NCBI RefSeq assembly: GCF_014207185.1
Contig: NZ_JACHCP010000004.1
Location: 62,001 to 126,000, forward strand
Reading direction: 5' to 3'
Origin: Rhodanobacter sp. A1T4
Lineage (GTDB): Bacteria; Pseudomonadota; Gammaproteobacteria; Xanthomonadales; Rhodanobacteraceae
DNA length: 64,000 nt
Both the position numbers and the translations under genes were made by a program. The notes below the pieces were generated by a model. The model did no database searches and was not told where the DNA came from. It worked only from the letters and a program-made list of their open reading frames with translations. Each line of letters opens with the position of its first letter. The first letter of the stretch is position 1. This document shows positions 1 to 64,000 of the stretch, piece after piece.

Positions 1-1
1 T

Positions 2-634
2 CATCACCAATTGCTGGCGCATGAGGCATTCGTGCATTCGCTGACCGCGTTGAACGGACGCCGCCAGCCGCTGCTGACCTCGCTGGCACGCACCTCGCCG
101 CGGGTTACCGCCACGCAGGAAGGGCTGGCCGTATTCGCCGAGCTGATGTCCGGCGCCATCGATATCACCCGGCTCAAGCGCATCAGCCTGCGCATTCTGG
201 CGATCGACATGGCGCTCAAGGGAGCGGATTTCGTCGAGGTGTATCGTTATTTCAGCAGCTGTGGCCAGAGTGCCGCCGACAGTTTTCATTCGGCGCAGCG
301 GGTATTTCGTGGCGTGCCGCTGACCGGAGGTTCGGCCTTTGCCAAGGACAACGTCTATCTGGCCGGCCTGCTGACCGTACATACGTTTTTCCGCTGGGCG
401 CTGAAGGAGCGGCGGATGGATTTGCTGCGGCACCTGTTTGCCGGCAAGCTGGCGCTGCACGACGTGGTCGCGCTGCAGCCGTATTTCGAATCAGGTGCCA
501 TCCTGCCACCGCACTGGCTGCCGCCCTGGATGCAGCATGTCCATGGCCTGGCCGGCAAGCTCGCTTTTTCGGTATTCGTCAACGGCATCCACATGAATCG
601 GGTGCAGGGAGACGAGCTTTCGCTGAGCGTTTAG
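2..634 (+). CDS. C-terminal part of QEGLA-motif (DUF1704) metallopeptidase-like protein, 5' partial
   Basis: The reading frame is open at the left edge, so the start and roughly the first half are missing (the family usually has about 400 residues). The visible part begins with His-His-Gln-Leu-Leu and then HEAFVH, an HExxxH zinc-ligand type motif. The segment TQEGLAVFAELMSG follows about 25 residues later and carries the QEGLA signature. Family knowledge: bacterial members are annotated as flavohemoglobin expression-modulating QEGLA proteins, and the fold is related to eukaryotic MATCAP tyrosine carboxypeptidases. The substrate here is unknown. The gene ends 88 bases before maeB on the same strand. 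Confidence 0.75.
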   Translation, partial: HHQLLAHEAFVHSLTALNGRRQPLLTSLARTSPRVTATQEGLAVFAELMSGAIDITRLKRISLRILAIDMALKGADFVEVYRYFSSCGQSAADSFHSAQRVFRGVPLTGGSAFAKDNVYLAGLLTVHTFFRWALKERRMDLLRHLFAGKLALHDVVALQPYFESGAILPPHWLPPWMQHVHGLAGKLAFSVFVNGIHMNRVQGDELSLSV

Positions 635-722
635 TGCCAGAGCAACGGCTTCGCCGGTGCTACCATGAAAAGGCACCCGCCACGTCGGGTGTCGCCCCTC
701 CCCAACTCAAAAAACGCCGCCG

Positions 723-3014
723 ATGTCCCTCCCTGAAGAACTGCGTCTTGCCGCCCTCGAATACCACCGCCTGCCGCGCCCCGGCAAGATCAAGGTCACG
801 CCGACCACGCAGCTGCTGACCCAGCGCGACTTGTCGCTGGCCTATTCGCCTGGTGTGGCAGCTGCCTGTGACGCGATCGTCGAGGACCCCGGCACGGCCG
901 CCGAATACACCGCGCGCGCCAACCTTGTAGCGGTGATCACCAACGGAACTGCCGTGCTGGGTCTGGGCAATATCGGGCCACTGGCAGCCAAACCGGTGAT
1001 GGAAGGCAAGGGCGTCCTGTTCCAGAAATTTGCGGGCATCGACGTGTTCGATATCGAGATCGACGAGTCCGATCCGGACAAGCTGGTCGACATCATCGCC
1101 TCGCTCGAGCCGACTTTCGGCGGCATCAACCTGGAAGACATCAAGGCGCCAGAGTGCTTTATCGTCGAGCGCAAGCTGCGCGAGCGGATGAAAATTCCCG
1201 TGTTCCATGATGATCAGCACGGCACCTCGATCATTGTTGGCGCGGCACTGATCAATGCGCTGGTGGTCGTAGGCAAGCGTATCGAGGACATTCGTATTGC
1301 GACGACCGGCATGGGCGCAGCGGGCATCTCCTGCGTCGATATGCTGGTGGCGCTGGGCGCCAGGCCGGAAAATATTCTCGCGTTCGATCGCGATGGCGTG
1401 CTGCACAGCGAGCGCACCGATCTGGACCCGGACAAGCAGCGCTACGCGCGAGACACCAAGGCGCGCACGCTGGCCGAAATCGTCGTCGGCGCGGACGTGT
1501 TCCTCGGTCTTTCGGCCGGCGGCATCCTGAAGCCGGAGATGCTGGCGACGATGGCTTCGCAGCCGATCATCTTCGCGCTGGCCAACCCGAATCCGGAGAT
1601 CACCCCGGAGGAAGCCAAGGCCGTGCGACCGGACTGCATCATGGCGACCGGCCGCTCGGACTATCCGAATCAGGTCAACAACGCGCTGTGCTTTCCGTAC
1701 CTGTTCCGCGGCGCGCTGGATGTAGGCGCCACGGTGATCAACGAGGCGATGAAGATCGCCTGCGTCAAGGCGATCGCAGCACTGGCGCGGCGGGAATCCT
1801 CCGATGTCAGCGCGCGCGCCTATGGTGGCAAGCCGCCGAGCTTCGGGCCGGAATATCTGATCCCGCAGCCGTTCGATCCACGCCTGTTGCTGCAACTGCC
1901 CCCGGCCGTGGCACAGGCCGCGATGGACTCGGGTGTGGCCACGCGACCGATGGAAGATTTTGTCGCCTACAACGATCACCTCACCAGCTTCGTGTTCCGT
2001 ACCGGCCTGTTGATGAAGCCGGTGTTCGAGCGGGCCAAGGCTGCGCCGACGCGTCTGGTGTACGCCGAGGGCGAGGAAGAAACCGTATTGCGTGCCGTGC
2101 AGGTCGTGGTCGACGAAGGCGTTGCGAAACCCATCCTGATTGGCCGTCCCGACGTGATCGAAAAGCGCATCAAGCGTGCCGGTCTACGTCTAAAGGTCGG
2201 TGTGGACGTGGAGCTATGCAATATCCATAGCGATCCGCGCTTCGACGATTACTGGCAGCACTATCACCGGCTGATGGAGCGCCGCGGCGTGACGCCGTCG
2301 ATGGCCAAGGCTCTTGTACGTACGCGGCCGACCATCATCGCGGCGCTGATGGTCGAGCGCGGTGAGGCGGACGGCATGATCTGTGGCCTGATCGGTCAGT
2401 ACCAGAGCAAGCTGACCTATATCCAGGAAATCATCGGACTGGATGCCGGTGTCAGCGGACCGTCGGCAATGGCGGCCGTGTCGACCGAGAAAGGCACGTT
2501 CTTCTATCTCGATACGCATGTGCAGGACGATCCGACGCCGGAGCAGATCGCCGAGGCCACGTTGCAGGCAGCGATCCGCCTGAAGCTGTTCGGCATCACG
2601 CCGAAGATCGCGCTGTTGTCCGCCGGCAACTTCGGCAGCCGCGATAGCTGTGGCGCCACCAAGATGCGCAAGGCGCTCGAACTGATCCGCGCCAAGGCGC
2701 CGCGCCTTGAAGTGGAAGGCGAGATGCAGGCCGATGTGGCGCTCACCCCCGAGCTGCGCGACAAGCTGTTTCCCAACTCGCGGCTGGAAGGCAAGGCAAA
2801 CGTATTCGTGTTCCCGAATCTCGATGCGGCCAACATCGCCTACAACATGACGCGCATGCTCAGCGATGGCGTGGTGATCGGTCCGATTCTGATGGGCGTG
2901 GCCAAGCCGGCGCATATCCTGATGCCGCAGTCGACCGTGCGGCGCATCGTCAACATGAGCGCGGTCGCTTGCGTCGAGGCGCAGATCCGCGCAGCCAATC
3001 GTCAGGCGGAGTAA
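723..3014 (+). CDS. maeB: NADP-dependent malic enzyme with C-terminal phosphotransacetylase-like domain
   Basis: This cytoplasmic enzyme decarboxylates L-malate to pyruvate and makes NADPH. The 763-residue length fits the two-domain MaeB type. Residues about 1-430 are the malic enzyme part, with the catalytic FHDDQHGT stretch near residue 160, a TTGMGAAG nucleotide-binding loop near 198 and ALANPNPEI. Residues about 440-763 resemble phosphate acetyltransferase (the region around [14 protein letters not shown], and [13 protein letters not shown] near the end). In MaeB proteins this domain is regulatory, responding to acetyl-CoA, rather than catalytic. The ATG has no strong ribosome-binding site. 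The next gene, aceE, consumes the pyruvate. Confidence 0.95.
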
Positions 3015-3102
3015 CTGACGGACTGCTGCATCGGGCGACCCGCACGATATGTTTGTCGCATAAAAAGTGCCGTCACCATGCGCCGACGCATGGATAGTTG
3101 AA

Positions 3103-3132
3103 TTGGCGGCAACGCCCTCCAGCGGCTAGAAT
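3103..3132 (+). promoter_or_regulatory. Possible sigma-70 promoter of aceE
   Basis: TTGGCG at 3103-3108 and TAGAAT at 3127-3132 are separated by 18 bases. This is a reasonable -35/-10 pair and would start transcription near 3139, about 73 bases before the aceE ATG. It is a pattern match only; the -35 box is one of several possible choices. Confidence 0.35.
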
Positions 3133-3133
3133 T

Positions 3134-3198
3134 GGGGATTCGTCCCGACGATCCCCACGTCGGGAATCCCCCTTCAGGTCTGGCGCCGCAACGGCGCC
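3134..3198 (+). promoter_or_regulatory. Structured aceE leader with two hairpins
   Basis: GGGGATT-CGT-CCCGACG (3134-3150) pairs with CGTCGGGAATCCCC (3158-3171), with a three-base bulge and a 7-base loop. A second perfect hairpin, GGCGCC-gcaac-GGCGCC, spans 3182-3198 and ends just before the Shine-Dalgarno GGAGA. Neither is followed by a T run, so these look like leader structure rather than terminators. The role is unknown; translational or transcript-stability control of aceE is possible. Confidence 0.4.
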
Positions 3199-3211
3199 GC
3201 GGAGAATCCCC

Positions 3212-5905
3212 ATGGATCAGCTCGACGACATCCTCAATCAGGATATCGACCCCACCGAAACCCGCGAGTGGATGGATTCGCTCGATGCCGTGATTCAGCA
3301 CGATGGCACCGAGCGTGCGCATTTTCTGCTCGAGCGCATGGTCGACAACACGCGTCGTTCCGGCGGCTATCTGCCGTTCGACCCGACCACCGAATACGTC
3401 AACACCATCGCGCCGGGCAACGAGGCGAAGATGGGCGGCGATGCGGCGATGGAATGGCGTATCCGTACGCTGATCCGCTGGAACGCCATGGCCATGGTCG
3501 TGCGCGCCAACCGCAAGCCTGGCGAGCTGGGCGGTCACATCGCCAGCTTCGCTTCCAGCGCCACGTTGTACGACGTCGGCTTCAACCATTTCTGGCGCGC
3601 GCCATCGGCCGATCACCCGGGCGACCTGGTGTTTCATCAGGGCCATTCCAGCCCGGGCATCTACGCGCGTTCGTTTCTCGAAGGTCGGCTGGCCGAAGAT
3701 CAGCTCGACCTGTTTCGTATGGAGGTCGCTGGCAAGGGCCGGGCGCTGTCGTCGTATCCGCACCCATGGCTGATGCCGGATTACTGGCAGGTGCCGACGG
3801 TGTCGATGGGCCTGGGACCGATCCAGGCGATCTATCAGGCGCAGTTCTTCAAATACCTCGAGCACCGTGGTCTGGTGCCTCCGAGCGACCGCAAGATCTG
3901 GTGCTTCCTCGGCGACGGCGAGACGGACGAGCCGGAGTCGCTCGGTGCAATTTCGCTGGCCGGCCGCGAAGGCCTGGACAACCTGATCTTCGTGGTCAAC
4001 TGCAACCTGCAGCGGCTCGATGGTCCGGTGCGCGGCAACGGCAAGATCATCCAGGAGCTGGAAGGTGTGTTTCGCGGCGCGGGTTGGAACGCGCTCAAGC
4101 TGGTCTGGGGCAGCTACTGGGATCCGCTTCTCGCACGCGACCACAAGGGAGTACTGCGCAAGCTGATGATGGAAACCGTCGACGGCGAATACCAGGCCTG
4201 CAAGGCCTTCGGTGGTGCCTATACGCGCGAGCATTTCTTCAACAAGTATCCCGAGACGCGCGAGATGGTCGCGAGCCTCAGCGACGACGATATCTGGCGC
4301 CTCAATCGTGGCGGCCACGATCCGCACAAGGTGTACGCGGCGTACCACGCAGCGTCCAACACTAAGGGCATGCCGACAGTGATCCTGGCCAAGACGGTGA
4401 AAGGCTACGGCATGGGCGCGGCTGGCGAGTCGCAGAACCCGACCCATCAGCAGAAGAAGCTGGATGAGGAGGCGGTGCGTCATTTCCGCGATCGCTTCCA
4501 GATTCCGATCACCGACGAGCAGCTCAAGGATGTGCCGTACTACCACCCGGGCAAGGATTCGCCGGAAGTGCAGTACATGCTCGAGCGCCGCAAGGCGCTT
4601 GGCGGTGCGCTGCCGCAACGTCGCCGCAAGACCGAAGTGAAATTGAAGACGCCCGATCTTGCTGCCTTTGAACAGATCACCAAGGGTACCGGCGAGCGCG
4701 AGATCTCCACCACCATGGCGCTGGTGCGCGGCATCAACCTGCTGCTGCGCGACAAGCAGCTGAGCCAGCGCGTGGTGCCGATCGTCGCTGACGAGGCACG
4801 CACGTTCGGCATGGAAGGCATGTTCCGTCAGATCGGCATCTACGCGCCGTTCGGCCAGAAATACCGGCCGCAGGATTCCGACCAGCTGCTGTACTACCGC
4901 GAAGATCAGAAAGGCCAGGTGCTGCAGCAAGGCATCAGCGAAGCCGGCGGCATGGCGTCGTGGATGGCCGCGGCCACCAGCTATTCGATCAGCGATCAGC
5001 CGATGCTGCCGTTCTTCATCTACTACTCGATGTTCGGTTTCCAGCGCATCGGTGACCTGTGCTGGGCGGCAGGCGATATGCGTTCACGTGGCTTCCTCAT
5101 CGGTGGTACTGCCGGCCGCACCACGCTCAACGGTGAAGGCCTGCAGCATGAGGACGGTCACTCGCACCTGATGTCCGGTGCGATCCCCAACGTGAAGTCG
5201 TACGACCCGACGTTCTCGTACGAGGTCGCGGTGATCCTGCAGGACGGCACGCGCCGAATGATGCAGGAGCAGGAGGATATTTATTACTACATCACCGTGA
5301 TGAACGAGAACTACAGCCATCCCGATCTGCCGGAGGGCAGCGAGGAAGGCATCATCAAGGGTATGTACTTGTTCAAGGACGGCGGCAAGCCGAAGAAGGG
5401 CGAGCCACGCGTGCAACTGCTCGGTTCGGGCACGATCCTGCGCGAGGTGATCGCCGCGGCCGAATTGCTGGAGAAGGATTTCGGCGTCAAGTCGGATATC
5501 TGGTCGGTGCCCAGCTTTATCGAAGTGCGCCGCGACGGCTTCGATGCCGAGCGCTGGAACCGCCTGCATCCTGAAGCGCAGCAGCGCGTGCCGTACATCA
5601 CTGGCTTGCTCGACGGTCGCCAGGGTCCGGCAATTGCAGCTACGGACTATGTGCGTGAGTTCGCGGACCAGGTGCGCGCCTTCATGCCGGAAGGCATGCG
5701 TTATACGGTTCTGGGTACGGATGGTTTCGGTCGTTCGGATACCCGTGCGCACCTGCGTGGTTTCTTCGAGGTCGACCGCTACTGGATTGCCCATGCTGCG
5801 CTGGCAGCGCTGGCCAAGGACGGTAGGGTCAACGCGAAGGACGTCAGCCGCGCGATCAAGGAGTACAAGCTCGATCCGGACAAGCCGAACCCGCAGACGG
5901 TGTAA
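3212..5905 (+). CDS. aceE: Pyruvate dehydrogenase E1 component, homodimeric type
   Basis: E1 decarboxylates pyruvate using thiamine diphosphate and passes the acetyl group to the lipoyl arm of E2. The 897 residues match the homodimeric E1 of gammaproteobacteria. The thiamine-binding motif GDGETDEP is at residues 234-241, followed by the NCNLQRLDGPVRGNGK segment. The start is the ATG of MDQLDDILNQD, preceded by GGAGA; the open frame extends 38 codons further upstream but without family resemblance. The gene stands alone: its partners aceF and lpd lie about 21 kb downstream. A perfect hairpin terminator follows 14 bases after the stop. Confidence 0.97.
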   Translation: MDQLDDILNQDIDPTETREWMDSLDAVIQHDGTERAHFLLERMVDNTRRSGGYLPFDPTTEYVNTIAPGNEAKMGGDAAMEWRIRTLIRWNAMAMVVRANRKPGELGGHIASFASSATLYDVGFNHFWRAPSADHPGDLVFHQGHSSPGIYARSFLEGRLAEDQLDLFRMEVAGKGRALSSYPHPWLMPDYWQVPTVSMGLGPIQAIYQAQFFKYLEHRGLVPPSDRKIWCFLGDGETDEPESLGAISLAGREGLDNLIFVVNCNLQRLDGPVRGNGKIIQELEGVFRGAGWNALKLVWGSYWDPLLARDHKGVLRKLMMETVDGEYQACKAFGGAYTREHFFNKYPETREMVASLSDDDIWRLNRGGHDPHKVYAAYHAASNTKGMPTVILAKTVKGYGMGAAGESQNPTHQQKKLDEEAVRHFRDRFQIPITDEQLKDVPYYHPGKDSPEVQYMLERRKALGGALPQRRRKTEVKLKTPDLAAFEQITKGTGEREISTTMALVRGINLLLRDKQLSQRVVPIVADEARTFGMEGMFRQIGIYAPFGQKYRPQDSDQLLYYREDQKGQVLQQGISEAGGMASWMAAATSYSISDQPMLPFFIYYSMFGFQRIGDLCWAAGDMRSRGFLIGGTAGRTTLNGEGLQHEDGHSHLMSGAIPNVKSYDPTFSYEVAVILQDGTRRMMQEQEDIYYYITVMNENYSHPDLPEGSEEGIIKGMYLFKDGGKPKKGEPRVQLLGSGTILREVIAAAELLEKDFGVKSDIWSVPSFIEVRRDGFDAERWNRLHPEAQQRVPYITGLLDGRQGPAIAATDYVREFADQVRAFMPEGMRYTVLGTDGFGRSDTRAHLRGFFEVDRYWIAHAALAALAKDGRVNAKDVSRAIKEYKLDPDKPNPQTV

Positions 5906-5919
5906 TCGTCTTTATCAGG

Positions 5920-5960
5920 GCAAATAAAAAAACCGCCGAACAGGCGGTTTTTTTATTTGC
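5920..5960. terminator. Strong two-way intrinsic terminator after aceE
   Basis: An 18-base stem (5920-5937 with 5943-5960, perfect complement) has a 5-base loop GAACA. The stem carries a run of seven A on the left and seven T on the right, so it can work on both strands. It ends aceE on the plus strand and the small gene at 6018-6362 on the minus strand. Confidence 0.9.
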
Positions 5961-6017
5961 CGGGACGATGATCAGTCATCGGTCGGCTGTATCGAAATCT
6001 GAGTCGATCGGCGCGAA

Positions 6018-6362
6018 TCAATCCTCATCACTGCTGCGGAAAGCTCGGCGCAGCAATAGGAACGCACCAATCGTGCCGGCCACAATGGCGACGGTCGCGC
6101 CCGGATGACGATTCACCTGACGACGCAGGCGACGGTAGTGATAATTGGCCTCGTCGGCGAAATCCTCAGCGGCGTTGGACAGGCGACGGCTGTAATTGTC
6201 ACCCTTCTTGCCGAAGCGCTCGGCGGCGCGCTCGGTCGCACGACGTCCGCGCTCAAGCAGGCTCTGTGCACCGCTGGCGGCATCGTCGGCGTAGCCGCGC
6301 ACGCGGTCGCCAGCACGTTCGCCCGCGGCGCGGATCTGGCGTTCGATATCTCGGTTACCCAT
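6018..6362 (-). CDS. Small membrane-anchored DUF883/YqjD-like protein
   Basis: The protein has 114 residues: a long, highly charged helix-forming region rich in Arg, Ala and Glu (about 1-85), followed by one C-terminal membrane segment, HPGATVAIVAGTIGAFLLL, and a short charged tail. This layout resembles the ElaB/YqjD/DUF883 family of inner-membrane stress proteins, some of which bind ribosomes; membership is inferred from layout, not from a firm motif. The chosen ATG (MGNRDIERQ) has GGAGGAG nine bases upstream, much better than the earlier in-frame ATG 29 codons before. It converges on the aceE terminator. Confidence 0.65.
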   Translation of the reverse strand: MGNRDIERQIRAAGERAGDRVRGYADDAASGAQSLLERGRRATERAAERFGKKGDNYSRRLSNAAEDFADEANYHYRRLRRQVNRHPGATVAIVAGTIGAFLLLRRAFRSSDED

Positions 6363-6465
6363 AACTGCTCTCCTCCACGTGTGAACCGGCAGGATGCCGA
6401 GGGAATCGTGAGCGGCGCGTAGACGGCAGATGTCGCGGCCATGTTCCATTCAGCCTCTGACACCT

Positions 6466-7137
6466 TCAGCCGAGACGATACTCGCCGCCGCGTTCCAGCG
6501 CGCGCTGGTAAGCAGGCATGGCGTGGATACGCTGCAGGAATGCCCAGAGCCGCGGCGTGCTGGCGGCATCGAGACCGCCACGCGCGGCGAATGCTTCCAG
6601 CGGAAAGCTCATCTGGATGTCTGCCGCGCTGAAGGCATTGCCTGCAAACCATGCGCTCTTGCCCAGCTCACCTTCCAGATAATCCAGGTGCAGTTTCAGC
6701 TGCGGATCAACGAAGGTGTCCTGCACCTTGTGCGCGATGCCCTTGGCAATGGGTTTGACGAAGAACGGCATTGGCGTGGTTTCCACGCGACGAAATACCA
6801 GCTTCAACAGCAGCGGCGGCATCGCCGAACCTTCGGCGTAATGCAGCCAGTACGTGCAGCGCAATCGGTCAGGCGTGCCGGCTGGTGGTAGCAGGCGGCC
6901 TTCGCCGTAATGCTCTGCGAGGTATTCAATGATCGCGCCGGATTCGGCCAGCGTGACGTCGCCATCGGTAATCACCGGCGACTTGCCCAGCGGATGAATC
7001 TGTCGCAGCTCCGGCGGCGCCAGCATGGTTTTTGCATCACGCTGGTAACGCTTTACCTCGTAGGGCACGCCAAGCTCTTCAAGCAGCCACAGAATTCGCT
7101 GCGAGCGCGAGTTGTTGAGGTGGTGAAGAACAATCAT
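6466..7137 (-). CDS. Glutathione S-transferase family protein
   Basis: The 223-residue protein has an N-terminal thioredoxin-like GST domain (about 1-80) starting with LHHLNNSRSQRILWLLEELG and containing KSPVITDGDVTLAESGAIIEYL, the classical cis-proline plus ESxAI glutathione-binding motif. An all-helical C-terminal domain follows. The family conjugates glutathione to electrophiles or reduces peroxides in the cytoplasm; the substrate cannot be told from sequence. The ATG has AGGAAA upstream. It lies 46 bases downstream of the stop of the membrane-protein gene on the same strand and may be cotranscribed with it. Confidence 0.9.
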   Translation of the reverse strand: MIVLHHLNNSRSQRILWLLEELGVPYEVKRYQRDAKTMLAPPELRQIHPLGKSPVITDGDVTLAESGAIIEYLAEHYGEGRLLPPAGTPDRLRCTYWLHYAEGSAMPPLLLKLVFRRVETTPMPFFVKPIAKGIAHKVQDTFVDPQLKLHLDYLEGELGKSAWFAGNAFSAADIQMSFPLEAFAARGGLDAASTPRLWAFLQRIHAMPAYQRALERGGEYRLG

Positions 7138-7183
7138 GGTGATTTCCTGGAAAGAGGTAGGGTGATGAGATCGGGCAAGTGAA

Positions 7184-7828
7184 TCAGGCTACGGCCGATG
7201 GTGGGGTGAACTCGCGTCGGACCGGTTCGCTGCAAAGGCGCTTGATGATCCAGCCGAACAGGATGATGAAGACGAGCGCCGAAATCACACCAAAAACCCG
7301 CGTCACCGCCATCATGCTGTCCATCATCGGCATCATTTGCGCCAGTTGGGCAGCTTGTGCGGCCTGCACCTGCGGCGGGAGATTGTTGGGAAACATGAGA
7401 TGCGATCCGGGGCCCAACTGCATCTGCAACATGGCGTGCTGCATCGGCGGCACCGCCCACCACTGCATCGCTGCAGCAGCCAGCTGATAAAGCACGTCAA
7501 AGCCCAGCATGCCTAGAAAGAGCCGGCGGCCCCAGTCCTTGCGTCGTAACAGGCTGATTGCCGCAATGAGATGCAGCAGTGCGATGAACAGCAGGCCGTA
7601 GCAGAGTTCCAGCGCGTGACCGAAAAACCAGGCAGCTATCGGCGAGAGGTCGGCTGGAAACGGCATGGTCGCCATCTGCTGATGCAGCATGGGCAGAAAA
7701 ATCAGCGGGAGCAGCAGACTTTCCAGCAGCAGTCCCAGCGTGGCAAACGTGGACAGGCCGATAAAGATCCAGGCCACGACGGTGACGAACATCGAGTGCT
7801 TGACAGGAACGGGCGGCGGCACGGACAT
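7184..7828 (-). CDS. Hypothetical inner-membrane protein with four predicted TM segments
   Basis: I do not recognise a family. The 214-residue protein starts at MSVPPPVPVKHSM, with GGGAG before the ATG; an earlier in-frame ATG 20 codons upstream is less convincing. Hydrophobic segments lie near residues 10-40, 70-95, 105-130 and 180-200. A stretch between 130 and 175 is rich in Met, Gln and Pro (MQHAMLQMQLGPGSHLMFP, then QMMPMMDSMM), which could bind metal or simply be a flexible loop. It lies between a GST gene and an MFS exporter gene on the same strand. Confidence 0.6.
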   Translation of the reverse strand: MSVPPPVPVKHSMFVTVVAWIFIGLSTFATLGLLLESLLLPLIFLPMLHQQMATMPFPADLSPIAAWFFGHALELCYGLLFIALLHLIAAISLLRRKDWGRRLFLGMLGFDVLYQLAAAAMQWWAVPPMQHAMLQMQLGPGSHLMFPNNLPPQVQAAQAAQLAQMMPMMDSMMAVTRVFGVISALVFIILFGWIIKRLCSEPVRREFTPPSAVA

Positions 7829-7909
7829 CGGTGAGTCTCCCTGGATGTTGGCCGAGCATGACGAGTCGATGCGACGCTGACAATCCATCCGCGCCTTGAA
7901 CGGCGTAAC

Positions 7910-9172
7910 TCACAGCATATCGGTAGCGCCCTCAACCACTTCGTTCTGCAGGCGCTGGCGCCGACGCAGGCCGGGAAACATCGCCATCCACAGTCCAACC
8001 ACGATCAGCGTGCCGACGCCGCCCAGCACGGTGGCGTGCACCGCACCTATCCACGCGGCGAGCATGCCGGATTCGAATTCGCCCAGCTGGTTGGAGGTGT
8101 TGATGAAGATCGCGTTGACCGCACTGACGCGGCCGCGCATGTCGTCCGGTGTATCCAGCTGCACCAGCGCGCCGCGGATCACCATGCTCACCATGTCGAA
8201 CGCGCCCAGTGCGAACAGCGCGGCCATCGATAGCCATAGCGTGGTCGACAGTGCGAATACCAGCGTCGCCACGCCGAATCCGGCGACGCAGGCAAACATG
8301 GTTGCCCCCACCCTCCGTTGCATGGTGTGGTGCGCCAGCCAGAACGACATCAGCAGCGCGCCGACGGCGGGCGACGCACGCAGCAGGCCAAGGCCCCAGG
8401 GGCCGGTATGCAGAATGTCCTTGGCAAAAATCGGCAGCAGCGCGGTGGCGCCGCCAAGCAGCACAGCAAAAAGATCGAGCGAAATCACGCCCAGCACGTC
8501 CTTGCGGGCGCGGATGAAATGCACACCAGCGAACAGCGTTTTCAACGTCGCGGGTTCACGTCGTGGCGGCGTCCGTTCGTAGCGCAAGCGGCTCATGAGC
8601 GTGGCGGCGACGAGGTACAGCACGGCGGATACCGAATACACCACGCCGGGACCCGCGACATACAGCAAGCCGCCCAGCGCCGGTCCCATGATCATGGCAG
8701 CCTGGCCGGCCGAGCTGTTTATCGCCATGGCACGCGACAGGATTGCCGGAGGTACCAGCGCAGGCAGCATCGATTGCAGCGCGGGAAATTCGAACGCCTT
8801 GGCGATGCCGATGACCAGCACCAGCGCCAGAATGCCGACCTCGTGGATGCCGTGCGTAAGGGTGAGCACAGCCAACACTGCAATCGCCACCCACTCCACA
8901 ATCTGTCCGGCCAGCACGATGCGGCGGCGATCGAACTGGTCGGCTAGATGCCCGGCCGGCAGCGCCAGCAGCACCGAGGGAATGAACTGGACCAGTCCGA
9001 TCAGGCCCAGATCGAAGGCGCGTCCGGTGATGGAATAAATCTGCCAGCCCACTGCGACCGAGAGCATCTGAAAGCCGAAGCTGGAGGCGATCCGCGCAAA
9101 CCAGAACGCCACAAAGGCACGGTGTTGGAAAAGCGATTCCGTGGTCGGCGGCTGAGTGGAAGTCGGCATCAA
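7910..9172 (-). CDS. MFS transporter, EntS-like (MFS_3) family
   Basis: The protein has 420 residues and about 12 hydrophobic segments. The typical opening (FVAFWFARIASSFGFQMLSVAVGWQIY) is followed by the MFS loop-2/3 signature LPAGHLADQFDRRRIVLAGQ near residue 75. This matches the MFS_3 group, which includes the enterobactin exporter EntS and various drug exporters. The substrate is unknown. Two adjacent ATG codons (MM) stand at the start; the ribosome-binding site is weak. It is divergent from the LytTR regulator gene at 9370, with about 200 bases between them. Confidence 0.85.
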   Translation of the reverse strand: MMPTSTQPPTTESLFQHRAFVAFWFARIASSFGFQMLSVAVGWQIYSITGRAFDLGLIGLVQFIPSVLLALPAGHLADQFDRRRIVLAGQIVEWVAIAVLAVLTLTHGIHEVGILALVLVIGIAKAFEFPALQSMLPALVPPAILSRAMAINSSAGQAAMIMGPALGGLLYVAGPGVVYSVSAVLYLVAATLMSRLRYERTPPRREPATLKTLFAGVHFIRARKDVLGVISLDLFAVLLGGATALLPIFAKDILHTGPWGLGLLRASPAVGALLMSFWLAHHTMQRRVGATMFACVAGFGVATLVFALSTTLWLSMAALFALGAFDMVSMVIRGALVQLDTPDDMRGRVSAVNAIFINTSNQLGEFESGMLAAWIGAVHATVLGGVGTLIVVGLWMAMFPGLRRRQRLQNEVVEGATDML

Positions 9173-9369
9173 ATATCCAGGGTTGATGTCCCATTATCGG
9201 GCCATCGTCACTTTCGACAAAATCGCATACAAATACGCAAATAACGGTTGCTGTGTCGCACAGGAATGGTGGCGCCGTGCCACAGCTGATTTTCCTGTGC
9301 CGATCCACCTCGCGTTGAACGGTGACGCCGTGCCGACAGATCAACTCCGATGACGTTGGGCTCCGTAGA

Positions 9370-10260
9370 ATGGCAAACATGACGACCACTCGCAGCATCA
9401 CGTTCGAAAATTACCAACGCTGGCGGCGGCCAGTCGAGGTCGGTTTCTGGGTCGTGTTGATGACGCTGAATACCGCGTTCAACAGCCTGGTTTCCCAGAT
9501 CGACCATCACGGCGTGCCGGCATGGTGTCCGTGGGTATGGGAGTGGAGCAGCTCGATCTTGATCCTTGCGCTGATCCCGGCTGTGCTGGTGGTCGAGCGA
9601 CGCTGGCCGTTTCGCTTCGACAGCTGGCGGCAGAGTCTGCCGTGGCATTTCCTGGCCAGTGTGCTGTTCAGCCTGATCCACGTCGGCGGCATGATCGCAC
9701 TGCGCAAGCTTGCCTATCTTGTCATCGCGCGCGACAGCTATGACTTCGGCGCATGGTGGTCGAACTTCGGCTACGAATACCTGAAGGATCTGCGCACGTA
9801 TTTCTTGATCGTCGCGATGATTTGTCTGCATCGACTTTGGCTGATGCGTCTGCGGGGCGAAGCGCGCTTGCTGGTGGAGCCTGACGAGGGTCCGGCAGTC
9901 GAGCCGGTCGAGCGGCCGGAACGCTTTCTGGTGCGCAAGCTGGGCAAGGAATTTTTGATCAATGCGCGCGAGATCGAGTGGCTGCAGGCGTCGGGTAATT
10001 ACGTCAACCTGCACGTGCGCGGGCGCGACTATCCGCTGCGCACCACCATGGCCACGATCGAGGAGAGGCTGGATCCAGCGCGGTTCGTCAGGGTGCACCG
10101 CAGCTATTTCATCAATCTGGATTATCTGGCCGAGATCGAGCCGCTGGATACCGGCGATGCGCGTCTGCAACTGCACGACGGCATGAAGATTCCCTGCAGC
10201 CGACGCTACCGAACCGCGCTGCGTGAACGCTTTGGCGAGGCTCCGGTGGGTGCAACATAA
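9370..10260 (+). CDS. Membrane-anchored LytTR-type DNA-binding regulator
   Basis: The N-terminal half (about 1-180) has four hydrophobic segments, near residues 25-45, 60-80, 95-120 and 145-165. The C-terminal half (about 200-290) is a LytTR DNA-binding domain, with the recognisable stretch INAREIEWLQASGNYVNLHV, then RTTMATIEERLDPARFVRVHRSYFIN. LytTR domains usually sit on response regulators; here no receiver domain or partner kinase is present, so the membrane part may sense the signal itself. The start MANMTTTRS is chosen by plausibility; a second ATG lies three codons on. It is divergent from the MFS gene. Confidence 0.85.
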   Translation: MANMTTTRSITFENYQRWRRPVEVGFWVVLMTLNTAFNSLVSQIDHHGVPAWCPWVWEWSSSILILALIPAVLVVERRWPFRFDSWRQSLPWHFLASVLFSLIHVGGMIALRKLAYLVIARDSYDFGAWWSNFGYEYLKDLRTYFLIVAMICLHRLWLMRLRGEARLLVEPDEGPAVEPVERPERFLVRKLGKEFLINAREIEWLQASGNYVNLHVRGRDYPLRTTMATIEERLDPARFVRVHRSYFINLDYLAEIEPLDTGDARLQLHDGMKIPCSRRYRTALRERFGEAPVGAT

Positions 10261-10328
10261 CCACTACGGTTGCGCGAGGTATCCGGCTCGTTCCACTCTA
10301 GGCTTCTGTTCTAAAGGGATGCCAGCCA

Positions 10329-11069
10329 ATGAAACCGTTCTTCTATCGTTTCTCTCTTGCCCTGCTGGGTGCGACCTGGCTGCTGACGGCCTGTTCGCCA
10401 CAGGGGGGCAGCGGTCAGTCGAATGCGCCTGCCGCGCCAACGCCGCAGCAGGCGCTGAACGCCGACGCGGCGGACAAGCTCAACACCTATCATGAACTAT
10501 TGCGCATCAAGAACGACGAGATGGTGGTGTCGATGGGTCACGACATTCTCGACCGTTACCCGAACACGCCGGCGGCAAGGGAAGTCGAACAGAGCCTGCC
10601 GGCGATCGAGCAGCGCTACAAGGAGTCGAGTGAAAAGAACCGGCTCAGCGCGCTTTGGCTTTATCAGGTGTCACCGATGGAGGGTGGTACCCAGTCCACT
10701 GCCACGATCGATAGCAGCCAGCCGTCAGGCGATGACCGGGTCCGACTGGTCCTGCGTCGGCACACGCAGTGGGGTCAGAACGTGTTTCTGTACGGCGAAG
10801 GCCACGGCTTTGTCTGTCGAGCCAATTGCACCATCGCCACCACAGTCGATGGCAAGTCAATCGGCATCAAGGCGTTTGCCCCGACGACGGGCGAGCCGGC
10901 GCTGATGATTCGCGACGACAAGGCGTTTATCGCCATGCTGCAGAAGGCAAAAAAGATCACCATGAACGTGACCTTGGTGGATGGTGAAAAGAAAGAGGCG
11001 CTGGTTTACGAAGTTGCCGGTTTTGATCCGGCGAAATGGGCCAGCGTCGGCAAGGGCAAGAAAAAATAG
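10329..11069 (+). CDS. Hypothetical lipoprotein
   Basis: The 246-residue protein begins with a lipoprotein signal peptide ending in the lipobox LLTAC (Cys about residue 22), so it should be lipid-anchored. A Gly/Ser/Pro/Gln-rich linker follows. Residues about 50-95 look helical (the NTYHELLRIKNDEMVVSMG region, then a repeat-like PNTPAAREVEQSLPAIEQRY). The C-terminal part, about 110-240, appears beta-rich with a cysteine pair (FVCRANCTIAT) and a final KGKKK tail. I do not recognise the family. It follows the LytTR gene by 68 bases and could share its transcript. Confidence 0.7.
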   Translation: MKPFFYRFSLALLGATWLLTACSPQGGSGQSNAPAAPTPQQALNADAADKLNTYHELLRIKNDEMVVSMGHDILDRYPNTPAAREVEQSLPAIEQRYKESSEKNRLSALWLYQVSPMEGGTQSTATIDSSQPSGDDRVRLVLRRHTQWGQNVFLYGEGHGFVCRANCTIATTVDGKSIGIKAFAPTTGEPALMIRDDKAFIAMLQKAKKITMNVTLVDGEKKEALVYEVAGFDPAKWASVGKGKKK

Positions 11070-11196
11070 GCTGTCAATGTGATGGCTCATTCGGAGGCAG
11101 GTTCAGTAAAGCGACCCAAACGGACCTCCAGACATGTTCGCGTCAGCCAGCATTGAAGAGGTGCGTTGTCATCTTTGTCCAGTGCGGAGATTTGCC

Positions 11197-11643
11197 ATGA
11201 AACCTATATCTGTGGCGGCGGGATTGCTGATCGCTGGCCTGCTTGTGGCCTGTTCCAATGTGCCTTACGCCAAGCGCACCAGCGATCTACTGGCTGCCTA
11301 TACGGCGGCGGCTGGCGCGCCGGTGAAGAGTTTTCATTTCTTCAGTCCGCTGTACTCGTGGCAGTCGTTGAGCGATACCCAGCTGGTGGTCTACACCAAA
11401 TCGAGAGAGGCCTATTTGCTTGATCTGGATGCTTGCCAAGATCTGCAGTTCACCAATGGGATTGCGCTCACTTCCTATTACGGTCGGGTCGAGGTGGGCT
11501 TCGACCGGGTGCTAACCCAGCGCCATCGTATTCCCTGTGTCATCTCGCAGATTCGGCCGGTCGACATGGTGCATTTGAAGGCTGTGCAACAGGCTCAGCG
11601 CAAGGTCGAGGAAGACCCACGTCCGGCGACGGCAACGCAGTGA
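11197..11643 (+). CDS. Hypothetical small lipoprotein (DUF6491-like layout)
   Basis: The 148-residue protein has a signal peptide with lipobox LLVAC at its N-terminus (MKPISVAAGLLIAGLLVAC). The mature part has the pattern FHFFSPLYSWQSLSDTQLVVYTKSREAYLLDLDACQDL and a second cysteine in RIPCVISQIRPVD. This pattern of one aromatic-rich start, TKSREAYLLDL, a central cysteine and IRPVD is seen in small xanthomonad lipoproteins of unknown role; the family name is a guess. The ATG is chosen because it starts the signal peptide and has CGGAGA upstream. It converges on the ferritin-like gene. Confidence 0.7.
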   Translation: MKPISVAAGLLIAGLLVACSNVPYAKRTSDLLAAYTAAAGAPVKSFHFFSPLYSWQSLSDTQLVVYTKSREAYLLDLDACQDLQFTNGIALTSYYGRVEVGFDRVLTQRHRIPCVISQIRPVDMVHLKAVQQAQRKVEEDPRPATATQ

Positions 11644-11670
11644 GTCGCTGAAGGGTGTGATCTTGCGGCC

Positions 11671-12489
11671 TCAGTGCAGGAAAAGTTTTTCAGTGATTCG
11701 GGCCAGTGGCTTCTCAAGCAAGGATAAGAGCCTCGCGGGCAGGTCCAGTGGCTTTAGCAGCATCTTCACGGTCATCTCGGCCGGAAGATGCCTGCGTAGC
11801 AATCCCTGCGCGCGATCGCTGATGCGGCGAAATGCTTTTTCATCGCCCAGATGCTGGGGATAGCACTGGTTGAAGACATGCCGCAGCGCAATCTCGCTGT
11901 CTTCGCTCTTGATCTCGTTGACCCGGCGCAGGATCGCGCGGAAAACCTTGTAGCGACCGAATCCCTCGCGCTCGCGATAGGCGCGGTAGTGCTGATAGAA
12001 GTGCTTGTAGTGGCGTACTTCATCGCTCTTGATGTGGTTGGTCAGCTTTTTCAGCACGGGCTCGTCGGTGATATCGTGCAGCGCGCGATACAAGCTGGCG
12101 GTGCCGGTTTCCACCACGCAGCGTGCGGCCAGCTCCAGTCCGCGATCGGCTTCCAGCTGCTCCGAGGTGCAAACGGCGGCGTAGTCGTTCCAGAATGCCG
12201 TGAACCCGGTGTCCCAATCGAACTCCGGCCACACTTTGCGAACGTAGGCGGTCAGGGCGCGGCCATGCTGCAACTCTTCGTGTTCCCAGTGCTGGCTAAG
12301 CCAGGCCTGCAGCTCTTCGTCGCCGGCAAAGTGGTCGACCAGATTCTGCGTATAGAGATCCGAACCGCTTTCGACGAAGGATGAACTGCACAGCAGAAAA
12401 AATAGATCTTCGTTGTGGCGTATGCGCGCCATCTGGATGCTGTCCAGATCAAGACTTTCCAAAGTCCATGGCAGGGGGTGATAGCTCAA
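11671..12489 (-). CDS. Ferritin-like diiron-type protein
   Basis: The helical protein has a repeated E..H pattern typical of ferritin-like diiron folds: HWEHEELQHGRAL, CVVETGTASLYRAL and IKSDEVRHYKHFYQHY. These supply Glu, ExxH, Glu and ExxH ligands in order, as in rubrerythrin or acyl-ACP desaturase relatives. A C-terminal helical region follows. Function is unknown; an oxidase or oxygenase is possible. I place the start at a TTG (LSYHPLPWTLESLDL) because AGGAAA lies nine bases before it; an ATG 25 codons upstream (12564) is the alternative but has its SD-like sequence directly adjacent. Divergent from the alcohol dehydrogenase gene. Confidence 0.7.
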   Translation of the reverse strand: MSYHPLPWTLESLDLDSIQMARIRHNEDLFFLLCSSSFVESGSDLYTQNLVDHFAGDEELQAWLSQHWEHEELQHGRALTAYVRKVWPEFDWDTGFTAFWNDYAAVCTSEQLEADRGLELAARCVVETGTASLYRALHDITDEPVLKKLTNHIKSDEVRHYKHFYQHYRAYREREGFGRYKVFRAILRRVNEIKSEDSEIALRHVFNQCYPQHLGDEKAFRRISDRAQGLLRRHLPAEMTVKMLLKPLDLPARLLSLLEKPLARITEKLFLH

Positions 12490-12670
12490 CGTGCTGTTTC
12501 CTGTGCGTGATGCAAGCCGCCCATCGCGGACGTTGCTAATCGATGCCACAGCATACGGCCACATCCTCGCATTGGATTAACGTCCGCCGACCTACAGTTA
12601 CACGCTGTGCACGGTTGTTTTCGCCGCGTGTGTCTTTTATTACCGCCACTCTCTAGCCTTGGAGCGCCAC

Positions 12671-13735
12671 ATGATTCCAACACTCAGCTATGCCGCCACT
12701 TCCGCCAGCGCACCGCTGAAGCCCTATAGCTTCGATCGCCGCGATCCACGCGAGAAGGACGTCGTGATCGAGATTTTGTATTGCGGCGTTTGCCACTCCG
12801 ACCTGCATACCGTGCGCGACGAATGGAGCAAGGGTACCTTCCCGATCGTGCCAGGCCACGAGATTGTTGGTCGTGTAACGCGCGTGGGCAAGAGCGTCAC
12901 CAAGTTCAAGGAGGGCGATTTGGCCGGCGTCGGCTGCATGGTCGACTCCTGCCGCGAGTGCGCCAACTGCAAGGACGATCTCGAACAATTCTGCCTGAAG
13001 GGCGCGACTTTCACCTACGCCAGCAAGGATCGCCACGATGGCACCGCCACGCAGGGCGGTTACTCCAACCACATCGTGGTGGATGAAGCTTTTACCCTGC
13101 ACATCTCCGACAAGCTCGACCTGGCCTCAGCTGCGCCGCTGCTGTGTGCGGGGATCACCACCTATTCGCCGCTCAAGCACTGGAAGGTCGGCAAGGGCAG
13201 CAAGGTTGGCGTGGTCGGTCTGGGTGGTCTCGGCCATATGGCGCTGAAGCTGGCCCATGCGTTCGGCGCTACGGTGGTGCAGTTCACCACGTCGCCGTCC
13301 AAGCGCGAAGATGCGCTGCGCCTGGGGGCCGATGAAGTGGTGTTGTCCAACGATGCCGCGCAGATGAAGGCACATGCGGGCAGTTTCGATTTCATCCTCG
13401 ATACCGTTTCGGCACCACACGATTTGAACGGCTATCTGCGGATGCTCAAGCGCGATGGCACGATGACTCTGGTCGGTCTACCGGATACGCCGCCAAAGAT
13501 CGAAGGTGGTGCGCTGATCTTCGGCCGTCACTCGCTGGCTGGTTCGCTGATCGGCGGTATTGCCGAAACGCAGGAGATGCTGGATTTCTGTGCCGAGCAC
13601 GGTATCGTGTCGGATATCGAGAAAATCGATATCCAGAACATCAACGAAGCCTACGAGCGCATGTTGAAGAGCGATGTGAAGTATCGTTTTGTGATCGACA
13701 TGAAGTCGCTCAAGAGCGATGCGAAAGCTGCCTGA
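12671..13735 (+). CDS. Zinc-dependent NAD(P) alcohol dehydrogenase, YahK/cinnamyl-alcohol type
   Basis: A medium-chain dehydrogenase of 354 residues that interconverts aldehydes and alcohols. Catalytic zinc ligands lie in CGVCHSDLH (about 37) and GHEIVG (about 62). The structural zinc cysteines are in DSCRECANCKDDLEQFC (about 93-109). The Rossmann motif GLGGLGHMALKLAHAFG is near 180. The overall pattern resembles YahK/Ahr aldehyde reductases, which use NADPH. The ATG follows CTTGGAGCGCCAC with GGAG seven bases upstream; an in-frame ATG four codons earlier is less well placed. A hairpin terminator follows. Confidence 0.93.
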   Translation: MIPTLSYAATSASAPLKPYSFDRRDPREKDVVIEILYCGVCHSDLHTVRDEWSKGTFPIVPGHEIVGRVTRVGKSVTKFKEGDLAGVGCMVDSCRECANCKDDLEQFCLKGATFTYASKDRHDGTATQGGYSNHIVVDEAFTLHISDKLDLASAAPLLCAGITTYSPLKHWKVGKGSKVGVVGLGGLGHMALKLAHAFGATVVQFTTSPSKREDALRLGADEVVLSNDAAQMKAHAGSFDFILDTVSAPHDLNGYLRMLKRDGTMTLVGLPDTPPKIEGGALIFGRHSLAGSLIGGIAETQEMLDFCAEHGIVSDIEKIDIQNINEAYERMLKSDVKYRFVIDMKSLKSDAKAA

Positions 13736-13755
13736 TCCTTCCCGCAAATAGTTGC

Positions 13756-13790
13756 AACAACGAGGGTCGCTTTTGTGGCCCTCGTTGTTT
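13756..13790 (+). terminator. Intrinsic terminator after the alcohol dehydrogenase gene
   Basis: AACAACGAGGG (13756-13766) pairs with CCCTCGTTGTT (13779-13789); one further G-U pair can extend the stem. A T run follows only weakly (GTTTGGGGGTTTTC). The A/T-rich base of the stem makes it usable on the minus strand too, where it would end the universal stress gene at 13821. Confidence 0.75.
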
Positions 13791-13820
13791 GGGGGTTTTC
13801 TGCAAAGTGCGTCGAGCGCG

Positions 13821-14237
13821 TCAGCGCACTATGGTCACTGGCACATGCGCCCGGGCCAGCACGTTACCTGAGACCGAACCCATCAGCCAGCGCGCCAGCG
13901 CGCCGCGTTCGGTATGCCCGATCACGATGTGGTCGATGCCGTGCTGATCGATTTGACCGAGCAGCACGTCGCCCGGGCTGCCGTGAATCAGTTCGACATC
14001 AAACAATGTTGCGGCATCCGGCACGAGTGAGGCCAGTTCGTCGTGCAGTTCCTGCACGCGCCGGGTACCGGAGTCGGCCATCATCAGTGTGCAGGCATCG
14101 ACGCCGCCTTCGGACACCTGCAGTACTGAAACCACTCTCACGCGGCCACCGCCCGCGTGAGCCAACTCGACCGCAAAATCGAGGGCTCGCCGTGATGCAG
14201 CCGAACCATCGTAGCCAACCAGTGAGTACTTGACCAT
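13821..14237 (-). CDS. Universal stress protein (UspA family)
   Basis: The 138-residue single-domain Usp opens with KYSLVGYDGSAASRRALDFAVELA. It ends with the ATP-binding pattern HIVIGHTERGALARWLMGSV, followed by SGNVLARAHVPVTIVR (the G-2x-G-9x-G-S form). Such proteins are cytoplasmic stress and starvation factors and often bind ATP. The start MVKYSL has AAGGA upstream, so the longer in-frame extension of 39 codons is rejected. The gene converges on the alcohol dehydrogenase terminator and is divergent from the secreted-protein gene at 14561. Confidence 0.92.
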   Translation of the reverse strand: MVKYSLVGYDGSAASRRALDFAVELAHAGGGRVRVVSVLQVSEGGVDACTLMMADSGTRRVQELHDELASLVPDAATLFDVELIHGSPGDVLLGQIDQHGIDHIVIGHTERGALARWLMGSVSGNVLARAHVPVTIVR

Positions 14238-14560
14238 GAGTGTCCTTATACAACTGATCTGCGAAAGACGCGTGCGTTGGATCTGTATGGAACGATGCCA
14301 GAAATCCTGTTCGCAGGATAATTTTCCCGCGAAATTTACGGCTTTGGAGTGCACATTGAGCTAGCGTATGGTTTTGGACGGTACCCAGCCGAGCTGGAGT
14401 CAAGGTCATGAATCTGAATGACCGCAACTTTCTGCACATCCTCGTCACGCTTACCTGAACAATCTTAGGGCCCCCGACGCGGACTTTCACTTTCGTGAAG
14501 ACGCCAAGCCCGCGTCGGCACTGAATTCCACCCAATCCCAGCAATCTTAAGGAGACGACG
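14238..14560. other. Intergenic region between divergent genes, with a structured leader
   Basis: There is no convincing gene in this 323-base region. CCGACGCGG (14474-14482) pairs with CCGCGTCGG (14510-14518), enclosing a smaller TTCAC...GTGAA hairpin, about 45-85 bases before the ATG at 14561. The rest must hold the promoters for the divergent Usp gene and the gene at 14561. Confidence 0.4.
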
Positions 14561-15019
14561 ATGATCAAGCGTACTTTTGGAACGGCAGCCCTCGTACTGG
14601 CTCTTGCAGGCGGAATGACCGCGCTGCCGGCATCCAATGCCCATGCCGATACGGCCAGCGTGAAGTGCCATCTGCGCTTCAATCTTGCCGGTTGGTCGTT
14701 GATCTACAAGCATGCTGAAGGCAGCGGTACGGTGCGCTGCGACAACGGTCAGCGCGCCAGCGTCAAGATCGCCGTCGTTGGCGGCGGTCTGACTGCCGGC
14801 AAATACAAGATCACCAACGGCACCGGCGAAATCAGCACCGTCAATGGCATCAAGGACGTGTTCGGTGACTACGCTCAGGCCGGTGCGGATGCCGGTATCG
14901 TCAAGAGCGCGAATGCGCAGGTACTGACCAAGGGCACCACCTCGCTGGCGCTCGCCGGCACGGGTGAAGGCGTGAACCTGGGTATTTCGGCCGGCAAGTT
15001 CACCATCACTCCGCGCTGA
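14561..15019 (+). CDS. Hypothetical secreted protein, about 15 kDa
   Basis: The 152-residue protein has a clear Sec signal peptide (MIKRTFGTAALVLALAGGMT, cleavage near NAHA-DTA). The mature part has just two cysteines (SVKCHLRF and GTVRCDNG), possibly a disulfide, and then a Gly/Thr/Val-rich region of short beta-like segments (GGGLTAGKYKITNGTGEIS, later GTTSLALAGTGEGVNLGIS). This suggests a small periplasmic or outer-surface beta protein. I do not recognise a named family. The ribosome-binding site TAAGGAGA is strong. A structured leader precedes it and a terminator follows. Confidence 0.75.
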   Translation: MIKRTFGTAALVLALAGGMTALPASNAHADTASVKCHLRFNLAGWSLIYKHAEGSGTVRCDNGQRASVKIAVVGGGLTAGKYKITNGTGEISTVNGIKDVFGDYAQAGADAGIVKSANAQVLTKGTTSLALAGTGEGVNLGISAGKFTITPR

Positions 15020-15047
15020 AGTTTCTGATCGCTGTTTGATGATTTGA

Positions 15048-15078
15048 CGAAGGGCGCCACATGGCGCCCTTCGCTTTT
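15048..15078 (+). terminator. Intrinsic terminator after the secreted-protein gene
   Basis: CGAAGGGCGCCA (15048-15059) is the exact complement of TGGCGCCCTTCG (15062-15073) and is followed by CTTTTC. The stem is GC-rich in its middle. It separates this gene from the peroxiredoxin gene. Confidence 0.8.
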
Positions 15079-15132
15079 CAGCGCGTACACTATCCGGCCA
15101 ATCGTTTGCATTTCTCTGCCTGGATACCCGTC

Positions 15133-15669
15133 ATGCACCGTCTCCGCTGGTTGCTCGTATTGATCCTTTGCACTGGCCTGATCGCGCCGGCCTTTGCTGC
15201 TGATGAGCCTGCCGGCCTGCAGGTCGGCCAGGAAGCGCCAGCCTTTCGTCTGGAAGATCAAAACGGCAAGTGGGTCACGCCAGCCGATTTCCATGGTCAT
15301 TACCTGGTGATGTATTTCTATCCGAAGGATTTCACCCCTGGCTGCACCACCGAGGTATGTACCTTCCGCGATGACATTGCCAAGCTGCGCAAGGCTGGTG
15401 CCGACGTGGTGGGCGTGAGCCTGGACGATGTGAAATCGCATGCTGAATTCGCCGCGAAATATCATGTGCCATTTCCGTTGCTGGCTGATTCGGATCGTTC
15501 CGTATCAACCACCTACGGCGTGCTGAAGTCGGGGTCTCATTACGCCAAGCGCACCACGTTCCTGATCGATCCACAGGGCAAGATTGCCAAGATCTACGAG
15601 GACGTTGATCCGGAGAAAAACTCCGGTCAGGTGATGAGCGATTTGGCTGCATTGAAAGTCGCGCCGTAA
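15133..15669 (+). CDS. Periplasmic peroxiredoxin, PrxQ/Bcp type
   Basis: The protein has 178 residues. A signal peptide (MHRLRWLLVLILCTGLIAPA, cleaved near FAA-DEP) directs it to the periplasm. The thioredoxin-like domain carries the peroxidatic Cys71 and resolving Cys76 in TPGCTTEVCTFRDD, the C-x4-C layout of atypical two-cysteine PrxQ/Bcp enzymes that reduce hydrogen and organic peroxides. A cytoplasmic Bcp would lack the signal peptide. The start is chosen at the signal peptide; 24 codons of upstream open frame run through the terminator. Its TAA overlaps the ATG of the next gene. Confidence 0.9.
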   Translation: MHRLRWLLVLILCTGLIAPAFAADEPAGLQVGQEAPAFRLEDQNGKWVTPADFHGHYLVMYFYPKDFTPGCTTEVCTFRDDIAKLRKAGADVVGVSLDDVKSHAEFAAKYHVPFPLLADSDRSVSTTYGVLKSGSHYAKRTTFLIDPQGKIAKIYEDVDPEKNSGQVMSDLAALKVAP

Positions 15670-16229
15670 TGCCGGTCGTCGTTTCCCCTGATCAACCCGC
15701 GCGACTGCGCGGGCTCGTCTTCTGGCGTGTGCTGGTATGGCTGCTGTTGCTGGTGTCGGCGTTCGGTTGCGTGCAATACCTGCAGCACGCGCAGCGCGTG
15801 TGGGGTCAGTTGCAAGCCCAGGCATCGCTGGAACCGTCCGCGGTCGATGCGCTTCACGGCATGCTCGGTTGGGACGCCGGTTATCTGCTGGTCGCCTTTG
15901 TACTGATCATCATCTGCGCGGGCTGCATCCTGCGCCAGGGCTGGGCGAGGCCATGCCTGCGGGTGGCTGCAGTGATTATTGCCGTGTGGCTGCTGATCAC
16001 CGGGTTTCTGCTGCTGCGTGATTTACAGATGCTAGGCACCAGCAGTGCAGGCATCCTGGCTCAAGCCCAGCAGCAGGGAGCGGTCGCCACCGAACAGATC
16101 ATGGCCCGATTGCAACGCAGCTATCAGCTGGCGCTAGCGTTCAAGACTATCGGCGCGATCGCTCTGCTGTGGCTGTCCTGGAAGCTTGGCAAACCAGCGG
16201 TGCGTACGCAGTTTCGGACGCGTCGCTAA
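15669..16229 (+). CDS. Hypothetical inner-membrane protein coupled to the PrxQ gene
   Basis: The 186-residue protein has about four hydrophobic segments: near residues 16-36 (FWRVLVWLLLLVSAFGCV), 70-88, 97-117 and 158-175. I do not recognise the family. Its ATG shares one base with the stop codon of the periplasmic peroxiredoxin gene (TAATG), so translation is probably coupled. That suggests a related job, but the sequence itself shows no redox motif. Confidence 0.65.
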   Translation: MPVVVSPDQPARLRGLVFWRVLVWLLLLVSAFGCVQYLQHAQRVWGQLQAQASLEPSAVDALHGMLGWDAGYLLVAFVLIIICAGCILRQGWARPCLRVAAVIIAVWLLITGFLLLRDLQMLGTSSAGILAQAQQQGAVATEQIMARLQRSYQLALAFKTIGAIALLWLSWKLGKPAVRTQFRTRR

Positions 16230-16292
16230 ATAGCTAGAGTAATGGGCCTCGCAGATAAATTTTTGCTGGAAATCAGACTGGGGAGTACACGG

Positions 16293-17159
16293 ATGAAACG
16301 CTTGCTGATGGGGTTGGTTTTCGCATTATTTTGTAGCGGAGTGGTCGCTTCCGCCGGTCCGAATGAAGTGCGCAAAACTGTGCAGGCCAGCATGTTAGTC
16401 ACCGGATCTATTGTGGTGGCTCCGGATGGAAGCGTTCGTAGCTATGTGATCGACCATCCTGAGAAGCTGCCGTCAGTGGTGGTCGGGCTGATAGAAAAAA
16501 ACGAAAAGACTTGGCGATTCGAGCCCACTTTGCTCGACAGTCAACCAGTGGCGGCCAAGGCGAATATGAGTTTGCGCATTGTTGCTAAGCCTGTTGATAA
16601 GGAAAACTATGCAATAAGCATCGCTGGCGCCGAATTTGACCAAGACAATGACAAGCCGGGCGAAAGCATCAGTTACAAACGTCGGATACTACCTCTTTAT
16701 CCCCGCGACGCTGCGAGCGCTCGTGTAACCGGAACGGTCTACATGTTGGTGCTTGTCGACCGTCAAGGGCAGGTGGAAAATGCCTCGATAGAAGTAGTCA
16801 ATATGACGGTCGTCGCCAGTGATACAGAATTGAACGCATGGCGTCGTGTTCTCGGTAACGCAGCACTAAGTGCCGTCAAACATTGGACTTTCAATGTGCC
16901 AACCACAGGAATGGAGGCCCATAAGGATCATTGGTTAGGTCTAGTGCCTGTGAATTTTTACCTCAATGGCTCGGGCGTAGACCATGACGCCAAATACGGC
17001 ACTTGGATTACTTATGTGCCAGGACCTAAGCAGGAGGTGCCTTGGCTCGACAACATCAATATGAAGGCCGCTACAGAAAGCGCTGATGCGATCGCAGACG
17101 GAGCCCTTTATCAAGTTGGTAGTGGACTACAATTGACTACATCGCTGAACGGTACATGA
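16293..17159 (+). CDS. Secreted protein with TonB C-terminal-like domain
   Basis: The 288-residue protein starts with a signal peptide or anchor (MKRLLMGLVFALFCSGVV). Residues about 130-220 resemble the TonB C-terminal fold: YKRRILPLYPRDAASARVTG, then GTVYMLVLVDRQGQVENASIEVV and an ALSAVKHWTFNVP closing helix/strand. Unlike true TonB it lacks the proline-rich spacer, and about 110 residues of other sequence precede the domain. The ATG has GGGGAG upstream. The base composition is visibly richer in A/T than neighbouring genes (codons such as AAA, ATA, TTA), hinting at recent arrival. A terminator follows. Confidence 0.65.
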   Translation: MKRLLMGLVFALFCSGVVASAGPNEVRKTVQASMLVTGSIVVAPDGSVRSYVIDHPEKLPSVVVGLIEKNEKTWRFEPTLLDSQPVAAKANMSLRIVAKPVDKENYAISIAGAEFDQDNDKPGESISYKRRILPLYPRDAASARVTGTVYMLVLVDRQGQVENASIEVVNMTVVASDTELNAWRRVLGNAALSAVKHWTFNVPTTGMEAHKDHWLGLVPVNFYLNGSGVDHDAKYGTWITYVPGPKQEVPWLDNINMKAATESADAIADGALYQVGSGLQLTTSLNGT

Positions 17160-17182
17160 TCGGTTCGACGAAAGCATTTAAG

Positions 17183-17212
17183 AAGCGCCCCGCTTGCGGG
17201 GCGTTCTTTTTT
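17183..17212 (+). terminator. Intrinsic terminator
   Basis: CGCCCCGC (17186-17193) pairs with GCGGGGCG (17196-17203), followed by TTCTTTTTT. It lies 24 bases after the TonB-like gene. Confidence 0.85.
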
Positions 17213-17288
17213 ATTGGTCAATTGCATTCAGCAAGGGTTCGCGGCGAGCCAGCTATCGCTGACGGCCTTGCCCACGAGAATTCAGACC

Positions 17289-18041
17289 ATGCATTTTCTT
17301 CGTTCCGCCGCCGCGATGATGCTTTTGTTGGCGGGCGTTCCAGTCTGTGCACAGGATCTGGCCACGACCTGCCATGCGACCAGCAGCTACGACGTAACGC
17401 TCAACCCGGAAAGCATAGTTTTTGACCGCGCTACACCCGCGCCATCTCGCGTTGAACTTAAGCATGGCTCGCTCTATACCGATGGCGCCGCGGTGCGGTT
17501 GAATACGGAAAATCAGGATCGGACGACACTGTTTGACCGCGATCTGCGTGCGCTTGCACCACGCGTGCGGGCGGTCGCCCAAAATGGCGTGGATATGGCC
17601 ATACAGGCAGTACGCGCGGAGAGCGGTGGCATGGGCCTGAGCCCCGAAACGCGCAGCGAGCTCGATCAGCGGTTGAACGCGCATGCCAGCGAACTCAAGC
17701 AGCGCATCGCAGCCAGCCGCAGCACGCATGACTGGGATGGCGACGCCACCAACCAATACGCCAACCAGATTGCCAGTGACTTGATGCCTCTGATTGCCGG
17801 TGACCTCGGCCAGCAGGCCATTGATGCGGCATTGAGCGGCGATCTGCAGGCAGCCGCGAGCCTGCGTGATCGCGCAGCAAGCCTCACCACCGAGATGCAG
17901 CCGCGTCTGCTGAGACGCATGCAGGCATTGCGCCCGCAGATCCAGGCGCTTTGCCCGTCCATTCAAGAACTTGTCGACCTGCAGCAGGACATCCGCGACA
18001 ACAACGGGCGACCGCTGGATTTGATCCAGACCAGCCGTTGA
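17289..18041 (+). CDS. DUF2884 (YggN-like) periplasmic protein
   Basis: The 250-residue protein begins with a signal peptide (MHFLRSAAAMMLLLAGVPVC, cleavage near CAQ). The mature N-terminus TCHATSSYDVTLNPESIVFD resembles the start of DUF2884/YggN proteins. A long helical part follows, with alternating acidic and basic heptad-like stretches (about 85-230) and a second cysteine pair near the end (ALCPSIQ). YggN-type proteins are periplasmic with no settled function. The ATG starts the signal peptide; earlier in-frame codons are rejected. Confidence 0.75.
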   Translation: MHFLRSAAAMMLLLAGVPVCAQDLATTCHATSSYDVTLNPESIVFDRATPAPSRVELKHGSLYTDGAAVRLNTENQDRTTLFDRDLRALAPRVRAVAQNGVDMAIQAVRAESGGMGLSPETRSELDQRLNAHASELKQRIAASRSTHDWDGDATNQYANQIASDLMPLIAGDLGQQAIDAALSGDLQAAASLRDRAASLTTEMQPRLLRRMQALRPQIQALCPSIQELVDLQQDIRDNNGRPLDLIQTSR

Positions 18042-18174
18042 TCGGGCCACTGGCCGTGCGCTCAACCGACTGCGCGCTGACTGCTATTCGATAAATACCC
18101 GCCGGTTTATGTTTCGCTAAGTGGGTGAGGAAGAGGATAGCGGTCAATCGCCGACGGATCCTCAGGAGGTGGCC

Positions 18175-18612
18175 ATGTCTTCGAGCCTGCCGCAAGGCAC
18201 GTACAACACCCTGATTCAGCGCAGCATCGACCTGCTCCAGTTATATAGACAGGCGGCATCGACGTGCGAGCCGGGGTTGAAAGTCGTGCTCGGCGAAAAC
18301 GCGCAGACGCTGGATGCGATGATTATCGATTTGCAGACACAATTACGCGCCAGCGGCGGTACGCCGCGCCAATACGGCACGCTGCTTGGGAAAGCCCGCC
18401 GCTACTTGGCTGGTTCGTTGGTCAAGGTTGCCGCACATCGTGACGTGGCATGGATTCGCGAACTGGCGGATAGCGAAAGTGGCCTGCTGCATGCATTTGA
18501 AAAGGTCGTGGCCGCTCTCCCACCAGAATCAGCGTTGGCCTTGCGAAGGCAGCTTCCGCGCTTGAACAGTATCCGTCTGGATATGGACAATCTTGTGGGT
18601 ACCGCTCCCTGA
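18175..18612 (+). CDS. DUF2383-like four-helix protein
   Basis: The 145-residue, all-helical protein contains NTLIQRSIDLLQLYRQAAST near the N-terminus and ends with RRQLPRLNSIRLDMDNLVG. The length and helix pattern fit the DUF2383 (PA2169-type) four-helix bundle, related in fold to ferritins; I see no complete metal site. The ATG follows AGGAGG, a strong ribosome-binding site. A terminator hairpin follows directly. Function is unknown. Confidence 0.65.
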   Translation: MSSSLPQGTYNTLIQRSIDLLQLYRQAASTCEPGLKVVLGENAQTLDAMIIDLQTQLRASGGTPRQYGTLLGKARRYLAGSLVKVAAHRDVAWIRELADSESGLLHAFEKVVAALPPESALALRRQLPRLNSIRLDMDNLVGTAP

Positions 18613-18627
18613 CGAAATGAGATTAAA

Positions 18628-18662
18628 AAATGGCCGCCAATTTCTGGCGGCCATTTGCTTTC
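18628..18662. terminator. Intrinsic terminator
   Basis: AAATGGCCGCCA (18628-18639) is the complement of TGGCGGCCATTT (18645-18656) with a 5-base loop. Six A precede the stem, and GCTTTC follows, so it may work in both directions. Confidence 0.75.
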
Positions 18663-19080
18663 GGCATTGAGTTAGACAAAGCGTAAGCGCTCGGCGTGAT
18701 GCATTGTGGGTCACGATGGCCGCAGGAGAGAGGGAAACACTTCCTTTGCAGTGAGGTATTCGCTCATCAGCCCATCATGCATATCGATAATCTTGCCCAG
18801 CGGTTATATCCGGCGCTTGGAGCTGCCCCGCGAACGGTCATTCATGGAAATGAGCGCCAGACAACATGGCAAAAGCGCTGCGGCGCTGCGTAATAATTTT
18901 CGACTATGCTTCATGTAGTGACGAGCCAGACTTGGAAGTTGCGATCGAACCATTGTGCAACTTGGCGCTTTACAAAGTTATAAGGCATGGAAAGCGTGCT
19001 AGCGCGTTTGCGTTATTTGATATTCGACTCGACCGGATGCCGAAAGGCACGTTGTAGTTGGTTACATTCAAGGAGAGTTT
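18663..19080. other. Intergenic region, about 420 bases
   Basis: Only short unsupported reading frames are present, without ribosome-binding sites or family resemblance. Composition is more A/T-rich than the surrounding genes, especially from 18890 on. The last part must contain the promoter of the DUF2845 gene at 19081, whose ribosome-binding site AAGGAGAG lies just before its ATG. Confidence 0.5.
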
Positions 19081-19356
19081 ATGCGCAGCCTATTGTTGAT
19101 TTCGTTACTGGCATTAAGCCTTGGTATTCAAGCGAATGACACTTTGCGGGTGGGCCAAGAGGTGCTGACGGTAGGTGATCCGGCCACCCATGCCATCGAT
19201 TTATTGGGCACGCCGGTTTACAAGGAGCCGTTGGAGAATAACTTCGGTGCCTATGTCGGCGAACGCTGGCAATACAAGCGTGAAAGCGGCCGCATTGTGA
19301 CCATCACGATTATCGGCGGCAAAGTGGCCAACATCGAAGAAAGTCAAACGTACTAG
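19081..19356 (+). CDS. DUF2845-type small secreted protein (first of two)
   Basis: The 91-residue protein has a signal peptide (MRSLLLISLLALSLGIQA) and a mature part matching the DUF2845 pattern: TLRVGQEVLTVGDPATHAID, LLGTPVYKEP, then a W-Q-Y segment (GERWQYKRESGRIVTITIIG) and GKVANIEESQ. Such proteins are predicted periplasmic with a compact beta fold and no known function. The next gene encodes a clear paralogue with the same blocks in the same order. Confidence 0.75.
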   Translation: MRSLLLISLLALSLGIQANDTLRVGQEVLTVGDPATHAIDLLGTPVYKEPLENNFGAYVGERWQYKRESGRIVTITIIGGKVANIEESQTY

Positions 19357-19425
19357 GCCAGGTCAGAGCGTGCAGAACCAGCGCGCCAAAAATCACAAGG
19401 ACTTCAAGCAGACAAGGAGCATGTC

Positions 19426-19767
19426 ATGCGTATTCGTCTTATCGTTGCAATTTCCGCGCTCGGTGCGGCGTTTGTTTTCGGCACGGCTGCCGAAGCTGTC
19501 AGCACACTGCGTGTGGGTAATCAGGTACTGACCGCCGGTGATAGCGAGGTGCGCGTCACCGAGCTGCTGGGCAGGCCTTCACATAAATCTCGTGGCCGTA
19601 GCTCACGCAGTAACCGTTCTCGCAGCGGCAGCAGTCGGTCACGCCACGTGCGCATTGCGTCCGATGAATCAGGCGGTGAAAAATGGCAGTACCATCGCGA
19701 TGATCACGTCACCACAGTGACGATTGTCGATGGCAAGGTCACTGATATCGACGATCATCGCATCTGA
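19426..19767 (+). CDS. DUF2845-type secreted protein with Ser/Arg-rich insert (second of two)
   Basis: The 113-residue paralogue of the preceding gene has a signal peptide (cleavage near AEA-VST). The shared blocks are TLRVGNQVLTAGDSEVRV, ELLGRPSHKS, EKWQYHRDDHVTTVTIVDG and GKVTDIDDH. Between the second and third blocks it has an insert of about 25 residues built almost only of Ser, Arg and Gly (RGRSSRSNRSRSGSSRSR). The first copy has a short acidic stretch there instead. An SD-like AAGGAG lies before the ATG. The insert would make a strongly basic loop; its role is unknown. Confidence 0.75.
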   Translation: MRIRLIVAISALGAAFVFGTAAEAVSTLRVGNQVLTAGDSEVRVTELLGRPSHKSRGRSSRSNRSRSGSSRSRHVRIASDESGGEKWQYHRDDHVTTVTIVDGKVTDIDDHRI

Positions 19768-19845
19768 CCAGATCGTATCTGGAAGAATCCGGTGGTAGCG
19801 CTTCGGTAGTCATGCGATAAAGCGGGGAATTGTTGGAGATCCCTG

Positions 19846-21087
19846 GTGACCGTTCCCTCCGCTGGAAATTCATGGTTCGCGCGTTTTGGCCTGTTGTCGC
19901 GGGTCAGTCTGCTCAGGCCGCGTGGCGACCACGAGCAGAGCAAGGTCACCAATATCGAACTGTTCTTCGATCTGGTGTTCGTCTACGCGGTGACCCAGCT
20001 GTCGCATACCTTGCTGCATCATCTGAACCTGATCGGTGCACTGCAGGTGCTGCTGCTATTTTTGGCCATGTGGTGGGTGTGGATATTTACCGGCTGGGTC
20101 ACCAACTGGCTTGATCCGGAAAGGCCGTTGGTGCGGTTGGCCCTGCTGACCTTGATGCTCGCAGGTTTGCTGCTATCGATCGCGCTGCCCGAGGCGTTTG
20201 GCGAGCGTGGCATGCTGTTCGCCGGAGCCTACGTTTTCATGCAGGTTGGGCGAACTTTTTTCATGCTATGGGCGATAGGGGATGCTGCGCCAGCGAATAC
20301 CCGGAATTTTCAACGCATCGCCGTATGGCTGGTGGTGTCGGGAATTCTCTGGCTGGTCGGCGGATGGCTGGATGGATGGCTGCGCGCGGTATTGTGGGTG
20401 GTTGCGTTGCTGCTGGAATACCTTGGTCCCGCGCTGACCTTTCGGGTTCCTGGGCTTGGTCGTTCGAGTACCGCCGACTGGAATGTTGACGGCGGTCACC
20501 TGGCCGAGCGCTGCAGTCAGTTTGTAATCATCGCGCTAGGTGAATCAGTGCTGGTGACTGGTTCCAGTTTTGCCGATAGCTTGCGGCAGCCGCAGGCACT
20601 CATGGCATTTGTCAGCGCCTTCATCGGCAGCGTCGCCATGTGGTGGATCTATTTCGATCTGGGTGCCGAGCGTGGCAGCCGCGCGATCCGCCAGTCGGCT
20701 GATCCGGGCCATACCGCGCGTATCGCTTACACCTATCTGCATCTGCTGATCGTCGCCGGCATCATCGTCTGCGCGGTGGCGGATGAGTTGACTCTGCGTG
20801 ACCCTCAGCAACGTACTGATGTGGTCGGTGCCGCCGTACTGTTGGGTGGTCCAGCCTTGTATCTGATCGGCAATGCGCTGTTCAAGAAAACCGTGAACGG
20901 CACTAACCTGCCGCTATCGCATCTGATCGGGCTGTCGCTGCTTTTGATGCTTGCGCTGAGCTTTCCGTGGTGGTCGATAGCGTGGTTGGGCATGGCGACC
21001 ACGGCCGTGCTGCTGTTGGTGGCGGTCTGGGAGGTGCGCTCGTTGCGCAGTGTGCGCGAGCTGCTGGAAAAGCAATTGCCAGACTGA
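19846..21087 (+). CDS. Low temperature requirement protein A (LtrA) family membrane protein
   Basis: The 413-residue protein has about ten hydrophobic segments. The N-terminal NIELFFDLVFVYAVTQLSH is the signature of the LtrA family; WWVWIFTGWVTNWLDPE follows. The family was named from a Listeria mutant that grew poorly in the cold; the biochemical role is unknown. The GTG start has GGAG seven bases upstream. It is followed by an mscS gene on the same strand 69 bases later. Confidence 0.9.
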   Translation: MTVPSAGNSWFARFGLLSRVSLLRPRGDHEQSKVTNIELFFDLVFVYAVTQLSHTLLHHLNLIGALQVLLLFLAMWWVWIFTGWVTNWLDPERPLVRLALLTLMLAGLLLSIALPEAFGERGMLFAGAYVFMQVGRTFFMLWAIGDAAPANTRNFQRIAVWLVVSGILWLVGGWLDGWLRAVLWVVALLLEYLGPALTFRVPGLGRSSTADWNVDGGHLAERCSQFVIIALGESVLVTGSSFADSLRQPQALMAFVSAFIGSVAMWWIYFDLGAERGSRAIRQSADPGHTARIAYTYLHLLIVAGIIVCAVADELTLRDPQQRTDVVGAAVLLGGPALYLIGNALFKKTVNGTNLPLSHLIGLSLLLMLALSFPWWSIAWLGMATTAVLLLVAVWEVRSLRSVRELLEKQLPD

Positions 21088-21156
21088 GCCGCTTCAGCAA
21101 ATTTTTCATGATTGGTTTGTTAGCGTTGATAAGACTTATCAACCCGAGCCAATGCC

Positions 21157-21951
21157 ATGCACGACTTTCTCGATAATCTGCTGGGAGCAAAACTCTCCGA
21201 AAGCGTCATCCATGTCGGATTGAATCTGCTGCTGGCGTTGCTGATTTTGCTGATCGGGATCTGGCTGGCGGCGCGGCTGGCCAATTTTTCCGAGCGCGCG
21301 CTGCATCGTGCGCAGGTCGATGTGACGCTGAGCGGTTTTTTGCGCAACCTGATCTATGGCGTGCTGGTTGCCGTGCTGATCGTGACGGCGCTTATTACCG
21401 CCGGTGTTTCGGCGGCGCCGCTGGTCGCTGCGCTCGGCACAGCGGGGCTGGCGATAGGGCTGGCCCTGCAGGGATCGCTGAGCAACCTCGCCTGGGGCGT
21501 GCTTTTGATCGTATTCCGGCCATTCCGCGTCGGTGACTATGTGACTGCCGGCAGCATCGAAGGCACGGTGGAAAGTATCAACCTGATGCATACGCTGATC
21601 GTACTGCCGGACAACCGCGAAGCCATCGTGCCCAACGGCAAGGTGGGTGCCGACGCTATTCTCAACTTCAACCGCCGCGGCACGCGGCGCTTCGAGCTGC
21701 CGATTGCGATTGGCTACAAGGATGATATCGGCAGTGCGATGGCCGAGATCAAGCGGCTATTCGATGAAGACTCGCGCATCCTGAAAGATCCGGCACCGGG
21801 CGTCTGGACTGGCGCCTTGGGTGACAAATCGGTGAGCCTGATCGTGCGCGGCTGGACGCGTTCATCGGACAACTGGTCGGCGAAAACCGACCTGCTGCGT
21901 GCCATCAAGGAGAGCCTCGAGAAGGCAGGCGTGACCCTGGCATTTCCGTAG
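21157..21951 (+). CDS. Small-conductance mechanosensitive channel, MscS family
   Basis: The 264-residue inner-membrane protein has three N-terminal TM segments. TM3 is glycine/alanine-rich (LVAALGTAGLAIGLALQGSL), the pore-lining helix that defines MscS. Next come the beta domain (VFRPFRVGDYV, VPNGKV) and an alpha/beta cytoplasmic end. The channel opens under membrane tension and protects cells from hypo-osmotic lysis. It has the short, basic E. coli MscS layout. The stop lies 9 bases from the stop of the convergent ABC/M1 gene. Confidence 0.95.
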   Translation: MHDFLDNLLGAKLSESVIHVGLNLLLALLILLIGIWLAARLANFSERALHRAQVDVTLSGFLRNLIYGVLVAVLIVTALITAGVSAAPLVAALGTAGLAIGLALQGSLSNLAWGVLLIVFRPFRVGDYVTAGSIEGTVESINLMHTLIVLPDNREAIVPNGKVGADAILNFNRRGTRRFELPIAIGYKDDIGSAMAEIKRLFDEDSRILKDPAPGVWTGALGDKSVSLIVRGWTRSSDNWSAKTDLLRAIKESLEKAGVTLAFP

Positions 21952-21960
21952 TATCGGCCG

Positions 21961-24900
21961 CTATTGCAGGGTCACGGCCTTGCGGTTATCGCCGGATACG
22001 CGATCGATCAATTCATTGTACGGATCAATGCCTGCGTCGAAGGGCAGGCTATCGACGGTGACGGTGATCGTGCTGTCGCCACTGGGCAGCATGCGTTTTT
22101 GCAGGTACAGCGGCGTGCCATCCAGCCCGGTGTGTGCAGGCGCGGCAAATACGCCGATCTCGATCGGGGTGTCCGGCGGTGCATCGGTCTCCTTGCCTGT
22201 GCCATCGACGTAGACCTTGCCGGCATGCACTTTCATCGTCACTTCGTATTTGCCGTTAGGCAGTTTCTTCGCGGTCGCTTCGGTGATGCGGTTATCGAAT
22301 AGGGTGATATTCCAGAACAGGTCATCCAGCAGGGATTTCCACTTTGGATCGATTGCGCTGCCCAGTGCATCCATAAATTCCTTTGAGGTGGTGTAGGGCG
22401 GTTGCTGGAAGCCTTTGGCTTCAAGAAAACCTTTCAGCGCCTTGTCGAGCGTGTCCTCGCCGATGTAATCCTGTAAGGCGTAGAACACCAGCGAGCCTTT
22501 CCGATAGTGGATGTACTGCTGATTTTCCACTTTCGCCAGTGGCTCCTCGGCCACTTTCTCGGTACTGCGACCGGCCAGATAGCCGTCCAGCTCATATTTC
22601 AGGAATCGACGCATCTGGCTGGCGCCATACTTTTGCTTCATCACCATCAGTGCCGAATACTGCGCCAGCGATTCGCTGAGCATGGTCGAGCCCTGCATGT
22701 TGGCGCCGATCACGCGATGCGCCCACCACTGATGAGCCACTTCATGGGCGGTGACGTAGTAGACGTAATCGATCTTGCTGGTGTCCCGCAGGTCGGCGAT
22801 AAAACCGATCGACTCAGAAAACGGAATGGTATTGGCGAACGACTGCGCAAGGCTTGCGTAATTCGGAAACTCCAGGATGCGCAGCTGATGAAACTGGTAC
22901 GGTGTGTAGTGAGCATCGTAGTAATCCAGCGCATCTTTCGCACCGTGGATCATTCGGTCCACGTTCCACGCATGCGCGGGGTTGTAATACACCGAAATAT
23001 CCACGCCCTTCCATAGCTCGTGCTTCACTGCATAACGCGCGGAGAGGTAGGAAAAGAACGGCAGCATCGGTTGATCCTTGCCGTCCTGATTCATTGTGTA
23101 ATGGAAATAGTGCCGGCCGTTAGTCGTCCACTCCTTGGCTAGATATCCGGGCGCCACCGCGATCTGGTCGGCGGCGGTGGATACGGTGGTATCGAAACTG
23201 ATCCAGTCCGCGTCGTTGCTGATATAGGTATTCGCGCGCGCTTTCTCGTCGCCGAGCTTCGGCATGCGCGGCACTTGGGCGCTGAGTCCGTACTTGCGAC
23301 GATCGTTGCGATCGGTGATCTGATCGTCGGTCTGATAACCGAACTGCGGCATGACGCTGTTGTTGAAGAAAGTACCGTTGTACGCAAGGAACTGACCTTC
23401 CGGGCTGTTGGTGAAACCCTTCGGCGCATATTCGAGGGCGAAGTCGAAATCCATCGATGCGCCCGGCGCGAGCGGCGTTTTCAGACGATAGATGATGTAG
23501 CCGAGGTCCTTGTCGTCGCTGACCGTGTCGTGTGGTGCGAAGTCGAGCGACTTCACGGTGAAACCGTCGGTAAAGTTCACGTGCAGTTCGCTGATTGGCG
23601 CATCGTGTTTGTTGACCAGCGTGTAGTGGCCGCGGATTTCCAACCTGCGCTCGTTCGGATAGATGTCCACATCCGCTTTCACTGCGGTGATGCGCGGTTG
23701 TGGTAGATCCTTGAACTTCGCATATTTCTTTTCGTAGCTGGCTTGCTGCTCCAGCTTGTCGCTGCTGCTCTGGTAATGGTTGAGCACGTTGGTGTTGTAG
23801 TAGATCCACACGCCACTGCCGACGAAGCCAAGCAGCGCCATCGCCATCGCCAGCCGTGCCGGTGCGCGCAGCCGCACGCGTGCCTCGCGAACGCGATCAC
23901 GCCATGCGTGGCCAGTGCCGCGTACCCAGAACAGTGCCGCAAGCACCAGCAGTACGACGGCGCAACTGGCCCAGTAGAAGTCGAACCAGAGTGCAGCCTT
24001 CAGGAAATGCCCGAAGCCGTTCATGTCCGAATACGGAGTCTCAGGTGCGGAGCCGTAGTTGTACAGATTCTGTTCCCAGTGCAGCAGGCCGAAACCGATC
24101 TGTGCCACCAGCCAGACAATGGTCAGCAGATAGCCGAGAAACTTGTTGTTCGAGATCACCTGCAGGAACAACGCCAGCACAGCCAGCAGCACGAACGGAA
24201 TCGCGTCCAGTGCCAGCGAGCCCAGATAAAGGCCGGGTTCGATATGCGTGTAGCCATGGCCAAGCTGCCACACGATGCCGACCGCAGCGCCTACCAGCAG
24301 AAACGTCACGATCACCGTGATCAAGGCGCCGAGCTTTGCAGTCAGCGGTATCCAGTCCGGCAGTGGAAACGCGTCGCTTACTTCGGCCGAACGCTGGCTG
24401 CGCTCGCGCCACACCAGTTCACCGGCATAGAAAGTGATGATGATGTACAGCAGCCACTGGTAGCCGCCACGAATGTTTTCCAGTACCTGATGCGTGACTG
24501 GATAGGTTGAGGTGCCGTAGATCTGGCCGGACAGCAGAAACGCGCCGACCACATTGGCAATGCCTAGCGTCAGCATGATCAGGAACGGCGCACCGCGCAG
24601 CACGCCCAGGGTGTCGAACGCGAACAATGTGCGTAGCTGCAGCCAATGCGTGCGCGCGTCATCGGAGAGCTGCACCGTGGGCAGCGCCAGCGCTGTTGCC
24701 GCGGACTGCGGTCGCAGCATGGGTGGCTCCGCTCGTTTTTTGCGTCGGGGTAACTGCAGCCCTTCGCGATTTGGCCGGAACAATACAAACGCTGCTGCCA
24801 GCATCACCAGACTCACTGCGCTCCACAGCAACCGGTTGAACAGCAGTACGCCTTCCAGCGCGGGCAATTCATGATTGGACTGATACGCAGACCAGTAGCG

Positions 24901-25563
24901 CGTCACCAAAGCCATCGTACGTGCGCCGAATGGATCGAGCATCGCCGCCATGAAGTGATTGTTGATGTCCTTGGTCAGCTGGCCGACCACACTTTGCAGC
25001 ACGAAGTAGGCGATCACGCCGACATAGGTCGCCAGCAGCGAACGCGTCGTCGTTGCCAGCAGAAAAAGCAGCGACGCGATAAACAGCATGTCCGGTATCA
25101 CCATCACGCCGAACGCCCACGCGTACCCGTGCCAACTCGCTGGGCCTAACCGCACCGTGTCGATCCAGGGCATGAAACTGCCGATCGCCAGGCCCAGCGC
25201 GCATGCCAGCATGATCGCCAGCGCCGCCAGATAACCTGCGGCAAAGCGACCGCCGAGATAGGCGCGACGGCTGATCGGCGTACTGAAGAAAAGTTCGGCG
25301 GTGCGTTGATCGAAGTCGCGCAGCGCGGCACCGGCAACGAACAGCGTCACCAGAAACATACTGAGCACGGTAAGCACGCTCATCAGCCGTACGATGACCG
25401 TCGGCGCATTGCGCAGCACATTGCCGCTGGCGCCGCCGATGACGACAGCATCAGTGCTGACCAGGGTGAACGCCAGCGCGCCGAACACCAGCGCAACAAT
25501 CCAGAACAGCGGTGCCTTGAGCTGCTGGCGTAATTCGAATCGGAAGATCTCGAAGAACATCAA
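21961..25563 (-). CDS. ABC transporter permease fused to M1-family aminopeptidase
   Basis: The protein has 1200 residues in two parts. Residues 1 to about 580 contain a dozen or so TM segments in two ABC-2-like blocks, starting FEIFRFELRQQLKAPLFWIV and restarting near 310 (LRTLFAFDTLGVLRGAPFLI). The periplasmic C-terminal part, about 620-1200, is an M1 metallopeptidase with the zinc motif HEVAH at residue 940 and a Glu about 19 residues on (STMLSESLAQY); this spacing is one longer than the common HExxH-x18-E. Fusions of this kind are known by annotation but their substrates are not. AGGAAC precedes the ATG; the ATPase gene lies 58 bases upstream. Confidence 0.93.
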   Translation of the reverse strand: MMFFEIFRFELRQQLKAPLFWIVALVFGALAFTLVSTDAVVIGGASGNVLRNAPTVIVRLMSVLTVLSMFLVTLFVAGAALRDFDQRTAELFFSTPISRRAYLGGRFAAGYLAALAIMLACALGLAIGSFMPWIDTVRLGPASWHGYAWAFGVMVIPDMLFIASLLFLLATTTRSLLATYVGVIAYFVLQSVVGQLTKDINNHFMAAMLDPFGARTMALVTRYWSAYQSNHELPALEGVLLFNRLLWSAVSLVMLAAAFVLFRPNREGLQLPRRKKRAEPPMLRPQSAATALALPTVQLSDDARTHWLQLRTLFAFDTLGVLRGAPFLIMLTLGIANVVGAFLLSGQIYGTSTYPVTHQVLENIRGGYQWLLYIIITFYAGELVWRERSQRSAEVSDAFPLPDWIPLTAKLGALITVIVTFLLVGAAVGIVWQLGHGYTHIEPGLYLGSLALDAIPFVLLAVLALFLQVISNNKFLGYLLTIVWLVAQIGFGLLHWEQNLYNYGSAPETPYSDMNGFGHFLKAALWFDFYWASCAVVLLVLAALFWVRGTGHAWRDRVREARVRLRAPARLAMAMALLGFVGSGVWIYYNTNVLNHYQSSSDKLEQQASYEKKYAKFKDLPQPRITAVKADVDIYPNERRLEIRGHYTLVNKHDAPISELHVNFTDGFTVKSLDFAPHDTVSDDKDLGYIIYRLKTPLAPGASMDFDFALEYAPKGFTNSPEGQFLAYNGTFFNNSVMPQFGYQTDDQITDRNDRRKYGLSAQVPRMPKLGDEKARANTYISNDADWISFDTTVSTAADQIAVAPGYLAKEWTTNGRHYFHYTMNQDGKDQPMLPFFSYLSARYAVKHELWKGVDISVYYNPAHAWNVDRMIHGAKDALDYYDAHYTPYQFHQLRILEFPNYASLAQSFANTIPFSESIGFIADLRDTSKIDYVYYVTAHEVAHQWWAHRVIGANMQGSTMLSESLAQYSALMVMKQKYGASQMRRFLKYELDGYLAGRSTEKVAEEPLAKVENQQYIHYRKGSLVFYALQDYIGEDTLDKALKGFLEAKGFQQPPYTTSKEFMDALGSAIDPKWKSLLDDLFWNITLFDNRITEATAKKLPNGKYEVTMKVHAGKVYVDGTGKETDAPPDTPIEIGVFAAPAHTGLDGTPLYLQKRMLPSGDSTITVTVDSLPFDAGIDPYNELIDRVSGDNRKAVTLQ

Positions 25564-25621
25564 TGTTCCTGTGGCTGTGCGGCGGGTTTCTAGCAGAGAA
25601 GGTCTTGGAGTAGCCGCGAGG

Positions 25622-26509
25622 TTAGGCGGCTCGCGCCACCGTGCCCTGTTCGCGCAGGCGCCCGAAATAGACGTCCTCCAGATCCGGCGCTACCGCCTCG
25701 AAACCTTCGCCCGGTTGCGAGTCGGCCAGCACGTGCAACAAGGTGCGGCCGCCGGCGAGGCGGGTGGACAGGATATTCATGCGCGCCCGATAGCCGTCCA
25801 GTTCGGCCTTGTCGATACTGCGGCGCCAGACGCGGCCTTCGAGTGAGCGGATCGCCTCGATCGGCTCGCCACTGAGCAGCACCTGACCCTGCGCGATGAT
25901 GGCCATGCGCGGGCACAGGTCGGTCACGTCCTCGACGATATGGGTCGACAGAATCACCACCACGCGCTCGCCGATTTCCGCCAGCAGGTTGAGGAAGCGG
26001 TTGCGTTCCTCGGGATCGAGCCCGGCCGTGGGTTCGTCGACAATGACCAGCCTTGGATCGCCGATCAGCGCCTGCGCGATGCCAAAGCGCTGGCGCATGC
26101 CGCCGGAGTAGGTACCAAGCTTGCGCTTGCGAACGTCCCACAGGTTCACCTGCCGCAGCAGCGATTCGACTAGCTCGCGCCGCTCGGCTTTTACGGTAAC
26201 GCCCTTGAGCACGGCAAAGTGATCAAGCATCGCCTCCGCGGAAACTTTCGGATACACGCCAAATTCCTGTGGCAGATAGCCGAGCTTGCGTCGGGTGGCG
26301 TGCTTGTCGGCGAGCAGGTCGACGCCGTCGAGCATGATGCTGCCCGCGTCCGGATCCTGCAGTGTGGCAATCGTGCGCATCAAAGACGACTTGCCCGCGC
26401 CGTTGGGGCCGAGCAGGCCGAACATGCCGTGCGGGATTTCCAGTGACACGCTGCGCAGTGCGCGCACACCGTTGGCGTAAGTCTTCGACAGGTCACGAAT
26501 GGTCAGCAT
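25622..26509 (-). CDS. ABC transporter ATP-binding protein
   Basis: The 295-residue ATPase partners the permease/M1 protein encoded next. Walker A is GPNGAGKSS (about 34-42). The Q-loop region is GYLPQEFGVYP, the signature YSGGMRQR, Walker B LVIVDEPTAGLDPEER and the switch His STHIVED. A C-terminal tail of about 80 residues follows the nucleotide-binding domain. The start MLTIRDLSKTY has AGGAAG upstream; the longer open frame toward 26713 lacks resemblance. It reads away from aceF across a shared 242-base region. Confidence 0.93.
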   Translation of the reverse strand: MLTIRDLSKTYANGVRALRSVSLEIPHGMFGLLGPNGAGKSSLMRTIATLQDPDAGSIMLDGVDLLADKHATRRKLGYLPQEFGVYPKVSAEAMLDHFAVLKGVTVKAERRELVESLLRQVNLWDVRKRKLGTYSGGMRQRFGIAQALIGDPRLVIVDEPTAGLDPEERNRFLNLLAEIGERVVVILSTHIVEDVTDLCPRMAIIAQGQVLLSGEPIEAIRSLEGRVWRRSIDKAELDGYRARMNILSTRLAGGRTLLHVLADSQPGEGFEAVAPDLEDVYFGRLREQGTVARAA

Positions 26510-26607
26510 GCATGGCTTCCTTGGCCGTGCGCGCAGCATGCGCACAAAGGCGTTAGTGGCGGTTAGCGTAGGACATCGATAGCGGCTTTGCGTGCGCTCA
26601 AGGTAAT

Positions 26608-26619
26608 GCATACGTATGC
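26608..26619. promoter_or_regulatory. Perfect 12-bp palindrome between divergent ABC and aceF genes
   Basis: GCATACGTATGC is self-complementary, and a CGTATG half repeats directly after it (CGTATGCGTATGG). It lies about 100 bases upstream of the ABC ATPase ATG and about 130 bases upstream of aceF, a plausible place for an operator. No regulator can be named. Confidence 0.35.
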
Positions 26620-26751
26620 GTATGGTTTGGTGTACTTTATAGCGATATCTCTGCAAAGGCAGACGGACCGCGCAGGCGTTAGTTATGATGGGGGCCTTGC
26701 CCGCGACCGCCATCCCCAGGCGCTACGCCACCGCCATTTGCAGGAGTCCCC

Positions 26752-28131
26752 ATGGCTGATCTGAAAGAAGCCCGTGTTCCCGATATCGGCCAGTCCGACG
26801 TTCCGGTCATCGAAGTACTGGTCAAAGCCGGTGATCGCGTCGAAAAAGAACAAAGCCTGATTACGCTGGAATCGGACAAGGCCACCATGGAAGTGCCCGC
26901 GCCGTTCGCCGGCACGGTGAAGGAAGTAAAGGTCAAGGTCGGTGACGAAGTGGCTGAAGGCACACTGATTGCCACTATCGAGGCCGATGACGCCACGTCG
27001 GAAGCTGCGCCCGCCGCCAAGGTCGAGGCGCCGAAGACGGAACCCAAGAAGGTCGAAGACAAGCAGGCCGAGGCAACCAAGCAAGACAGCAAGCCCGTCG
27101 AAGAAAAGCCGGCGCCGATCGGCGGCCGTGCCGTGCTGCCGGGCAATGCGCCCGAAGGCGACGCCGCACCGTCGGCGCGCCCGCCGCTTGATGCCACCAT
27201 CGTGATGCCAGGCGACGCACCTTACGCCAGCCCGGCCATCCGTGCGTTTGCCCGCGAGCTCGGGGTGGATGTCGCCCAGGTCAAGGGCAGCGGCCGCGGC
27301 GGTCGTATCCAGCGCGAGGACGTCAGTGATTACGTGAAGCATGCACTGGCCTCGGGCGCGCGTCCGGTCGTCGGCAGCGCCTCGACGTCGGTCGGCGGTC
27401 TCAATCTGCTGCCTTGGCCGAAGATCGACTTTTCCAAATTCGGCGAGATCGAGGAAAAGGCGCTCTCGCGCATCCAGAAAATTTCCGGCGCCAACCTCGC
27501 GCGCAACTGGGCGATGATCCCGCACGTCACCCAGCACGATGATGCCGATATCACCGAGCTGGAAGCCTTCCGCAAGAAGCTCGGCGAAGAGAACAAAGAT
27601 TTGAAAGTCACGCCGCTGGTGTTCCAGATCAAGGCGGTGGTCGCGGCGCTGAAGCAGTTCCCGCAGTTCAACGCCTCGCTCGATGAGTCCGGTGAAAAGC
27701 TCATTCTGAAGAAATATTTCCATATCGGCATTGCGGTCGATACGCCCGATGGTCTGGTCGTGCCGGTGATCCGCGATTGCGACAAGAAGGGCCTGCTCGA
27801 CCTGGCCCGCGAGCTGGGCGAGATTTCGAAAAAGGCGCGCGAGAAGAAGCTCGGCCCGGCGGAAATGTCCGGCGGCTGTTTCTCGATCAGCTCGCTGGGC
27901 GGCATCGGCGGTACCGGCTTCACGCCGATCGTCAATGCGCCGGAAGTGGCGATCCTCGGCGTGTCCAAGGCGGCGATGAAGCCGGTATGGAACGGCAAGG
28001 AGTTCGCACCTCGCCTGTTACTACCGCTCTCGCTGAGCTACGACCACCGCGTGATCGATGGTGCGCTCGCTGCACGCTTCGCCGCCTTCCTCGCCACACA
28101 GCTTGGCGACATTCGCCGACTATTGCTCTGA
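26752..28131 (+). CDS. aceF: Pyruvate dehydrogenase E2, dihydrolipoyllysine acetyltransferase
   Basis: E2 forms the core of the complex and transfers the acetyl group from lipoamide to CoA. One lipoyl domain (1-75) carries the lipoylated Lys43 in ESDKATME. An Ala/Pro/Lys linker follows, then a peripheral-subunit-binding domain (about 155-190: [20 protein letters not shown], then [13 protein letters not shown]) and the catalytic domain, with [10 protein letters not shown] placing His432 and Asp436. With 459 residues it is the single-lipoyl form, shorter than the three-lipoyl E. coli protein. It is followed by lpd after 136 bases that hold a REP-like hairpin. Confidence 0.96.
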
Positions 28132-28139
28132 TTGTGCTT

Positions 28140-28175
28140 CCTCTCCCATTGGGGAGAGGCTTGCGGCGAGGGACG
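28140..28175. repeat. REP-like repeat between aceF and lpd
   Basis: CCTCTCCC (28140-28147) pairs with GGGAGAGG (28152-28159) and is followed by CTTGCGGCGAGGGA. This resembles the CCTCTCCC...GGGAGAGG...GGGTGAGGG intergenic repeats that are common in xanthomonads, here in a worn form. It may act as a transcript-stability hairpin between aceF and lpd. Confidence 0.55.
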
Positions 28176-28267
28176 GCTATCCGCCTGATCCTCGCCTGCG
28201 ATAGCTCCCACACCTACATCAACGCTCCGCGCCGTTCGTGCCGCGAGTGACTACAAAGGATCTCCCC

Positions 28268-30091
28268 ATGGCCAACACCATCGAAATCAAGGTTCCCGAC
28301 ATCGGCGACAATAGCAGCGTGCCGGTCATTGAAATTCTGGTGCAGGTCGGCGACACGGTAACGAAGGAACAGAGCCTGATTACGCTGGAGTCGGACAAGG
28401 CGACCATGGAGATTCCCACCAGCGTCGCGGGCGTCATCAAAGAGATCAAGCTGAAGGTAGGTGACGAAGTTTCCGAAGGAAGCGTGATCGCCATGGTGGA
28501 AGCCGCCTCCGATGAAGCCGTTGAAGCCACGTCACCCAACAAGCACGAGGTGGCCAAGCCAGAATCAGCCAAGGCCGAAGTGGCGAAGCCGGAACCCGCA
28601 AAAGTCGATGCGCCCGCGGCCTCCAACGACAAGCCGGCTGCGCCAGCGCCGAAGGCAGCAGGTGAGTCCGGCCGTAAGGCGGATATTGACTGCAAACTTG
28701 TCGTGCTGGGTTCGGGTCCGGGCGGATATACGGCGGCCTTTCGTGCCGCCGATCTCGGCGTCGATACGGTGCTGGTCGAACGCTACGCCACGCTGGGTGG
28801 TGTCTGCCTCAACGTCGGCTGCATTCCGTCCAAGGCGTTGTTGCACGCCGCCACCGTGATCGACGAGGCCGAAGCGATGGCTGCGCACGGCATTACTTTC
28901 GGCAAACCGAAAATCGAGATCGACAAGCTGCGCGATTTCAAGACCAAGGTGGTCGGCAAGCTCACTGGCGGGCTCACCTCGATGGCCAAGCAGCGCAAGG
29001 TGCGTCTCGTCGAAGGCGTGGGCGCGTTTATCTCGCCGAATGAACTGGAAGTCCACACGAAAGATGGCAAGAAGCTCATCCGCTTCGAAAACGCGATCAT
29101 CGCCGCTGGTTCGCAGTCGGTGAAGCTGCCCTCGTTTCCATGGGACGACGAGCGCATCATCGACTCCACTGGCGCGCTGGAGCTGAAGGACGTGCCGAAG
29201 AAACTGCTGGTCGTCGGTGGCGGCATCATCGGTCTGGAGATGGCGACGGTGTATTCGGCATTGGGCAGCGAAGTGACTGTGGTCGAGTTCATGGATCAGT
29301 TGATTCCCGGTGCCGACGCCGATCTGATCAAGCCGCTGGCGCAGCGCTTGGCCAAGCGGCTCAAGGGCATTCACCTCAAGACCAAGGTGGTCGAGGCCAA
29401 GGCCACCAAGAAAGGCATTGAAGTCAGTTACGAGGGCGATAGCGTGCCCGCCGCCACGCTGTTCGATCGCGTGTTGGTGTCGGTCGGTCGCTCGCCCAAC
29501 GGAGGCAAGATCGGCGCCGACAAGGCTGGCGTCAGTGTCAACGATCGCGGCTTCATCACGGTCGATAACCAGATGCGCACCAACGTGCCGCACATCTTCG
29601 CCATCGGCGATCTGGTCGGCCAGCCGATGCTGGCGCACAAGGCCACGCACGAAGCCAAGGTCGCTGCCGAAGTCGTTGCCGGTCACAAGAGCTATTTCGA
29701 TGCGCGGGTGATTCCGTCGGTCGCGTATACCGATCCCGAAATCGCCTGGGTCGGCGTCAGCGAGCGCGAGGCGAAGGAAAAGGGCCTGAAAGTCGGCGTC
29801 GCCAAATTCCCCTGGGCTGCCAGCGGCCGCGCTATAGGCAACGATCGCACCGAAGGTTTCACCAAACTGCTGTTCGACGAGGCGACTCATCGCATCGTCG
29901 GCGGTGGCATCGTCGGCCAGCATGCCGGGGATCTGATCTCGGAGGTAACGTTGGCGATCGAGATGGGCAGTGAAGCCGCCGATATCGGCCTCACCATCCA
30001 TCCGCATCCGACGTTGAGTGAATCCGTCGGCATGGCGGCGGAAATCTACGAAGGCACGATTACCGATCTGTATATGCCGAAGAAAAAGTAA
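28268..30091 (+). CDS. lpd: Dihydrolipoyl dehydrogenase with N-terminal lipoyl domain
   Basis: E3 reoxidises the dihydrolipoyl groups of E2 using FAD and NAD+. The 607-residue protein has an extra N-terminal lipoyl domain (about 1-80, Lys44 in ESDKATME) and an Ala/Lys/Pro linker, then the flavoprotein part. This includes the FAD motif GSGPGGYTAAFRAADLG, the redox disulfide Cys180/Cys185 in GGVCLNVGCIPSKALLH, an NAD motif VGGGIIGLEMATVYSALG and the C-terminal HPHPTLSE with its catalytic His. The extra lipoyl domain is known from Neisseria and betaproteobacteria. The start MANTIEIK has AAAGGA upstream. Confidence 0.96.
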   Translation: MANTIEIKVPDIGDNSSVPVIEILVQVGDTVTKEQSLITLESDKATMEIPTSVAGVIKEIKLKVGDEVSEGSVIAMVEAASDEAVEATSPNKHEVAKPESAKAEVAKPEPAKVDAPAASNDKPAAPAPKAAGESGRKADIDCKLVVLGSGPGGYTAAFRAADLGVDTVLVERYATLGGVCLNVGCIPSKALLHAATVIDEAEAMAAHGITFGKPKIEIDKLRDFKTKVVGKLTGGLTSMAKQRKVRLVEGVGAFISPNELEVHTKDGKKLIRFENAIIAAGSQSVKLPSFPWDDERIIDSTGALELKDVPKKLLVVGGGIIGLEMATVYSALGSEVTVVEFMDQLIPGADADLIKPLAQRLAKRLKGIHLKTKVVEAKATKKGIEVSYEGDSVPAATLFDRVLVSVGRSPNGGKIGADKAGVSVNDRGFITVDNQMRTNVPHIFAIGDLVGQPMLAHKATHEAKVAAEVVAGHKSYFDARVIPSVAYTDPEIAWVGVSEREAKEKGLKVGVAKFPWAASGRAIGNDRTEGFTKLLFDEATHRIVGGGIVGQHAGDLISEVTLAIEMGSEAADIGLTIHPHPTLSESVGMAAEIYEGTITDLYMPKKK

Positions 30092-30101
30092 GCCTGCGTA
30101 G

Positions 30102-30129
30102 GTTGGGGTGAGCGCGAGCGAACCCCAAC
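30102..30129. repeat. REP-like palindrome after lpd
   Basis: GTTGGGGT (30102-30109) pairs with ACCCCAAC (30122-30129) around GAGCGCGAGCGA, which itself holds a CGC/GCG pair. Repeats of the form GTTGGGGTGAG...GAACCCCAAC are spread between genes in many gammaproteobacteria. No T run follows, so it is not a classical terminator. Confidence 0.65.
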
Positions 30130-30180
30130 ATTTCCAGCTACAGCACTTTGAAGTTCACGGCTGCTCTGATGTTTGGCCAA

Positions 30181-30477
30181 TCATTCTTCGAGCAAAAAAA
30201 CCAGCTTCCGTTCCTTCGGCAGCTGCTTGATCTGCCACTCGGCACGCGAAGCGCTCGACCGATCGGGATAGTTGCGAAAACCAAGTAGCCGCAGCGGCGG
30301 ATTCGCGCGGGTGTAGCGTGCGCCGCGCCCGCTCACGTGGGCGGCATAACGAACTTCGAGCCGGTTGGTGATGCCGGCGTAGTAGCTGCCATTGCGGCAT
30401 TCGATCAGATAGACGCACCAGTTTTTGACGAGAGTGGTCGCTTGAGGCGTTGCGGGTTTAGCAACAGGTGATGTCAT
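30181..30477 (-). CDS. GIY-YIG (URI) domain endonuclease-like protein
   Basis: The 98-residue protein has the URI/YhbQ-type GIY-YIG fold: [20 protein letters not shown] supplies the two signature strands, followed by the Arg helix ([20 protein letters not shown]) and [19 protein letters not shown] with the conserved Glu. Proteins of this size are single-domain nucleases or DNA-binding proteins of unclear role. The ATG ([12 protein letters not shown]) is the first after the upstream open frame and has only a weak ribosome-binding site. It reads convergently toward lpd. Confidence 0.88.
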
Positions 30478-30623
30478 CACTATCTGTCCATACAGAAAGG
30501 TGCGATGTTGCTTGAAATGCACTCGTAGCGCTTTGTGTGCCGGGTATGTGTAGATGGCCCGCTTGACTCCCTCATCACGCCGCACAGGTTATCAATAACT
30601 TGTACTCCAATGGAGAGTCAGCC

Positions 30624-30944
30624 ATGAACAAGTCACTTATTCTTGCTGCGAGTCTGGCGCTAGGCCTCTCTGCTGCGACAGCGGTGCAGGCGCGCCAAGT
30701 TTGCCATGACGTGCAGGTCAAACATATCCAGTCGCAGGATAGTCATCGTCTGATCGGTACTGGCGTTGGCGCTGTTGCGGGTGGTCTGCTTGGTCACCAG
30801 GTAGGTGGCGGCAAAGGCAAAACGCTGGCAACCGTGGGCGGCGCCGTAGCCGGTGGCGTTGTCGGTAATCAGGTACAGAAGAACGCGCAGAATCAGAAGG
30901 CCTACTACACGACCGAACGTCGCTGCGAGGAAGTCGACGACTGA
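30624..30944 (+). CDS. Glycine-zipper 2TM domain outer-membrane protein
   Basis: The 106-residue protein has a signal peptide (MNKSLILAASLALGLSAATA) and a mature part with two glycine-zipper helices, GTGVGAVAGGLLGHQVGGG and TVGGAVAGGVVGNQVQ. This is the 2TM glycine-zipper pattern of Rick_17kDa/SlyB-like proteins. Cys residues near each end (QVCHDV and RRCEEV) could pair. Members sit in the envelope and are linked to membrane integrity. GGAGA precedes the ATG; a terminator follows. Confidence 0.85.
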   Translation: MNKSLILAASLALGLSAATAVQARQVCHDVQVKHIQSQDSHRLIGTGVGAVAGGLLGHQVGGGKGKTLATVGGAVAGGVVGNQVQKNAQNQKAYYTTERRCEEVDD

Positions 30945-30976
30945 TCTGGCTCAGCCAGGAAGACGCAGGTCCAAGG

Positions 30977-31006
30977 CCCAGACGCAAATCGCGTCTGGGT
31001 CTTTTA
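30977..31006 (+). terminator. Intrinsic terminator after the glycine-zipper gene
   Basis: CCCAGACGC (30977-30985) pairs with GCGTCTGGG (30991-30999) around AAATC and is followed by TCTTTTA. It sits just before the stop of the convergent flavin reductase gene. Confidence 0.85.
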
Positions 31007-31024
31007 GCAGGTGGGAGAGGGATG

Positions 31025-31618
31025 TTAGTAAGGAGTGCCCTGATCACGCTCACGCTTCAGGGCGCGGGCATACCAGAAGAATTCGCTGAGGAAGCGATCG
31101 AGTGATTTTTGCGTGCGCGGGTCCGTTGGCTTTCCACCCTCATCCAGTGCCGTGGCTATATGCGGAATAGGGCATAGGCTCGGAACGCTCGGCATACCGA
31201 GTTCCGCCAGGGTCGCGCGTAACGCCATCGCTGCGCGCACACCACCGAACGGCCCCTGCGAATAGCAGACGATGCCGGACGGTCGCCAGAAATATTCTTC
31301 GAGGAAGTGATCGAGCAGGTTCTTCATCGCGGGCGGTATGCCGTGGTTGTACTCGGCGCTGATGATCAGAAAGCCATCGACACGGCGATACAGGGTTGCC
31401 AGTGTTTCCAGTAATTCGGGCGCGGTTCCCGCATCGTATTCCTTGTACATCCGGTCGAGCAGCGGCAGCGGCGTTTTCATCGGGTCGACCAGCACGGCCT
31501 CGTGGCCGCGTTCTTCGAGTGCTTTAACCACCAGGCGGGCAGCGCGTATGCCCATGCGTTCGTGGCGTACCGTGCCGAGCAGTACGGCGATGGACAGAGG
31601 TTTGGATTCAGTCGTCAT
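31025..31618 (-). CDS. NADPH-dependent FMN reductase family protein
   Basis: The 197-residue flavodoxin-like protein opens with the FMN-phosphate loop (IAVLLGTVRHERMGIRAARL) and carries EYNHGIPPAMKNLLDHF, the conserved YNxxxPxxLKNxxD motif of NADPH-dependent FMN reductases. Such enzymes reduce FMN, quinones, azo compounds or chromate. The true substrate is unknown. The start MTTESKPLS is chosen over the longer frame because CGGAG lies upstream and homology begins there. It is followed by the glycine-zipper gene's terminator, convergently. Confidence 0.9.
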   Translation of the reverse strand: MTTESKPLSIAVLLGTVRHERMGIRAARLVVKALEERGHEAVLVDPMKTPLPLLDRMYKEYDAGTAPELLETLATLYRRVDGFLIISAEYNHGIPPAMKNLLDHFLEEYFWRPSGIVCYSQGPFGGVRAAMALRATLAELGMPSVPSLCPIPHIATALDEGGKPTDPRTQKSLDRFLSEFFWYARALKRERDQGTPY

Positions 31619-31783
31619 GGCGTGCTCCGTAAGTGCAGGCACAATAACTGCAGCGAAGTTGCATTCGCGTGTGCATGAATCACACATAAAAATGCCGGCG
31701 CGCAGTACCTGCGGCCGGCATAAGGTGACACTGGAGTTACCAAAGTGTGCCGCGCGGGCCACGTTGGAGTGAAGTATCGCGGC

Positions 31784-32209
31784 TCAGGCAACCGTCAATG
31801 TGACGTCGATGTTGCCGCGGGTGGCATTGGAGTAAGGGCAGACAACGTGTGCTTTCTCTACCAGTGCTTCGGCCTGCGCGTGGTCGAGACCTGGAATCGT
31901 GATCTTCAGAGCCACTTCGATGCCAAAACCGGTCGGAATCGGGCCAATGCCGACGTCGCCTTCGACCGTGGTATCAGCGGGCAGGCTGATCTTCTGCTGA
32001 CCGGCGACGTACTTCAGCGCGCCGAGGAAGCAGGCCGAGTAGCCGGCTGCAAACAGCTGCTCGGGGTTGGTGCCGTCACCGCCGGCTCCACCGAGTTCCT
32101 TCGGTGTGGTCAGTTTGACGTCCAGCACTTTGTCGGACGAGACGGCGCGGCCGTCACGACCGCCTTTGGCTGTGGCATGGGCGCGGTAGGCGACTTTTTC
32201 GATAGACAT
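31784..32209 (-). CDS. ohr: Organic hydroperoxide resistance protein
   Basis: Ohr reduces organic hydroperoxides with a pair of cysteines, using lipoylated proteins as reductant. The 141-residue protein has Cys60 in [12 protein letters not shown] and Cys124 in [12 protein letters not shown], the expected redox pair. [15 protein letters not shown] is the family's core signature. The ATG has AAGGAGA upstream. It sits next to its likely repressor gene ohrR on the same strand; a 25-bp operator-like dyad lies 90 to 114 bases upstream of the start. The nearby lipoyl-bearing AceF and Lpd could supply reductant, as shown for Ohr elsewhere. Confidence 0.96.
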
Positions 32210-32298
32210 GGGTGTGTCTCCTTTGTGGTGGGTGAGTTGAATGGTTGCGAGCGGGTGAAGAGGGTGAGTACAAAACGGCGAATTCGGTCTCTGATATA

Positions 32299-32323
32299 TA
32301 GCTAACTATTAAATAGCACACTA
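32299..32323. promoter_or_regulatory. Operator-like dyad upstream of ohr
   Basis: A symmetric 25-bp element has the form TAG-4-CTATT-A-AATAG-4-CTA, with the inner CTATTAAATAG perfectly palindromic. The same layout recurs upstream of ohrR at 32852-32876, with 18 of 25 bases identical when this one is read on the minus strand; both are preceded by TACA. The most likely binder is OhrR. Confidence 0.6.
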
Positions 32324-32373
32324 TGTAAAAGATAAATGAAAGTTCGTATGGATTTCGTTTGCTCACTCGCTTG

Positions 32374-32835
32374 TCAGCTATTGCTGGCGAGCTTTTCACG
32401 CAAGCCTGTCAGCTGTTTCTTCAGCGCCACCATTTCATCGAGCTCGCAGCCGGTGGCACAGAACACGGCGTTTGGCACGCTGCCGGCTTGTTTCTTCAGC
32501 GCGCGGCCTTCCGAGGTCAGCGAGATGATGACCTGCCGTTCGTCCTCAGCCGAGCGTGCACGATCCAACAGTCCGGCAGCTTCCAGACGCTTCAGCAGTG
32601 GTGTCAGCGTCGCCGAGTCCAGAAAAAGACGTTCGCCGATATCCGACACGGTCAGATCGTCGCGCTCCCAAAGTACCAGCATCACCAGGTATTGCGGATA
32701 GGTAAGACGCAGCCTGGACAGCAGTGTCCGATAGACCTTGTTCATTGCCAGTCCGGCGGAGTACAGCGCAAAGCACAGCTGCTGGTCAAGTTGCAGCAGC
32801 GACTTGGTTGCACTTGCGGTGTCTTTAGCCTTCAT
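32374..32835 (-). CDS. ohrR: MarR-family organic peroxide sensor repressor
   Basis: The 153-residue MarR-type repressor controls ohr in response to organic peroxides. The sensing Cys21 sits in [10 protein letters not shown], as in all OhrR proteins, and the second Cys126 (with another at 130) gives the two-cysteine type described in Xanthomonas (C22/C127), where an intersubunit disulfide releases DNA. The winged helix is in the middle ([20 protein letters not shown]; later [10 protein letters not shown]). The ATG (MKAKDTAS) is 8 codons inside the longest frame. An operator-like dyad lies 17-41 bases upstream, fitting autoregulation. Confidence 0.93.
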
Positions 32836-32851
32836 GGGGTCGCAATATACA

Positions 32852-32876
32852 TAGCGCACTACTTAATTGCAAGCTA
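32852..32876. promoter_or_regulatory. Operator-like dyad upstream of ohrR
   Basis: This is the second copy of the OhrR-box candidate: TAG-4-CTACT-T-AATTG-4-CTA with the same spacing as the ohr copy. It is less symmetric in the core. Its position next to the ohrR start is where an autoregulatory operator would lie. Confidence 0.6.
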
Positions 32877-33079
32877 TCAGAAAAGAATGTCCAAGAGGAG
32901 CGCATGGAACCCGACTTCACTGATCACGGCGTTGCCACCGCCCTGCATCCAATCGCGGCCAAACGGCGCGCGATATGCCCCACACCGCATTATTCGTCGT
33001 TCATTACTGGCGCTAAACTCATACAACTTACTGACATCAGGAAGAATCGTGACGAAGCCACGCCAGTGGCACGTTCGAA

Positions 33080-33454
33080 GTGAAAATGGTCCCGCAATCT
33101 GCCGAGGAAAATGTCGGCGATGCCAGCATTGGCCGGATGGCGCTGGACAAGATCTTCAGCGGTGATCTTGATGCGACCGGCAAGGGCCAGATGCTGGCGA
33201 TGCGTGCAGCGGTTGAAGGATCAGCCGGCTATGTCGCGATGGAGTGCGTCACGGGAAGGCTGCATGGTCTTAGCGGGAGCTTTGTCTTGCAGCACAGTGG
33301 CACGATGACGCGCGCCGCGCCGCAGCTCAGCGTAACGGTGGTGCCCGATTCCGCTACCGGCGAGCTGGTCGGGCTGACCGGTACGCTGGGCATCACGATT
33401 ATCGATGGCAAGCATCGCTATGACTTCGAGTACACCGTGCCTGATGCGAGCTGA
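33080..33454 (+). CDS. DUF3224 protein whose 5' end is frameshifted
   Basis: The intact frame from the GTG at 33080 encodes 124 residues with the DUF3224 core: GRMALDKIFSGDLDATGKGQ, GSAGYVAMECVTGRLHGLSG and SVTVVPDSATGELVGLTGTL, ending GKHRYDFEYTV. Family members normally begin about ten residues earlier with a M-T-K-x-A-x-G-T-F-E-V sequence. Here GTG ACG AAG at 33049, with AGGAAG upstream, starts that sequence in another frame; dropping one C at 33058-33059 restores H-A-S-G-T-F-E-V-K. So the gene has a one-base insertion near its start. Function of the family is unknown. Confidence 0.75.
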   Translation: MKMVPQSAEENVGDASIGRMALDKIFSGDLDATGKGQMLAMRAAVEGSAGYVAMECVTGRLHGLSGSFVLQHSGTMTRAAPQLSVTVVPDSATGELVGLTGTLGITIIDGKHRYDFEYTVPDAS

Positions 33455-33463
33455 GCACTTGCC

Positions 33464-34564
33464 TTAGTTTGTGGTGTCGAACAGATCGGTCTGCGCGTGG
33501 TAGCTGTCCTGCTCCACGAAGCCGGCCAGGCCCACACCGACGAGTCGGTACAGCGCATCAGTTGGGCGTTCGACACGCGTACGCAAGGCGCAGGCGATAT
33601 CGCCCAGTTCCTTGGCTGACAGCGGGGGCTGTGTTGGCGTTAGGCTGCGTGTAAGCGTGCGGAAATCGGAGGTCTTCAGCTTTAGCACCACGGTGCGCGC
33701 CACGCGGGCATGTTCTTCAGCAGCAGCGTTGCGCAGATAACCCGCCCAGGCCTTTTCGGCGAGCTGGCGGATATGCGGCTCGAGTTCGTCCAGTGCCAGA
33801 TCATGCTCGAACGTATCCTCGGCAGAGATCTGCAAGGTCAGTCGTTCGGGTTGCACGGCGTGATCGTCGATGCCACGCGCCAGTTCGTGCAGACGTCGGC
33901 CCCAGCGTCCGAAACGCTGCTCCAGTTCGGGCAAGGCGAATACGCGAAGTTCGCCGACGGTGCTGATGCCGAGCACGGCGAGCTTCGCTTCCATTACCTT
34001 GCCGACCCCGGGCAGGCGACCGACTGGCAGCGGCGTGAGGAAGGCTTCGACTTGGTGCGGGCGAATCACGTAGAGGCCATCCGGCTTGTTCCAGTCCGAC
34101 GCGATCTTTGCAAGAAACTTGTTGGGTGCCACGCCGGCCGACGCGGTGAGCTGTGTCTCCTCGCGGATCGCCGCGCGGATTGCCTCGGCGGTCGCCGTTG
34201 CCGAGGGCAGGCCGGTCAACGTGGTGGTGACATCGAGATAAGCCTCGTCCAATGAGAGCGGCTCGATCAGCTCCGTGTGCCGCGCGAAGATCTCGCGGAT
34301 TTGCCGTGACACTGCTTTGTAGCGGACAAAGTCCGGCGGCACGAAGACTACCTGCGGGCACAGCCGCTCGGCGCGCATCGCCGGCATCGCCGAGCGAATG
34401 CCGAACACTCGTGCCTCATAACTTGCCGCGCACACCACCGAGCGTGCACCGCGCCAGGCCACCGCCACCGGCTTGCCACGCAATGACGGATCATCGCGCT
34501 GCTCGACTGACGCGTAGAACGCATCCATGTCGATATGCAGAATTTTGCGGGTTGGGGCGGTCAT
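33464..34564 (-). CDS. dinB: DNA polymerase IV (Y-family translesion polymerase)
   Basis: Pol IV copies past damaged bases with low fidelity. The 366-residue protein has HIDMDAFYASVEQ at its start (catalytic Asp) and SLDEAYLDVT near residue 105 (catalytic Asp-Glu). ASYEARVFGIRSAMPAMRA is the finger region, and NKFLAKIASDWNKPDGLYVI leads into the thumb with its helix-hairpin-helix LPGVGKVMEAKL. The little-finger domain fills about 240-350. The tail SYHAQTDLFD near the C-terminus resembles a clamp-binding motif (QxDLF). Its ATG is followed by the standard order; no LexA box was identified. Confidence 0.95.
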   Translation of the reverse strand: MTAPTRKILHIDMDAFYASVEQRDDPSLRGKPVAVAWRGARSVVCAASYEARVFGIRSAMPAMRAERLCPQVVFVPPDFVRYKAVSRQIREIFARHTELIEPLSLDEAYLDVTTTLTGLPSATATAEAIRAAIREETQLTASAGVAPNKFLAKIASDWNKPDGLYVIRPHQVEAFLTPLPVGRLPGVGKVMEAKLAVLGISTVGELRVFALPELEQRFGRWGRRLHELARGIDDHAVQPERLTLQISAEDTFEHDLALDELEPHIRQLAEKAWAGYLRNAAAEEHARVARTVVLKLKTSDFRTLTRSLTPTQPPLSAKELGDIACALRTRVERPTDALYRLVGVGLAGFVEQDSYHAQTDLFDTTN

Positions 34565-34662
34565 GCGCGGTGGCGTACAGCTGATGAAACGGATCTGGCG
34601 ATTCTAGACCGTGCCGCTGCCGACACCAGTGCGACGGCATGTGCCGATCTGTTGTCGGCAGG

Positions 34663-35265
34663 TCAATCCTTCGCACGCAGCGTCTGCTCCAGCGCTCGAC
34701 CCTGGCTGTCACGCCATGCTGCATGCAGGCTGCGTCCTTCAAAACGAAGTTGCAGCGTAGCCATGCCGATGTCGGCAGGCAGTGCCAGCACGGCGAGATC
34801 ATGATCATCCGCAAACATGGCGCGAAGATGCACGTGGCCATCGGCATAGAAGGCCACGAGCTGTTGCTGAATATCGTACGCACGCACTTGCTTGAAAGGC
34901 GCGCTGAGCTTTTGTGGCGGCACGAAGAAGCGCAGCTGGCGCGACCCCTCATCCGCACCCGAAGTCAACACGGCCATGCCGTCGCTCCATCGGACGGCTG
35001 GCGCCGAAGTCAGCTCGACCAGCTGAAAAACGATGATGCCCTGACGCGCGCGCACCAGGCAGCGACGGGCCGACGGCACGCCTCGATGGCAGAAACTTTC
35101 GATGTGCCAGGGTGGCGCCGTGCGGCTCGCGGCCTGCGCTGGTAATGCGATAGCGCACAGCATGACAAACCCTAGCGTGGCGAGGATGACCCCCCTTGCG
35201 TGGTGGCCGAATGTATGGCGTTTGCTATGAGAGATCATTCGATGGGCCCGCTGTATGGCCTGCAT
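34663..35265 (-). CDS. Hypothetical secreted protein
   Basis: The 200-residue protein has a basic N-terminal part and a hydrophobic segment near residues 25-45 (GVILATLGFVMLCAIALPAQ, cleaved near AQA-ASR), consistent with a Sec signal peptide. The mature part has two cysteines (SFCHRGVPSARRCLVRARQG), probably a disulfide, and then mixed strand/helix sequence. I do not recognise the family. The start could instead be the ATG nine codons downstream (35238); neither has a strong ribosome-binding site. It lies upstream of dinB on the same strand. Confidence 0.6.
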   Translation of the reverse strand: MQAIQRAHRMISHSKRHTFGHHARGVILATLGFVMLCAIALPAQAASRTAPPWHIESFCHRGVPSARRCLVRARQGIIVFQLVELTSAPAVRWSDGMAVLTSGADEGSRQLRFFVPPQKLSAPFKQVRAYDIQQQLVAFYADGHVHLRAMFADDHDLAVLALPADIGMATLQLRFEGRSLHAAWRDSQGRALEQTLRAKD

Positions 35266-35357
35266 GGTTGAACCATAGTGCCCGATACCTACTTAACGAG
35301 CGGGCCGTATCATGCGGGACTAGCTGAAACACCACACACAATGGCATGGTAGTGGTC

Positions 35358-36689
35358 ATGTCGACTGAACCTGCCAATGCCTATGTTCGGCGCCTGAGCA
35401 CCTGGGACGCCGCGATGATCGTGATCGGTGGCGTCATTGGGGCGGGCATTTTCCGCAACCCGGCCGCGATTGCCCAGCAGACAAACTCCGGTTTGCAGGT
35501 GCTGATCCTGTGGGTAATCGGCGGCTTGCTGACGCTCGCTGGTGTTCTCTGCTACGCCGAGCTGGGCGCGCGGCGACCGCAGGCGGGTGGTACCTACGTT
35601 TATCTGCGCGAGGCATTCGGACAGCTGCCGGCATTTCTGTTCGGCTGGACCATGGCTCTGATCAACTATCCGGGCAGCGTGGCCGCGGTGGCGACCATCT
35701 TCGCCGATTATTTCTGTGCGGCAACGGGTCTGCCCGATATGTGGGTGAAGCCGGTGGCCGCCGGCGGGATCGCCTTTATCGTTGGTATCAATCTGTTCGG
35801 CATTCGCGCAGGCGCCTGGGTGCAAAACGTTTTCACCGTACTGAAGATCGCGGCGATCGTGCTGCTGGTGGTTGTCGGGTTGGTGCTGGCACGCGGGCAT
35901 CTGGGCACATCGCTGGCGGTGGACACGTCGCATCCGGTGTCGTCGTGGGCCTTCATCGGCGCGCTGCTGCCGGTGCTGTTTACCTATGGTGGCTTTCACT
36001 ACCTCAACGATCTGGCCGGTGAAGTGCGCAATCCGCAGCGTACGTTGCCGCGCGCGCTCGGCATGGGCATGGCAGGCGTGGTGATCTGCTACGTGCTGGT
36101 GAACTTTGCTTATCTGGCAGGACTGGGACACGCCGGCCTGGCGGCCAGCCACGCGCCGGCGGCAGACCTGATGCGGCGCCTATTTGGGGATACCGGCGCC
36201 ACCGTGATTGCGGTCGGCATTGCGTGCTCTGCTTTCGGTTACTGCAACATCGCGATCGCTGGTGGCGCGCGCGTGCTGCAGACGATGGGCGCCGACGGCA
36301 TGTTTTTCCGCGCAGTGGGACGTATCGATCCGCGCACGCGTGCGCCGCAGATTGCACTGGCGGCACTGGGTACATGGGCGATCGTGCTGACGTTGTCGGG
36401 CAGCTTCAATCAGCTGCTCGACTACACCACGGTGGGCGAGTGGCTGGGGCACGTGTTCGGCATCGCCACGCTGTTCTGGTATCGCCGGCATTTCATCGAT
36501 CAGCCGTCGCCTTATCGGGTGCCGTTTTATCCGCTGCTGCCGCTGGTGTTCGTGATCACCGTGTTCAGCGTGATCCTGGCGACAGCGATTCACACGCCGA
36601 GCGATGCAGGCATGAGTCTGCTGATCATCGCGTTGGGTGTGCCGGCCTATTACGGCTGGCGTCGAATCTCGGCGCCGCGCTCGCTGTAG
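35358..36689 (+). CDS. APC-superfamily amino acid permease
   Basis: The 443-residue protein has 12 or so TM segments. The first holds the glycine-rich unwound helix IVIGGVIGAGIFRNPAAIAQ typical of APC transporters, and the later GFHYLNDLAGEVRNPQRTLP matches the conserved loop of LAT/SteT-like exchangers. Amino acids are the likely substrate; which one cannot be read from sequence. The start MSTEPANAY is four codons inside the longest frame; neither ATG has a clear ribosome-binding site. The downstream glycosidase gene begins 89 bases later. Confidence 0.88.
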   Translation: MSTEPANAYVRRLSTWDAAMIVIGGVIGAGIFRNPAAIAQQTNSGLQVLILWVIGGLLTLAGVLCYAELGARRPQAGGTYVYLREAFGQLPAFLFGWTMALINYPGSVAAVATIFADYFCAATGLPDMWVKPVAAGGIAFIVGINLFGIRAGAWVQNVFTVLKIAAIVLLVVVGLVLARGHLGTSLAVDTSHPVSSWAFIGALLPVLFTYGGFHYLNDLAGEVRNPQRTLPRALGMGMAGVVICYVLVNFAYLAGLGHAGLAASHAPAADLMRRLFGDTGATVIAVGIACSAFGYCNIAIAGGARVLQTMGADGMFFRAVGRIDPRTRAPQIALAALGTWAIVLTLSGSFNQLLDYTTVGEWLGHVFGIATLFWYRRHFIDQPSPYRVPFYPLLPLVFVITVFSVILATAIHTPSDAGMSLLIIALGVPAYYGWRRISAPRSL

Positions 36690-36778
36690 TTTGCTTTCCA
36701 CAGGGTTTGAAGCAGGAGGGCTGCGCTTCAGCTGCCGGCAGCATACTCGGCATGGTCCTTTTGCCAGACTGCCTGCTT

Positions 36779-38932
36779 ATGAAACGCTATGTAGTGCTGT
36801 GGCTGCTGTGCCTGTTGGCGCTGAATGCCTGTCATGCCGCGGAGACGCCAGCGACGATTGATCTCTCATCTTCTTCTTCGCCGTCTGCGCAGATCTCGCT
36901 GACGCAGGTGCAGCGCGTCGGCGCTGCGGAACGTGCTAAGGACGGAGTGGCGCAGCGGCGCTACGCCTTTCAACCCGCTGCGCTGCCGCAGATGACTGTC
37001 GCGCCTGCGATCGGTAAAGCCTGGGACTGGACCGGCAAGGGCGAGCTGCGCCTGCGCGTGCAGAACGCGATGCCTTGGGCGGTGACGTTGAACGTCGATA
37101 TCGACAGCGCTGGCAAGCAGCAGCATCTGCACGCCAGTGTCGGCGTGCCGGCCGGTCCCGCGCAAACGCTGGTGCTGCCTTTGCATGCCGAATCGCCACG
37201 CAGCGAAGGCATGCAGGCGCCGCCGCCGATGCCGTTTGATGATCATGCTCAGCTGACCTTGCTGGCTACTACGGTGCAAGGGGCGATTGATCTGCATGAG
37301 GTGAATGCGATTCGGCTCAGCATGCCCGCACCGCAGGCGGCACAGACACTGTTGTTCGGTCGCATCGACACGGCGGCTGGCGAAGCCACGTTGCGTGACG
37401 CGTATACCGGTATCGTCGATCGCTATGGACAGTTCACGCGCGGTCACTGGCCGGAGAAGATCGACCCCGATGCCGCCCTGCATGCTGCCGAGCAGGCCGT
37501 GCTCGCCAAAGCGTCCGCGCAGGTAGTTGGCATGGATAACTATGGTGGACGCCTGGACGTTCCCAACCTCACCAAAACCGGCTGGTTCCATGCACAGAAG
37601 GCCAACGGCCGCTGGCAGCTGGTCACGCCGGACGGCCACGCGTTCTTTTCGCTCGGGGTCAATGCGATCGTCGCCGATGGTGGTCGCAGCTACGTCGAGG
37701 GCCGCGAGTTCATGTTCCAGGATCTGCCCCCGGTGACCGGTGCCTGGCTACCGTTCTACGGCAAGGGTGACAGCCGCCGGCCGGATCAGGGCGCCAGTGA
37801 AGGTATCGGTTACAACCACGGCCGTTGGTTCGATTTCTATGCGGCCAATCTGTATCGCGTCGATGGCGCCAGGTGGATGGATGCATGGCGTGCACGTACG
37901 CTTGATCGTCTGCATGCCTGGGGCTTCAACACCATCGGCAACTGGAGCGATGCATCGCTCGGGCAGGCACATCGGCTGCCGTATACCCGCCCGATAAATA
38001 TCTCCGGCAATTACGCCAATGTGTCAGCTGGTTATGACTACTGGGGCCGCATGCCCGATCCGTTTGATCCGCGTTTTGTGCAGGCGACTGAGCAGGCCGT
38101 AGCGAATGCTAGCGACGATGTGCATGACGACCCATGGCTGCTCGGCTATTTCGCCGATAACGAACTGGCATGGGCTGGCGTGGGCCCCCAGGGTCGCTGG
38201 GGACTGGCCATCGGTACCTTGAGAGGTGATGCAAAGAGCCCCGCCAAACGCGCTTTCATCGCGATACTGCGCAAGAAATACGTAGAGCCGGAAACGCTGG
38301 CGAGTGCATGGGGCATTGCGCTCGGTTCGTGGGATGCGCTCAATGTCACCAGCTTTGCGGCGCCCGTGCCGAACGAGCAGCATCCAGCCATCGCTGCGGA
38401 TTACAGCGCGTGGCTGCGTCTCTACGCCGATACCTATTTCCGGACCGTAGCCGAGGCTATTCACCGGCACGACGCGCACCATCTTTTTCTTGGTGGACGC
38501 TTCGCCGTGAACACCCCCGAGGCCGTCGCCGCCTGCGCGCGGTATTGCGATGTGGTGAGCTTCAATGTCTACGCCGACCTGCCGCAGCATGGCTTCGACG
38601 CGGTAGCGATCCGCGAGCTCGACAAGCCCGCGTTGATCAGCGAGTTCCATTTCGGTTCCGACGATCGCGGTCCTTTCGGCAAGGGTGTGGTGTCGGTTTA
38701 TACGGAACAGCAGCGTGGCGAGGCCTATGCGAAGTTCGTCGCGGCCGCGGCGAGCGATACGAACATCGTCGGCGCGCACTGGTTCGAGTACGTCGACCAG
38801 CCGGTCACCGGACGCCTGCTCGATGGCGAGAATTCGCATATCGGTCTGGTCGGCATAACCGATCTTCCATTCGATGGTTTCATCGATGCGGTGCGCGCGG
38901 CCAATCAGCAGGCCAGTACCGGTGGACGGTGA
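36779..38932 (+). CDS. Agarase-type (GH50-like) secreted glycoside hydrolase
   Basis: The 717-residue protein has a signal peptide with a possible lipobox (MKRYVVLWLLCLLALNACHA). An N-terminal beta region (about 40-210) may bind carbohydrate. The catalytic TIM-barrel part starts near 265 with TGWFHAQKANGRWQLVTPDG, then HAFFSLGVNAI. Acid/base and nucleophile candidates are the Glu in GYFADNELAW (about residue 460) and the Glu in ALISEFHFGSDD (about 620), laid out as in clan GH-A enzymes such as GH50 beta-agarases. The true substrate is uncertain. The ATG is chosen at the signal peptide; an ATG nine codons earlier is possible. Confidence 0.7.
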   Translation: MKRYVVLWLLCLLALNACHAAETPATIDLSSSSSPSAQISLTQVQRVGAAERAKDGVAQRRYAFQPAALPQMTVAPAIGKAWDWTGKGELRLRVQNAMPWAVTLNVDIDSAGKQQHLHASVGVPAGPAQTLVLPLHAESPRSEGMQAPPPMPFDDHAQLTLLATTVQGAIDLHEVNAIRLSMPAPQAAQTLLFGRIDTAAGEATLRDAYTGIVDRYGQFTRGHWPEKIDPDAALHAAEQAVLAKASAQVVGMDNYGGRLDVPNLTKTGWFHAQKANGRWQLVTPDGHAFFSLGVNAIVADGGRSYVEGREFMFQDLPPVTGAWLPFYGKGDSRRPDQGASEGIGYNHGRWFDFYAANLYRVDGARWMDAWRARTLDRLHAWGFNTIGNWSDASLGQAHRLPYTRPINISGNYANVSAGYDYWGRMPDPFDPRFVQATEQAVANASDDVHDDPWLLGYFADNELAWAGVGPQGRWGLAIGTLRGDAKSPAKRAFIAILRKKYVEPETLASAWGIALGSWDALNVTSFAAPVPNEQHPAIAADYSAWLRLYADTYFRTVAEAIHRHDAHHLFLGGRFAVNTPEAVAACARYCDVVSFNVYADLPQHGFDAVAIRELDKPALISEFHFGSDDRGPFGKGVVSVYTEQQRGEAYAKFVAAAASDTNIVGAHWFEYVDQPVTGRLLDGENSHIGLVGITDLPFDGFIDAVRAANQQASTGGR

Positions 38933-39004
38933 AGTGATTGGCGCGACTGATCGTAGGCGACCATCGTATTCGGACTACTATGGGCGGCACGCATTCAGCG
39001 AGGC

Positions 39005-40636
39005 ATGACGATGGATTTCTTTTTCAATCAACCGCAACACGTCGTTGATCAGATCCTCGGTAGTCTGGCGCAGTTGGCGCCATTGACAGCGGCCGAGCCG
39101 GGTTCGGGCATGCGCATCCTGGTGCGTTCCGATTGGCAGCGAAAGCAGGTGGCGATCATATCGGGCGGTGGCGCCGGACACGAACCATCGCATGCGGGTT
39201 TTGTCGGTGCCGGCATGTTGACCGCGGCGGTGTCCGGCGAGCTGTTCGCCTCGCCCAGCGTCGCTGCCGTGCTGGCGGCAATCCGCCATTGCAGCGGCGT
39301 GGCCGGCACGCTGCTGGTGGTGAAGAACTACACCGGCGACCGTCTCAATTTCGGGCTGGCCGTCGAGCAGGCCAGGCGCGAAGGTCTGGATGCGCGCATG
39401 GTGATCGTCGCCGACGATATCGCGCTACCGGATGCATCACAGCCGCGCGGTATCGCCGGCACCGTGCTGATGCACAAATACGTCGGCTATCTGGCCGAGC
39501 AAGGGCGATCACTGGACGAGATCGTTACCTGCGCCGAGCAGTTCGCCGGCCGGCTGATGTCGTTGGGCATGGCCTTGTCCAGCTGTACGCTGCCGGGCCA
39601 TGCGATCGAACGACGTAGCCCCGAGCTGGGTTTGGGCATCCACAATGAGCCGGGCGCTCAGCAGGTACAGCCGCAGGATGCCGCTGAAGCGGTGGCGGTC
39701 GTGCTGGCGCCTTTGCTGGAACAGGCGGCCAAACGCTATGGCGTGGATGGCCGGCTGATCGTGCTGCTCAATAATCTGGGTGGCTGTTCGAGCCAGGAAC
39801 TGGCCGTGTTGTCGCATGAAATTCTCAGCCAGATCGGCGTGCAGCGAGTGGCGTTGATGGTGCACCCTGCTGCGCTGATGACCTCACTGGACATGCATGG
39901 TTTCTCGATCAGCCTGTTACCGGCCGAGGCGGATTACCTGGAAGCGCTCAGCGTGCCAGTGGAAGCGCCGGCCTGGCCGGGCGTGTATCGGCCGCATCCA
40001 TTGGAAACCTTCGCGGTGCCAGCCGATACAGCGGGTGAGGCCGGCCCGGGCACGCGAGACACCGCCGTGGAGGCGGCGATCCTGCGTATCACGCAGACTT
40101 TGCAGAATGCCCGTCAGGCACTGGACGAGCTGGATGCGCGCAGTGGTGACGGTGATACCGGCAGCACCTTCGCCGCCGGCGCGCATGCGATCGCGCAAAA
40201 GCTGCAGGCCGGGATGCTCAGTAGCGGCGAACCGGCACGGCTGTGCGACGAACTGGGGCGTTTGCTCGCCCGAGCGATGGGTGGTTCCAGTGGCGTGTTG
40301 CTATCGATCCTGTTCACCGCCACCGGTACGGCGTTGGTCGCCGGCAAACCGTGGCGCGAAGCACTGGGCGATGGCATCGCCCGCATGCAGCACTACGGGG
40401 GCGCCAAGCGCGGCGACCGCACGATGCTCGACGCGTTGATACCGGCCGTGGATGTATTGGACCAGGGTCTACAGGCTGCCGCGCAAGCGGCTCGCAAGGG
40501 TGCCGAATACACCGCCACACTCACTCGCGCGCATGCTGGTCGCGCCTCCTACGTGCCAGCGCATGCGCTGGCCGGCGTTGTGGACCCGGGCGCCGAAGCA
40601 GTGGCGCGAGTTTTCGAGGCGCTCGCCAGCCGCTGA
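39005..40636 (+). CDS. ATP-dependent dihydroxyacetone kinase, DhaK-DhaL fusion
   Basis: The 543-residue protein phosphorylates dihydroxyacetone (or glyceraldehyde) to the triose phosphate. Residues about 5-330 are the DhaK substrate-binding domain, with ISGGGAGHEPSHAGFVGAG near 50-70. Residues about 350-540 are the DhaL ATP-binding domain, with ELDARSGDGDTGSTFAAGA holding the conserved Asp residues that bind Mg-ATP, and ALARAMGGSSGVLLSI-like sequence. This single-chain form uses ATP directly, unlike the PTS-linked three-subunit kinase of E. coli. The start MTMDFFFNQ has GCGAGG just before it; an ATG two codons on is possible. Confidence 0.93.
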   Translation: MTMDFFFNQPQHVVDQILGSLAQLAPLTAAEPGSGMRILVRSDWQRKQVAIISGGGAGHEPSHAGFVGAGMLTAAVSGELFASPSVAAVLAAIRHCSGVAGTLLVVKNYTGDRLNFGLAVEQARREGLDARMVIVADDIALPDASQPRGIAGTVLMHKYVGYLAEQGRSLDEIVTCAEQFAGRLMSLGMALSSCTLPGHAIERRSPELGLGIHNEPGAQQVQPQDAAEAVAVVLAPLLEQAAKRYGVDGRLIVLLNNLGGCSSQELAVLSHEILSQIGVQRVALMVHPAALMTSLDMHGFSISLLPAEADYLEALSVPVEAPAWPGVYRPHPLETFAVPADTAGEAGPGTRDTAVEAAILRITQTLQNARQALDELDARSGDGDTGSTFAAGAHAIAQKLQAGMLSSGEPARLCDELGRLLARAMGGSSGVLLSILFTATGTALVAGKPWREALGDGIARMQHYGGAKRGDRTMLDALIPAVDVLDQGLQAAAQAARKGAEYTATLTRAHAGRASYVPAHALAGVVDPGAEAVARVFEALASR

Positions 40637-40648
40637 AATACGACGGCT

Positions 40649-40900
40649 TCAATGCACTTCCACGAAACTCCGCAGCTCTTCGTCGCGGATCTGTAGGGCA
40701 TCGAACAGGCCGAGCGCGCGCAGGGCTGGTAGGGCCTCGATGATGTGACGTTCGGCGGTAGCGCGCTCCAGCGCGGAGCGCGTTGGATCTGTCCGCAGCT
40801 TGGCGTTGGCTAGAAAGGCGCCAACTGAGCCTTTGCGGACTACAACGCCGTTGAATTCGCCTTGATTGACGTTGTCGGGAAGCAAGTCTTCAGCACGCAT
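40649..40900 (-). CDS. Small hypothetical protein, 83 aa
   Basis: The protein starts MRAEDLLPDNVNQGEFNGVV and continues VRKGSVGAFLANAKL, then mainly helical sequence ending LFDALQIRDEELRSFVEVH. It has no signal peptide and no membrane segment, so it should be cytoplasmic. I recall similar small proteins annotated only as hypothetical in beta- and gammaproteobacteria. GGAGAA precedes the chosen ATG, which is 14 codons inside the longest frame. It converges on the dihydroxyacetone kinase gene and is divergent from the AraC regulator gene. Confidence 0.75.
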   Translation of the reverse strand: MRAEDLLPDNVNQGEFNGVVVRKGSVGAFLANAKLRTDPTRSALERATAERHIIEALPALRALGLFDALQIRDEELRSFVEVH

Positions 40901-40991
40901 ATCGGTTCTCCAGGAAGAGTGTGCAGATACTCTAGCGAGCACATGCTGGCTCCGCTAACGTACTTGAGCCATTGAATACGGTATTCAGGCC

Positions 40992-41777
40992 ATGTCGAAG
41001 CCGCTGCTCGATCCACAGCTTGCCCAGTCCACCGGTCTGGTGACGCTTATCGCTGTAAAACAGGTCGATCCGTTGCGTCGTGAGACGTCACCGCACAGCC
41101 ATGCGCGCGGCCAGTTGCTCGGCGCCATTCGTGGGCTGCTCACCGTTGGCACCGACCGTGGCCAGCACGTGGTGGCGGCGACTCAGGCGATCTGGATACC
41201 GCCGCACCAGACGCATTCCGTGCGCTCACACGGCCCGTTCGCCGGTTGGAGCGTTTATGTCGACAAGTCGGCCTGCGCAACGCTACCGGCGCAGCCGTGC
41301 ACGATCCGCATGTCGGCCCTGCTGCACGCCGCCGTCGATCGCGCTGTCGGTTGGAGTGGCGCATTGCTGGACGATGCGCAGGCGCGCGTTGTCGGTGTCG
41401 TGCTGGACGAGATCCGCAGCCTGCCGCGCGAGTCGTTCGAACTGCCGATGCCACGCGACGCGCGTCTGCTGCGTATTGCCCAGGCGATTGCCGATGATCC
41501 TTCGGATAACCGCAGCCTGCCGGAGTGGGCGGACTGGGCGCATGTTCCTTCCCGCACATTGACGCGCCGGTTCAGTGCGGAGACCGGCTTCAGCTTCACT
41601 CAGTGGCGCCAGCGGGCGCGCTTGCTGCGTGCGCTGGAGCTACTGACGCGTGGCAACGCGGTGACAACGACGGCACTCGACCTCGGCTACGAGAACATCA
41701 GCGCCTTTATCGCGATGTTTCGCCGCCATTTCGGGGTGACGCCGGGCCGTTACATGCTGCCGGCGGCGCCGGGCTGA
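40992..41777 (+). CDS. AraC-family transcriptional regulator
   Basis: The 261-residue protein has an N-terminal cupin-type sensor domain (about 15-110: SPHSHARGQLLGAIRGLLTV, then WIPPHQTHSV) and a C-terminal double helix-turn-helix (about 165-255), recognisable by WAHVPSRTLTRRFSAETGFS and FIAMFRRHFGVTPGRYM. The ligand and targets are unknown. It is divergent from the 83-residue gene, so that gene may be its target. Its stop codon TGA at 41775-41777 is followed directly by the TTA target duplication of the MITE. Confidence 0.9.
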   Translation: MSKPLLDPQLAQSTGLVTLIAVKQVDPLRRETSPHSHARGQLLGAIRGLLTVGTDRGQHVVAATQAIWIPPHQTHSVRSHGPFAGWSVYVDKSACATLPAQPCTIRMSALLHAAVDRAVGWSGALLDDAQARVVGVVLDEIRSLPRESFELPMPRDARLLRIAQAIADDPSDNRSLPEWADWAHVPSRTLTRRFSAETGFSFTQWRQRARLLRALELLTRGNAVTTTALDLGYENISAFIAMFRRHFGVTPGRYMLPAAPG

Positions 41778-41780
41778 TTA

Positions 41781-42065
41781 GGATGCTCTGATCTATTCGG
41801 CACAGGCGGCATGATGCCCAGAAGGTTCGCCAGGTGTGGTGCACGGCGCAGCCAAGGCTGGCTGCCTTGGCAAGATGGGCACCGCGGCTGGTGTGCCTTC
41901 TGGACATCACCCGGGCCTTTGAATTCATGCGCGGGGCTGGTTCTGTCTGCCCACAGCTTTGCACCGCATCGTCTCGACAGGCAGCCAGCCTGCCCTCGCC
42001 GACGCAGCACAAATCTGCGAGCAGACAGAATCAGTGACGCCTGCGCCGAATAGATCAGAGCATCC
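41781..42065. mobile_element. 285-bp MITE with 30-bp terminal inverted repeats
   Basis: The left end (41781-41810) starts GGATGCTCTGATCTATTCGG; the right end (42036-42065) is its reverse complement with only 2 mismatches in 30. The three bases TTA flank both ends (41778-41780 and 42066-42068), a target duplication of the TNA type used by some IS5-family groups. No transposase is encoded; the interior is non-coding with an 8-bp hairpin GCCAAGGC...GCCTTGGC at 41851-41871. It is therefore a non-autonomous element. Its right end supplies the last codons and stop of the polymerase gene. Confidence 0.85.
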
Positions 42066-43467
42066 TTAAGAAGGAAGATTTTTTGTCCGGTCCCTTGTGC
42101 CCGTGTTCGCGACGGCGATGTGCGTTTTCGGCCAGCACCTTGGCGCGGTTGAGCGATTGCAGCCACAGCGGATCGTGACTGGCAGCACCTTCGTGTACCG
42201 CGATCGTGTTATGTGCCGACTCATTCTCGCTGTCAGTGTCGGGGATGCGATTGAACGGGATGCGCATCGGCGCGGCATCGTGCTGCAGTGCCAGCTGCAT
42301 GCTGCCGAAGTAGACCTTGTTGTAGCCGAACTTGGTATTGATGCGATCGACCAGTGCGTCAATGCGGCCGGCATCTTGTGTCGATGCGAACAGCGAGCCC
42401 GTGCTTTGTGTGCGTGGTACCAACCGCATCAGGGTCACACTGACCGATAGCGGCACGGCGTGCACTGGGCCAGGCAGGCCGCCATGGCGCTCGGGAGCGA
42501 GCGAGCCGTTCAATAGCTGCAACAGCTCGCGGCTGTCGTCGGTGGGGTCGAATGTGAGATCGCGTTCCCAGCGCAGATCATGCCCGACGAAGCGAATGCG
42601 CACCGCCAGTGCACCGCTCAGCAGTTCCTCGCGGCGCATGCGCATCGCCGCTTTTACCAGCAATTTCTTCAGCACCGCGCGGGCGCCGGCCGCATGGCGA
42701 AGCTCCGGCCCGAGCACATGCGAGTGGCCGATCGAGCCGCGCGTGGTTACTGCAGCGGGCAGCCACGCGCCGCGCAACATTCCCCACATGCGTTCACCCT
42801 CGATGCCGCTCCAGACTTTACGCAGCTGCAGCTTGGAAGCGGCGGTGAGCTGGGCGGTGGTGGTGATGCCCTCTTCGTGCAGGCGTATTTCCATCGAACG
42901 GCCGATGCCGCACAGGTCGCGCAACTCCAGGCCGTGCAGGGCGTGCGGCAGATCGGCCTGCTCGATCACGGTGAGGCCGTCGGGCTTGCGCATATCCGAG
43001 GCGGTCTTGGCGAGGAACTCGTTCGGCGCGATGCCGATCGAGCAGCGGATCGCGCCGCCGGGCGCCACCAGTGCAATCTCCTGCTTCACCTGCGCGGCAA
43101 TCTGCTCGGCCACCTCGCGCCGGCGCTGACGACCGACCAGTTCGCAGGCTACTTCGTCGATCGAACCAACCCGCGCGATCGGAATCGCATGCTCGATCGC
43201 CTCGTACAGCGTCTTGTGCCAGGCGACATAACGTTCCGGCCGTGCAACACGAATCGCGATATCCGGGCATAGCCGCCGCGCTTCGCGCACTAGCGTGCCG
43301 GTGCCGACACCGAACGCTTTCGCTTCGTAGCTGGCGGCGATCAGGCTGGTGGTTTCGGCGGCGACCGGCGCCACGCCCACCGGTCGGCCGCGCAGTTCCG
43401 GCTCCTCGTGCTGCTCGACCGAGGCGAAGTAGCTATTGAAGTCGACGAACAGGCTGCGCAGGCTCAT
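42055..43467 (-). CDS. Second Y-family DNA polymerase, DinB/UmuC-like
   Basis: The 470-residue protein starts FVDFNSYFASVEQHEEPELR (catalytic Asp9 region) and has GSIDEVACELVG near residue 100-110, giving the Asp-Glu pair. The finger sequence is ASYEAKAFGVGTGTLVREA, and APNEFLAKTASDMRKPDGLT leads to the hairpin LCGIGRSMEIRL. It is clearly Y-family but diverged from the canonical DinB gene at 33464, and has an extra C-terminal region of about 100 residues. The 3' end runs into the MITE: the last codons (Arg-Met-Leu, stop) come from the element's right repeat, so the native C-terminus was changed. Confidence 0.88.
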   Translation of the reverse strand: MSLRSLFVDFNSYFASVEQHEEPELRGRPVGVAPVAAETTSLIAASYEAKAFGVGTGTLVREARRLCPDIAIRVARPERYVAWHKTLYEAIEHAIPIARVGSIDEVACELVGRQRRREVAEQIAAQVKQEIALVAPGGAIRCSIGIAPNEFLAKTASDMRKPDGLTVIEQADLPHALHGLELRDLCGIGRSMEIRLHEEGITTTAQLTAASKLQLRKVWSGIEGERMWGMLRGAWLPAAVTTRGSIGHSHVLGPELRHAAGARAVLKKLLVKAAMRMRREELLSGALAVRIRFVGHDLRWERDLTFDPTDDSRELLQLLNGSLAPERHGGLPGPVHAVPLSVSVTLMRLVPRTQSTGSLFASTQDAGRIDALVDRINTKFGYNKVYFGSMQLALQHDAAPMRIPFNRIPDTDSENESAHNTIAVHEGAASHDPLWLQSLNRAKVLAENAHRRREHGHKGPDKKSSFLRML

Positions 43468-43693
43468 GGAATTCTCGTAAGCGAGCGGGTGGTATAGCTT
43501 GCGCCGGTCTCGCCGTTGGAGACAGTGTCATCTCACGGGTGAGAAGGATTGGTTACGCTGCGGCTTGTGCCGGAAACGGCGGTATACGCCAGACACTGGC
43601 GGTTTGAATTTATGGAAATTTAGATCAAAGAAGCATGGGCGTTTGGAAATCGGCTCTACTCTTTTCGCCAAGCCATAAGTTAAACCACAAAAC
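43468..43693. other. Intergenic region, no gene seen
   Basis: This 226-base region separates the start of the polymerase gene from the stop of the membrane-protein gene; both are on the minus strand. It should contain the polymerase promoter. No convincing gene, repeat or terminator was seen. Confidence 0.4.
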
Positions 43694-44101
43694 TTACACG
43701 AGGCTGGTCGCCACGCCAAAGCTGATCGCCATGATTGCAGCGACGGCCATGCAGGCGCTGCCCGGGCGGATGCGGCTGGCGTCGACGCGCGGGGTCAGCC
43801 GCCACAGCAGCACGGTGCCGATCAGCATGTCGAGCACCAACACGAATCGCAGCAGGCCCGACGCGAGCAGCGGCGCGTAGGGCGGGTGCAGATGGCCTTC
43901 GCCCGTGGCTACGCCGACGATCAACACGATGCCGATCAGGTTCCACAGCAGGCAAGCCACGTAAACGCGGTTGAAGACGACGCTGCTGCGCTCGGTCCAA
44001 CGCAGCACGGCATAGGCGATGAGAGCAAAAAACAATGCGAAGATGGAGCTGTACAGCACCCACCAGAGCAGGCTGCTGAGTAGGGTAAGCAGAGTGGTCA
44101 T
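43694..44101 (-). CDS. Hypothetical membrane protein at the end of the purC operon
   Basis: The 135-residue protein has about four hydrophobic segments: SLLWWVLYSSIFALFFALIA near 10-35, then around 45-65, 80-100 and 115-133. I do not recognise the family. Its ATG overlaps the stop of the upstream DUF962 gene (ATGA), so the two are translationally coupled. It is the last gene of a purC-SMR-DUF962 chain on the minus strand. Confidence 0.65.
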   Translation of the reverse strand: MTTLLTLLSSLLWWVLYSSIFALFFALIAYAVLRWTERSSVVFNRVYVACLLWNLIGIVLIVGVATGEGHLHPPYAPLLASGLLRFVLVLDMLIGTVLLWRLTPRVDASRIRPGSACMAVAAIMAISFGVATSLV

Positions 44102-44568
44102 GTGACTTGCTGAAATCCCATCTTGCGCAACACTTTCGCCATCAGCCACGCCGGCCCGATCAGCAGATACGAGATATCGGTGAGAAAGCTCGGCTTGCGT
44201 CCCTCGTACTTGTGCCCGACGAACTGGCCGATCCAGGCAACTACGAAGACGGTCACGGCCAGCATGCACAGCCGGGTCGCACCGAGTTCGGAAAACAGTA
44301 TGTTGGTGATCAGCCCCAGCACCGCGAAGGCGATCAGCAGTGCTGCAGCCAGCCGATGCGAATGCTTCCAGTACCAGTAGAACGCCGCCACCATCGTCAG
44401 CACCGCCCATGAGCCGGGGCGAAAAAAGTTGGCCGGCACGGGGATCGCCCACAGCAGCGCAATCACGCTCCACATGATCGGTGGCACGCAGATCCAGTGC
44501 AGACGCTTGTTGGTGGGGTTCTGGTGATCGCTGCTGTAACTGTCCAGCCAGTCCTGCATGGTGCGCAT
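44098..44568 (-). CDS. DUF962/Mpo1-like membrane protein
   Basis: The 156-residue protein has four hydrophobic segments and the family's N-terminal pattern: WLDSYSSDHQNPTNKRLHWI, then CVPPIMW, with later YWYWKHSHRL and the C-terminal GHKYEGRKPSFLTDISYLLI. The yeast member Mpo1 is a dioxygenase in the 2-hydroxy fatty acid alpha-oxidation route; bacterial roles are untested. Conserved His residues fit a metal site. The start MRTMQDWL is chosen over a GTG 13 codons upstream; an ATG three codons on is possible. The start codon of the next gene overlaps its stop. Confidence 0.85.
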   Translation of the reverse strand: MRTMQDWLDSYSSDHQNPTNKRLHWICVPPIMWSVIALLWAIPVPANFFRPGSWAVLTMVAAFYWYWKHSHRLAAALLIAFAVLGLITNILFSELGATRLCMLAVTVFVVAWIGQFVGHKYEGRKPSFLTDISYLLIGPAWLMAKVLRKMGFQQVT

Positions 44569-44596
44569 GTTCGGAGCCCTCAGAGGTGGCGTGCCA

Positions 44597-44929
44597 TTAG
44601 TGGGCACTGCTCTTGGATAGCAGGTTCAGCACCAGCACGCCAGCAATGATCAGCGCGATGCCGATCATGCCGGCCAGGTCGATCTTCTGGCGGAAGGCCA
44701 GCACGCCGATCAAGGTGATCAACACGGTGCCGGCACCCGACCACACCGCGTAGGCAATGCCCACCGGAATATGTTTGAGCGTAAGGCTGAGGAAATAGAA
44801 AGCGACGCCGTAGCCGGCGACCACCACCACGCTCGGCAGCAGTCGGCTGAAGCCTTCGGAAGCCTTTAGCGCGCTGGTGCCGATCACTTCGGCCAGGATG
44901 GCGAGGCTGAGGGTGAGCCAAGCGCTCAT
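44597..44929 (-). CDS. Small multidrug resistance (SMR) family transporter
   Basis: The 110-residue protein has four TM helices and the essential Glu14 in [20 protein letters not shown], the EmrE/QacE hallmark. [20 protein letters not shown] is the other signature segment. Such proteins are dual-topology dimers that swap protons for cationic drugs or small guanidinium-like compounds; the substrate is not known here. The ATG overlaps the stop codon of purC by one base (TGATG), which makes it unusual among SMR genes, being coupled to a purine synthesis gene. Confidence 0.92.
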
Positions 44930-45855
44930 CAGGTTAGCTGGATGCCGGCCAGCTTATGCAGCGCCTCGGCGTATTTGGCCGCCGTGGCGGCAATCACGTT
45001 GTCGGGAATCACCGGGCCGGGCGCTTTCTTGTTCCAACCCTGCGTTTCCAGATAGTCGCGCACGAACTGCTTGTCGTAGCTGGGCGGGCTGATGCCGACG
45101 CGGTATTCGTCGGCGGGCCAGAAGCGCGAGGAATCCGGCGTCAGCATCTCGTCCATCACGTAAAGCTTGCCGTTGGCATCGGTGCCGAATTCGAACTTGG
45201 TATCGGCGATGATGATGCCGCGTTCGGCCGCATAAGCTGCCGCCCACTTGTAGATGGTCAGCGTGGCCTCGCGCACTTCGTCGGCGGTGGCGTGGCCGAC
45301 AGCCGCCACCACGGCATCAAAGTTGACGTTCTCGTCGTGGTCGCCTACGGCGGCTTTGGTCGACGGCGTGAAGATCGGCGCGGGCAGTTGCTGCGCCTGC
45401 TGCAGATCGACCGGCAGGGTGATACCGCACAGCGTGCCGGTGGCCTGATAATCCTTCCAGCCCGAGCCAATGATGTAGCCGCGGGCGATCGCCTCCACCG
45501 GTACCGGCTTCAGCCGGCGCGCCACTACGGCGCGTTTCTCGTACAGCGCCAGATCAGTGCCGGCCGGCAATACGTCGGCCAGTGGCACGTCGAGCAAATG
45601 ATTTGGCACCAGGTGCGCGGTCTGCGCGAACCAGAAGTTGGAGATCTGCGTCAGCATCTCGCCCTTGCCCGGAATCGGGTTGGGCAGCACCACGTCGAAA
45701 GCCGACAGGCGGTCGGTCGCCACGATCAGCAGTCGCGCTTCCTCCGGACGGCCATCGGGGCGATGGCCTTGCGGCAACGCGTAGACGTCGCGCACCTTGC
45801 CACGATGAATCAGTTCCAGGCCGGGCAGTTCGGATTGCAGCAAGCTGGTGGGCAC
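44929..45855 (-). CDS. purC: Phosphoribosylaminoimidazole-succinocarboxamide synthase
   Basis: PurC joins aspartate to CAIR, the eighth step of purine synthesis. The 308-residue protein is the longer SAICAR synthase type: [19 protein letters not shown] at the start (ATP loop), [20 protein letters not shown], then [20 protein letters not shown] and [27 protein letters not shown] place the start at the GTG of [12 protein letters not shown], because homologues usually begin there; an ATG 11 codons upstream (45888) is the alternative. It heads the operon with the SMR gene and the two membrane-protein genes. Confidence 0.95.
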
Positions 45856-45984
45856 GACAGTGGTTCCGCAAACGGGGAGAACCGCCATTCTAACTGCTGC
45901 GGCCGTAGGGCCGGAAAGTCGCACCCAACAGGCCACCTCACGGCGACTGCTAGAATTACGCGTCTTCAGCCCCATGTGTTGCCG

Positions 45985-46305
45985 ATGCGAACCCTTCAGA
46001 TTGCGGCATGTTGCCTCGCCGCCGCCCTCCCTGTGCTTGCCTTAAGCCAGCCAGCCATGCAGCCGCCCAGCCGGCTGGGCCTTTGTGCGGCCTGTCATGG
46101 CACCGCTGGGCGCGCCACCCAGCCGGGCGTGCCGAATCTTGCCGGGCAAAATCTGGACTACCTGCGCGACGCACTCAAGCAATATCGCAACGGTCGCCGT
46201 AATGTGGCGCTGATGCGTGCGGCGATCGGCCCGGTCAGCGATGCGGAGCTGGATGCACTGGCGCGCTGGTATAGCGCACAGTCGCCACAAGCGGTGCTGC
46301 CATGA
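45985..46305 (+). CDS. Periplasmic c-type cytochrome
   Basis: The 106-residue protein has a signal peptide ([20 protein letters not shown]) and one haem-binding motif CAACH in [18 protein letters not shown], with a probable axial Met in [12 protein letters not shown]. It resembles the small class I cytochromes of the CccA/cytochrome c553 type, which carry electrons in the periplasm. The signal peptide start is used. It is divergent from purC by about 130 bases and is followed 13 bases later by the DnaJ-type gene. Confidence 0.85.
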
Positions 46306-46318
46306 TGAGTCTGCCGCT

Positions 46319-47131
46319 ATGAGCTATTCCTACACCCTGTGGTTCGCGTTCTTTGGGTTGCTGATCGGCCACGCTCCTGGCGCCATTACCGGTGCCATCA
46401 TCGGCTTTATCTTCGACAACCTGCGCCACACCCAGCGCAAGAACGCCACGCCGGAAGCGGGCGGTTTTATAGGGCCGCTGTTCACGCTCCTGGGCGCGGT
46501 GGCGAAGTCGGATGGTCGCGTGTCGGAAGCGGAAATCGCGATTGCCGAACGGATGATGTCGCGGATGAATCTCGACGCCGACCAGCGCAAGCAGGCGGCC
46601 GCCAGTTTCAATGCCGGCAAGCAGCCGGAGTTCGATGTCACCGGCACGATCAACGAGCTGCGCGGCTGGGTCGGCATGCGCCGCGATCACGCGTTCCCCG
46701 TGCTCGATGTAGTGATCGACACCGTGCTGGCCGAAGGCAATCCGGCACCGGAAAAAATGGCCATCCTGCGCCAGCTGGCGTTCGCGCTTCGGGTCAGCGA
46801 AATGGAGCTGATGGCACTGATGGCGATGAAAGGCTACGCCTGGAACGGCGGCGGCCAGCGCGGCTACAGCCGCGGCACGGGCTATGGTTCCAGCGGAGGC
46901 TATGTGCCGCCGCAGCGCTCGCCGCAGGGTCCCGATCCGTATGCCGTACTCGGTATCGATCGCACCGCCGACGAACGTGCCGTGAAGCGCGCCTATCGCA
47001 AGCTGATTTCCGAACATCACCCCGACCGTCTTGGCGATCTGCCTGAAGATATGCGCAAGCGCGCAGAGTCGCGTGCCAGCGAGATCAATGCGGCGTATGA
47101 CCGGGTCAAGGAGCAGAGGGGGTTCAAGTGA
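46319..47131 (+). CDS. DjlA-like membrane-anchored DnaJ co-chaperone
   Basis: The 270-residue protein has an N-terminal TM segment (LWFAFFGLLIGHAPGAITGA), a TerB-like helical domain (about 50-160: GAVAKSDGRVSEAEIAIAER) and a glycine-rich linker. The C-terminal J domain (about 205-268) has its HPD motif in SEHHPDRLG. This order is that of DjlA, an inner-membrane partner of DnaK. The linker GYGSSGGYVPP is typical. It follows the cytochrome gene closely and may share its transcript. Confidence 0.9.
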   Translation: MSYSYTLWFAFFGLLIGHAPGAITGAIIGFIFDNLRHTQRKNATPEAGGFIGPLFTLLGAVAKSDGRVSEAEIAIAERMMSRMNLDADQRKQAAASFNAGKQPEFDVTGTINELRGWVGMRRDHAFPVLDVVIDTVLAEGNPAPEKMAILRQLAFALRVSEMELMALMAMKGYAWNGGGQRGYSRGTGYGSSGGYVPPQRSPQGPDPYAVLGIDRTADERAVKRAYRKLISEHHPDRLGDLPEDMRKRAESRASEINAAYDRVKEQRGFK

Positions 47132-47271
47132 TGGGTTTCTTGCAAATCCATCACAGGAACTCGTGCATGCTGGAGCTGAGCTTTTACCATGGCAAAACCG
47201 GGCATCCTGCCGCGGTTTTGCGGCGGCACATCCCTGTGCCGATCCGATCCGTTTAGGCACCGAGGTTAATC

Positions 47272-47940
47272 ATGAGCAAGCAAGCCCCGATGATCGCTCC
47301 GTCCATTCTCGCCGCCGATTTTGCGCGGCTGGGCGATGACACTGCCGCTGCGCTGGCTGCCGGCGCGGACTGGGTGCATTTCGACGTGATGGACAACCAT
47401 TACGTGCCGAACCTGACGATCGGTCCGGCGGTGCTGGAGTCGCTGCGCAAATACGGCATCACGGCGCCGATCGACGTGCATCTGATGGTGAAGCCGGTCG
47501 ATCGCATCGTGCCGGATTTCGCCAAGGCGGGCGCCACCGGCATTAGCTTTCATCCCGAAGCCAGCGAGCATATCGACCGCACACTCGGCCTGATCAAGGA
47601 TTCCGGCTGCACTGCAGGGCTGGTATTCAATCCTGCCACGCCGCTGGATCATCTCGATTACGTGATGGACAAGCTCGACCTGATCCTGATCATGTCGGTG
47701 AACCCGGGTTTCGGCGGGCAGAAGTTCATTCCCGGCGCGCTGGAGAAATTGCGCCAGGTACGCCGACGCATCGATGAGAGCGGCCGCGCGATTCGGCTGG
47801 AAATCGACGGCGGCGTAACGGCCGGGAATATCGGTGCGATTGCCGAGGCCGGCGCGGACACTTTCGTGGCGGGTTCGGCGATCTTCCACGCCAAGGATTA
47901 CCGCGCCGAAATAGCTGCGATGCGCACGGCGATCGGCTAA
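47272..47940 (+). CDS. rpe: Ribulose-phosphate 3-epimerase
   Basis: Rpe interconverts ribulose 5-phosphate and xylulose 5-phosphate in the pentose phosphate pathway. The 222-residue TIM barrel has [16 protein letters not shown] at its start (active Ser), [19 protein letters not shown] (metal-binding His and Asp), [24 protein letters not shown] and [12 protein letters not shown] (catalytic Asp). The 132 bases before the ATG contain no other gene. In xanthomonads rpe lies upstream of trpE; here about 8 kb of other genes lie between them. Confidence 0.96.
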
Positions 47941-47996
47941 ATCCCCGCATCCAGCAGACGCCCCGCGGCGTGACCGCGCTCACGGATCGCACCCAT

Positions 47997-48026
47997 AAAA
48001 ATCCCGGCGCAGGGCAGCGCCGGGAT
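47997..48026 (-). terminator. Minus-strand intrinsic terminator
   Basis: ATCCCGGCGC (48001-48010) pairs with GCGCCGGGAT (48017-48026). Read on the minus strand, the stem is followed by five T. On the plus strand no T run follows, so it does not look like an ordinary rpe terminator. A minus-strand transcript must therefore end here; none of the recognised genes explains it. Confidence 0.6.
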
Positions 48027-48228
48027 AAACGTCGTCAGACGTGAGAGGAAACACCAACGATTGGCGCGTGCCGATGCGAGCGCATCGGAGGGAGGGGTCA
48101 ACACTCGCATCGACACATTCCACGGGCTATGGAAGCGCCAATCAGTAACTCAGACCACGGCCCATCCCGATTGGTTCCCCGTCCGGCCGAAATGGCTGCC
48201 AAACCCCGTTGTGGTGCGGCAAGTGTGT

Positions 48229-48254
48229 AAAAAAATCCCCTCACGAGGAGGGGA
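48229..48254 (-). terminator. Minus-strand terminator of the small-protein operon
   Basis: TCCCCTC (48236-48242) pairs with GAGGGGA (48248-48254), loop ACGAG. Read on the minus strand, the stem is followed by seven T (the A run at 48229-48235). It lies 89 bases after the 49-residue gene at 48343 on that strand. Confidence 0.8.
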
Positions 48255-48342
48255 AGTACCACCATGATCGATGGGATGTCGGGAAATCAATCACCGTTGA
48301 AGCAAATGCCGACGCTGGCCCGTGAAGATCGTAAACAGGCTC

Positions 48343-48492
48343 TTACAGCGGCTGCCAGCTGGGATCAGGCTCCTCCTGCCGCATTGCATCTGGCGCGCCT
48401 CCATGCACGCCAGATGCCCGCTCGCCTTCCATGGCAACCCAATCATCAGAGCCTGACTCGGTAAAACCTGAATCGGATTCGTTGTTCAGCAT
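48343..48492 (-). CDS. Small acidic protein, 49 aa (second gene of small operon)
   Basis: The short frame encodes 49 residues beginning MLNNESDSGFTESGSDDWVA and ending PDPSWQPL: acidic, hydrophilic, without a membrane segment. It starts 10 bases after the stop of the 39-residue gene on the same strand and is followed by a minus-strand terminator; this order supports translation by coupling. Its own ribosome-binding site is weak. I do not recognise it, and a chance frame cannot be excluded. Confidence 0.45.
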   Translation of the reverse strand: MLNNESDSGFTESGSDDWVAMEGERASGVHGGAPDAMRQEEPDPSWQPL

Positions 48493-48502
48493 GGCGTCGG
48501 TT

Positions 48503-48622
48503 TCAGTGAAAGCCGAGGATCACGCCCAGCAGCAGGGCGCCAATGGCCAGCGACACCCGCAACGGCTCGAAGCTGCGCAGCTCGGCGTTGGGGTCGCGTT
48601 CTCGTGATTCGTTGTTTGGCAT
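48503..48622 (-). CDS. Small single-TM protein, 39 aa
   Basis: The frame encodes 39 residues: a charged N-terminal half (MPNNESRERDPNAELRSFEP) and a single hydrophobic helix (LRVSLAIGALLLGVILGFH) at the C-terminus. GGAG stands eight bases before the ATG, a strong ribosome-binding site. It is the first gene of a minus-strand unit with the 49-residue gene and is divergent from the response regulator gene at 48799, across a 176-base intergenic region. Small proteins of this kind sometimes modulate membrane kinases; that is only a possibility here. Confidence 0.6.
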   Translation of the reverse strand: MPNNESRERDPNAELRSFEPLRVSLAIGALLLGVILGFH

Positions 48623-48798
48623 TGCAAGTCTCCGTGCGTGGTTCACGGTTCCCATCACACATCCCATCCGGGCGCTGGCCCCGGCACAATCGGGCCCGCT
48701 TACCGCTGGGTTATGGCAATACGCGGGCAGTAGGCACATACGGCTTGCGTCGCTGCCATTCGCATAGCACGCTGCGCTCCACCACACAGGAGCGCGCC

Positions 48799-49488
48799 AT
48801 GGGCCGCAGCATTGCCATCGTTGAAGACGAACCGCTGATCCGCGCCAATTACGTCGAGGCGTTGAACCGTTTCGGCTACGACGCACGTGGCTACGGCTCG
48901 AAGCAGGAGGCATCGAGTGCGTTCGCGATGCGCCTGCCGGAGCTGGTGATCATCGATATTGGATTGGGCGACGAGCCCGAGGGTGGCTTCGATCTGTGCC
49001 GCGAGCTGCGCGCCAAATCGTCGACGCTGCCGCTGATTTTCCTCACTGCGCGCGATTCGGACTTCGATGTGATCTCAGGTCTGCGACTCGGTGCCGACGA
49101 CTACCTCAGCAAGGACACCAGCCTGCACCAACTGGCGGCACGCATTGCTGCGCTGTTCCGCCGGATCGAATCGCTCAAGGCGCCGGCCTCCAGTGAAACA
49201 GTGATCCAGCACGGCCCGCTCAAGCTGGAGTCCGAGCGCATGCGCATCACCTGGAACGGCGAGGAAATACCGCTCACCGTCACCGAATTCTGGATGGTGC
49301 ACACGCTGATCCGTTTTCCCGGTCATGTGAAGAATCGCGATCAGCTGATGCGCGAAGCCGAACTCGTGGTCGACGATGCCACCATCACCTCGCACGTCAA
49401 ACGCATCCGCAAGAAATTCATCGCCGTGGCACCGGAGTTCGATGGCATCGAGACGGTGCACGGCGTTGGCTACCGGTGGAAGCCGTGA
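48799..49488 (+). CDS. OmpR/PhoB-type response regulator
   Basis: The 229-residue protein has a receiver domain (acidic pair in IVEDEPL, phospho-Asp53 in VIIDIGLGD, Lys in ADDYLSKDTS) and a C-terminal winged helix (about 140-229: LTVTEFWMVHTLIRFPGHV, then SHVKRIRKKF). The usual Lys-Pro of receivers is replaced by Lys-Asp (SKDTS). The overall sequence resembles the regulators annotated in other proteobacteria with the 'dedicated sortase system' (TIGR03787); I give this from memory and no sortase is seen here. AGGAG precedes the ATG. The stop overlaps the next start, in a four-gene operon. Confidence 0.9.
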   Translation: MGRSIAIVEDEPLIRANYVEALNRFGYDARGYGSKQEASSAFAMRLPELVIIDIGLGDEPEGGFDLCRELRAKSSTLPLIFLTARDSDFDVISGLRLGADDYLSKDTSLHQLAARIAALFRRIESLKAPASSETVIQHGPLKLESERMRITWNGEEIPLTVTEFWMVHTLIRFPGHVKNRDQLMREAELVVDDATITSHVKRIRKKFIAVAPEFDGIETVHGVGYRWKP

Positions 49489-50180
49489 TGCACAGGTTAT
49501 TCGTGCTGTTTGCGCTGCTGCTTGCGGTGAGTACGGCGCACGCCGTCGATCAACCTGCCATTGGTCCCGCCGTTGCAGCATCCACTGCGTCGGCCATTCC
49601 GCTGTCGACGTCGCACGCCGCCGCACATCAGCCGTCACACGTGGCCCCGGGCGAGGAGAAGACCGTCATCGTCAGCGGGAATGCGGACGAATCGGTTCCC
49701 GGCTGGTCGATCGTGACGGTGCCTCCGGATGGCTGGGCCAGCGACTGTTGCCAGTACGCCAGGGCCATCGGCGTCAATCTGGTGTTCTACAAGGGTGACT
49801 GGACCGGCAATCCCGACCGCGTGATGGTGCTCAACGTATGGCCACGCAAACTGCCCTCCCTCAAGGCGGAACGGCAGGCTGACCAGACGCAATATCTGAA
49901 GAAAGATCCGAAAGCCACCGTGAGTTCGTTCGCGGTCAGCGGCACGGCGATGACCTGCGATGGTGTGCTCTATCAGGGTGCCGATCACGTGGATGACGCG
50001 GTGGTGTTTTGCGATCCCGGCAAGGCTACCGGCATCCACCTGAGCTGGTCGATGACGGTTGCCGCCAACGATCCACAGCGCGCTTCGGTGATAGCGCTGT
50101 TCCGGCAGGTCGTGCAGAAATCGATGTATACGAAATATCGGCGCGGCGACAAATCCACCAGCAGGGCCGAGAAGCCTTAG
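49488..50180 (+). CDS. Hypothetical secreted protein in the two-component operon
   Basis: The 230-residue protein has a signal peptide (MHRLFVLFALLLAVSTAHA) and an Ala/Pro/Ser-rich segment before a folded part from about residue 60. This contains DESVPGWSIVTVPPDGWASD, a CC pair (DCCQYARAIG), and two further cysteines (AMTCDGVLYQ, VFCDPGKATG). I do not recognise the family. The ATG shares one base with the stop of the response regulator gene (TGATG). The operon position suggests an envelope role linked to the VanW/GT-like protein and the kinase, by inference only. Confidence 0.65.
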   Translation: MHRLFVLFALLLAVSTAHAVDQPAIGPAVAASTASAIPLSTSHAAAHQPSHVAPGEEKTVIVSGNADESVPGWSIVTVPPDGWASDCCQYARAIGVNLVFYKGDWTGNPDRVMVLNVWPRKLPSLKAERQADQTQYLKKDPKATVSSFAVSGTAMTCDGVLYQGADHVDDAVVFCDPGKATGIHLSWSMTVAANDPQRASVIALFRQVVQKSMYTKYRRGDKSTSRAEKP

Positions 50181-50189
50181 CCGCACGCC

Positions 50190-52094
50190 ATGTCCGACCT
50201 GAAAAACTTGCCGACGCGCGTCAGCTCCGCTGGATTCTGGCTGCGCTCACATGGGTTGATGTTGTTGCGCGGCTGGCGCAATCGGATCGATGCAAAAGCG
50301 CGCCGCTGGACATCGGGCAACACGCTGTTGGATGCGCCTATACGTGCGCAGGTGCGTACAATGCTGTGGACAAATGAGCGAGACGACGAGTTCCTGTTGA
50401 CAGCTGGCAAGGTGCATAACCTTCGGTTGGCTGCCATACGATTTCATGCCATCGAGATCCCGGCAGGCGAGTGCCTGAGTTTCTGGCAGCAGCTTGGTCG
50501 ACCGTCTGCACGACGGGGTTTCGTGGTCGGCCGTGAGCTTCGGGAGGGCTGCGTCATACCTGCATTGGCTGGTGGTATTTGTCAGATATCCAATGCGCTG
50601 GCCACCGCGGCGCAACGTGCTGGCTTCGAACTGGTCGAGCATCACGCGCACAGCGCTCGCGTGGTGCCCGAGTCGGATCACACGGCGGATGATCACATCA
50701 ATGCCACCGTATTCTGGAACTACGTCGACTTGAAGATCTGTGCGCCGGTGGCATGGCGTCTCGAGCTGACACTCAGTGCGACTGATCTGGTGCTAACCAT
50801 TCGTTCCGCATCAGCCGTGCCTCACACATCAAACCGCAACACGCCCAAAGTCATGGTGCCGAATACAGGCAAAGTCTCCGGCGCAGAAGTACGCAATTGC
50901 CTGAGCTGTGACCAAGTTTCGTGTTTCCGTCATCGGCCACCAACGACTTTGCTGCGCGGGCGCACTGCATGGCTGCTGGATGCATGGACACCCGAATTTG
51001 CACGCTATCTGTCGGCTCAGTCAAACGATGTCGATGGGTTTTTGCCGACGAAGGCACGCCAATGGTTGCCTTCGTTTTCCTGGCTTTTATACAGCGCCGA
51101 AGCGAATGAGGAATCTCCAGCTCATTTGCGAAGGAAAAAAATCCACTGCGTGCATTGGGCAAGTCTGCGCCGCCGTTTGTGGCAACGACGCTGGGCGCGT
51201 TACGCCGGTCGACGACAGGCTAGCGTGATAGACGGTCAGCGCTGGTTGGCGCAGGCCTATGCGCGGAAACTTCGGCCTGAGCATACGCACCTGCTGATTG
51301 ATCAAGGTCTGCTGTCGCACTTGCAGCAGATGGGTGCGTTGGGCGGGCGCACTTATGATGTGCTGGCCACTTCGCTGCCGATGGAAGAGATTCAGCGTCG
51401 CCTCGACCACGCACATCGACACAGCGACAACAGCGCGCCAGCGGCAGCTACGTTGAATGATTTCAGGGTCGACCCCGTCATTGCAGCCAGCGAAACCGAC
51501 GCAATGCTGGCGGCCCGAAGGGTCATCACTGCGCATGCGGAGGTCGCGGCGTACTGGCGTGCAGCCGCTGCGCGGGATGTTCTACAAATCCCATGGGTTT
51601 TGCCGGTCGCATTCGCACGTGCGGCGACGGCTGTTGGCGGCGGTGTCAGTCGCTTTCCGCTGGTGGTGTTTCCTGCCAGCGCGTTGGCACGCAAGGGCGC
51701 CTGTGAATTGGCGCAGGCAATGCGCGGGCAGCAGGCTCGGATACGCGTGCTCGGTTCACCATCCAGCGATGTTTCGCTATGGCAGGGCGTGCAGGTTGAG
51801 CATTCGGGTTACGCGAGCGACTGGATCGCAGATGCCGATGTCGTGGTGCTGCCTGCATATATTGAACATGCGCCGCGCGCAGCATTGAGAGCGGTGGCGG
51901 CTGGTATTCCGGTTATCGCCACGCCGGCGTGTGGACTGCAAGGTTTGCCTGGCGTCACCCTCGTTCCGGCTGGCGATGTCGCGGCACTTCGGGCTGCACT
52001 CAGTCAAGCGCTGTCGATGCTGGCCGGTAGGCGAAATCAGTATGACAATGCGGCGGCCATGCATGCATCCTGCCCTGTGTCCGTATTGCCATGA
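50190..52094 (+). CDS. VanW-domain protein fused to a glycosyltransferase-like domain
   Basis: The 634-residue protein has two parts. Residues about 60-215 are a VanW-like domain with GGICQISNALATAAQRAGFE near 128-147 and EHHAHSARVVPESDHT. The C-terminal part (about 470-620) looks like the C-domain of a GT-B glycosyltransferase (WIADADVVVLPAYIEHAPRA, then AALRAVAAGIPVIATPACGL, QGLPGV). The middle is less clear. VanW occurs in vancomycin-resistance clusters with unknown biochemistry. No signal peptide is seen. The stop overlaps the kinase start (ATGA). The split of the regulator and kinase by this gene is notable. Confidence 0.7.
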   Translation: MSDLKNLPTRVSSAGFWLRSHGLMLLRGWRNRIDAKARRWTSGNTLLDAPIRAQVRTMLWTNERDDEFLLTAGKVHNLRLAAIRFHAIEIPAGECLSFWQQLGRPSARRGFVVGRELREGCVIPALAGGICQISNALATAAQRAGFELVEHHAHSARVVPESDHTADDHINATVFWNYVDLKICAPVAWRLELTLSATDLVLTIRSASAVPHTSNRNTPKVMVPNTGKVSGAEVRNCLSCDQVSCFRHRPPTTLLRGRTAWLLDAWTPEFARYLSAQSNDVDGFLPTKARQWLPSFSWLLYSAEANEESPAHLRRKKIHCVHWASLRRRLWQRRWARYAGRRQASVIDGQRWLAQAYARKLRPEHTHLLIDQGLLSHLQQMGALGGRTYDVLATSLPMEEIQRRLDHAHRHSDNSAPAAATLNDFRVDPVIAASETDAMLAARRVITAHAEVAAYWRAAAARDVLQIPWVLPVAFARAATAVGGGVSRFPLVVFPASALARKGACELAQAMRGQQARIRVLGSPSSDVSLWQGVQVEHSGYASDWIADADVVVLPAYIEHAPRAALRAVAAGIPVIATPACGLQGLPGVTLVPAGDVAALRAALSQALSMLAGRRNQYDNAAAMHASCPVSVLP

Positions 52095-54118
52095 GCTTGC
52101 GCCAAAAACTATTACTGGTCGCGCTGTGCACGCTGGCGTTGCCGGTTGCCGGCTGGCTGTATGTGCGGCAGATGGAAACGCTGTTGCGCGAGGGGCAGGC
52201 CGATGCCTTGCTCGCCTCGGCACGGGCCGTGGCGCGCAGTCTGGTGGTGACCGGCGCGGTGCTGCCGGAGGATGCCAGCGGCTGGTATGTACAGGAGGCG
52301 ACCAGTCCGATCACGGTGGATGGTTACGGCGACGACTGGGCACCGCTGACGCCATGGAGTCAGTCGCTCGGATCATCACCGAATTCGCGCGGCAAGCTGC
52401 TGTTGGCGCAAGACAGCGATTGGCTTTACCTGTACGCCGATATTCGCGATACCCGTCGCACGCGCGCCGATGCCGACGATGCGAATGCACTGGCAGCCGA
52501 TCATCTGATCCTGACGCTGGCGAATGCGACGGGTAAGCAGCGCTATCTGTTGGCTAGCGCCGCACCCGGTCCATTGACGGCACGTCCGCTTGATCCACCG
52601 GTGGCCGGTTTCCCCGACCCACTCACAGCGCAATGGCAGGAAGACGGCAGTGGTTATCGGGTCGAGCTGCGCTTGCCGCGCAGTTTGAAACTACGTGCGC
52701 TGGGCGTGGGCGTGTACGACGCATCCGCCGGCGGCGATCCGATGGCGGCCGACACACGGCCCTTACTCGCTTATTCCACGACGCTTTCCAGCGAACTGGC
52801 CAGGCTCGCACCGGACGAAGTACAGGCGCGTGTGCTGGCGCCTCAGGGCTGGCTGTTGGGCCGCAGCGGCCGATTGAACACAGCCCCGGGCACTGACGGC
52901 CAGCCGGGATGGTTCGCTTCGATCATCTATCGCTCGCTGCTGGGCAAGCGACTGGAAGATGCCAACCTGTGGTCGCAAGATGTGCCGCGATTGGATACGC
53001 GCGAAGTCGTTCGTGCCAGCGCCGGCAAACCGGTCAGTGTGTGGCGCAGTGGCGAGGAGCGCGGCAGCGTGGTGCTGGCCGCGGCCGTGCCGATCGGGCA
53101 GGGAGGGAAGATCAATGGCGTGCTGCTGCTGGAACAGGCCAGCCGTACTGTGCCACTGCTGGCGAATCGCGCGCTGCTGGGGCTGCTGCTTACCAGTTTC
53201 GGGGTGCTGCTGGTCGCTGGCGGAATACTGCTGGCATTTGCTACCCGGCTCAGCCTGCGCCTCGGCCGGTTACGCAATGCAGCCGAGCGCGCGCAGCTCA
53301 ACGATGGACGTCTGGACGGCCTCTTCGAAAATGGCCGTTTCCCGATGACCGATGCGGTCGACGAGATCGGCGACCTGGCGCGCAGCTTCGAAAAGCTGTT
53401 CGAACTGGTTGGCAGCTACACCGACTACCTGCGCACGCTGGCGTCCAAGCTTTCGCACGAACTCAACACGCCGCTGGCGATCGTCAAATCGTCGCTGGAC
53501 AACCTGGAACATGCGTCGATGGCGCCCGAAGCTCAGCCATACCTCGAGCGCGCTCGCGACGGCGTGGCGCGACTGGGGGCGCTGGTGAGGGCGATGAGCG
53601 AGTCCAGCCGCATGGAACGATCGATCACCACGGCCGAACCCGAAGATGTGGACTTGCGCGACGTGGTGCGCGGCTGCGCGGATGCCTACCGTGCGCTGAT
53701 CGGTGCACGCCGGCTCGACTGCGTGTTGCCCGATGCACCGCTCACCCTGCATTGCGCGCCCGAACTGATCGCGCAGGCGCTGGATAAATTGTTCGATAAC
53801 GCGCTGTCATTCACGCCCGAACAAGGCTGGCTGCGATTGACCCTGCGACCGATCGAAGGCGGCGCGCAAATTGAACTAGCCAATCAGGGGACGCTGCTGC
53901 CTGAAGCCATGCAGGGCCGATTGTTCGATACGCTGGTCAGCCTGCGCGACAAGGCCACGCCGGGGGACGTGCCGCATCTGGGCCTGGGTCTCTATGTGGT
54001 GCGACTGGTCGCCGAGCGCCATAACGGCATCGCTACCGCCCACAATCTCGGCGACGGCAGCGGCGTGGCTTTTACGTTGCAGCTGCATGGCATGGCGCGG
54101 CAGCGTCTGGGCGGCTAA
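52091..54118 (+). CDS. Sensor histidine kinase with CBM9-like periplasmic domain
   Basis: The 675-residue protein has an N-terminal TM helix (LLLVALCTLALPVAGWLYVR), a long periplasmic region of about 330 residues and a second TM helix (LLGLLLTSFGVLLVAGGILL). A HAMP-like linker follows, then HisKA with His456 in KLSHELNTPLAIVKSSL and HATPase with DKLFDNALSF (N box) and LGLGLYVVRLV (G box). The periplasmic segment (DGYGDDWAPL, DSDWLYLYADIRDTR) resembles the CBM9 carbohydrate-binding fold. It is the likely partner of the regulator at 48799. Resemblance to the kinases annotated TIGR03785 is recalled, not computed. Confidence 0.88.
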   Translation: MSLRQKLLLVALCTLALPVAGWLYVRQMETLLREGQADALLASARAVARSLVVTGAVLPEDASGWYVQEATSPITVDGYGDDWAPLTPWSQSLGSSPNSRGKLLLAQDSDWLYLYADIRDTRRTRADADDANALAADHLILTLANATGKQRYLLASAAPGPLTARPLDPPVAGFPDPLTAQWQEDGSGYRVELRLPRSLKLRALGVGVYDASAGGDPMAADTRPLLAYSTTLSSELARLAPDEVQARVLAPQGWLLGRSGRLNTAPGTDGQPGWFASIIYRSLLGKRLEDANLWSQDVPRLDTREVVRASAGKPVSVWRSGEERGSVVLAAAVPIGQGGKINGVLLLEQASRTVPLLANRALLGLLLTSFGVLLVAGGILLAFATRLSLRLGRLRNAAERAQLNDGRLDGLFENGRFPMTDAVDEIGDLARSFEKLFELVGSYTDYLRTLASKLSHELNTPLAIVKSSLDNLEHASMAPEAQPYLERARDGVARLGALVRAMSESSRMERSITTAEPEDVDLRDVVRGCADAYRALIGARRLDCVLPDAPLTLHCAPELIAQALDKLFDNALSFTPEQGWLRLTLRPIEGGAQIELANQGTLLPEAMQGRLFDTLVSLRDKATPGDVPHLGLGLYVVRLVAERHNGIATAHNLGDGSGVAFTLQLHGMARQRLGG

Positions 54119-54143
54119 TAATTTTGGATACGGCTGAAAATCC

Positions 54144-54178
54144 GGGCCGAACGTAGCCATGTCAGCAACGTTCGGCCC
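54144..54178. terminator. Hairpin between convergent kinase and GYF/pilin genes
   Basis: GGGCCGAACGT (54144-54154) pairs perfectly with ACGTTCGGCCC (54168-54178) with a 13-base loop. On the minus strand the stem is followed by GGATTTTC. It most likely ends the minus-strand GYF/pilin gene and may also work for the operon. Confidence 0.65.
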
Positions 54179-54185
54179 AGCTGAT

Positions 54186-55349
54186 TCAGTGCCGGCAGGC
54201 GATGGGCAGATCCTTGTCTGGAACCGTGGTTTCGGTATTGCAGCTCCATGTTATCTGGCCGGCGTTAAGTGTCGGCGTCAGTACGAGAACCTTGTCGCGA
54301 ATCGTCACGTTGGCGCCAGCGGTGTCGAAGGCAACCGTGATCTTGCCGCCGGAAACGTCCACGCTGGAAACATATCGGCCGGTGATCGACGTGCTTGGGT
54401 CAAGTCCGGCTGCCGTGTTGTCCGGCGGCACGGCGTGGCGATGCGTGTAGTACTCGGTAAGGGCTGTCTTGGTTCCTTCGGCGAGCGTCAGTCCTTCGGA
54501 GACTTGGGTACGAATGATGTAATTCTGATAGGCGGGAATGGCGATAGCCGCCAGGATAGAAATCATGAAGAAGGGCAATACGAGAAGTATCCAGAGCACG
54601 CCTTTTGACGCCTTCGGCTCGGTTCGTCCGGTATTTTTCCAGTGCGCTATCCAGCTCAGCTGACCCTGCAGGTAATACATGTTGAAAAAGAACAGGGTTA
54701 TGCCGCCGATCTCCACCGGCAGGCCAATAGGGATCAGATTCCGCCGCATCGAGCCGGCCATCGAGAAGTAGGCCACCAGGTACAGAATCCAGTAGCTCAG
54801 CATCAACAACCCGCCAAGACCGGTCAGGCCAGAGCCTCCAGTGGCCAGCGATTTGATGCCGGAAAAATAGAAGACCTCGCCCACCGCACAGGCAATAAAA
54901 GCCAGGGCCAGCAGTAGGGTGGCCTTGCTCCCGCTATCGATCTTGCGCACCCAGCTGGCCTGGATGAATGGCCAGATGATGCCGAAGATGCCGAAAGAGA
55001 TCACGGTGAACAGCAGCACCAGACCCCAGTGCAGCGACGGCGGCATCGGCAGTTCAGCGCGTTCCACGTTGCTCTGGTCGGTCGGTGCGTACCGTTGTGC
55101 CGAGAAGGAGTCAGCCGCGTAAGCATGGCCCGAAGATCGAAAGCCGGGCGGTGGTGGAGGTTGCTGTTGCCCGCCCGCTGTCGCGGAAAACATGCCGCTC
55201 AGCGGTACCCAATCCGGCATGCCCTCGCGCCATACCAGCGCATCGGCAGCGAACTTCCCTTCGGCCAGCCACTGGCGAACGGTTGCTTCGGCGTACGGGC
55301 CGTATTTTTCGCCGTTCTGGCCTATCCATATCTGGTCGTCAATTGTCAC
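54186..55349 (-). CDS. GYF_2-domain, membrane and pilin-like fusion protein
   Basis: The 387-residue protein starts with a GYF_2/DUF4339 domain (about 5-55: IWIGQNGEKYGPYAEATVRQ, then VWREGMPDWVPL), a Gln/Pro-rich linker and several TM segments (about 105-250). It ends with a type IV pilin-like segment (PFFMISILAAIAIPAYQNYI, then IRTQVSEGLTLAEGTKTALT) and a tail with two Cys (ITWSCNTE, PIACRH) like the pilin disulfide loop. A true prepilin has its signal at the very N-terminus; here the pilin stretch is internal. I have seen GYF_2 and pilin parts annotated separately. Function unknown. Confidence 0.75.
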   Translation of the reverse strand: MTIDDQIWIGQNGEKYGPYAEATVRQWLAEGKFAADALVWREGMPDWVPLSGMFSATAGGQQQPPPPPGFRSSGHAYAADSFSAQRYAPTDQSNVERAELPMPPSLHWGLVLLFTVISFGIFGIIWPFIQASWVRKIDSGSKATLLLALAFIACAVGEVFYFSGIKSLATGGSGLTGLGGLLMLSYWILYLVAYFSMAGSMRRNLIPIGLPVEIGGITLFFFNMYYLQGQLSWIAHWKNTGRTEPKASKGVLWILLVLPFFMISILAAIAIPAYQNYIIRTQVSEGLTLAEGTKTALTEYYTHRHAVPPDNTAAGLDPSTSITGRYVSSVDVSGGKITVAFDTAGANVTIRDKVLVLTPTLNAGQITWSCNTETTVPDKDLPIACRH

Positions 55350-55744
55350 GGTGAAATCCCCTGTCGTCGTGATGAAGCTGCGTGATTGGCAATCGAGCCG
55401 GCACTTTCAAAAGACCGTGCGTGCTTGTTGGAACGGTTTGACTGGTTTTTGAAAATACAGGCGCTGGCAATTCCTACTGAGAAATCGATGGTGAAGTAGC
55501 CATGAGGCTGCCACTGTCAACGCCGAATTTAGTGGCAACAGGAGCTCAGGCGAGAGCAGCCGTTGCTTGCCGGCTAGCGAGCCGACAGTCATTGTGCCGT
55601 AGCGATCCACCTTGCATTTCCCCTGTTCCTTCCAATCGAGAGTAGACGTGCCTGCGGAACGTATCAAGCCGGGTATGCGCCATCGTGCCGACGCGGCCGC
55701 AGCCTGCTATCTTCAGCAGCCGCTTCCCTGAGTCAGAACTGCTT
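55350..55744. other. Intergenic region upstream of trpE
   Basis: This 395-base region separates two divergent genes. No convincing gene, leader peptide with tandem Trp codons, or attenuator hairpin was recognised. It must hold the promoters of trpE and of the GYF/pilin gene. Confidence 0.4.
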
Positions 55745-57223
55745 GTGATCTCCCGAGACGAATTCGATGCGCTGCTGGCCAAGGGTCATACGCGCATACC
55801 GCTGGTGCGCGAGGTGTTTTCCGACCTCGACACGCCGCTGTCGGTGTACCTGAAGCTGGCCGACGGCCGCTACACCTTCCTGTTTGAATCGGTCGAGGGT
55901 GGCGCCACTTGGGGGCGTTACTCCATCATCGGCCTGCCGGCCAAGCGCGTGTATCGGTTGCGCGGACACGAGTTGGAGGTGGAGGATTCGGGCGAGGTGA
56001 CCGAGCGTCGCCATGTCGCCGATCCACTGGCCGAAATCGAAGTGCTTCGCCAGCAGTACGACGTACCGCGGCTGCCCGAGCTACCGGCCTTCAGCGGTGG
56101 TCTCGTCGGCTACTTTGGCTTCGAGACCATCGGCTACATCGAGCCGCGGCTGGCGCAGTGGGATCGCGCCGACGAACTGGGCACGGCCGATGTGTTGCTG
56201 ATGCTGGCCGAAGAGGTAGCAGTATTCGATAACCTCAAGGGTCGCTTGTACCTGATCGTGCATGCCGACCCGTTGCAGCCGCAGGCGTATGCCGTGGCGC
56301 AGCGGCGGCTCGACGCGCTGGTCTATCGCCTGCGGCAGGGAGGTGCCTCGTATCCGTCGCCGACGCAGTCCGTGGCGCTGGTGGACGAAAGCGATTTCAC
56401 TTCGTCGTTCACGCGCGAGGAATTCGAAGCCATGGTCGAGCGCGCGAAGGAATACATCCGCGCCGGCGACATTTTTCAGGTGGTGCCGTCGCAGCGGCTC
56501 AGCGTAGGGTTCAACGCGCGGCCGATCGATGTATACCGCGCGTTGCGTGCGCTTAATCCGTCGCCGTACATGTACTTCGTCGACCTTGGCGATACGCAGA
56601 TCGTCGGCTCGTCGCCGGAAATTCTGGCGCGTCTGAAAGATGGCAAGGTCGTCGTGCGTCCGCTCGCCGGCACGCGCAAGCGCGGCGGTACCGAGGCGGA
56701 AGACCTGGCACTGGAAGCCGAGCTGCTGGCCGATCCGAAGGAGCGCGCCGAGCACGTGATGCTGATTGACCTGGGTCGCAACGACATCGGCCGCATCAGC
56801 GAAACCGGTAGCGTGGAAGTGAGCGAATCGTTCGCGATCGAGCGCTACTCGCACGTGATGCATATCGTCTCGCAGGTCCAGGGCGATGCGCTGCCCGGCC
56901 TCAGCTATATGGACGTACTCAAGGCGACGTTCCCGGCCGGCACGCTCAGTGGCGCGCCGAAAATTCGCGCGCTGGAAATCATCCAGGAGCTGGAGCCGTA
57001 CAAGCGCAACATCTACGCCGGCGCGATCGGCTGGATCGGCTGGTGGGGCGATGCCGACACTGCCATCGCGATCCGCACGGCGGTGATCCAGAACGGTCGC
57101 CTGCACGTGCAGGCTGGTGCCGGCATCGTCTACGACTCTGATCCTGCCGCCGAGTGGGAGGAGACGATGAGCAAAGGACGCGCGCTGTTCCGCGCGGTGG
57201 CTCAGGCAGCGAGGGGGTTGTGA
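55745..57223 (+). CDS. trpE: Anthranilate synthase component I
   Basis: TrpE makes anthranilate from chorismate, with the ammonia coming from TrpG. The 492-residue protein has the N-terminal Trp-binding region (about 20-60: LDTPLSVYLKLADGRYTFLF ESVEGG) and the chorismate-binding domain (about 225-490: GDIFQVVPSQRLSV, MYFVDLGDTQIVGSSPEILA, PLAGTRKRGGTEAEDLALEA, LIDLGRNDIGRISETGSVEV and AGAGIVYDSDPAAEWEETM). The GTG start (VISRDEFDALL) is chosen because homologues begin MISRxxF; a longer frame upstream lacks resemblance. The secreted chorismate-lyase-like gene follows at once; trpG is about 6.4 kb on. Confidence 0.95.
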   Translation: MISRDEFDALLAKGHTRIPLVREVFSDLDTPLSVYLKLADGRYTFLFESVEGGATWGRYSIIGLPAKRVYRLRGHELEVEDSGEVTERRHVADPLAEIEVLRQQYDVPRLPELPAFSGGLVGYFGFETIGYIEPRLAQWDRADELGTADVLLMLAEEVAVFDNLKGRLYLIVHADPLQPQAYAVAQRRLDALVYRLRQGGASYPSPTQSVALVDESDFTSSFTREEFEAMVERAKEYIRAGDIFQVVPSQRLSVGFNARPIDVYRALRALNPSPYMYFVDLGDTQIVGSSPEILARLKDGKVVVRPLAGTRKRGGTEAEDLALEAELLADPKERAEHVMLIDLGRNDIGRISETGSVEVSESFAIERYSHVMHIVSQVQGDALPGLSYMDVLKATFPAGTLSGAPKIRALEIIQELEPYKRNIYAGAIGWIGWWGDADTAIAIRTAVIQNGRLHVQAGAGIVYDSDPAAEWEETMSKGRALFRAVAQAARGL

Positions 57224-57228
57224 TCAAT

Positions 57229-57909
57229 ATGCGACAAACGTACTCGCTGATAACGGCGCTCGCGCTGTGTCTGCTGACCGGCAGCGCGTCAGCGCGTGAT
57301 GCAGCAACGACTTGGCCCGATACGCCGATGGGCAGACTTGAAGCGCTAGCCTTGCTGCAAACCTTCAACGCCGATTTGCTCAGCCACGACAGCGCCACGT
57401 TGACGCTGGAGCGCTGGTGTGGCGATCACCACATGGCGGAACCAGCGAAAATCAGTGTGCAACGCGTCACAGGTGAAGACAAATCGCTGCCTGACGACCT
57501 TCGCGCGCAGCTACAGATTGCGCCAGGTGAGCCCGTGCGCTATCGCCGTGTGATGCTGCGCTGCGGTGAGCACATACTCTCCGAGGCGGATAACTGGTAT
57601 GTGCCGTCGCGGCTGACCGCTGCGATGAACGAGCAACTCGATCAGACCGACATACCGTTCGGTCGGGTGGTGCTGCCGCTGCATTTTCGTCGACAGACGC
57701 TGGATGCGAAGCTGCTATGGTCGCCGTTGCCGGCAGGCTGGGAAATGCATGGTGATGTCTCGCCATCGGGGCGCGTTGAGCTTTCGATACCGCATCAGGT
57801 GTTGCAACATCGCGCGGTTCTATATGCGGCGGACAATCGCCCCTTCAGCACAGTGATCGAAACCTATACCGAGCAGGTGTTGGCGTTTCCGCCGCCTGGT
57901 GGTCACTGA
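57229..57909 (+). CDS. Secreted chorismate-lyase-like protein
   Basis: The 226-residue protein has a signal peptide (MRQTYSLITALALCLLTGSA, cleavage near ASA-RDA). The mature part resembles the chorismate lyase/UTRA fold: PVRYRRVMLRCGEHILSEAD, NWYVPSRLT, then FGRVVLPLHFRRQTLDAKLL. The signal peptide argues against a role on cytoplasmic chorismate. I do not recognise a named family. The ATG lies 6 bases after the trpE stop, so the two are cotranscribed; a GTG three codons earlier would overlap the trpE stop. Confidence 0.65.
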   Translation: MRQTYSLITALALCLLTGSASARDAATTWPDTPMGRLEALALLQTFNADLLSHDSATLTLERWCGDHHMAEPAKISVQRVTGEDKSLPDDLRAQLQIAPGEPVRYRRVMLRCGEHILSEADNWYVPSRLTAAMNEQLDQTDIPFGRVVLPLHFRRQTLDAKLLWSPLPAGWEMHGDVSPSGRVELSIPHQVLQHRAVLYAADNRPFSTVIETYTEQVLAFPPPGGH

Positions 57910-58405
57910 GTCAACGTCAGGTGGAGCATTCGCTCCGCCAGCCGTTTGCGCAACGCCAAGCCCGCTCGCGAATTGCATTGCCAGATCCTCGCTCAGGCGC
58001 TCCAGCGTTTTCCACTGCAGCGTGCGGATGATGCGCCCAGCGTGCTCGATCGCACTGCGCTGATGGTGTTATTCCACCAAGCCTATCAGCCCACTGTCAG
58101 GCAAATTATCCTGGATCAAATAAGGATTACCTCCGTGCTGGTGCATTGAGGATTCTTCGGGATCAACGATTTCTTCTCTGCCGAGATGTCATTGACCCTC
58201 GAATTTCATAGCCGATTCCTGTAAAAATGTTGGCGCGCGATGACTGGGGGGTACTCGCGCCGAAGCATTCTGCCGTCACAGTACGGCAGCCTCTGCGGAT
58301 GCCAGAGGTCACGGTGCGGGGTTTCCACTTCCGGTGTGTTCTTGTGTCGACGCTCAGATGAGCGCCGGGCATTTCTGTGGAAGAAATTAAAATCAGGAGG
58401 AACTT
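57910..58405. other. Intergenic region, possible decayed coding sequence
   Basis: No convincing gene is present in this 496-base region. Codon-like patterns occur near 57946-58149 on both strands, for example a helix-like minus-strand stretch with RTLQWKTLERLSEDLAMQF, but they are broken by stops and have no start signals. This could be an old gene remnant. The last 100 bases should hold the promoter of the lipoprotein gene. Confidence 0.35.
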
Positions 58406-59101
58406 ATGCACCAGTTGAGCAAGAAAGCTGCCGTACTCGGATTGACCTGTGGTCTTTCAGCCTGCGCTTCGATCGTGGGAGGCACACATCAACATCTCAG
58501 CGTGGAAACACGTTCGACTAATCAGGATATCGTTGGGGCCGATTGCACGGTCACCAACGAGCGCGGCGAGCAGCACGTGACGACGCCCGGAATCGTGACG
58601 GTCCATCGCGGCAGCGGACCGCTTGATGTCCGCTGCGTCAAGGACGGCGCGCCTATCGGCGGCCAGTCGTTTGCTTCCACTGTGCGGCCTATGGAGTGGG
58701 GCAATATTTTGTTTGGTGGCCTGATCGGACTGGTTGTGGATTTCAGCGATGATGCCGCGCACCACTACCCAGATGTGCTCAAAGTCATGACGACCTATTC
58801 GGGGCAGCAGACTTCAAATACTTATTACGTGCCATCTGCCGCGGCTCCCGGTGCAGTATCTGCACCGGTCTTGATGGGTCCGTCCCAGTCTGACGGTCTG
58901 GCCAGTCTGGACAATCGCATCAGTCCAGCCACGTTCAATGCCGCTCAGAACGTGGCGGCGAGACAGCAGTGCGATCGCGCCATTCATGTGGTGATGGCGG
59001 ATGGTCAGCGTGCCTTGTTTGAGTCGACCTGTCCGGCCAGTACGACCTTGCAGATTGAGTGCAAAGCCGCAGAGTGCGTTCCGGTACATACCGCTACCTG
59101 A
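58406..59101 (+). CDS. Hypothetical outer-membrane lipoprotein
   Basis: The 231-residue protein has a lipoprotein signal (MHQLSKKAAVLGLTCGLSAC) with lipobox LSAC. The N-terminal mature part contains GADCTVTNERGEQHVTTPGI, then DVRCVKDG, a paired-cysteine beta domain, followed by a Gly-rich hydrophobic segment (GNILFGGLIGLVVDFSDDAA) and HHYPDVLKV. This layout occurs in small envelope lipoproteins of gammaproteobacteria of unknown role. A Ser/Pro-rich stretch and a further cysteine-containing tail complete it. AGGAGG precedes the ATG. A hairpin terminator follows. Confidence 0.75.
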   Translation: MHQLSKKAAVLGLTCGLSACASIVGGTHQHLSVETRSTNQDIVGADCTVTNERGEQHVTTPGIVTVHRGSGPLDVRCVKDGAPIGGQSFASTVRPMEWGNILFGGLIGLVVDFSDDAAHHYPDVLKVMTTYSGQQTSNTYYVPSAAAPGAVSAPVLMGPSQSDGLASLDNRISPATFNAAQNVAARQQCDRAIHVVMADGQRALFESTCPASTTLQIECKAAECVPVHTAT

Positions 59102-59109
59102 GGGAATAA

Positions 59110-59140
59110 AAGCTTGGCGAGTCATGCTCGCCGAGCTTTC
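59110..59140. terminator. Two-way terminator between lipoprotein and siderophore-receptor genes
   Basis: AAGCTTGGCGAG (59110-59121) pairs with CTCGCCGAGCTT (59127-59138) with one mismatch. A run of A precedes and TTTC follows, so it suits both convergent genes. Confidence 0.7.
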
Positions 59141-59157
59141 TGCAAGTCTTTCGCAGA

Positions 59158-61317
59158 TTACAACGTCAGCGTCACGCTGGCGCGCACCGTTCGCGGCGTG
59201 CCCTGATTGAGGATGAAGCCCCAGCTAGTGAGCCAGTATTTTTCATTGGCGAGATTGTCGATGCCGAGGCGATAAGTGATCGCGTGGCTGCCGAGCGATG
59301 TGCTGTAGCGCGCGCCGAGGTCGAAGGTGTGATACGCCCCGATGAAGTTGCTGTTGTCGGCTTCGACGGCTTCATTGCCCACGTAGCGGCCGCCGGCGTT
59401 CAGCACCAGTCCGGCGATCTGCGGTACGGCATATTCGGCGTAGAGGTTGCCCTGCACGCGTGGTGCGCCGTAGGCGCGCTTGCCGTCCACATCCGCAGCG
59501 GCGCGTACATTGCTGGCGTCGAGGTACATCACGCCGCCAATCAGGGTCCAGTCTTTGGCCAGCGACATCTGTGCGGAAAGGTCGATGCCCTGGTAGCGTG
59601 TCTGTCCGTTCTGCACGAACACATTGTTGGAGTTCAGGTACTGCAGGCCGCGGTCGACGCGGAACAGCGCGAGGTTGGCGCTCCACGTCTCGAACTCGGT
59701 CTTGGCACCCAGCTCGAACTGCTTGCTGATGGTGGGTGCGAAGGTCTGATACGCATTCACGGCGGTCTGCGGCGCGCTGCCGCCCTGTTCCAGCGACTGC
59801 ACATAGCTCGCGTACAAGGTAAGCGGTGCGATGGGTTTGTAGATCAGCGCGGCCGTCGGTGTCAGTGGACTCTTTTCGTAGCGCGCGGCGATGACCGGGC
59901 TGCCGGCATTGAACGTCTTGTCGTCATAGTCCATGGTGCGCAGGCCGAGCAGGGCCGACCATTGCGGAGAGAACGTGATCGTTTCGCTGGCGAACAGCGA
60001 GCGCTGCGTGGTGCTCTCCGCCAGGTAGGTGCTGCGGTTGATCGCGACATCTGGATTGACGAACAGCGGCACGTCGAAGATGTTGCCCTGGCCTAACACC
60101 TGCGACTGGAACTCGAGCGGGTAATGCTCGTCCAGGCGCTGCCAGGAGGCGCCGAACACCACGTCATGCCCGATCGAGCCCGTCTCGAATTTGCCGCTGA
60201 ACATGCCCTGCCATTGCTGGTAGTTGTAGACCGAGTGGCCCAGGTAGTTGAGGTCGGTGTAGCCGCCCTGGTTGTCGGTGAGGATGATCGCGCTGTCCCG
60301 GTTGTCGCGGGTCTGCCTGGCATAGCTGTAGTCGACGCTGAAATTCCAGCTGGGCGAGATGTCCCACTTGACGCCGGTATTGGCCACGCGGAACGAGGTC
60401 TGGTAGCCGGTGAAGGGCTGGCTCACGCGCTGATCGCCGTCGAGCGGTGCGGGCACGTGCACACCCGTCGCCATGCCGTAGTCCTGGCCGAGGATGATGC
60501 CGTAGTAGGCACCCTGCACTTTGCGATCCTGATAGATGCTGTTGAAGTGCCAGTGCAGGTTCGGTGCGATGTCCTTGGTCAGCGCCAGCGACGCGGCATT
60601 GCGCTTGATATGGCCGCCGTCGACCAAGGTGTCGCCATCCTCGTGTGCCAGATTGATGCGGTAACCCCAGCTGCCCTGGCCGCCGAACGTGCCGCCGAGA
60701 TCGACGGCTTCCTTGAACACGCCATCGGACACATAGCCGAGCGTGAAGCTGGTGTAGGGCTGCAGTGTCGGCTGCTTGGAGACGAAGTTGAGGATGCCGC
60801 CCGGTTGGCCGAAGCCATACATGAAACCGCCTGGACCTTTCAGCAGCTCGATCTGGCTGAACGGTTCGAGCGGCATGTCGCTGCCCCAGTTTGGAATCGA
60901 CAAGCCGTCCATCTTGTAGCCATTGAGCAGATCCACCGGCAGTCCGCGCACGGCGATACCGGAGGACTCACCGACGTAACCGGATTCCAGTGGCGTGACG
61001 CCTGGATCGGCCTTGAAGACATCGTTGATATCCAGAGCCTGTCGGTTCTGGATCAGATCGGCGGTCACCGCGTCGATGCTGAAAGGCGTGTCGAGCACGC
61101 TGCGGGTGCCGAGCGCGCCCGCGGAGGCATCGCCGGCGTGATAGGTATCGCTCTTGCGATTGGCGATCACGGTGACTTGGCCGAGATCCTTGGCCTGCTG
61201 TGGATCGGCATCATCGGCGTGGGCGGTGTTGATCGTCGGTGCGGCGAGAATCATCACAGCGATAAGTCGGCGCGAGCCGACGTTTGAATTGACGCCATGG
61301 AAAAGGGCGACAGGCAT
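59158..61317 (-). CDS. TonB-dependent siderophore receptor
   Basis: The 719-residue outer-membrane receptor has a signal peptide (about 1-35) and a mature N-terminus with a TonB-box-like segment (DLGQVTVIANRKSD). The plug (about 65-185) has LDTPFSIDAVTADLIQNRQA, GIAVRGLP and LLKGPGGFMYGFGQPGGILN, and the 22-strand barrel ends VRASVTLTL with a terminal aromatic-free but hydrophobic strand. This is the FhuA/FoxA-like siderophore class. The ligand is unknown. A Fur-like sequence lies about 440 bases upstream. A small membrane-protein gene precedes it on the same strand. Confidence 0.93.
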   Translation of the reverse strand: MPVALFHGVNSNVGSRRLIAVMILAAPTINTAHADDADPQQAKDLGQVTVIANRKSDTYHAGDASAGALGTRSVLDTPFSIDAVTADLIQNRQALDINDVFKADPGVTPLESGYVGESSGIAVRGLPVDLLNGYKMDGLSIPNWGSDMPLEPFSQIELLKGPGGFMYGFGQPGGILNFVSKQPTLQPYTSFTLGYVSDGVFKEAVDLGGTFGGQGSWGYRINLAHEDGDTLVDGGHIKRNAASLALTKDIAPNLHWHFNSIYQDRKVQGAYYGIILGQDYGMATGVHVPAPLDGDQRVSQPFTGYQTSFRVANTGVKWDISPSWNFSVDYSYARQTRDNRDSAIILTDNQGGYTDLNYLGHSVYNYQQWQGMFSGKFETGSIGHDVVFGASWQRLDEHYPLEFQSQVLGQGNIFDVPLFVNPDVAINRSTYLAESTTQRSLFASETITFSPQWSALLGLRTMDYDDKTFNAGSPVIAARYEKSPLTPTAALIYKPIAPLTLYASYVQSLEQGGSAPQTAVNAYQTFAPTISKQFELGAKTEFETWSANLALFRVDRGLQYLNSNNVFVQNGQTRYQGIDLSAQMSLAKDWTLIGGVMYLDASNVRAAADVDGKRAYGAPRVQGNLYAEYAVPQIAGLVLNAGGRYVGNEAVEADNSNFIGAYHTFDLGARYSTSLGSHAITYRLGIDNLANEKYWLTSWGFILNQGTPRTVRASVTLTL

Positions 61318-61483
61318 GAGTAGCTCCTTGGATGGGATGCTTGCCCTGCTGGCGTCGGCTTGCGGGACTTTCGTGGGTGAATATGGGAATGAGTAAGGGC
61401 GAAGGTTTCGGCTAACGCGGCGAGGTTTGCTCCTCGACAGGCAACGCCCAGACGCTTCGCCATGCCGCGCGCGTCAGCGCGAC

Positions 61484-61672
61484 CTAGGTCAGCATCGGCG
61501 TAGTCAGCACGGCGGCGATACCCGCGCCAGTTCCCTCTGCCATCAGCCAGGGCGTCGTGCCGGCCACGATCATCAAGCCCCCGCGATGTGTGTAAGTCAC
61601 TGCGCGTCGCCTGCTCTGCAGCACGAGCCACGCTCCGGCAAGCGTCGACAGAAAGGCGCAAAGGGTGATCAT
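61484..61672 (-). CDS. Possible small membrane protein upstream of the siderophore receptor gene
   Basis: The frame encodes 62 residues with two hydrophobic stretches (MITLCAFLSTLAGAWLVLQS and LMIVAGTTPWLMAEGTGAGI). Small proteins of this type (DUF3325- or DUF3649-like) accompany some siderophore-receptor genes, but I see no family motif. It has no clear ribosome-binding site and lies 166 bases before the receptor start on the same strand. A chance frame is possible. Confidence 0.4.
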   Translation of the reverse strand: MITLCAFLSTLAGAWLVLQSRRRAVTYTHRGGLMIVAGTTPWLMAEGTGAGIAAVLTTPMLT

Positions 61673-61974
61673 TGACGTGCTTTGGATGTGAGCGACCGGG
61701 CAACGTGATGCAACGTGGGACGGGAACTCATGGCATCGATTCGTAAGTTAATACGATGCATTCTCATTTGAGGGACTACCGATGTCAATCGACGTGACCT
61801 CTGCAGTCGTTGCGCCTGGCCGAGCCAGCGGATGACGGCAGCGGCCGTCATCCCGCACAATGGCCATCTATCTATATGCACGAGTATCGGTTGTTCAAAC
61901 AACCGGATCGCTCTGGAATGGTCTGAAGGGACTTCCCGAAGCACCTGCAGATTTATCGAAGAAATTCGCGCCAC
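61673..61974. other. Intergenic region with Fur-like site
   Basis: No gene was found in this region. The sequence TACGATGCATTCTCATT at 61752-61768 contains the half ATTCTCA of a Fur box (consensus half TGATAAT or TGAGAAT on the other strand); the other half is poor. It lies upstream of the small membrane-protein and siderophore receptor genes. Confidence 0.35.
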
Positions 61975-62017
61975 ATGCTGCTGATGATCGACAACTTACG
62001 ACAGCTTCGCCTTCAAC
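61975..62017 (+). pseudogene. trpG: Fragment of trpG (5' end), frameshifted
   Basis: These 43 bases match the first 42 bases of the intact trpG start (63633-63674) at 39 positions, with one extra C. The frame begins ATG CTG CTG ATG ATC GAC as in trpG, but the extra base after GACAA leads to a stop at 62023-62025. Removing it restores [14 protein letters not shown]. The similarity stops abruptly just after this. It is a broken partial copy, 13 bases from the end of the sulfotransferase gene. Confidence 0.75.
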
Positions 62018-62029
62018 AAAGATAACGGC

Positions 62030-63460
62030 TCAAAACCGCTCGAGTTCGGGAACATGCGGAAGATAGTTTTTCCAGCGCCCCACTGATGAACGGTATATCG
62101 GTTGACGGGCTTGCCACATGCTGGCCGAAGTGATCGCCGCGGGCGAAGAGGGCGTTGAGTCCGGTGTGACGACCTGCGGAAGCCCGATGAAGGCCTTTAA
62201 TTTCTCCAGCGTCGATCCGGCATCGGCGATCATGGCTTCGTAGTCCAGACTATGTATCGGCAGGCGTATGCATTGCTGCCAGTGCTGCATCAGCTTGTCA
62301 TGGCCGTCGAAGAAATCGGCAACGTCGTCCAAATCGCTGGCGAACGCATAATGCGCATGCGCGAAACTCTGTGACCAGATGGATAGCGCCGTATCGCGAT
62401 GGTCGCGCCGGCAATGGATTATCCGCGCTTGCGGGAACAAGGCCGCAATGAGGTCGAGGTAGCGAAAGTTGTTGGGGTTTTTGTCGATGTACCAGCGTAC
62501 ACGGGTATCATCCTGGATGACGTGCGTGCGATACAACGCGGCCGCTTCGCGCAACGCGCCGGCATCGTGATAATGATTTCCCGCCTGCAAACGGTCCGCG
62601 ATGAAGCCGAGTAGTGACAGTTCGCCGCGATCGCGGACATCCGGGTGCTTGGCGAGTTGTGTTGCCACCAATGTCGTGCCGCTGCGGGGCAACCCGACGA
62701 TGAATACGGGCACGAAATCTGACGCTACCTGCAATTCCGTATCGAACAAGCGGGACTTCATTCGGGCATCCAGCCATTGTGCCCAGGATTGGCGCGACCA
62801 CGGTTCCGCCTGTTTCGACAACCGGTTTGCCTCACGCAATGTCTCTGCGGCATTGGCGTAATCGCCAATATCGTCGTAGGCCTTGGCCAGGCCGAAGCCG
62901 GTCGTTGCACGTGCACGAAAAGAGTAGGCGGCATCGTGGAAATGAGCAACGAAGCGCTCGAAATCGGGGTGCGTGCGGGTTTCATAGCGCTGGTTCATGG
63001 CGAGTGCGCTAATCACGAACCAGGCGTTGAGGTCGATACCGGCTTCCAGCGCTGCGAGATAATGCGTGCGCGCCGCATGGAATTCGCCAACCTCTCTGGC
63101 GATGTTTCCCGCCAGGGCGTGCAGTTCAGGGCTTGCGTTCCCAAGCGCGAAGGCCTCGTCGCATAAAGCTGCGGCTAATGGCTGGCGCTGGCACTGCTGA
63201 ATGAATTGGGCGCATCGAAACGTGGTAGTTGCTGCCATGCCCGAATGGCGGCAGAGGCTTGCCATGACGTTGCTCGCGGCATTCAGCAGGCCCTGACTTT
63301 GCAGCAGTTTGGCAAGCAGGGTCGCTGCATCAGGATGCGCAGGGTGATGGGCAAGGATGTCATCCAGCAGCGCTCGCGCAGGCGCGACCTGTCCCTGCTG
63401 CCAGAGTGCTTGTGCGGTTTGGAAGCGGGCTGCTTCGTCATGGCGGAGAGTCGTTGACAT
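62030..63460 (-). CDS. TPR-repeat sulfotransferase family protein
   Basis: The 476-residue protein has an N-terminal half of TPR-like helices (about 10-220, e.g. [28 protein letters not shown]) and a C-terminal sulfotransferase domain (about 245-470). The PAPS 5'-phosphosulfate loop is [20 protein letters not shown]; a second motif is [20 protein letters not shown]. Such TPR-sulfotransferases are widespread in proteobacteria, mostly uncharacterised; the acceptor is unknown. The start [14 protein letters not shown] is chosen over a longer frame. It lies between the trpG fragment and the intact trpG, reading the opposite way. Confidence 0.88.
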
Positions 63461-63632
63461 CACGCAAGGTATATCAGGTGGGGTTCGATGGGCGCACAAC
63501 AGGATATATCAACAGCGGCGCGCACCCATTGGAATACGCCGTGCGGTTTCCCGCCGCGGCAAATACACCTGCGCCCCTTACGTTATGCTTTATGCGTTGC
63601 CCCCACCCCGTAGCCCATTGGTTGCAAATGCA

Positions 63633-64000
63633 ATGCTTTTGATGATCGACAATTACGACAGCTTCACCTTCAACCTTGTGCAGTACCTGGGCGAGCTCGG
63701 GCAGCAGGTGAAGGTGGTGCGCAATGATGCGCTGGATGTTGCCGGTATCCGTGCGCTGAAGCCCTCACACATCATGATTTCGCCGGGGCCGGGTACACCG
63801 GATGACGCAGGTGTGTCGCTGGATGTGCTGCGTGAGCTGTCGGCAGAGATTCCGGTGTTTGGTGTGTGTCTTGGTCATCAGGCGATTGGCCAGGCATTTG
63901 GCGGCAAGGTGATTCGCGCCAAGCAGATCATGCACGGCAAGACCTCGCCGGTACGCCATCGCGGGCAGGGCGTGTTCGCCGGATTGCCTGATCCATTCGA
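63633..64000 (+). CDS. trpG: Anthranilate synthase component II (glutamine amidotransferase), 3' partial
   Basis: The frame opens with [20 protein letters not shown] and runs off the window after 122 codons of about 190-200. It has the amidotransferase oxyanion loop [11 protein letters not shown] and the nucleophile Cys in [17 protein letters not shown], then [13 protein letters not shown]. It supplies ammonia from glutamine to TrpE. The class I Cys-His-Glu triad's His and Glu would lie beyond the edge. In related genomes trpD and trpC usually follow. A PabA role shared with folate synthesis is possible. Confidence 0.95.

Follow-up and report, generated by a model that had tools for sequence, protein, structure and literature searches.

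A Rhodanobacter regulator-kinase pair with optional cargo, including a VanW-glycosyltransferase fusion, as a candidate peptidoglycan-stress system

Introduction

The VanB-type operon combines a two-component system, VanR and VanS, with VanW. In C. difficile LdtCd4/5 the VanW domain is an L,D-transpeptidase (PMC12729407). Among the systems that watch over the bacterial cell wall, CreBC/BlrAB is recognised by a regulon that comprises creD, beta-lactamases and the tag TTCAC-N6-TTCAC (PMC4689548, PMC3660660), and in S. maltophilia a canonical CreBC adjoining creD represses creD (PMC4689548; PMC5402928). WigKR/VxrAB is a kinase system for cell-wall damage stress (PMC5786531). A literature search with limited coverage of subscription journals yielded no paper on the proteobacterial dedicated sortase system (TIGR03784, TIGR03785, TIGR03787) under that name; TIGR03784 was mentioned, TIGR03785 and TIGR03787 were not found. 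Within the same coverage nothing appeared on VanW together with a glycosyltransferase, a sortase and a histidine kinase, and for VanW fused to glycosyl-type domains the titles viewed, which were part of the matches, were off-topic. Here we describe an operon of Rhodanobacter sp. A1T4, found in a stretch of 64,000 nucleotides (the window), and compare it with these systems.

Results and discussion

Layout of the locus

The operon lies on the forward strand and comprises an OmpR-type response regulator of the TIGR03787 family (48799..49488, 229 aa), a secreted protein (49488..50180, 230 aa), a fusion of a VanW domain, a Cys cluster and a complete GT4-type GT-B (VanW-GT; 50190..52094, 634 aa) and a TIGR03785-like sensor histidine kinase (52091..54118, 675 aa). 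The first two genes meet in TGATG at 49486-49490, a 9-base gap (50181-50189) separates the secreted gene from VanW-GT, and the VanW-GT stop and kinase start share ATGA at 52091-52094, a 4-nt overlap. The earlier note had described four coupled genes with overlapping or near-overlapping junctions, and both the gene calls and direct sequence reading bear this out. The secreted protein has a hydrophobic N-terminus by hydropathy and conserved cysteines (DCC, C157 and C175); neither Pfam nor NCBIfam yields a match for it at E <= 0.1.

The regulator scores 358.9 bits against TIGR03787, over the cut-off of 335.7, and the kinase matches TIGR03785 along its whole length at 460.7 bits, below the cut-off of 612.2. 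A sortase partner for the pair was sought in the genome, a 31-contig draft, and none was found: TIGR03784 has no match at E <= 1e-10, and a PF04203 search returned two scraps only, below cut-off. Hence the resemblance to sortase-linked families in the absence of a sortase, as claimed earlier, stands. CreB and CreC are the next best NCBIfam models for regulator and kinase; neither cut-off is reached (for CreB, NF008296, 163.2 bits against 273), and the ChvG model covers the kinase from residue 303 on, with 111.6 bits against a cut-off of 740.

The conserved core and its optional cargo

The kinase is present in 90 of 97 family genomes, and the regulator stands upstream of it in 88 of these 90, a co-location that upholds the proposed pairing of the two. 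A homologue of the secreted protein occupies the interval between them in 40/90 family genomes, and the VanW-GT gene is found in 3/97. On this survey the conserved core of the locus is the regulator-kinase pair, the secreted protein and VanW-GT being optional. The order of the cargo varies as well, running regulator, VanW-GT, secreted, kinase at locus L041, and the operon at L045 has no secreted gene. Conservation of gene order among relatives is therefore found for regulator and kinase (88/90) and not for the four genes together. The family-wide survey rules out one four-gene module, and the self-contained unit of the earlier note is not supported, given the rarity of VanW-GT, its shifting position and the 75 of 80 VanW-GT loci that lack the pair.

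The VanW-glycosyltransferase fusion

The VanW domain (residues 74-200; 50409..50789, forward strand) scores 83.1 bits against PF04294, whose gathering cut-off is 27, and its C121, C131 and H154 are invariant in 79/79 sequences. It is followed on the same strand by the Cys cluster C237-x2-C240-x4-C245-x2-H248 (50898..50933), with every Cys kept in 79/79 sequences and H248 in 52/79, and by a GT-B fold (residues 256-615; 50955..52034) that matches Glyco_trans_1_4 (PF13692) over cut-off at 44.6 bits. The two Rossmann domains and the sugar-donor site of a GT4-type GT-B are both there, and a fold comparison, whose matched rows span model residues 255-617 only, lists WaaG and PglA among the similar structures. 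The VanW/GT-like fusion read from the sequence beforehand is thus confirmed in both halves.

As in the VanB-type operon, a VanW-like gene shares an operon with a two-component system; unlike there, no vanH, vanB or vanX is seen and VanW is fused to a glycosyltransferase. The likeness to C. difficile LdtCd4/LdtCd5 lies in a VanW domain whose Cys and His are kept (C131 and H154 in 79/79, candidates for residues of the triad), whereas VanW-GT adds the Cys cluster and GT-B and appears to have no export signal. No hydrophobic segment is found by hydropathy in the first 60 residues at 78/78 loci and in the window, and the protein therefore lacks the export to the cell wall that marks VanW-type L,D-transpeptidases, as far as hydropathy indicates. 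We class VanW-GT4 as a separate, widespread and uncharacterised family.

Elsewhere VanW-GT sits in many unrelated gene neighbourhoods (called, like the box, creD and sortase loci below, with a simple purpose-written gene finder). The regulator-kinase pair is beside it in 5/80 loci and absent in 75/80, and it adjoins a YkuD-type gene in 8 loci, 2 of them confirmed by Pfam. A plausible alternative, if one of less than even chance, is that VanW-GT is a wandering passenger gene in a constitutive or inducible operon, functionally unrelated to the sensor; its presence in just three family genomes, a GC3 of 0.62 against 0.74-0.80 for the neighbouring genes, its varied neighbourhoods and its shifting position in the operon all speak for this, but every Rhodanobacteraceae locus of the genome scan (5/5) places it between regulator and kinase, and in the window the short gap and the overlap tie it to both neighbours.

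A direct-repeat box upstream of the regulator and at other genes

A new observation of this analysis is a direct repeat upstream of the regulator gene, between two divergent genes. The box TGGCAATACGCGGGCA (TGGCA-N6-GGGCA; 48714..48729, forward strand, exact pattern at 48715-48729) consists of two 5-mer half-sites with an 11-bp period, reading TGCCC-N6-TGCCA on the other strand, and is proposed as the binding site of the regulator. The 16-mer GGGCAAAACGCGGGCA recurs within 3 mismatches in 61/92 regulator upstream regions and within 5 in 86/92. Among 27 more distant relatives the kindred TGGCA-N6-TGGCA, with at most one mismatch, precedes the regulator in 8, whereas shuffled sequences (1080) match in 0.5%. 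By our own reading rather than a tool call, the box is followed by promoter-like elements (TTGCGT - 17 nt - CACGCT; 48745..48773, forward strand), for which CACGCTGC recurs in 37/92 and GGCTTGCG in 31/92 upstream regions; a consensus scan gave no sigma-70 promoter here.

The weight matrix used for scoring was built from the sites of the regulator itself, and the related genomes are not independent of each other. With it, a box scoring 10 or more precedes mrcB (PBP1b) in 14 of the 30 closest genomes versus 2% of 600 shuffles. In the wider survey, with the regions of 7 of the 97 family genomes missing, such a box precedes mrcB in 31/83 kinase-bearing genomes, the other 52 scoring below 10; 30 of the 31 share one orientation and 18 lie at -145 to -150. 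One of 7 kinase-less genomes scores just over 10. The mrcA control reaches this score in 2/30, the shuffle level, and PBP1a, suggested as a conserved target by one site in G042, was ruled out on that count. For creD the box is found in 12/30 loci, two of the 30 having misplaced starts, versus 1.4% of shuffles, the best matches clustering near -106 and 18/30 scoring below 10. No creD was found in the A1T4 genome; among four other genus members scored, G067 and G039 show a creD box and G052 and G093 none. G086 has a strong creD box despite no kinase match. Beta-lactamase genes of relatives behind boxes, one class A and two B3, are single-genome cases (G051, G072, G026). Many exact-pattern matches fall inside genes (21/30 own-genome loci, 12/20 fetched relatives' loci), as expected by chance.

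The arrangement recalls CreBC/BlrAB of E. coli, Aeromonas and P. aeruginosa in its OmpR-type regulator, its two 5-mers 11 bp apart, the creD and beta-lactamase genes behind boxes and the link to peptidoglycan. It differs in the letters of the box, TGCCC/TGGCA instead of TTCAC, so that the TTCAC-N6-TTCAC tag is absent, in falling short of the CreB and CreC models, in showing no creBC gene beside creD in the relatives' loci inspected, and in adding a CBM9-like sensor, mrcB as target and the operon cargo. The box could also be the site of a different OmpR-type regulator; a search of this genome gave no CreB over cut-off, and the two best CreB-model matches are nearest BaeR and PhoB.

Sensor domain and proposed function

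Within the periplasmic sensor, a stretch at about residues 72-206 (52304..52708, forward strand) is classed as CBM9-like by homology to sensors matching CBM9_1. Eight of eight homologous sensors scanned match CBM9_1 at E <= 0.023, three of them over cut-off, and profile comparison aligns window-type sensors with these at 100% probability over 346 columns. Direct searches, also against solved structures, found no CBM9 match for the window kinase itself; the carbohydrate-binding likeness ascribed to it earlier thus survives by way of its homologues only.

We consider it reasonably probable that the regulator-kinase pair, wrongly labelled as sortase-linked, responds to peptidoglycan stress in the manner of CreBC/BlrAB and carries optional cargo. 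The kinase would sense the periplasm through its CBM9-like domain and, close to the membrane, a region resembling ChvG/CreC, and the phosphorylated regulator would bind TGGCA-N6-GGGCA and raise its own operon; we infer both this binding and the signal sensed. In the same or related genomes the regulator may also act on mrcB, creD and, in few genomes, beta-lactamase genes. Cargo placed between regulator and kinase would be expressed from this autoregulated transcript; in many Rhodanobacteraceae the cargo is the secreted Cys protein, and in a few the VanW-GT fusion. A role in cell-wall damage, proposed here from sequence, would be shared with the ChvG and WigKR/VxrAB kinases. Least certain is the chemistry of VanW-GT, for which we tentatively suggest cytosolic work on cell-wall precursors: the VanW cysteine would attack the peptide of such a precursor or of a recycled muropeptide, and the GT-B domain would handle a sugar. 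More boldly, and somewhat doubtfully, the 'dedicated sortase' regulator and kinase might be an undescribed Gammaproteobacteria-wide peptidoglycan-stress system with operator TGGCA-N6-K/TGGCA, governing PBP1b and creD in Xanthomonadaceae. The gap between regulator and kinase would then serve as an insertion site for effectors of the cell wall, and VanW-GT would be a new kind of two-headed enzyme in the cytosol, which trims or acylates the peptide of a cell-wall precursor and also attaches a sugar to that precursor.

It is unlikely that the pair is instead a Pds-type sortase regulator whose sortase has been lost and which today governs the display of surface proteins or polysaccharide, the mrcB and creD boxes belonging to another regulator. 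The locus does share with the dedicated sortase system a regulator over the TIGR03787 cut-off, a kinase homologous along its length and, in relatives, a kindred box before the regulator, and in a set of 274 class genomes the kinase occurs in 57, of which 31 encode a TIGR03784 sortase too, within 12 kb in 17 of the 31. However, 26/57 show none, nor does this genome, the window has genes inserted between regulator and kinase, the kinase is below cut-off, and the boxes stand at cell-wall synthesis genes; upstream of sortase genes (10 loci scanned) nothing consistent was seen. More improbable still is a CBM9-like sensor that binds a sugar polymer while VanW-GT builds a surface glycan, which the sensor and the WaaG- and PglA-like fold would favour, for VanW fits it poorly, no polysaccharide gene cluster was called in the surroundings of the operon and the box targets are peptidoglycan genes. 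For the glycan sensing inferred in the earlier note, the boxes suggest something narrower, namely genes that make peptidoglycan.

Were the peptidoglycan-stress reading correct, a regulator pair annotated as sortase-linked in many genomes would turn out to sense the cell wall, with a testable operator and targets, and Xanthomonadaceae without CreBC would have a means of answering damage to the wall through PBP1b, creD and, in some of them, beta-lactamase genes. The uncharacterised VanW-GT family would be placed in a concrete setting; its VanW relatives have only lately been recognised as transpeptidases.

Other features

No RNA family reached its gathering score in a scan of the window and no tRNA was called; by our own reading the operon neighbours include rpe- and trpE-like genes. 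Elsewhere in the genome a site at murJ has one mismatch, an observation from one genome. Divergent from the operon lies a small ORF (48503..48622, reverse strand, 39 aa) with one hydrophobic segment (MPNNESRERDPNAELRSFEPLRVSLAIGALLLGVILGFH, residues 20-38), possibly a membrane peptide; in a pattern search a similar ORF was found in 43/70 family loci with at least 350 nt upstream and in 0/27 class loci.

Organization and conserved core of the operon

The regulator (48799-49488), secreted protein (49488-50180), VanW-glycosyltransferase fusion (VanW-GT, 50190-52094) and kinase (52091-54118) genes, all on the forward strand, show the layout and overlapping junctions described in the earlier note, as gene positions and junction sequence confirm. 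That they form one unit was not borne out: the operon core is the regulator-kinase pair rather than all four genes. The kinase, searched with its sensor part as query, is present in 90 of 97 family genomes, and the regulator precedes it in 88 of these, i.e. 85 of the 88 upstream stretches inspected plus G000 (own genome), G020 and G057, taken from the window and loci L012 and L013; in the remaining two (G058 and G096) contig borders end the upstream stretch. Among more distant class loci, 27/30 have the regulator upstream of the kinase. A secreted-protein homologue lies between the two in 40/90 family genomes (38/88 inspected plus G000 and G020), and the gap lacking it is short (median 134 nt, 47 loci). 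L249 (G095) carries two copies there, and some family genomes have unrelated genes in the gap, including a Crp/Fnr-like gene by eye (L217, G077) and another of no known kind (L226, G032).

By its score the regulator belongs to TIGR03787, and the third product fuses VanW and group 1 glycosyltransferase domains, as anticipated; the kinase resembles TIGR03785 over its full length but scores below the cut-off, and its sensor does not match CBM9, the proposed relative. Sensors of homologues do (8/8 at E <= 0.023, three over the cut-off), and window-type sensors align with these at 100% probability. The membrane-proximal part of the kinase is weakly similar to the ChvG-type stimulus-sensing domain. 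The secreted protein, with conserved cysteines and a hydrophobic N-terminus, matched no known family in Pfam and NCBIfam searches.

Sortase (TIGR03784) and kinase are only partly linked: of 274 class genomes, 57 have the kinase, 39 the sortase and 31 both, with the two <= 12 kb apart in 17/31 and, in the other 14, on different contigs, so that linkage there cannot be judged.

The VanW-GT family

VanW-GT is a family of its own, separate from the pair. Full-length copies occur in 3/97 family genomes; a species-genome scan gave 131 confirmed relatives, 80 of them kept, from Pseudomonadota, Acidobacteriota, Verrucomicrobiota, Cyanobacteriota, Myxococcota and one Bacteroidota bin. Regulator and kinase flank it in 5/80 loci, all Rhodanobacteraceae. 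The gene order varies: L042, L052 and L059 share that of the window, L041 has VanW-GT before the secreted gene, and L045 lacks the latter. In the tree most operon-borne copies group beside Variovorax proteins with weak support (90, not starred), the Dokdonella copy standing apart. The GC3 of the gene (0.62 vs 0.74-0.80 in its surroundings) fits a later arrival.

Genes of one cluster lie directly 3' of VanW-GT, often overlapping, in 7/80 loci (L073, L080, L084, L085, L086, L089 and L108), and upstream in L119; two of these genes were tested, and both resemble YkuD L,D-transpeptidases. In Variovorax (L043-L058 and others) an upstream DUF6891 gene overlaps VanW-GT by 4 nt in most loci called. L103, titled Mycobacterium sp. 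KBS0706, closely matches Inquilinus limosus in VanW-GT and neighbours; its organism name may be wrong.

A conserved box before the regulator gene

A conserved 16-mer, a pair of 5-mers with an 11-bp period, lies upstream of the regulator gene (48714-48729), with <= 3 mismatches to GGGCAAAACGCGGGCA in 61 and <= 5 in 86 of 92 regulator upstream regions, some from the same species. The strict pattern occurs in 83/97 family genomes, mostly in 1-3 copies, and is commoner than its reversed control. The own genome has it exactly twice, before the regulator gene and before a PBP1b gene (mrcB); allowing one mismatch gives 40 matches vs 11 for the control, and 21/30 such loci inspected are within genes. 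In distant class members TGGCA-N6-TGGCA (<= 1 mismatch) precedes 8/27 regulators vs 0.5% of shuffles, and others show, by eye, similar half-sites 10 bp apart. Two further TGCCCGCGNNNNGCC matches lie in the window (0.22 expected), at 25901-25915 (-) and at 51716-51730 (-), the latter perhaps by chance as it falls within the VanW-GT gene.

Candidate targets and a possible peptidoglycan-stress role

The mrcB box is intergenic, ahead of promoter-like elements read by eye, and scores >= 10 in 14/30 nearest genomes (vs 2% of shuffles), compared with 2/30 for the control mrcA (PBP1a). Across kinase-bearing genomes 31/83 reach this score, 30 oriented alike and 18 within 6 bp of each other in position; one of seven kinase-less genomes passes, narrowly. 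For creD, 12/30 score >= 10 (vs 1.4% of shuffles), and among the genes read ahead of creD none is creC-like. In three relatives boxes also stand before beta-lactamase genes, one of class A and two of B3. In L495 (G086) a box lies 86 nt before a gene that reads as dxs-like.

According to parts of two reports, creD, beta-lactamases and a two-half-site tag define the CreBC/BlrAB regulon (PMC4689548, PMC3660660). The tag has the geometry of our box, two equally spaced half-sites; given this likeness in creD, beta-lactamases and tag, and with no CreB over the cut-off in the own genome, we read the regulator and kinase as a CreBC-like system for peptidoglycan stress. Against this reading count the failure to find creD in the own genome, the uneven presence of the box across genomes, and G086, which has a creD box and no kinase match. 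In the CreBC-like scheme the regulator would bind the candidate box and autoregulate its operon, in which the secreted protein and VanW-GT would serve as optional effectors. The analysis shows conservation and position; regulator binding, kinase signal and chemistry are what we infer.

Divergent from the regulator gene, with a common promoter region, lies a conserved ORF of 37-40 aa with one hydrophobic segment (48503-48622, minus strand), whose product is a candidate small-membrane-protein modulator of the kinase.
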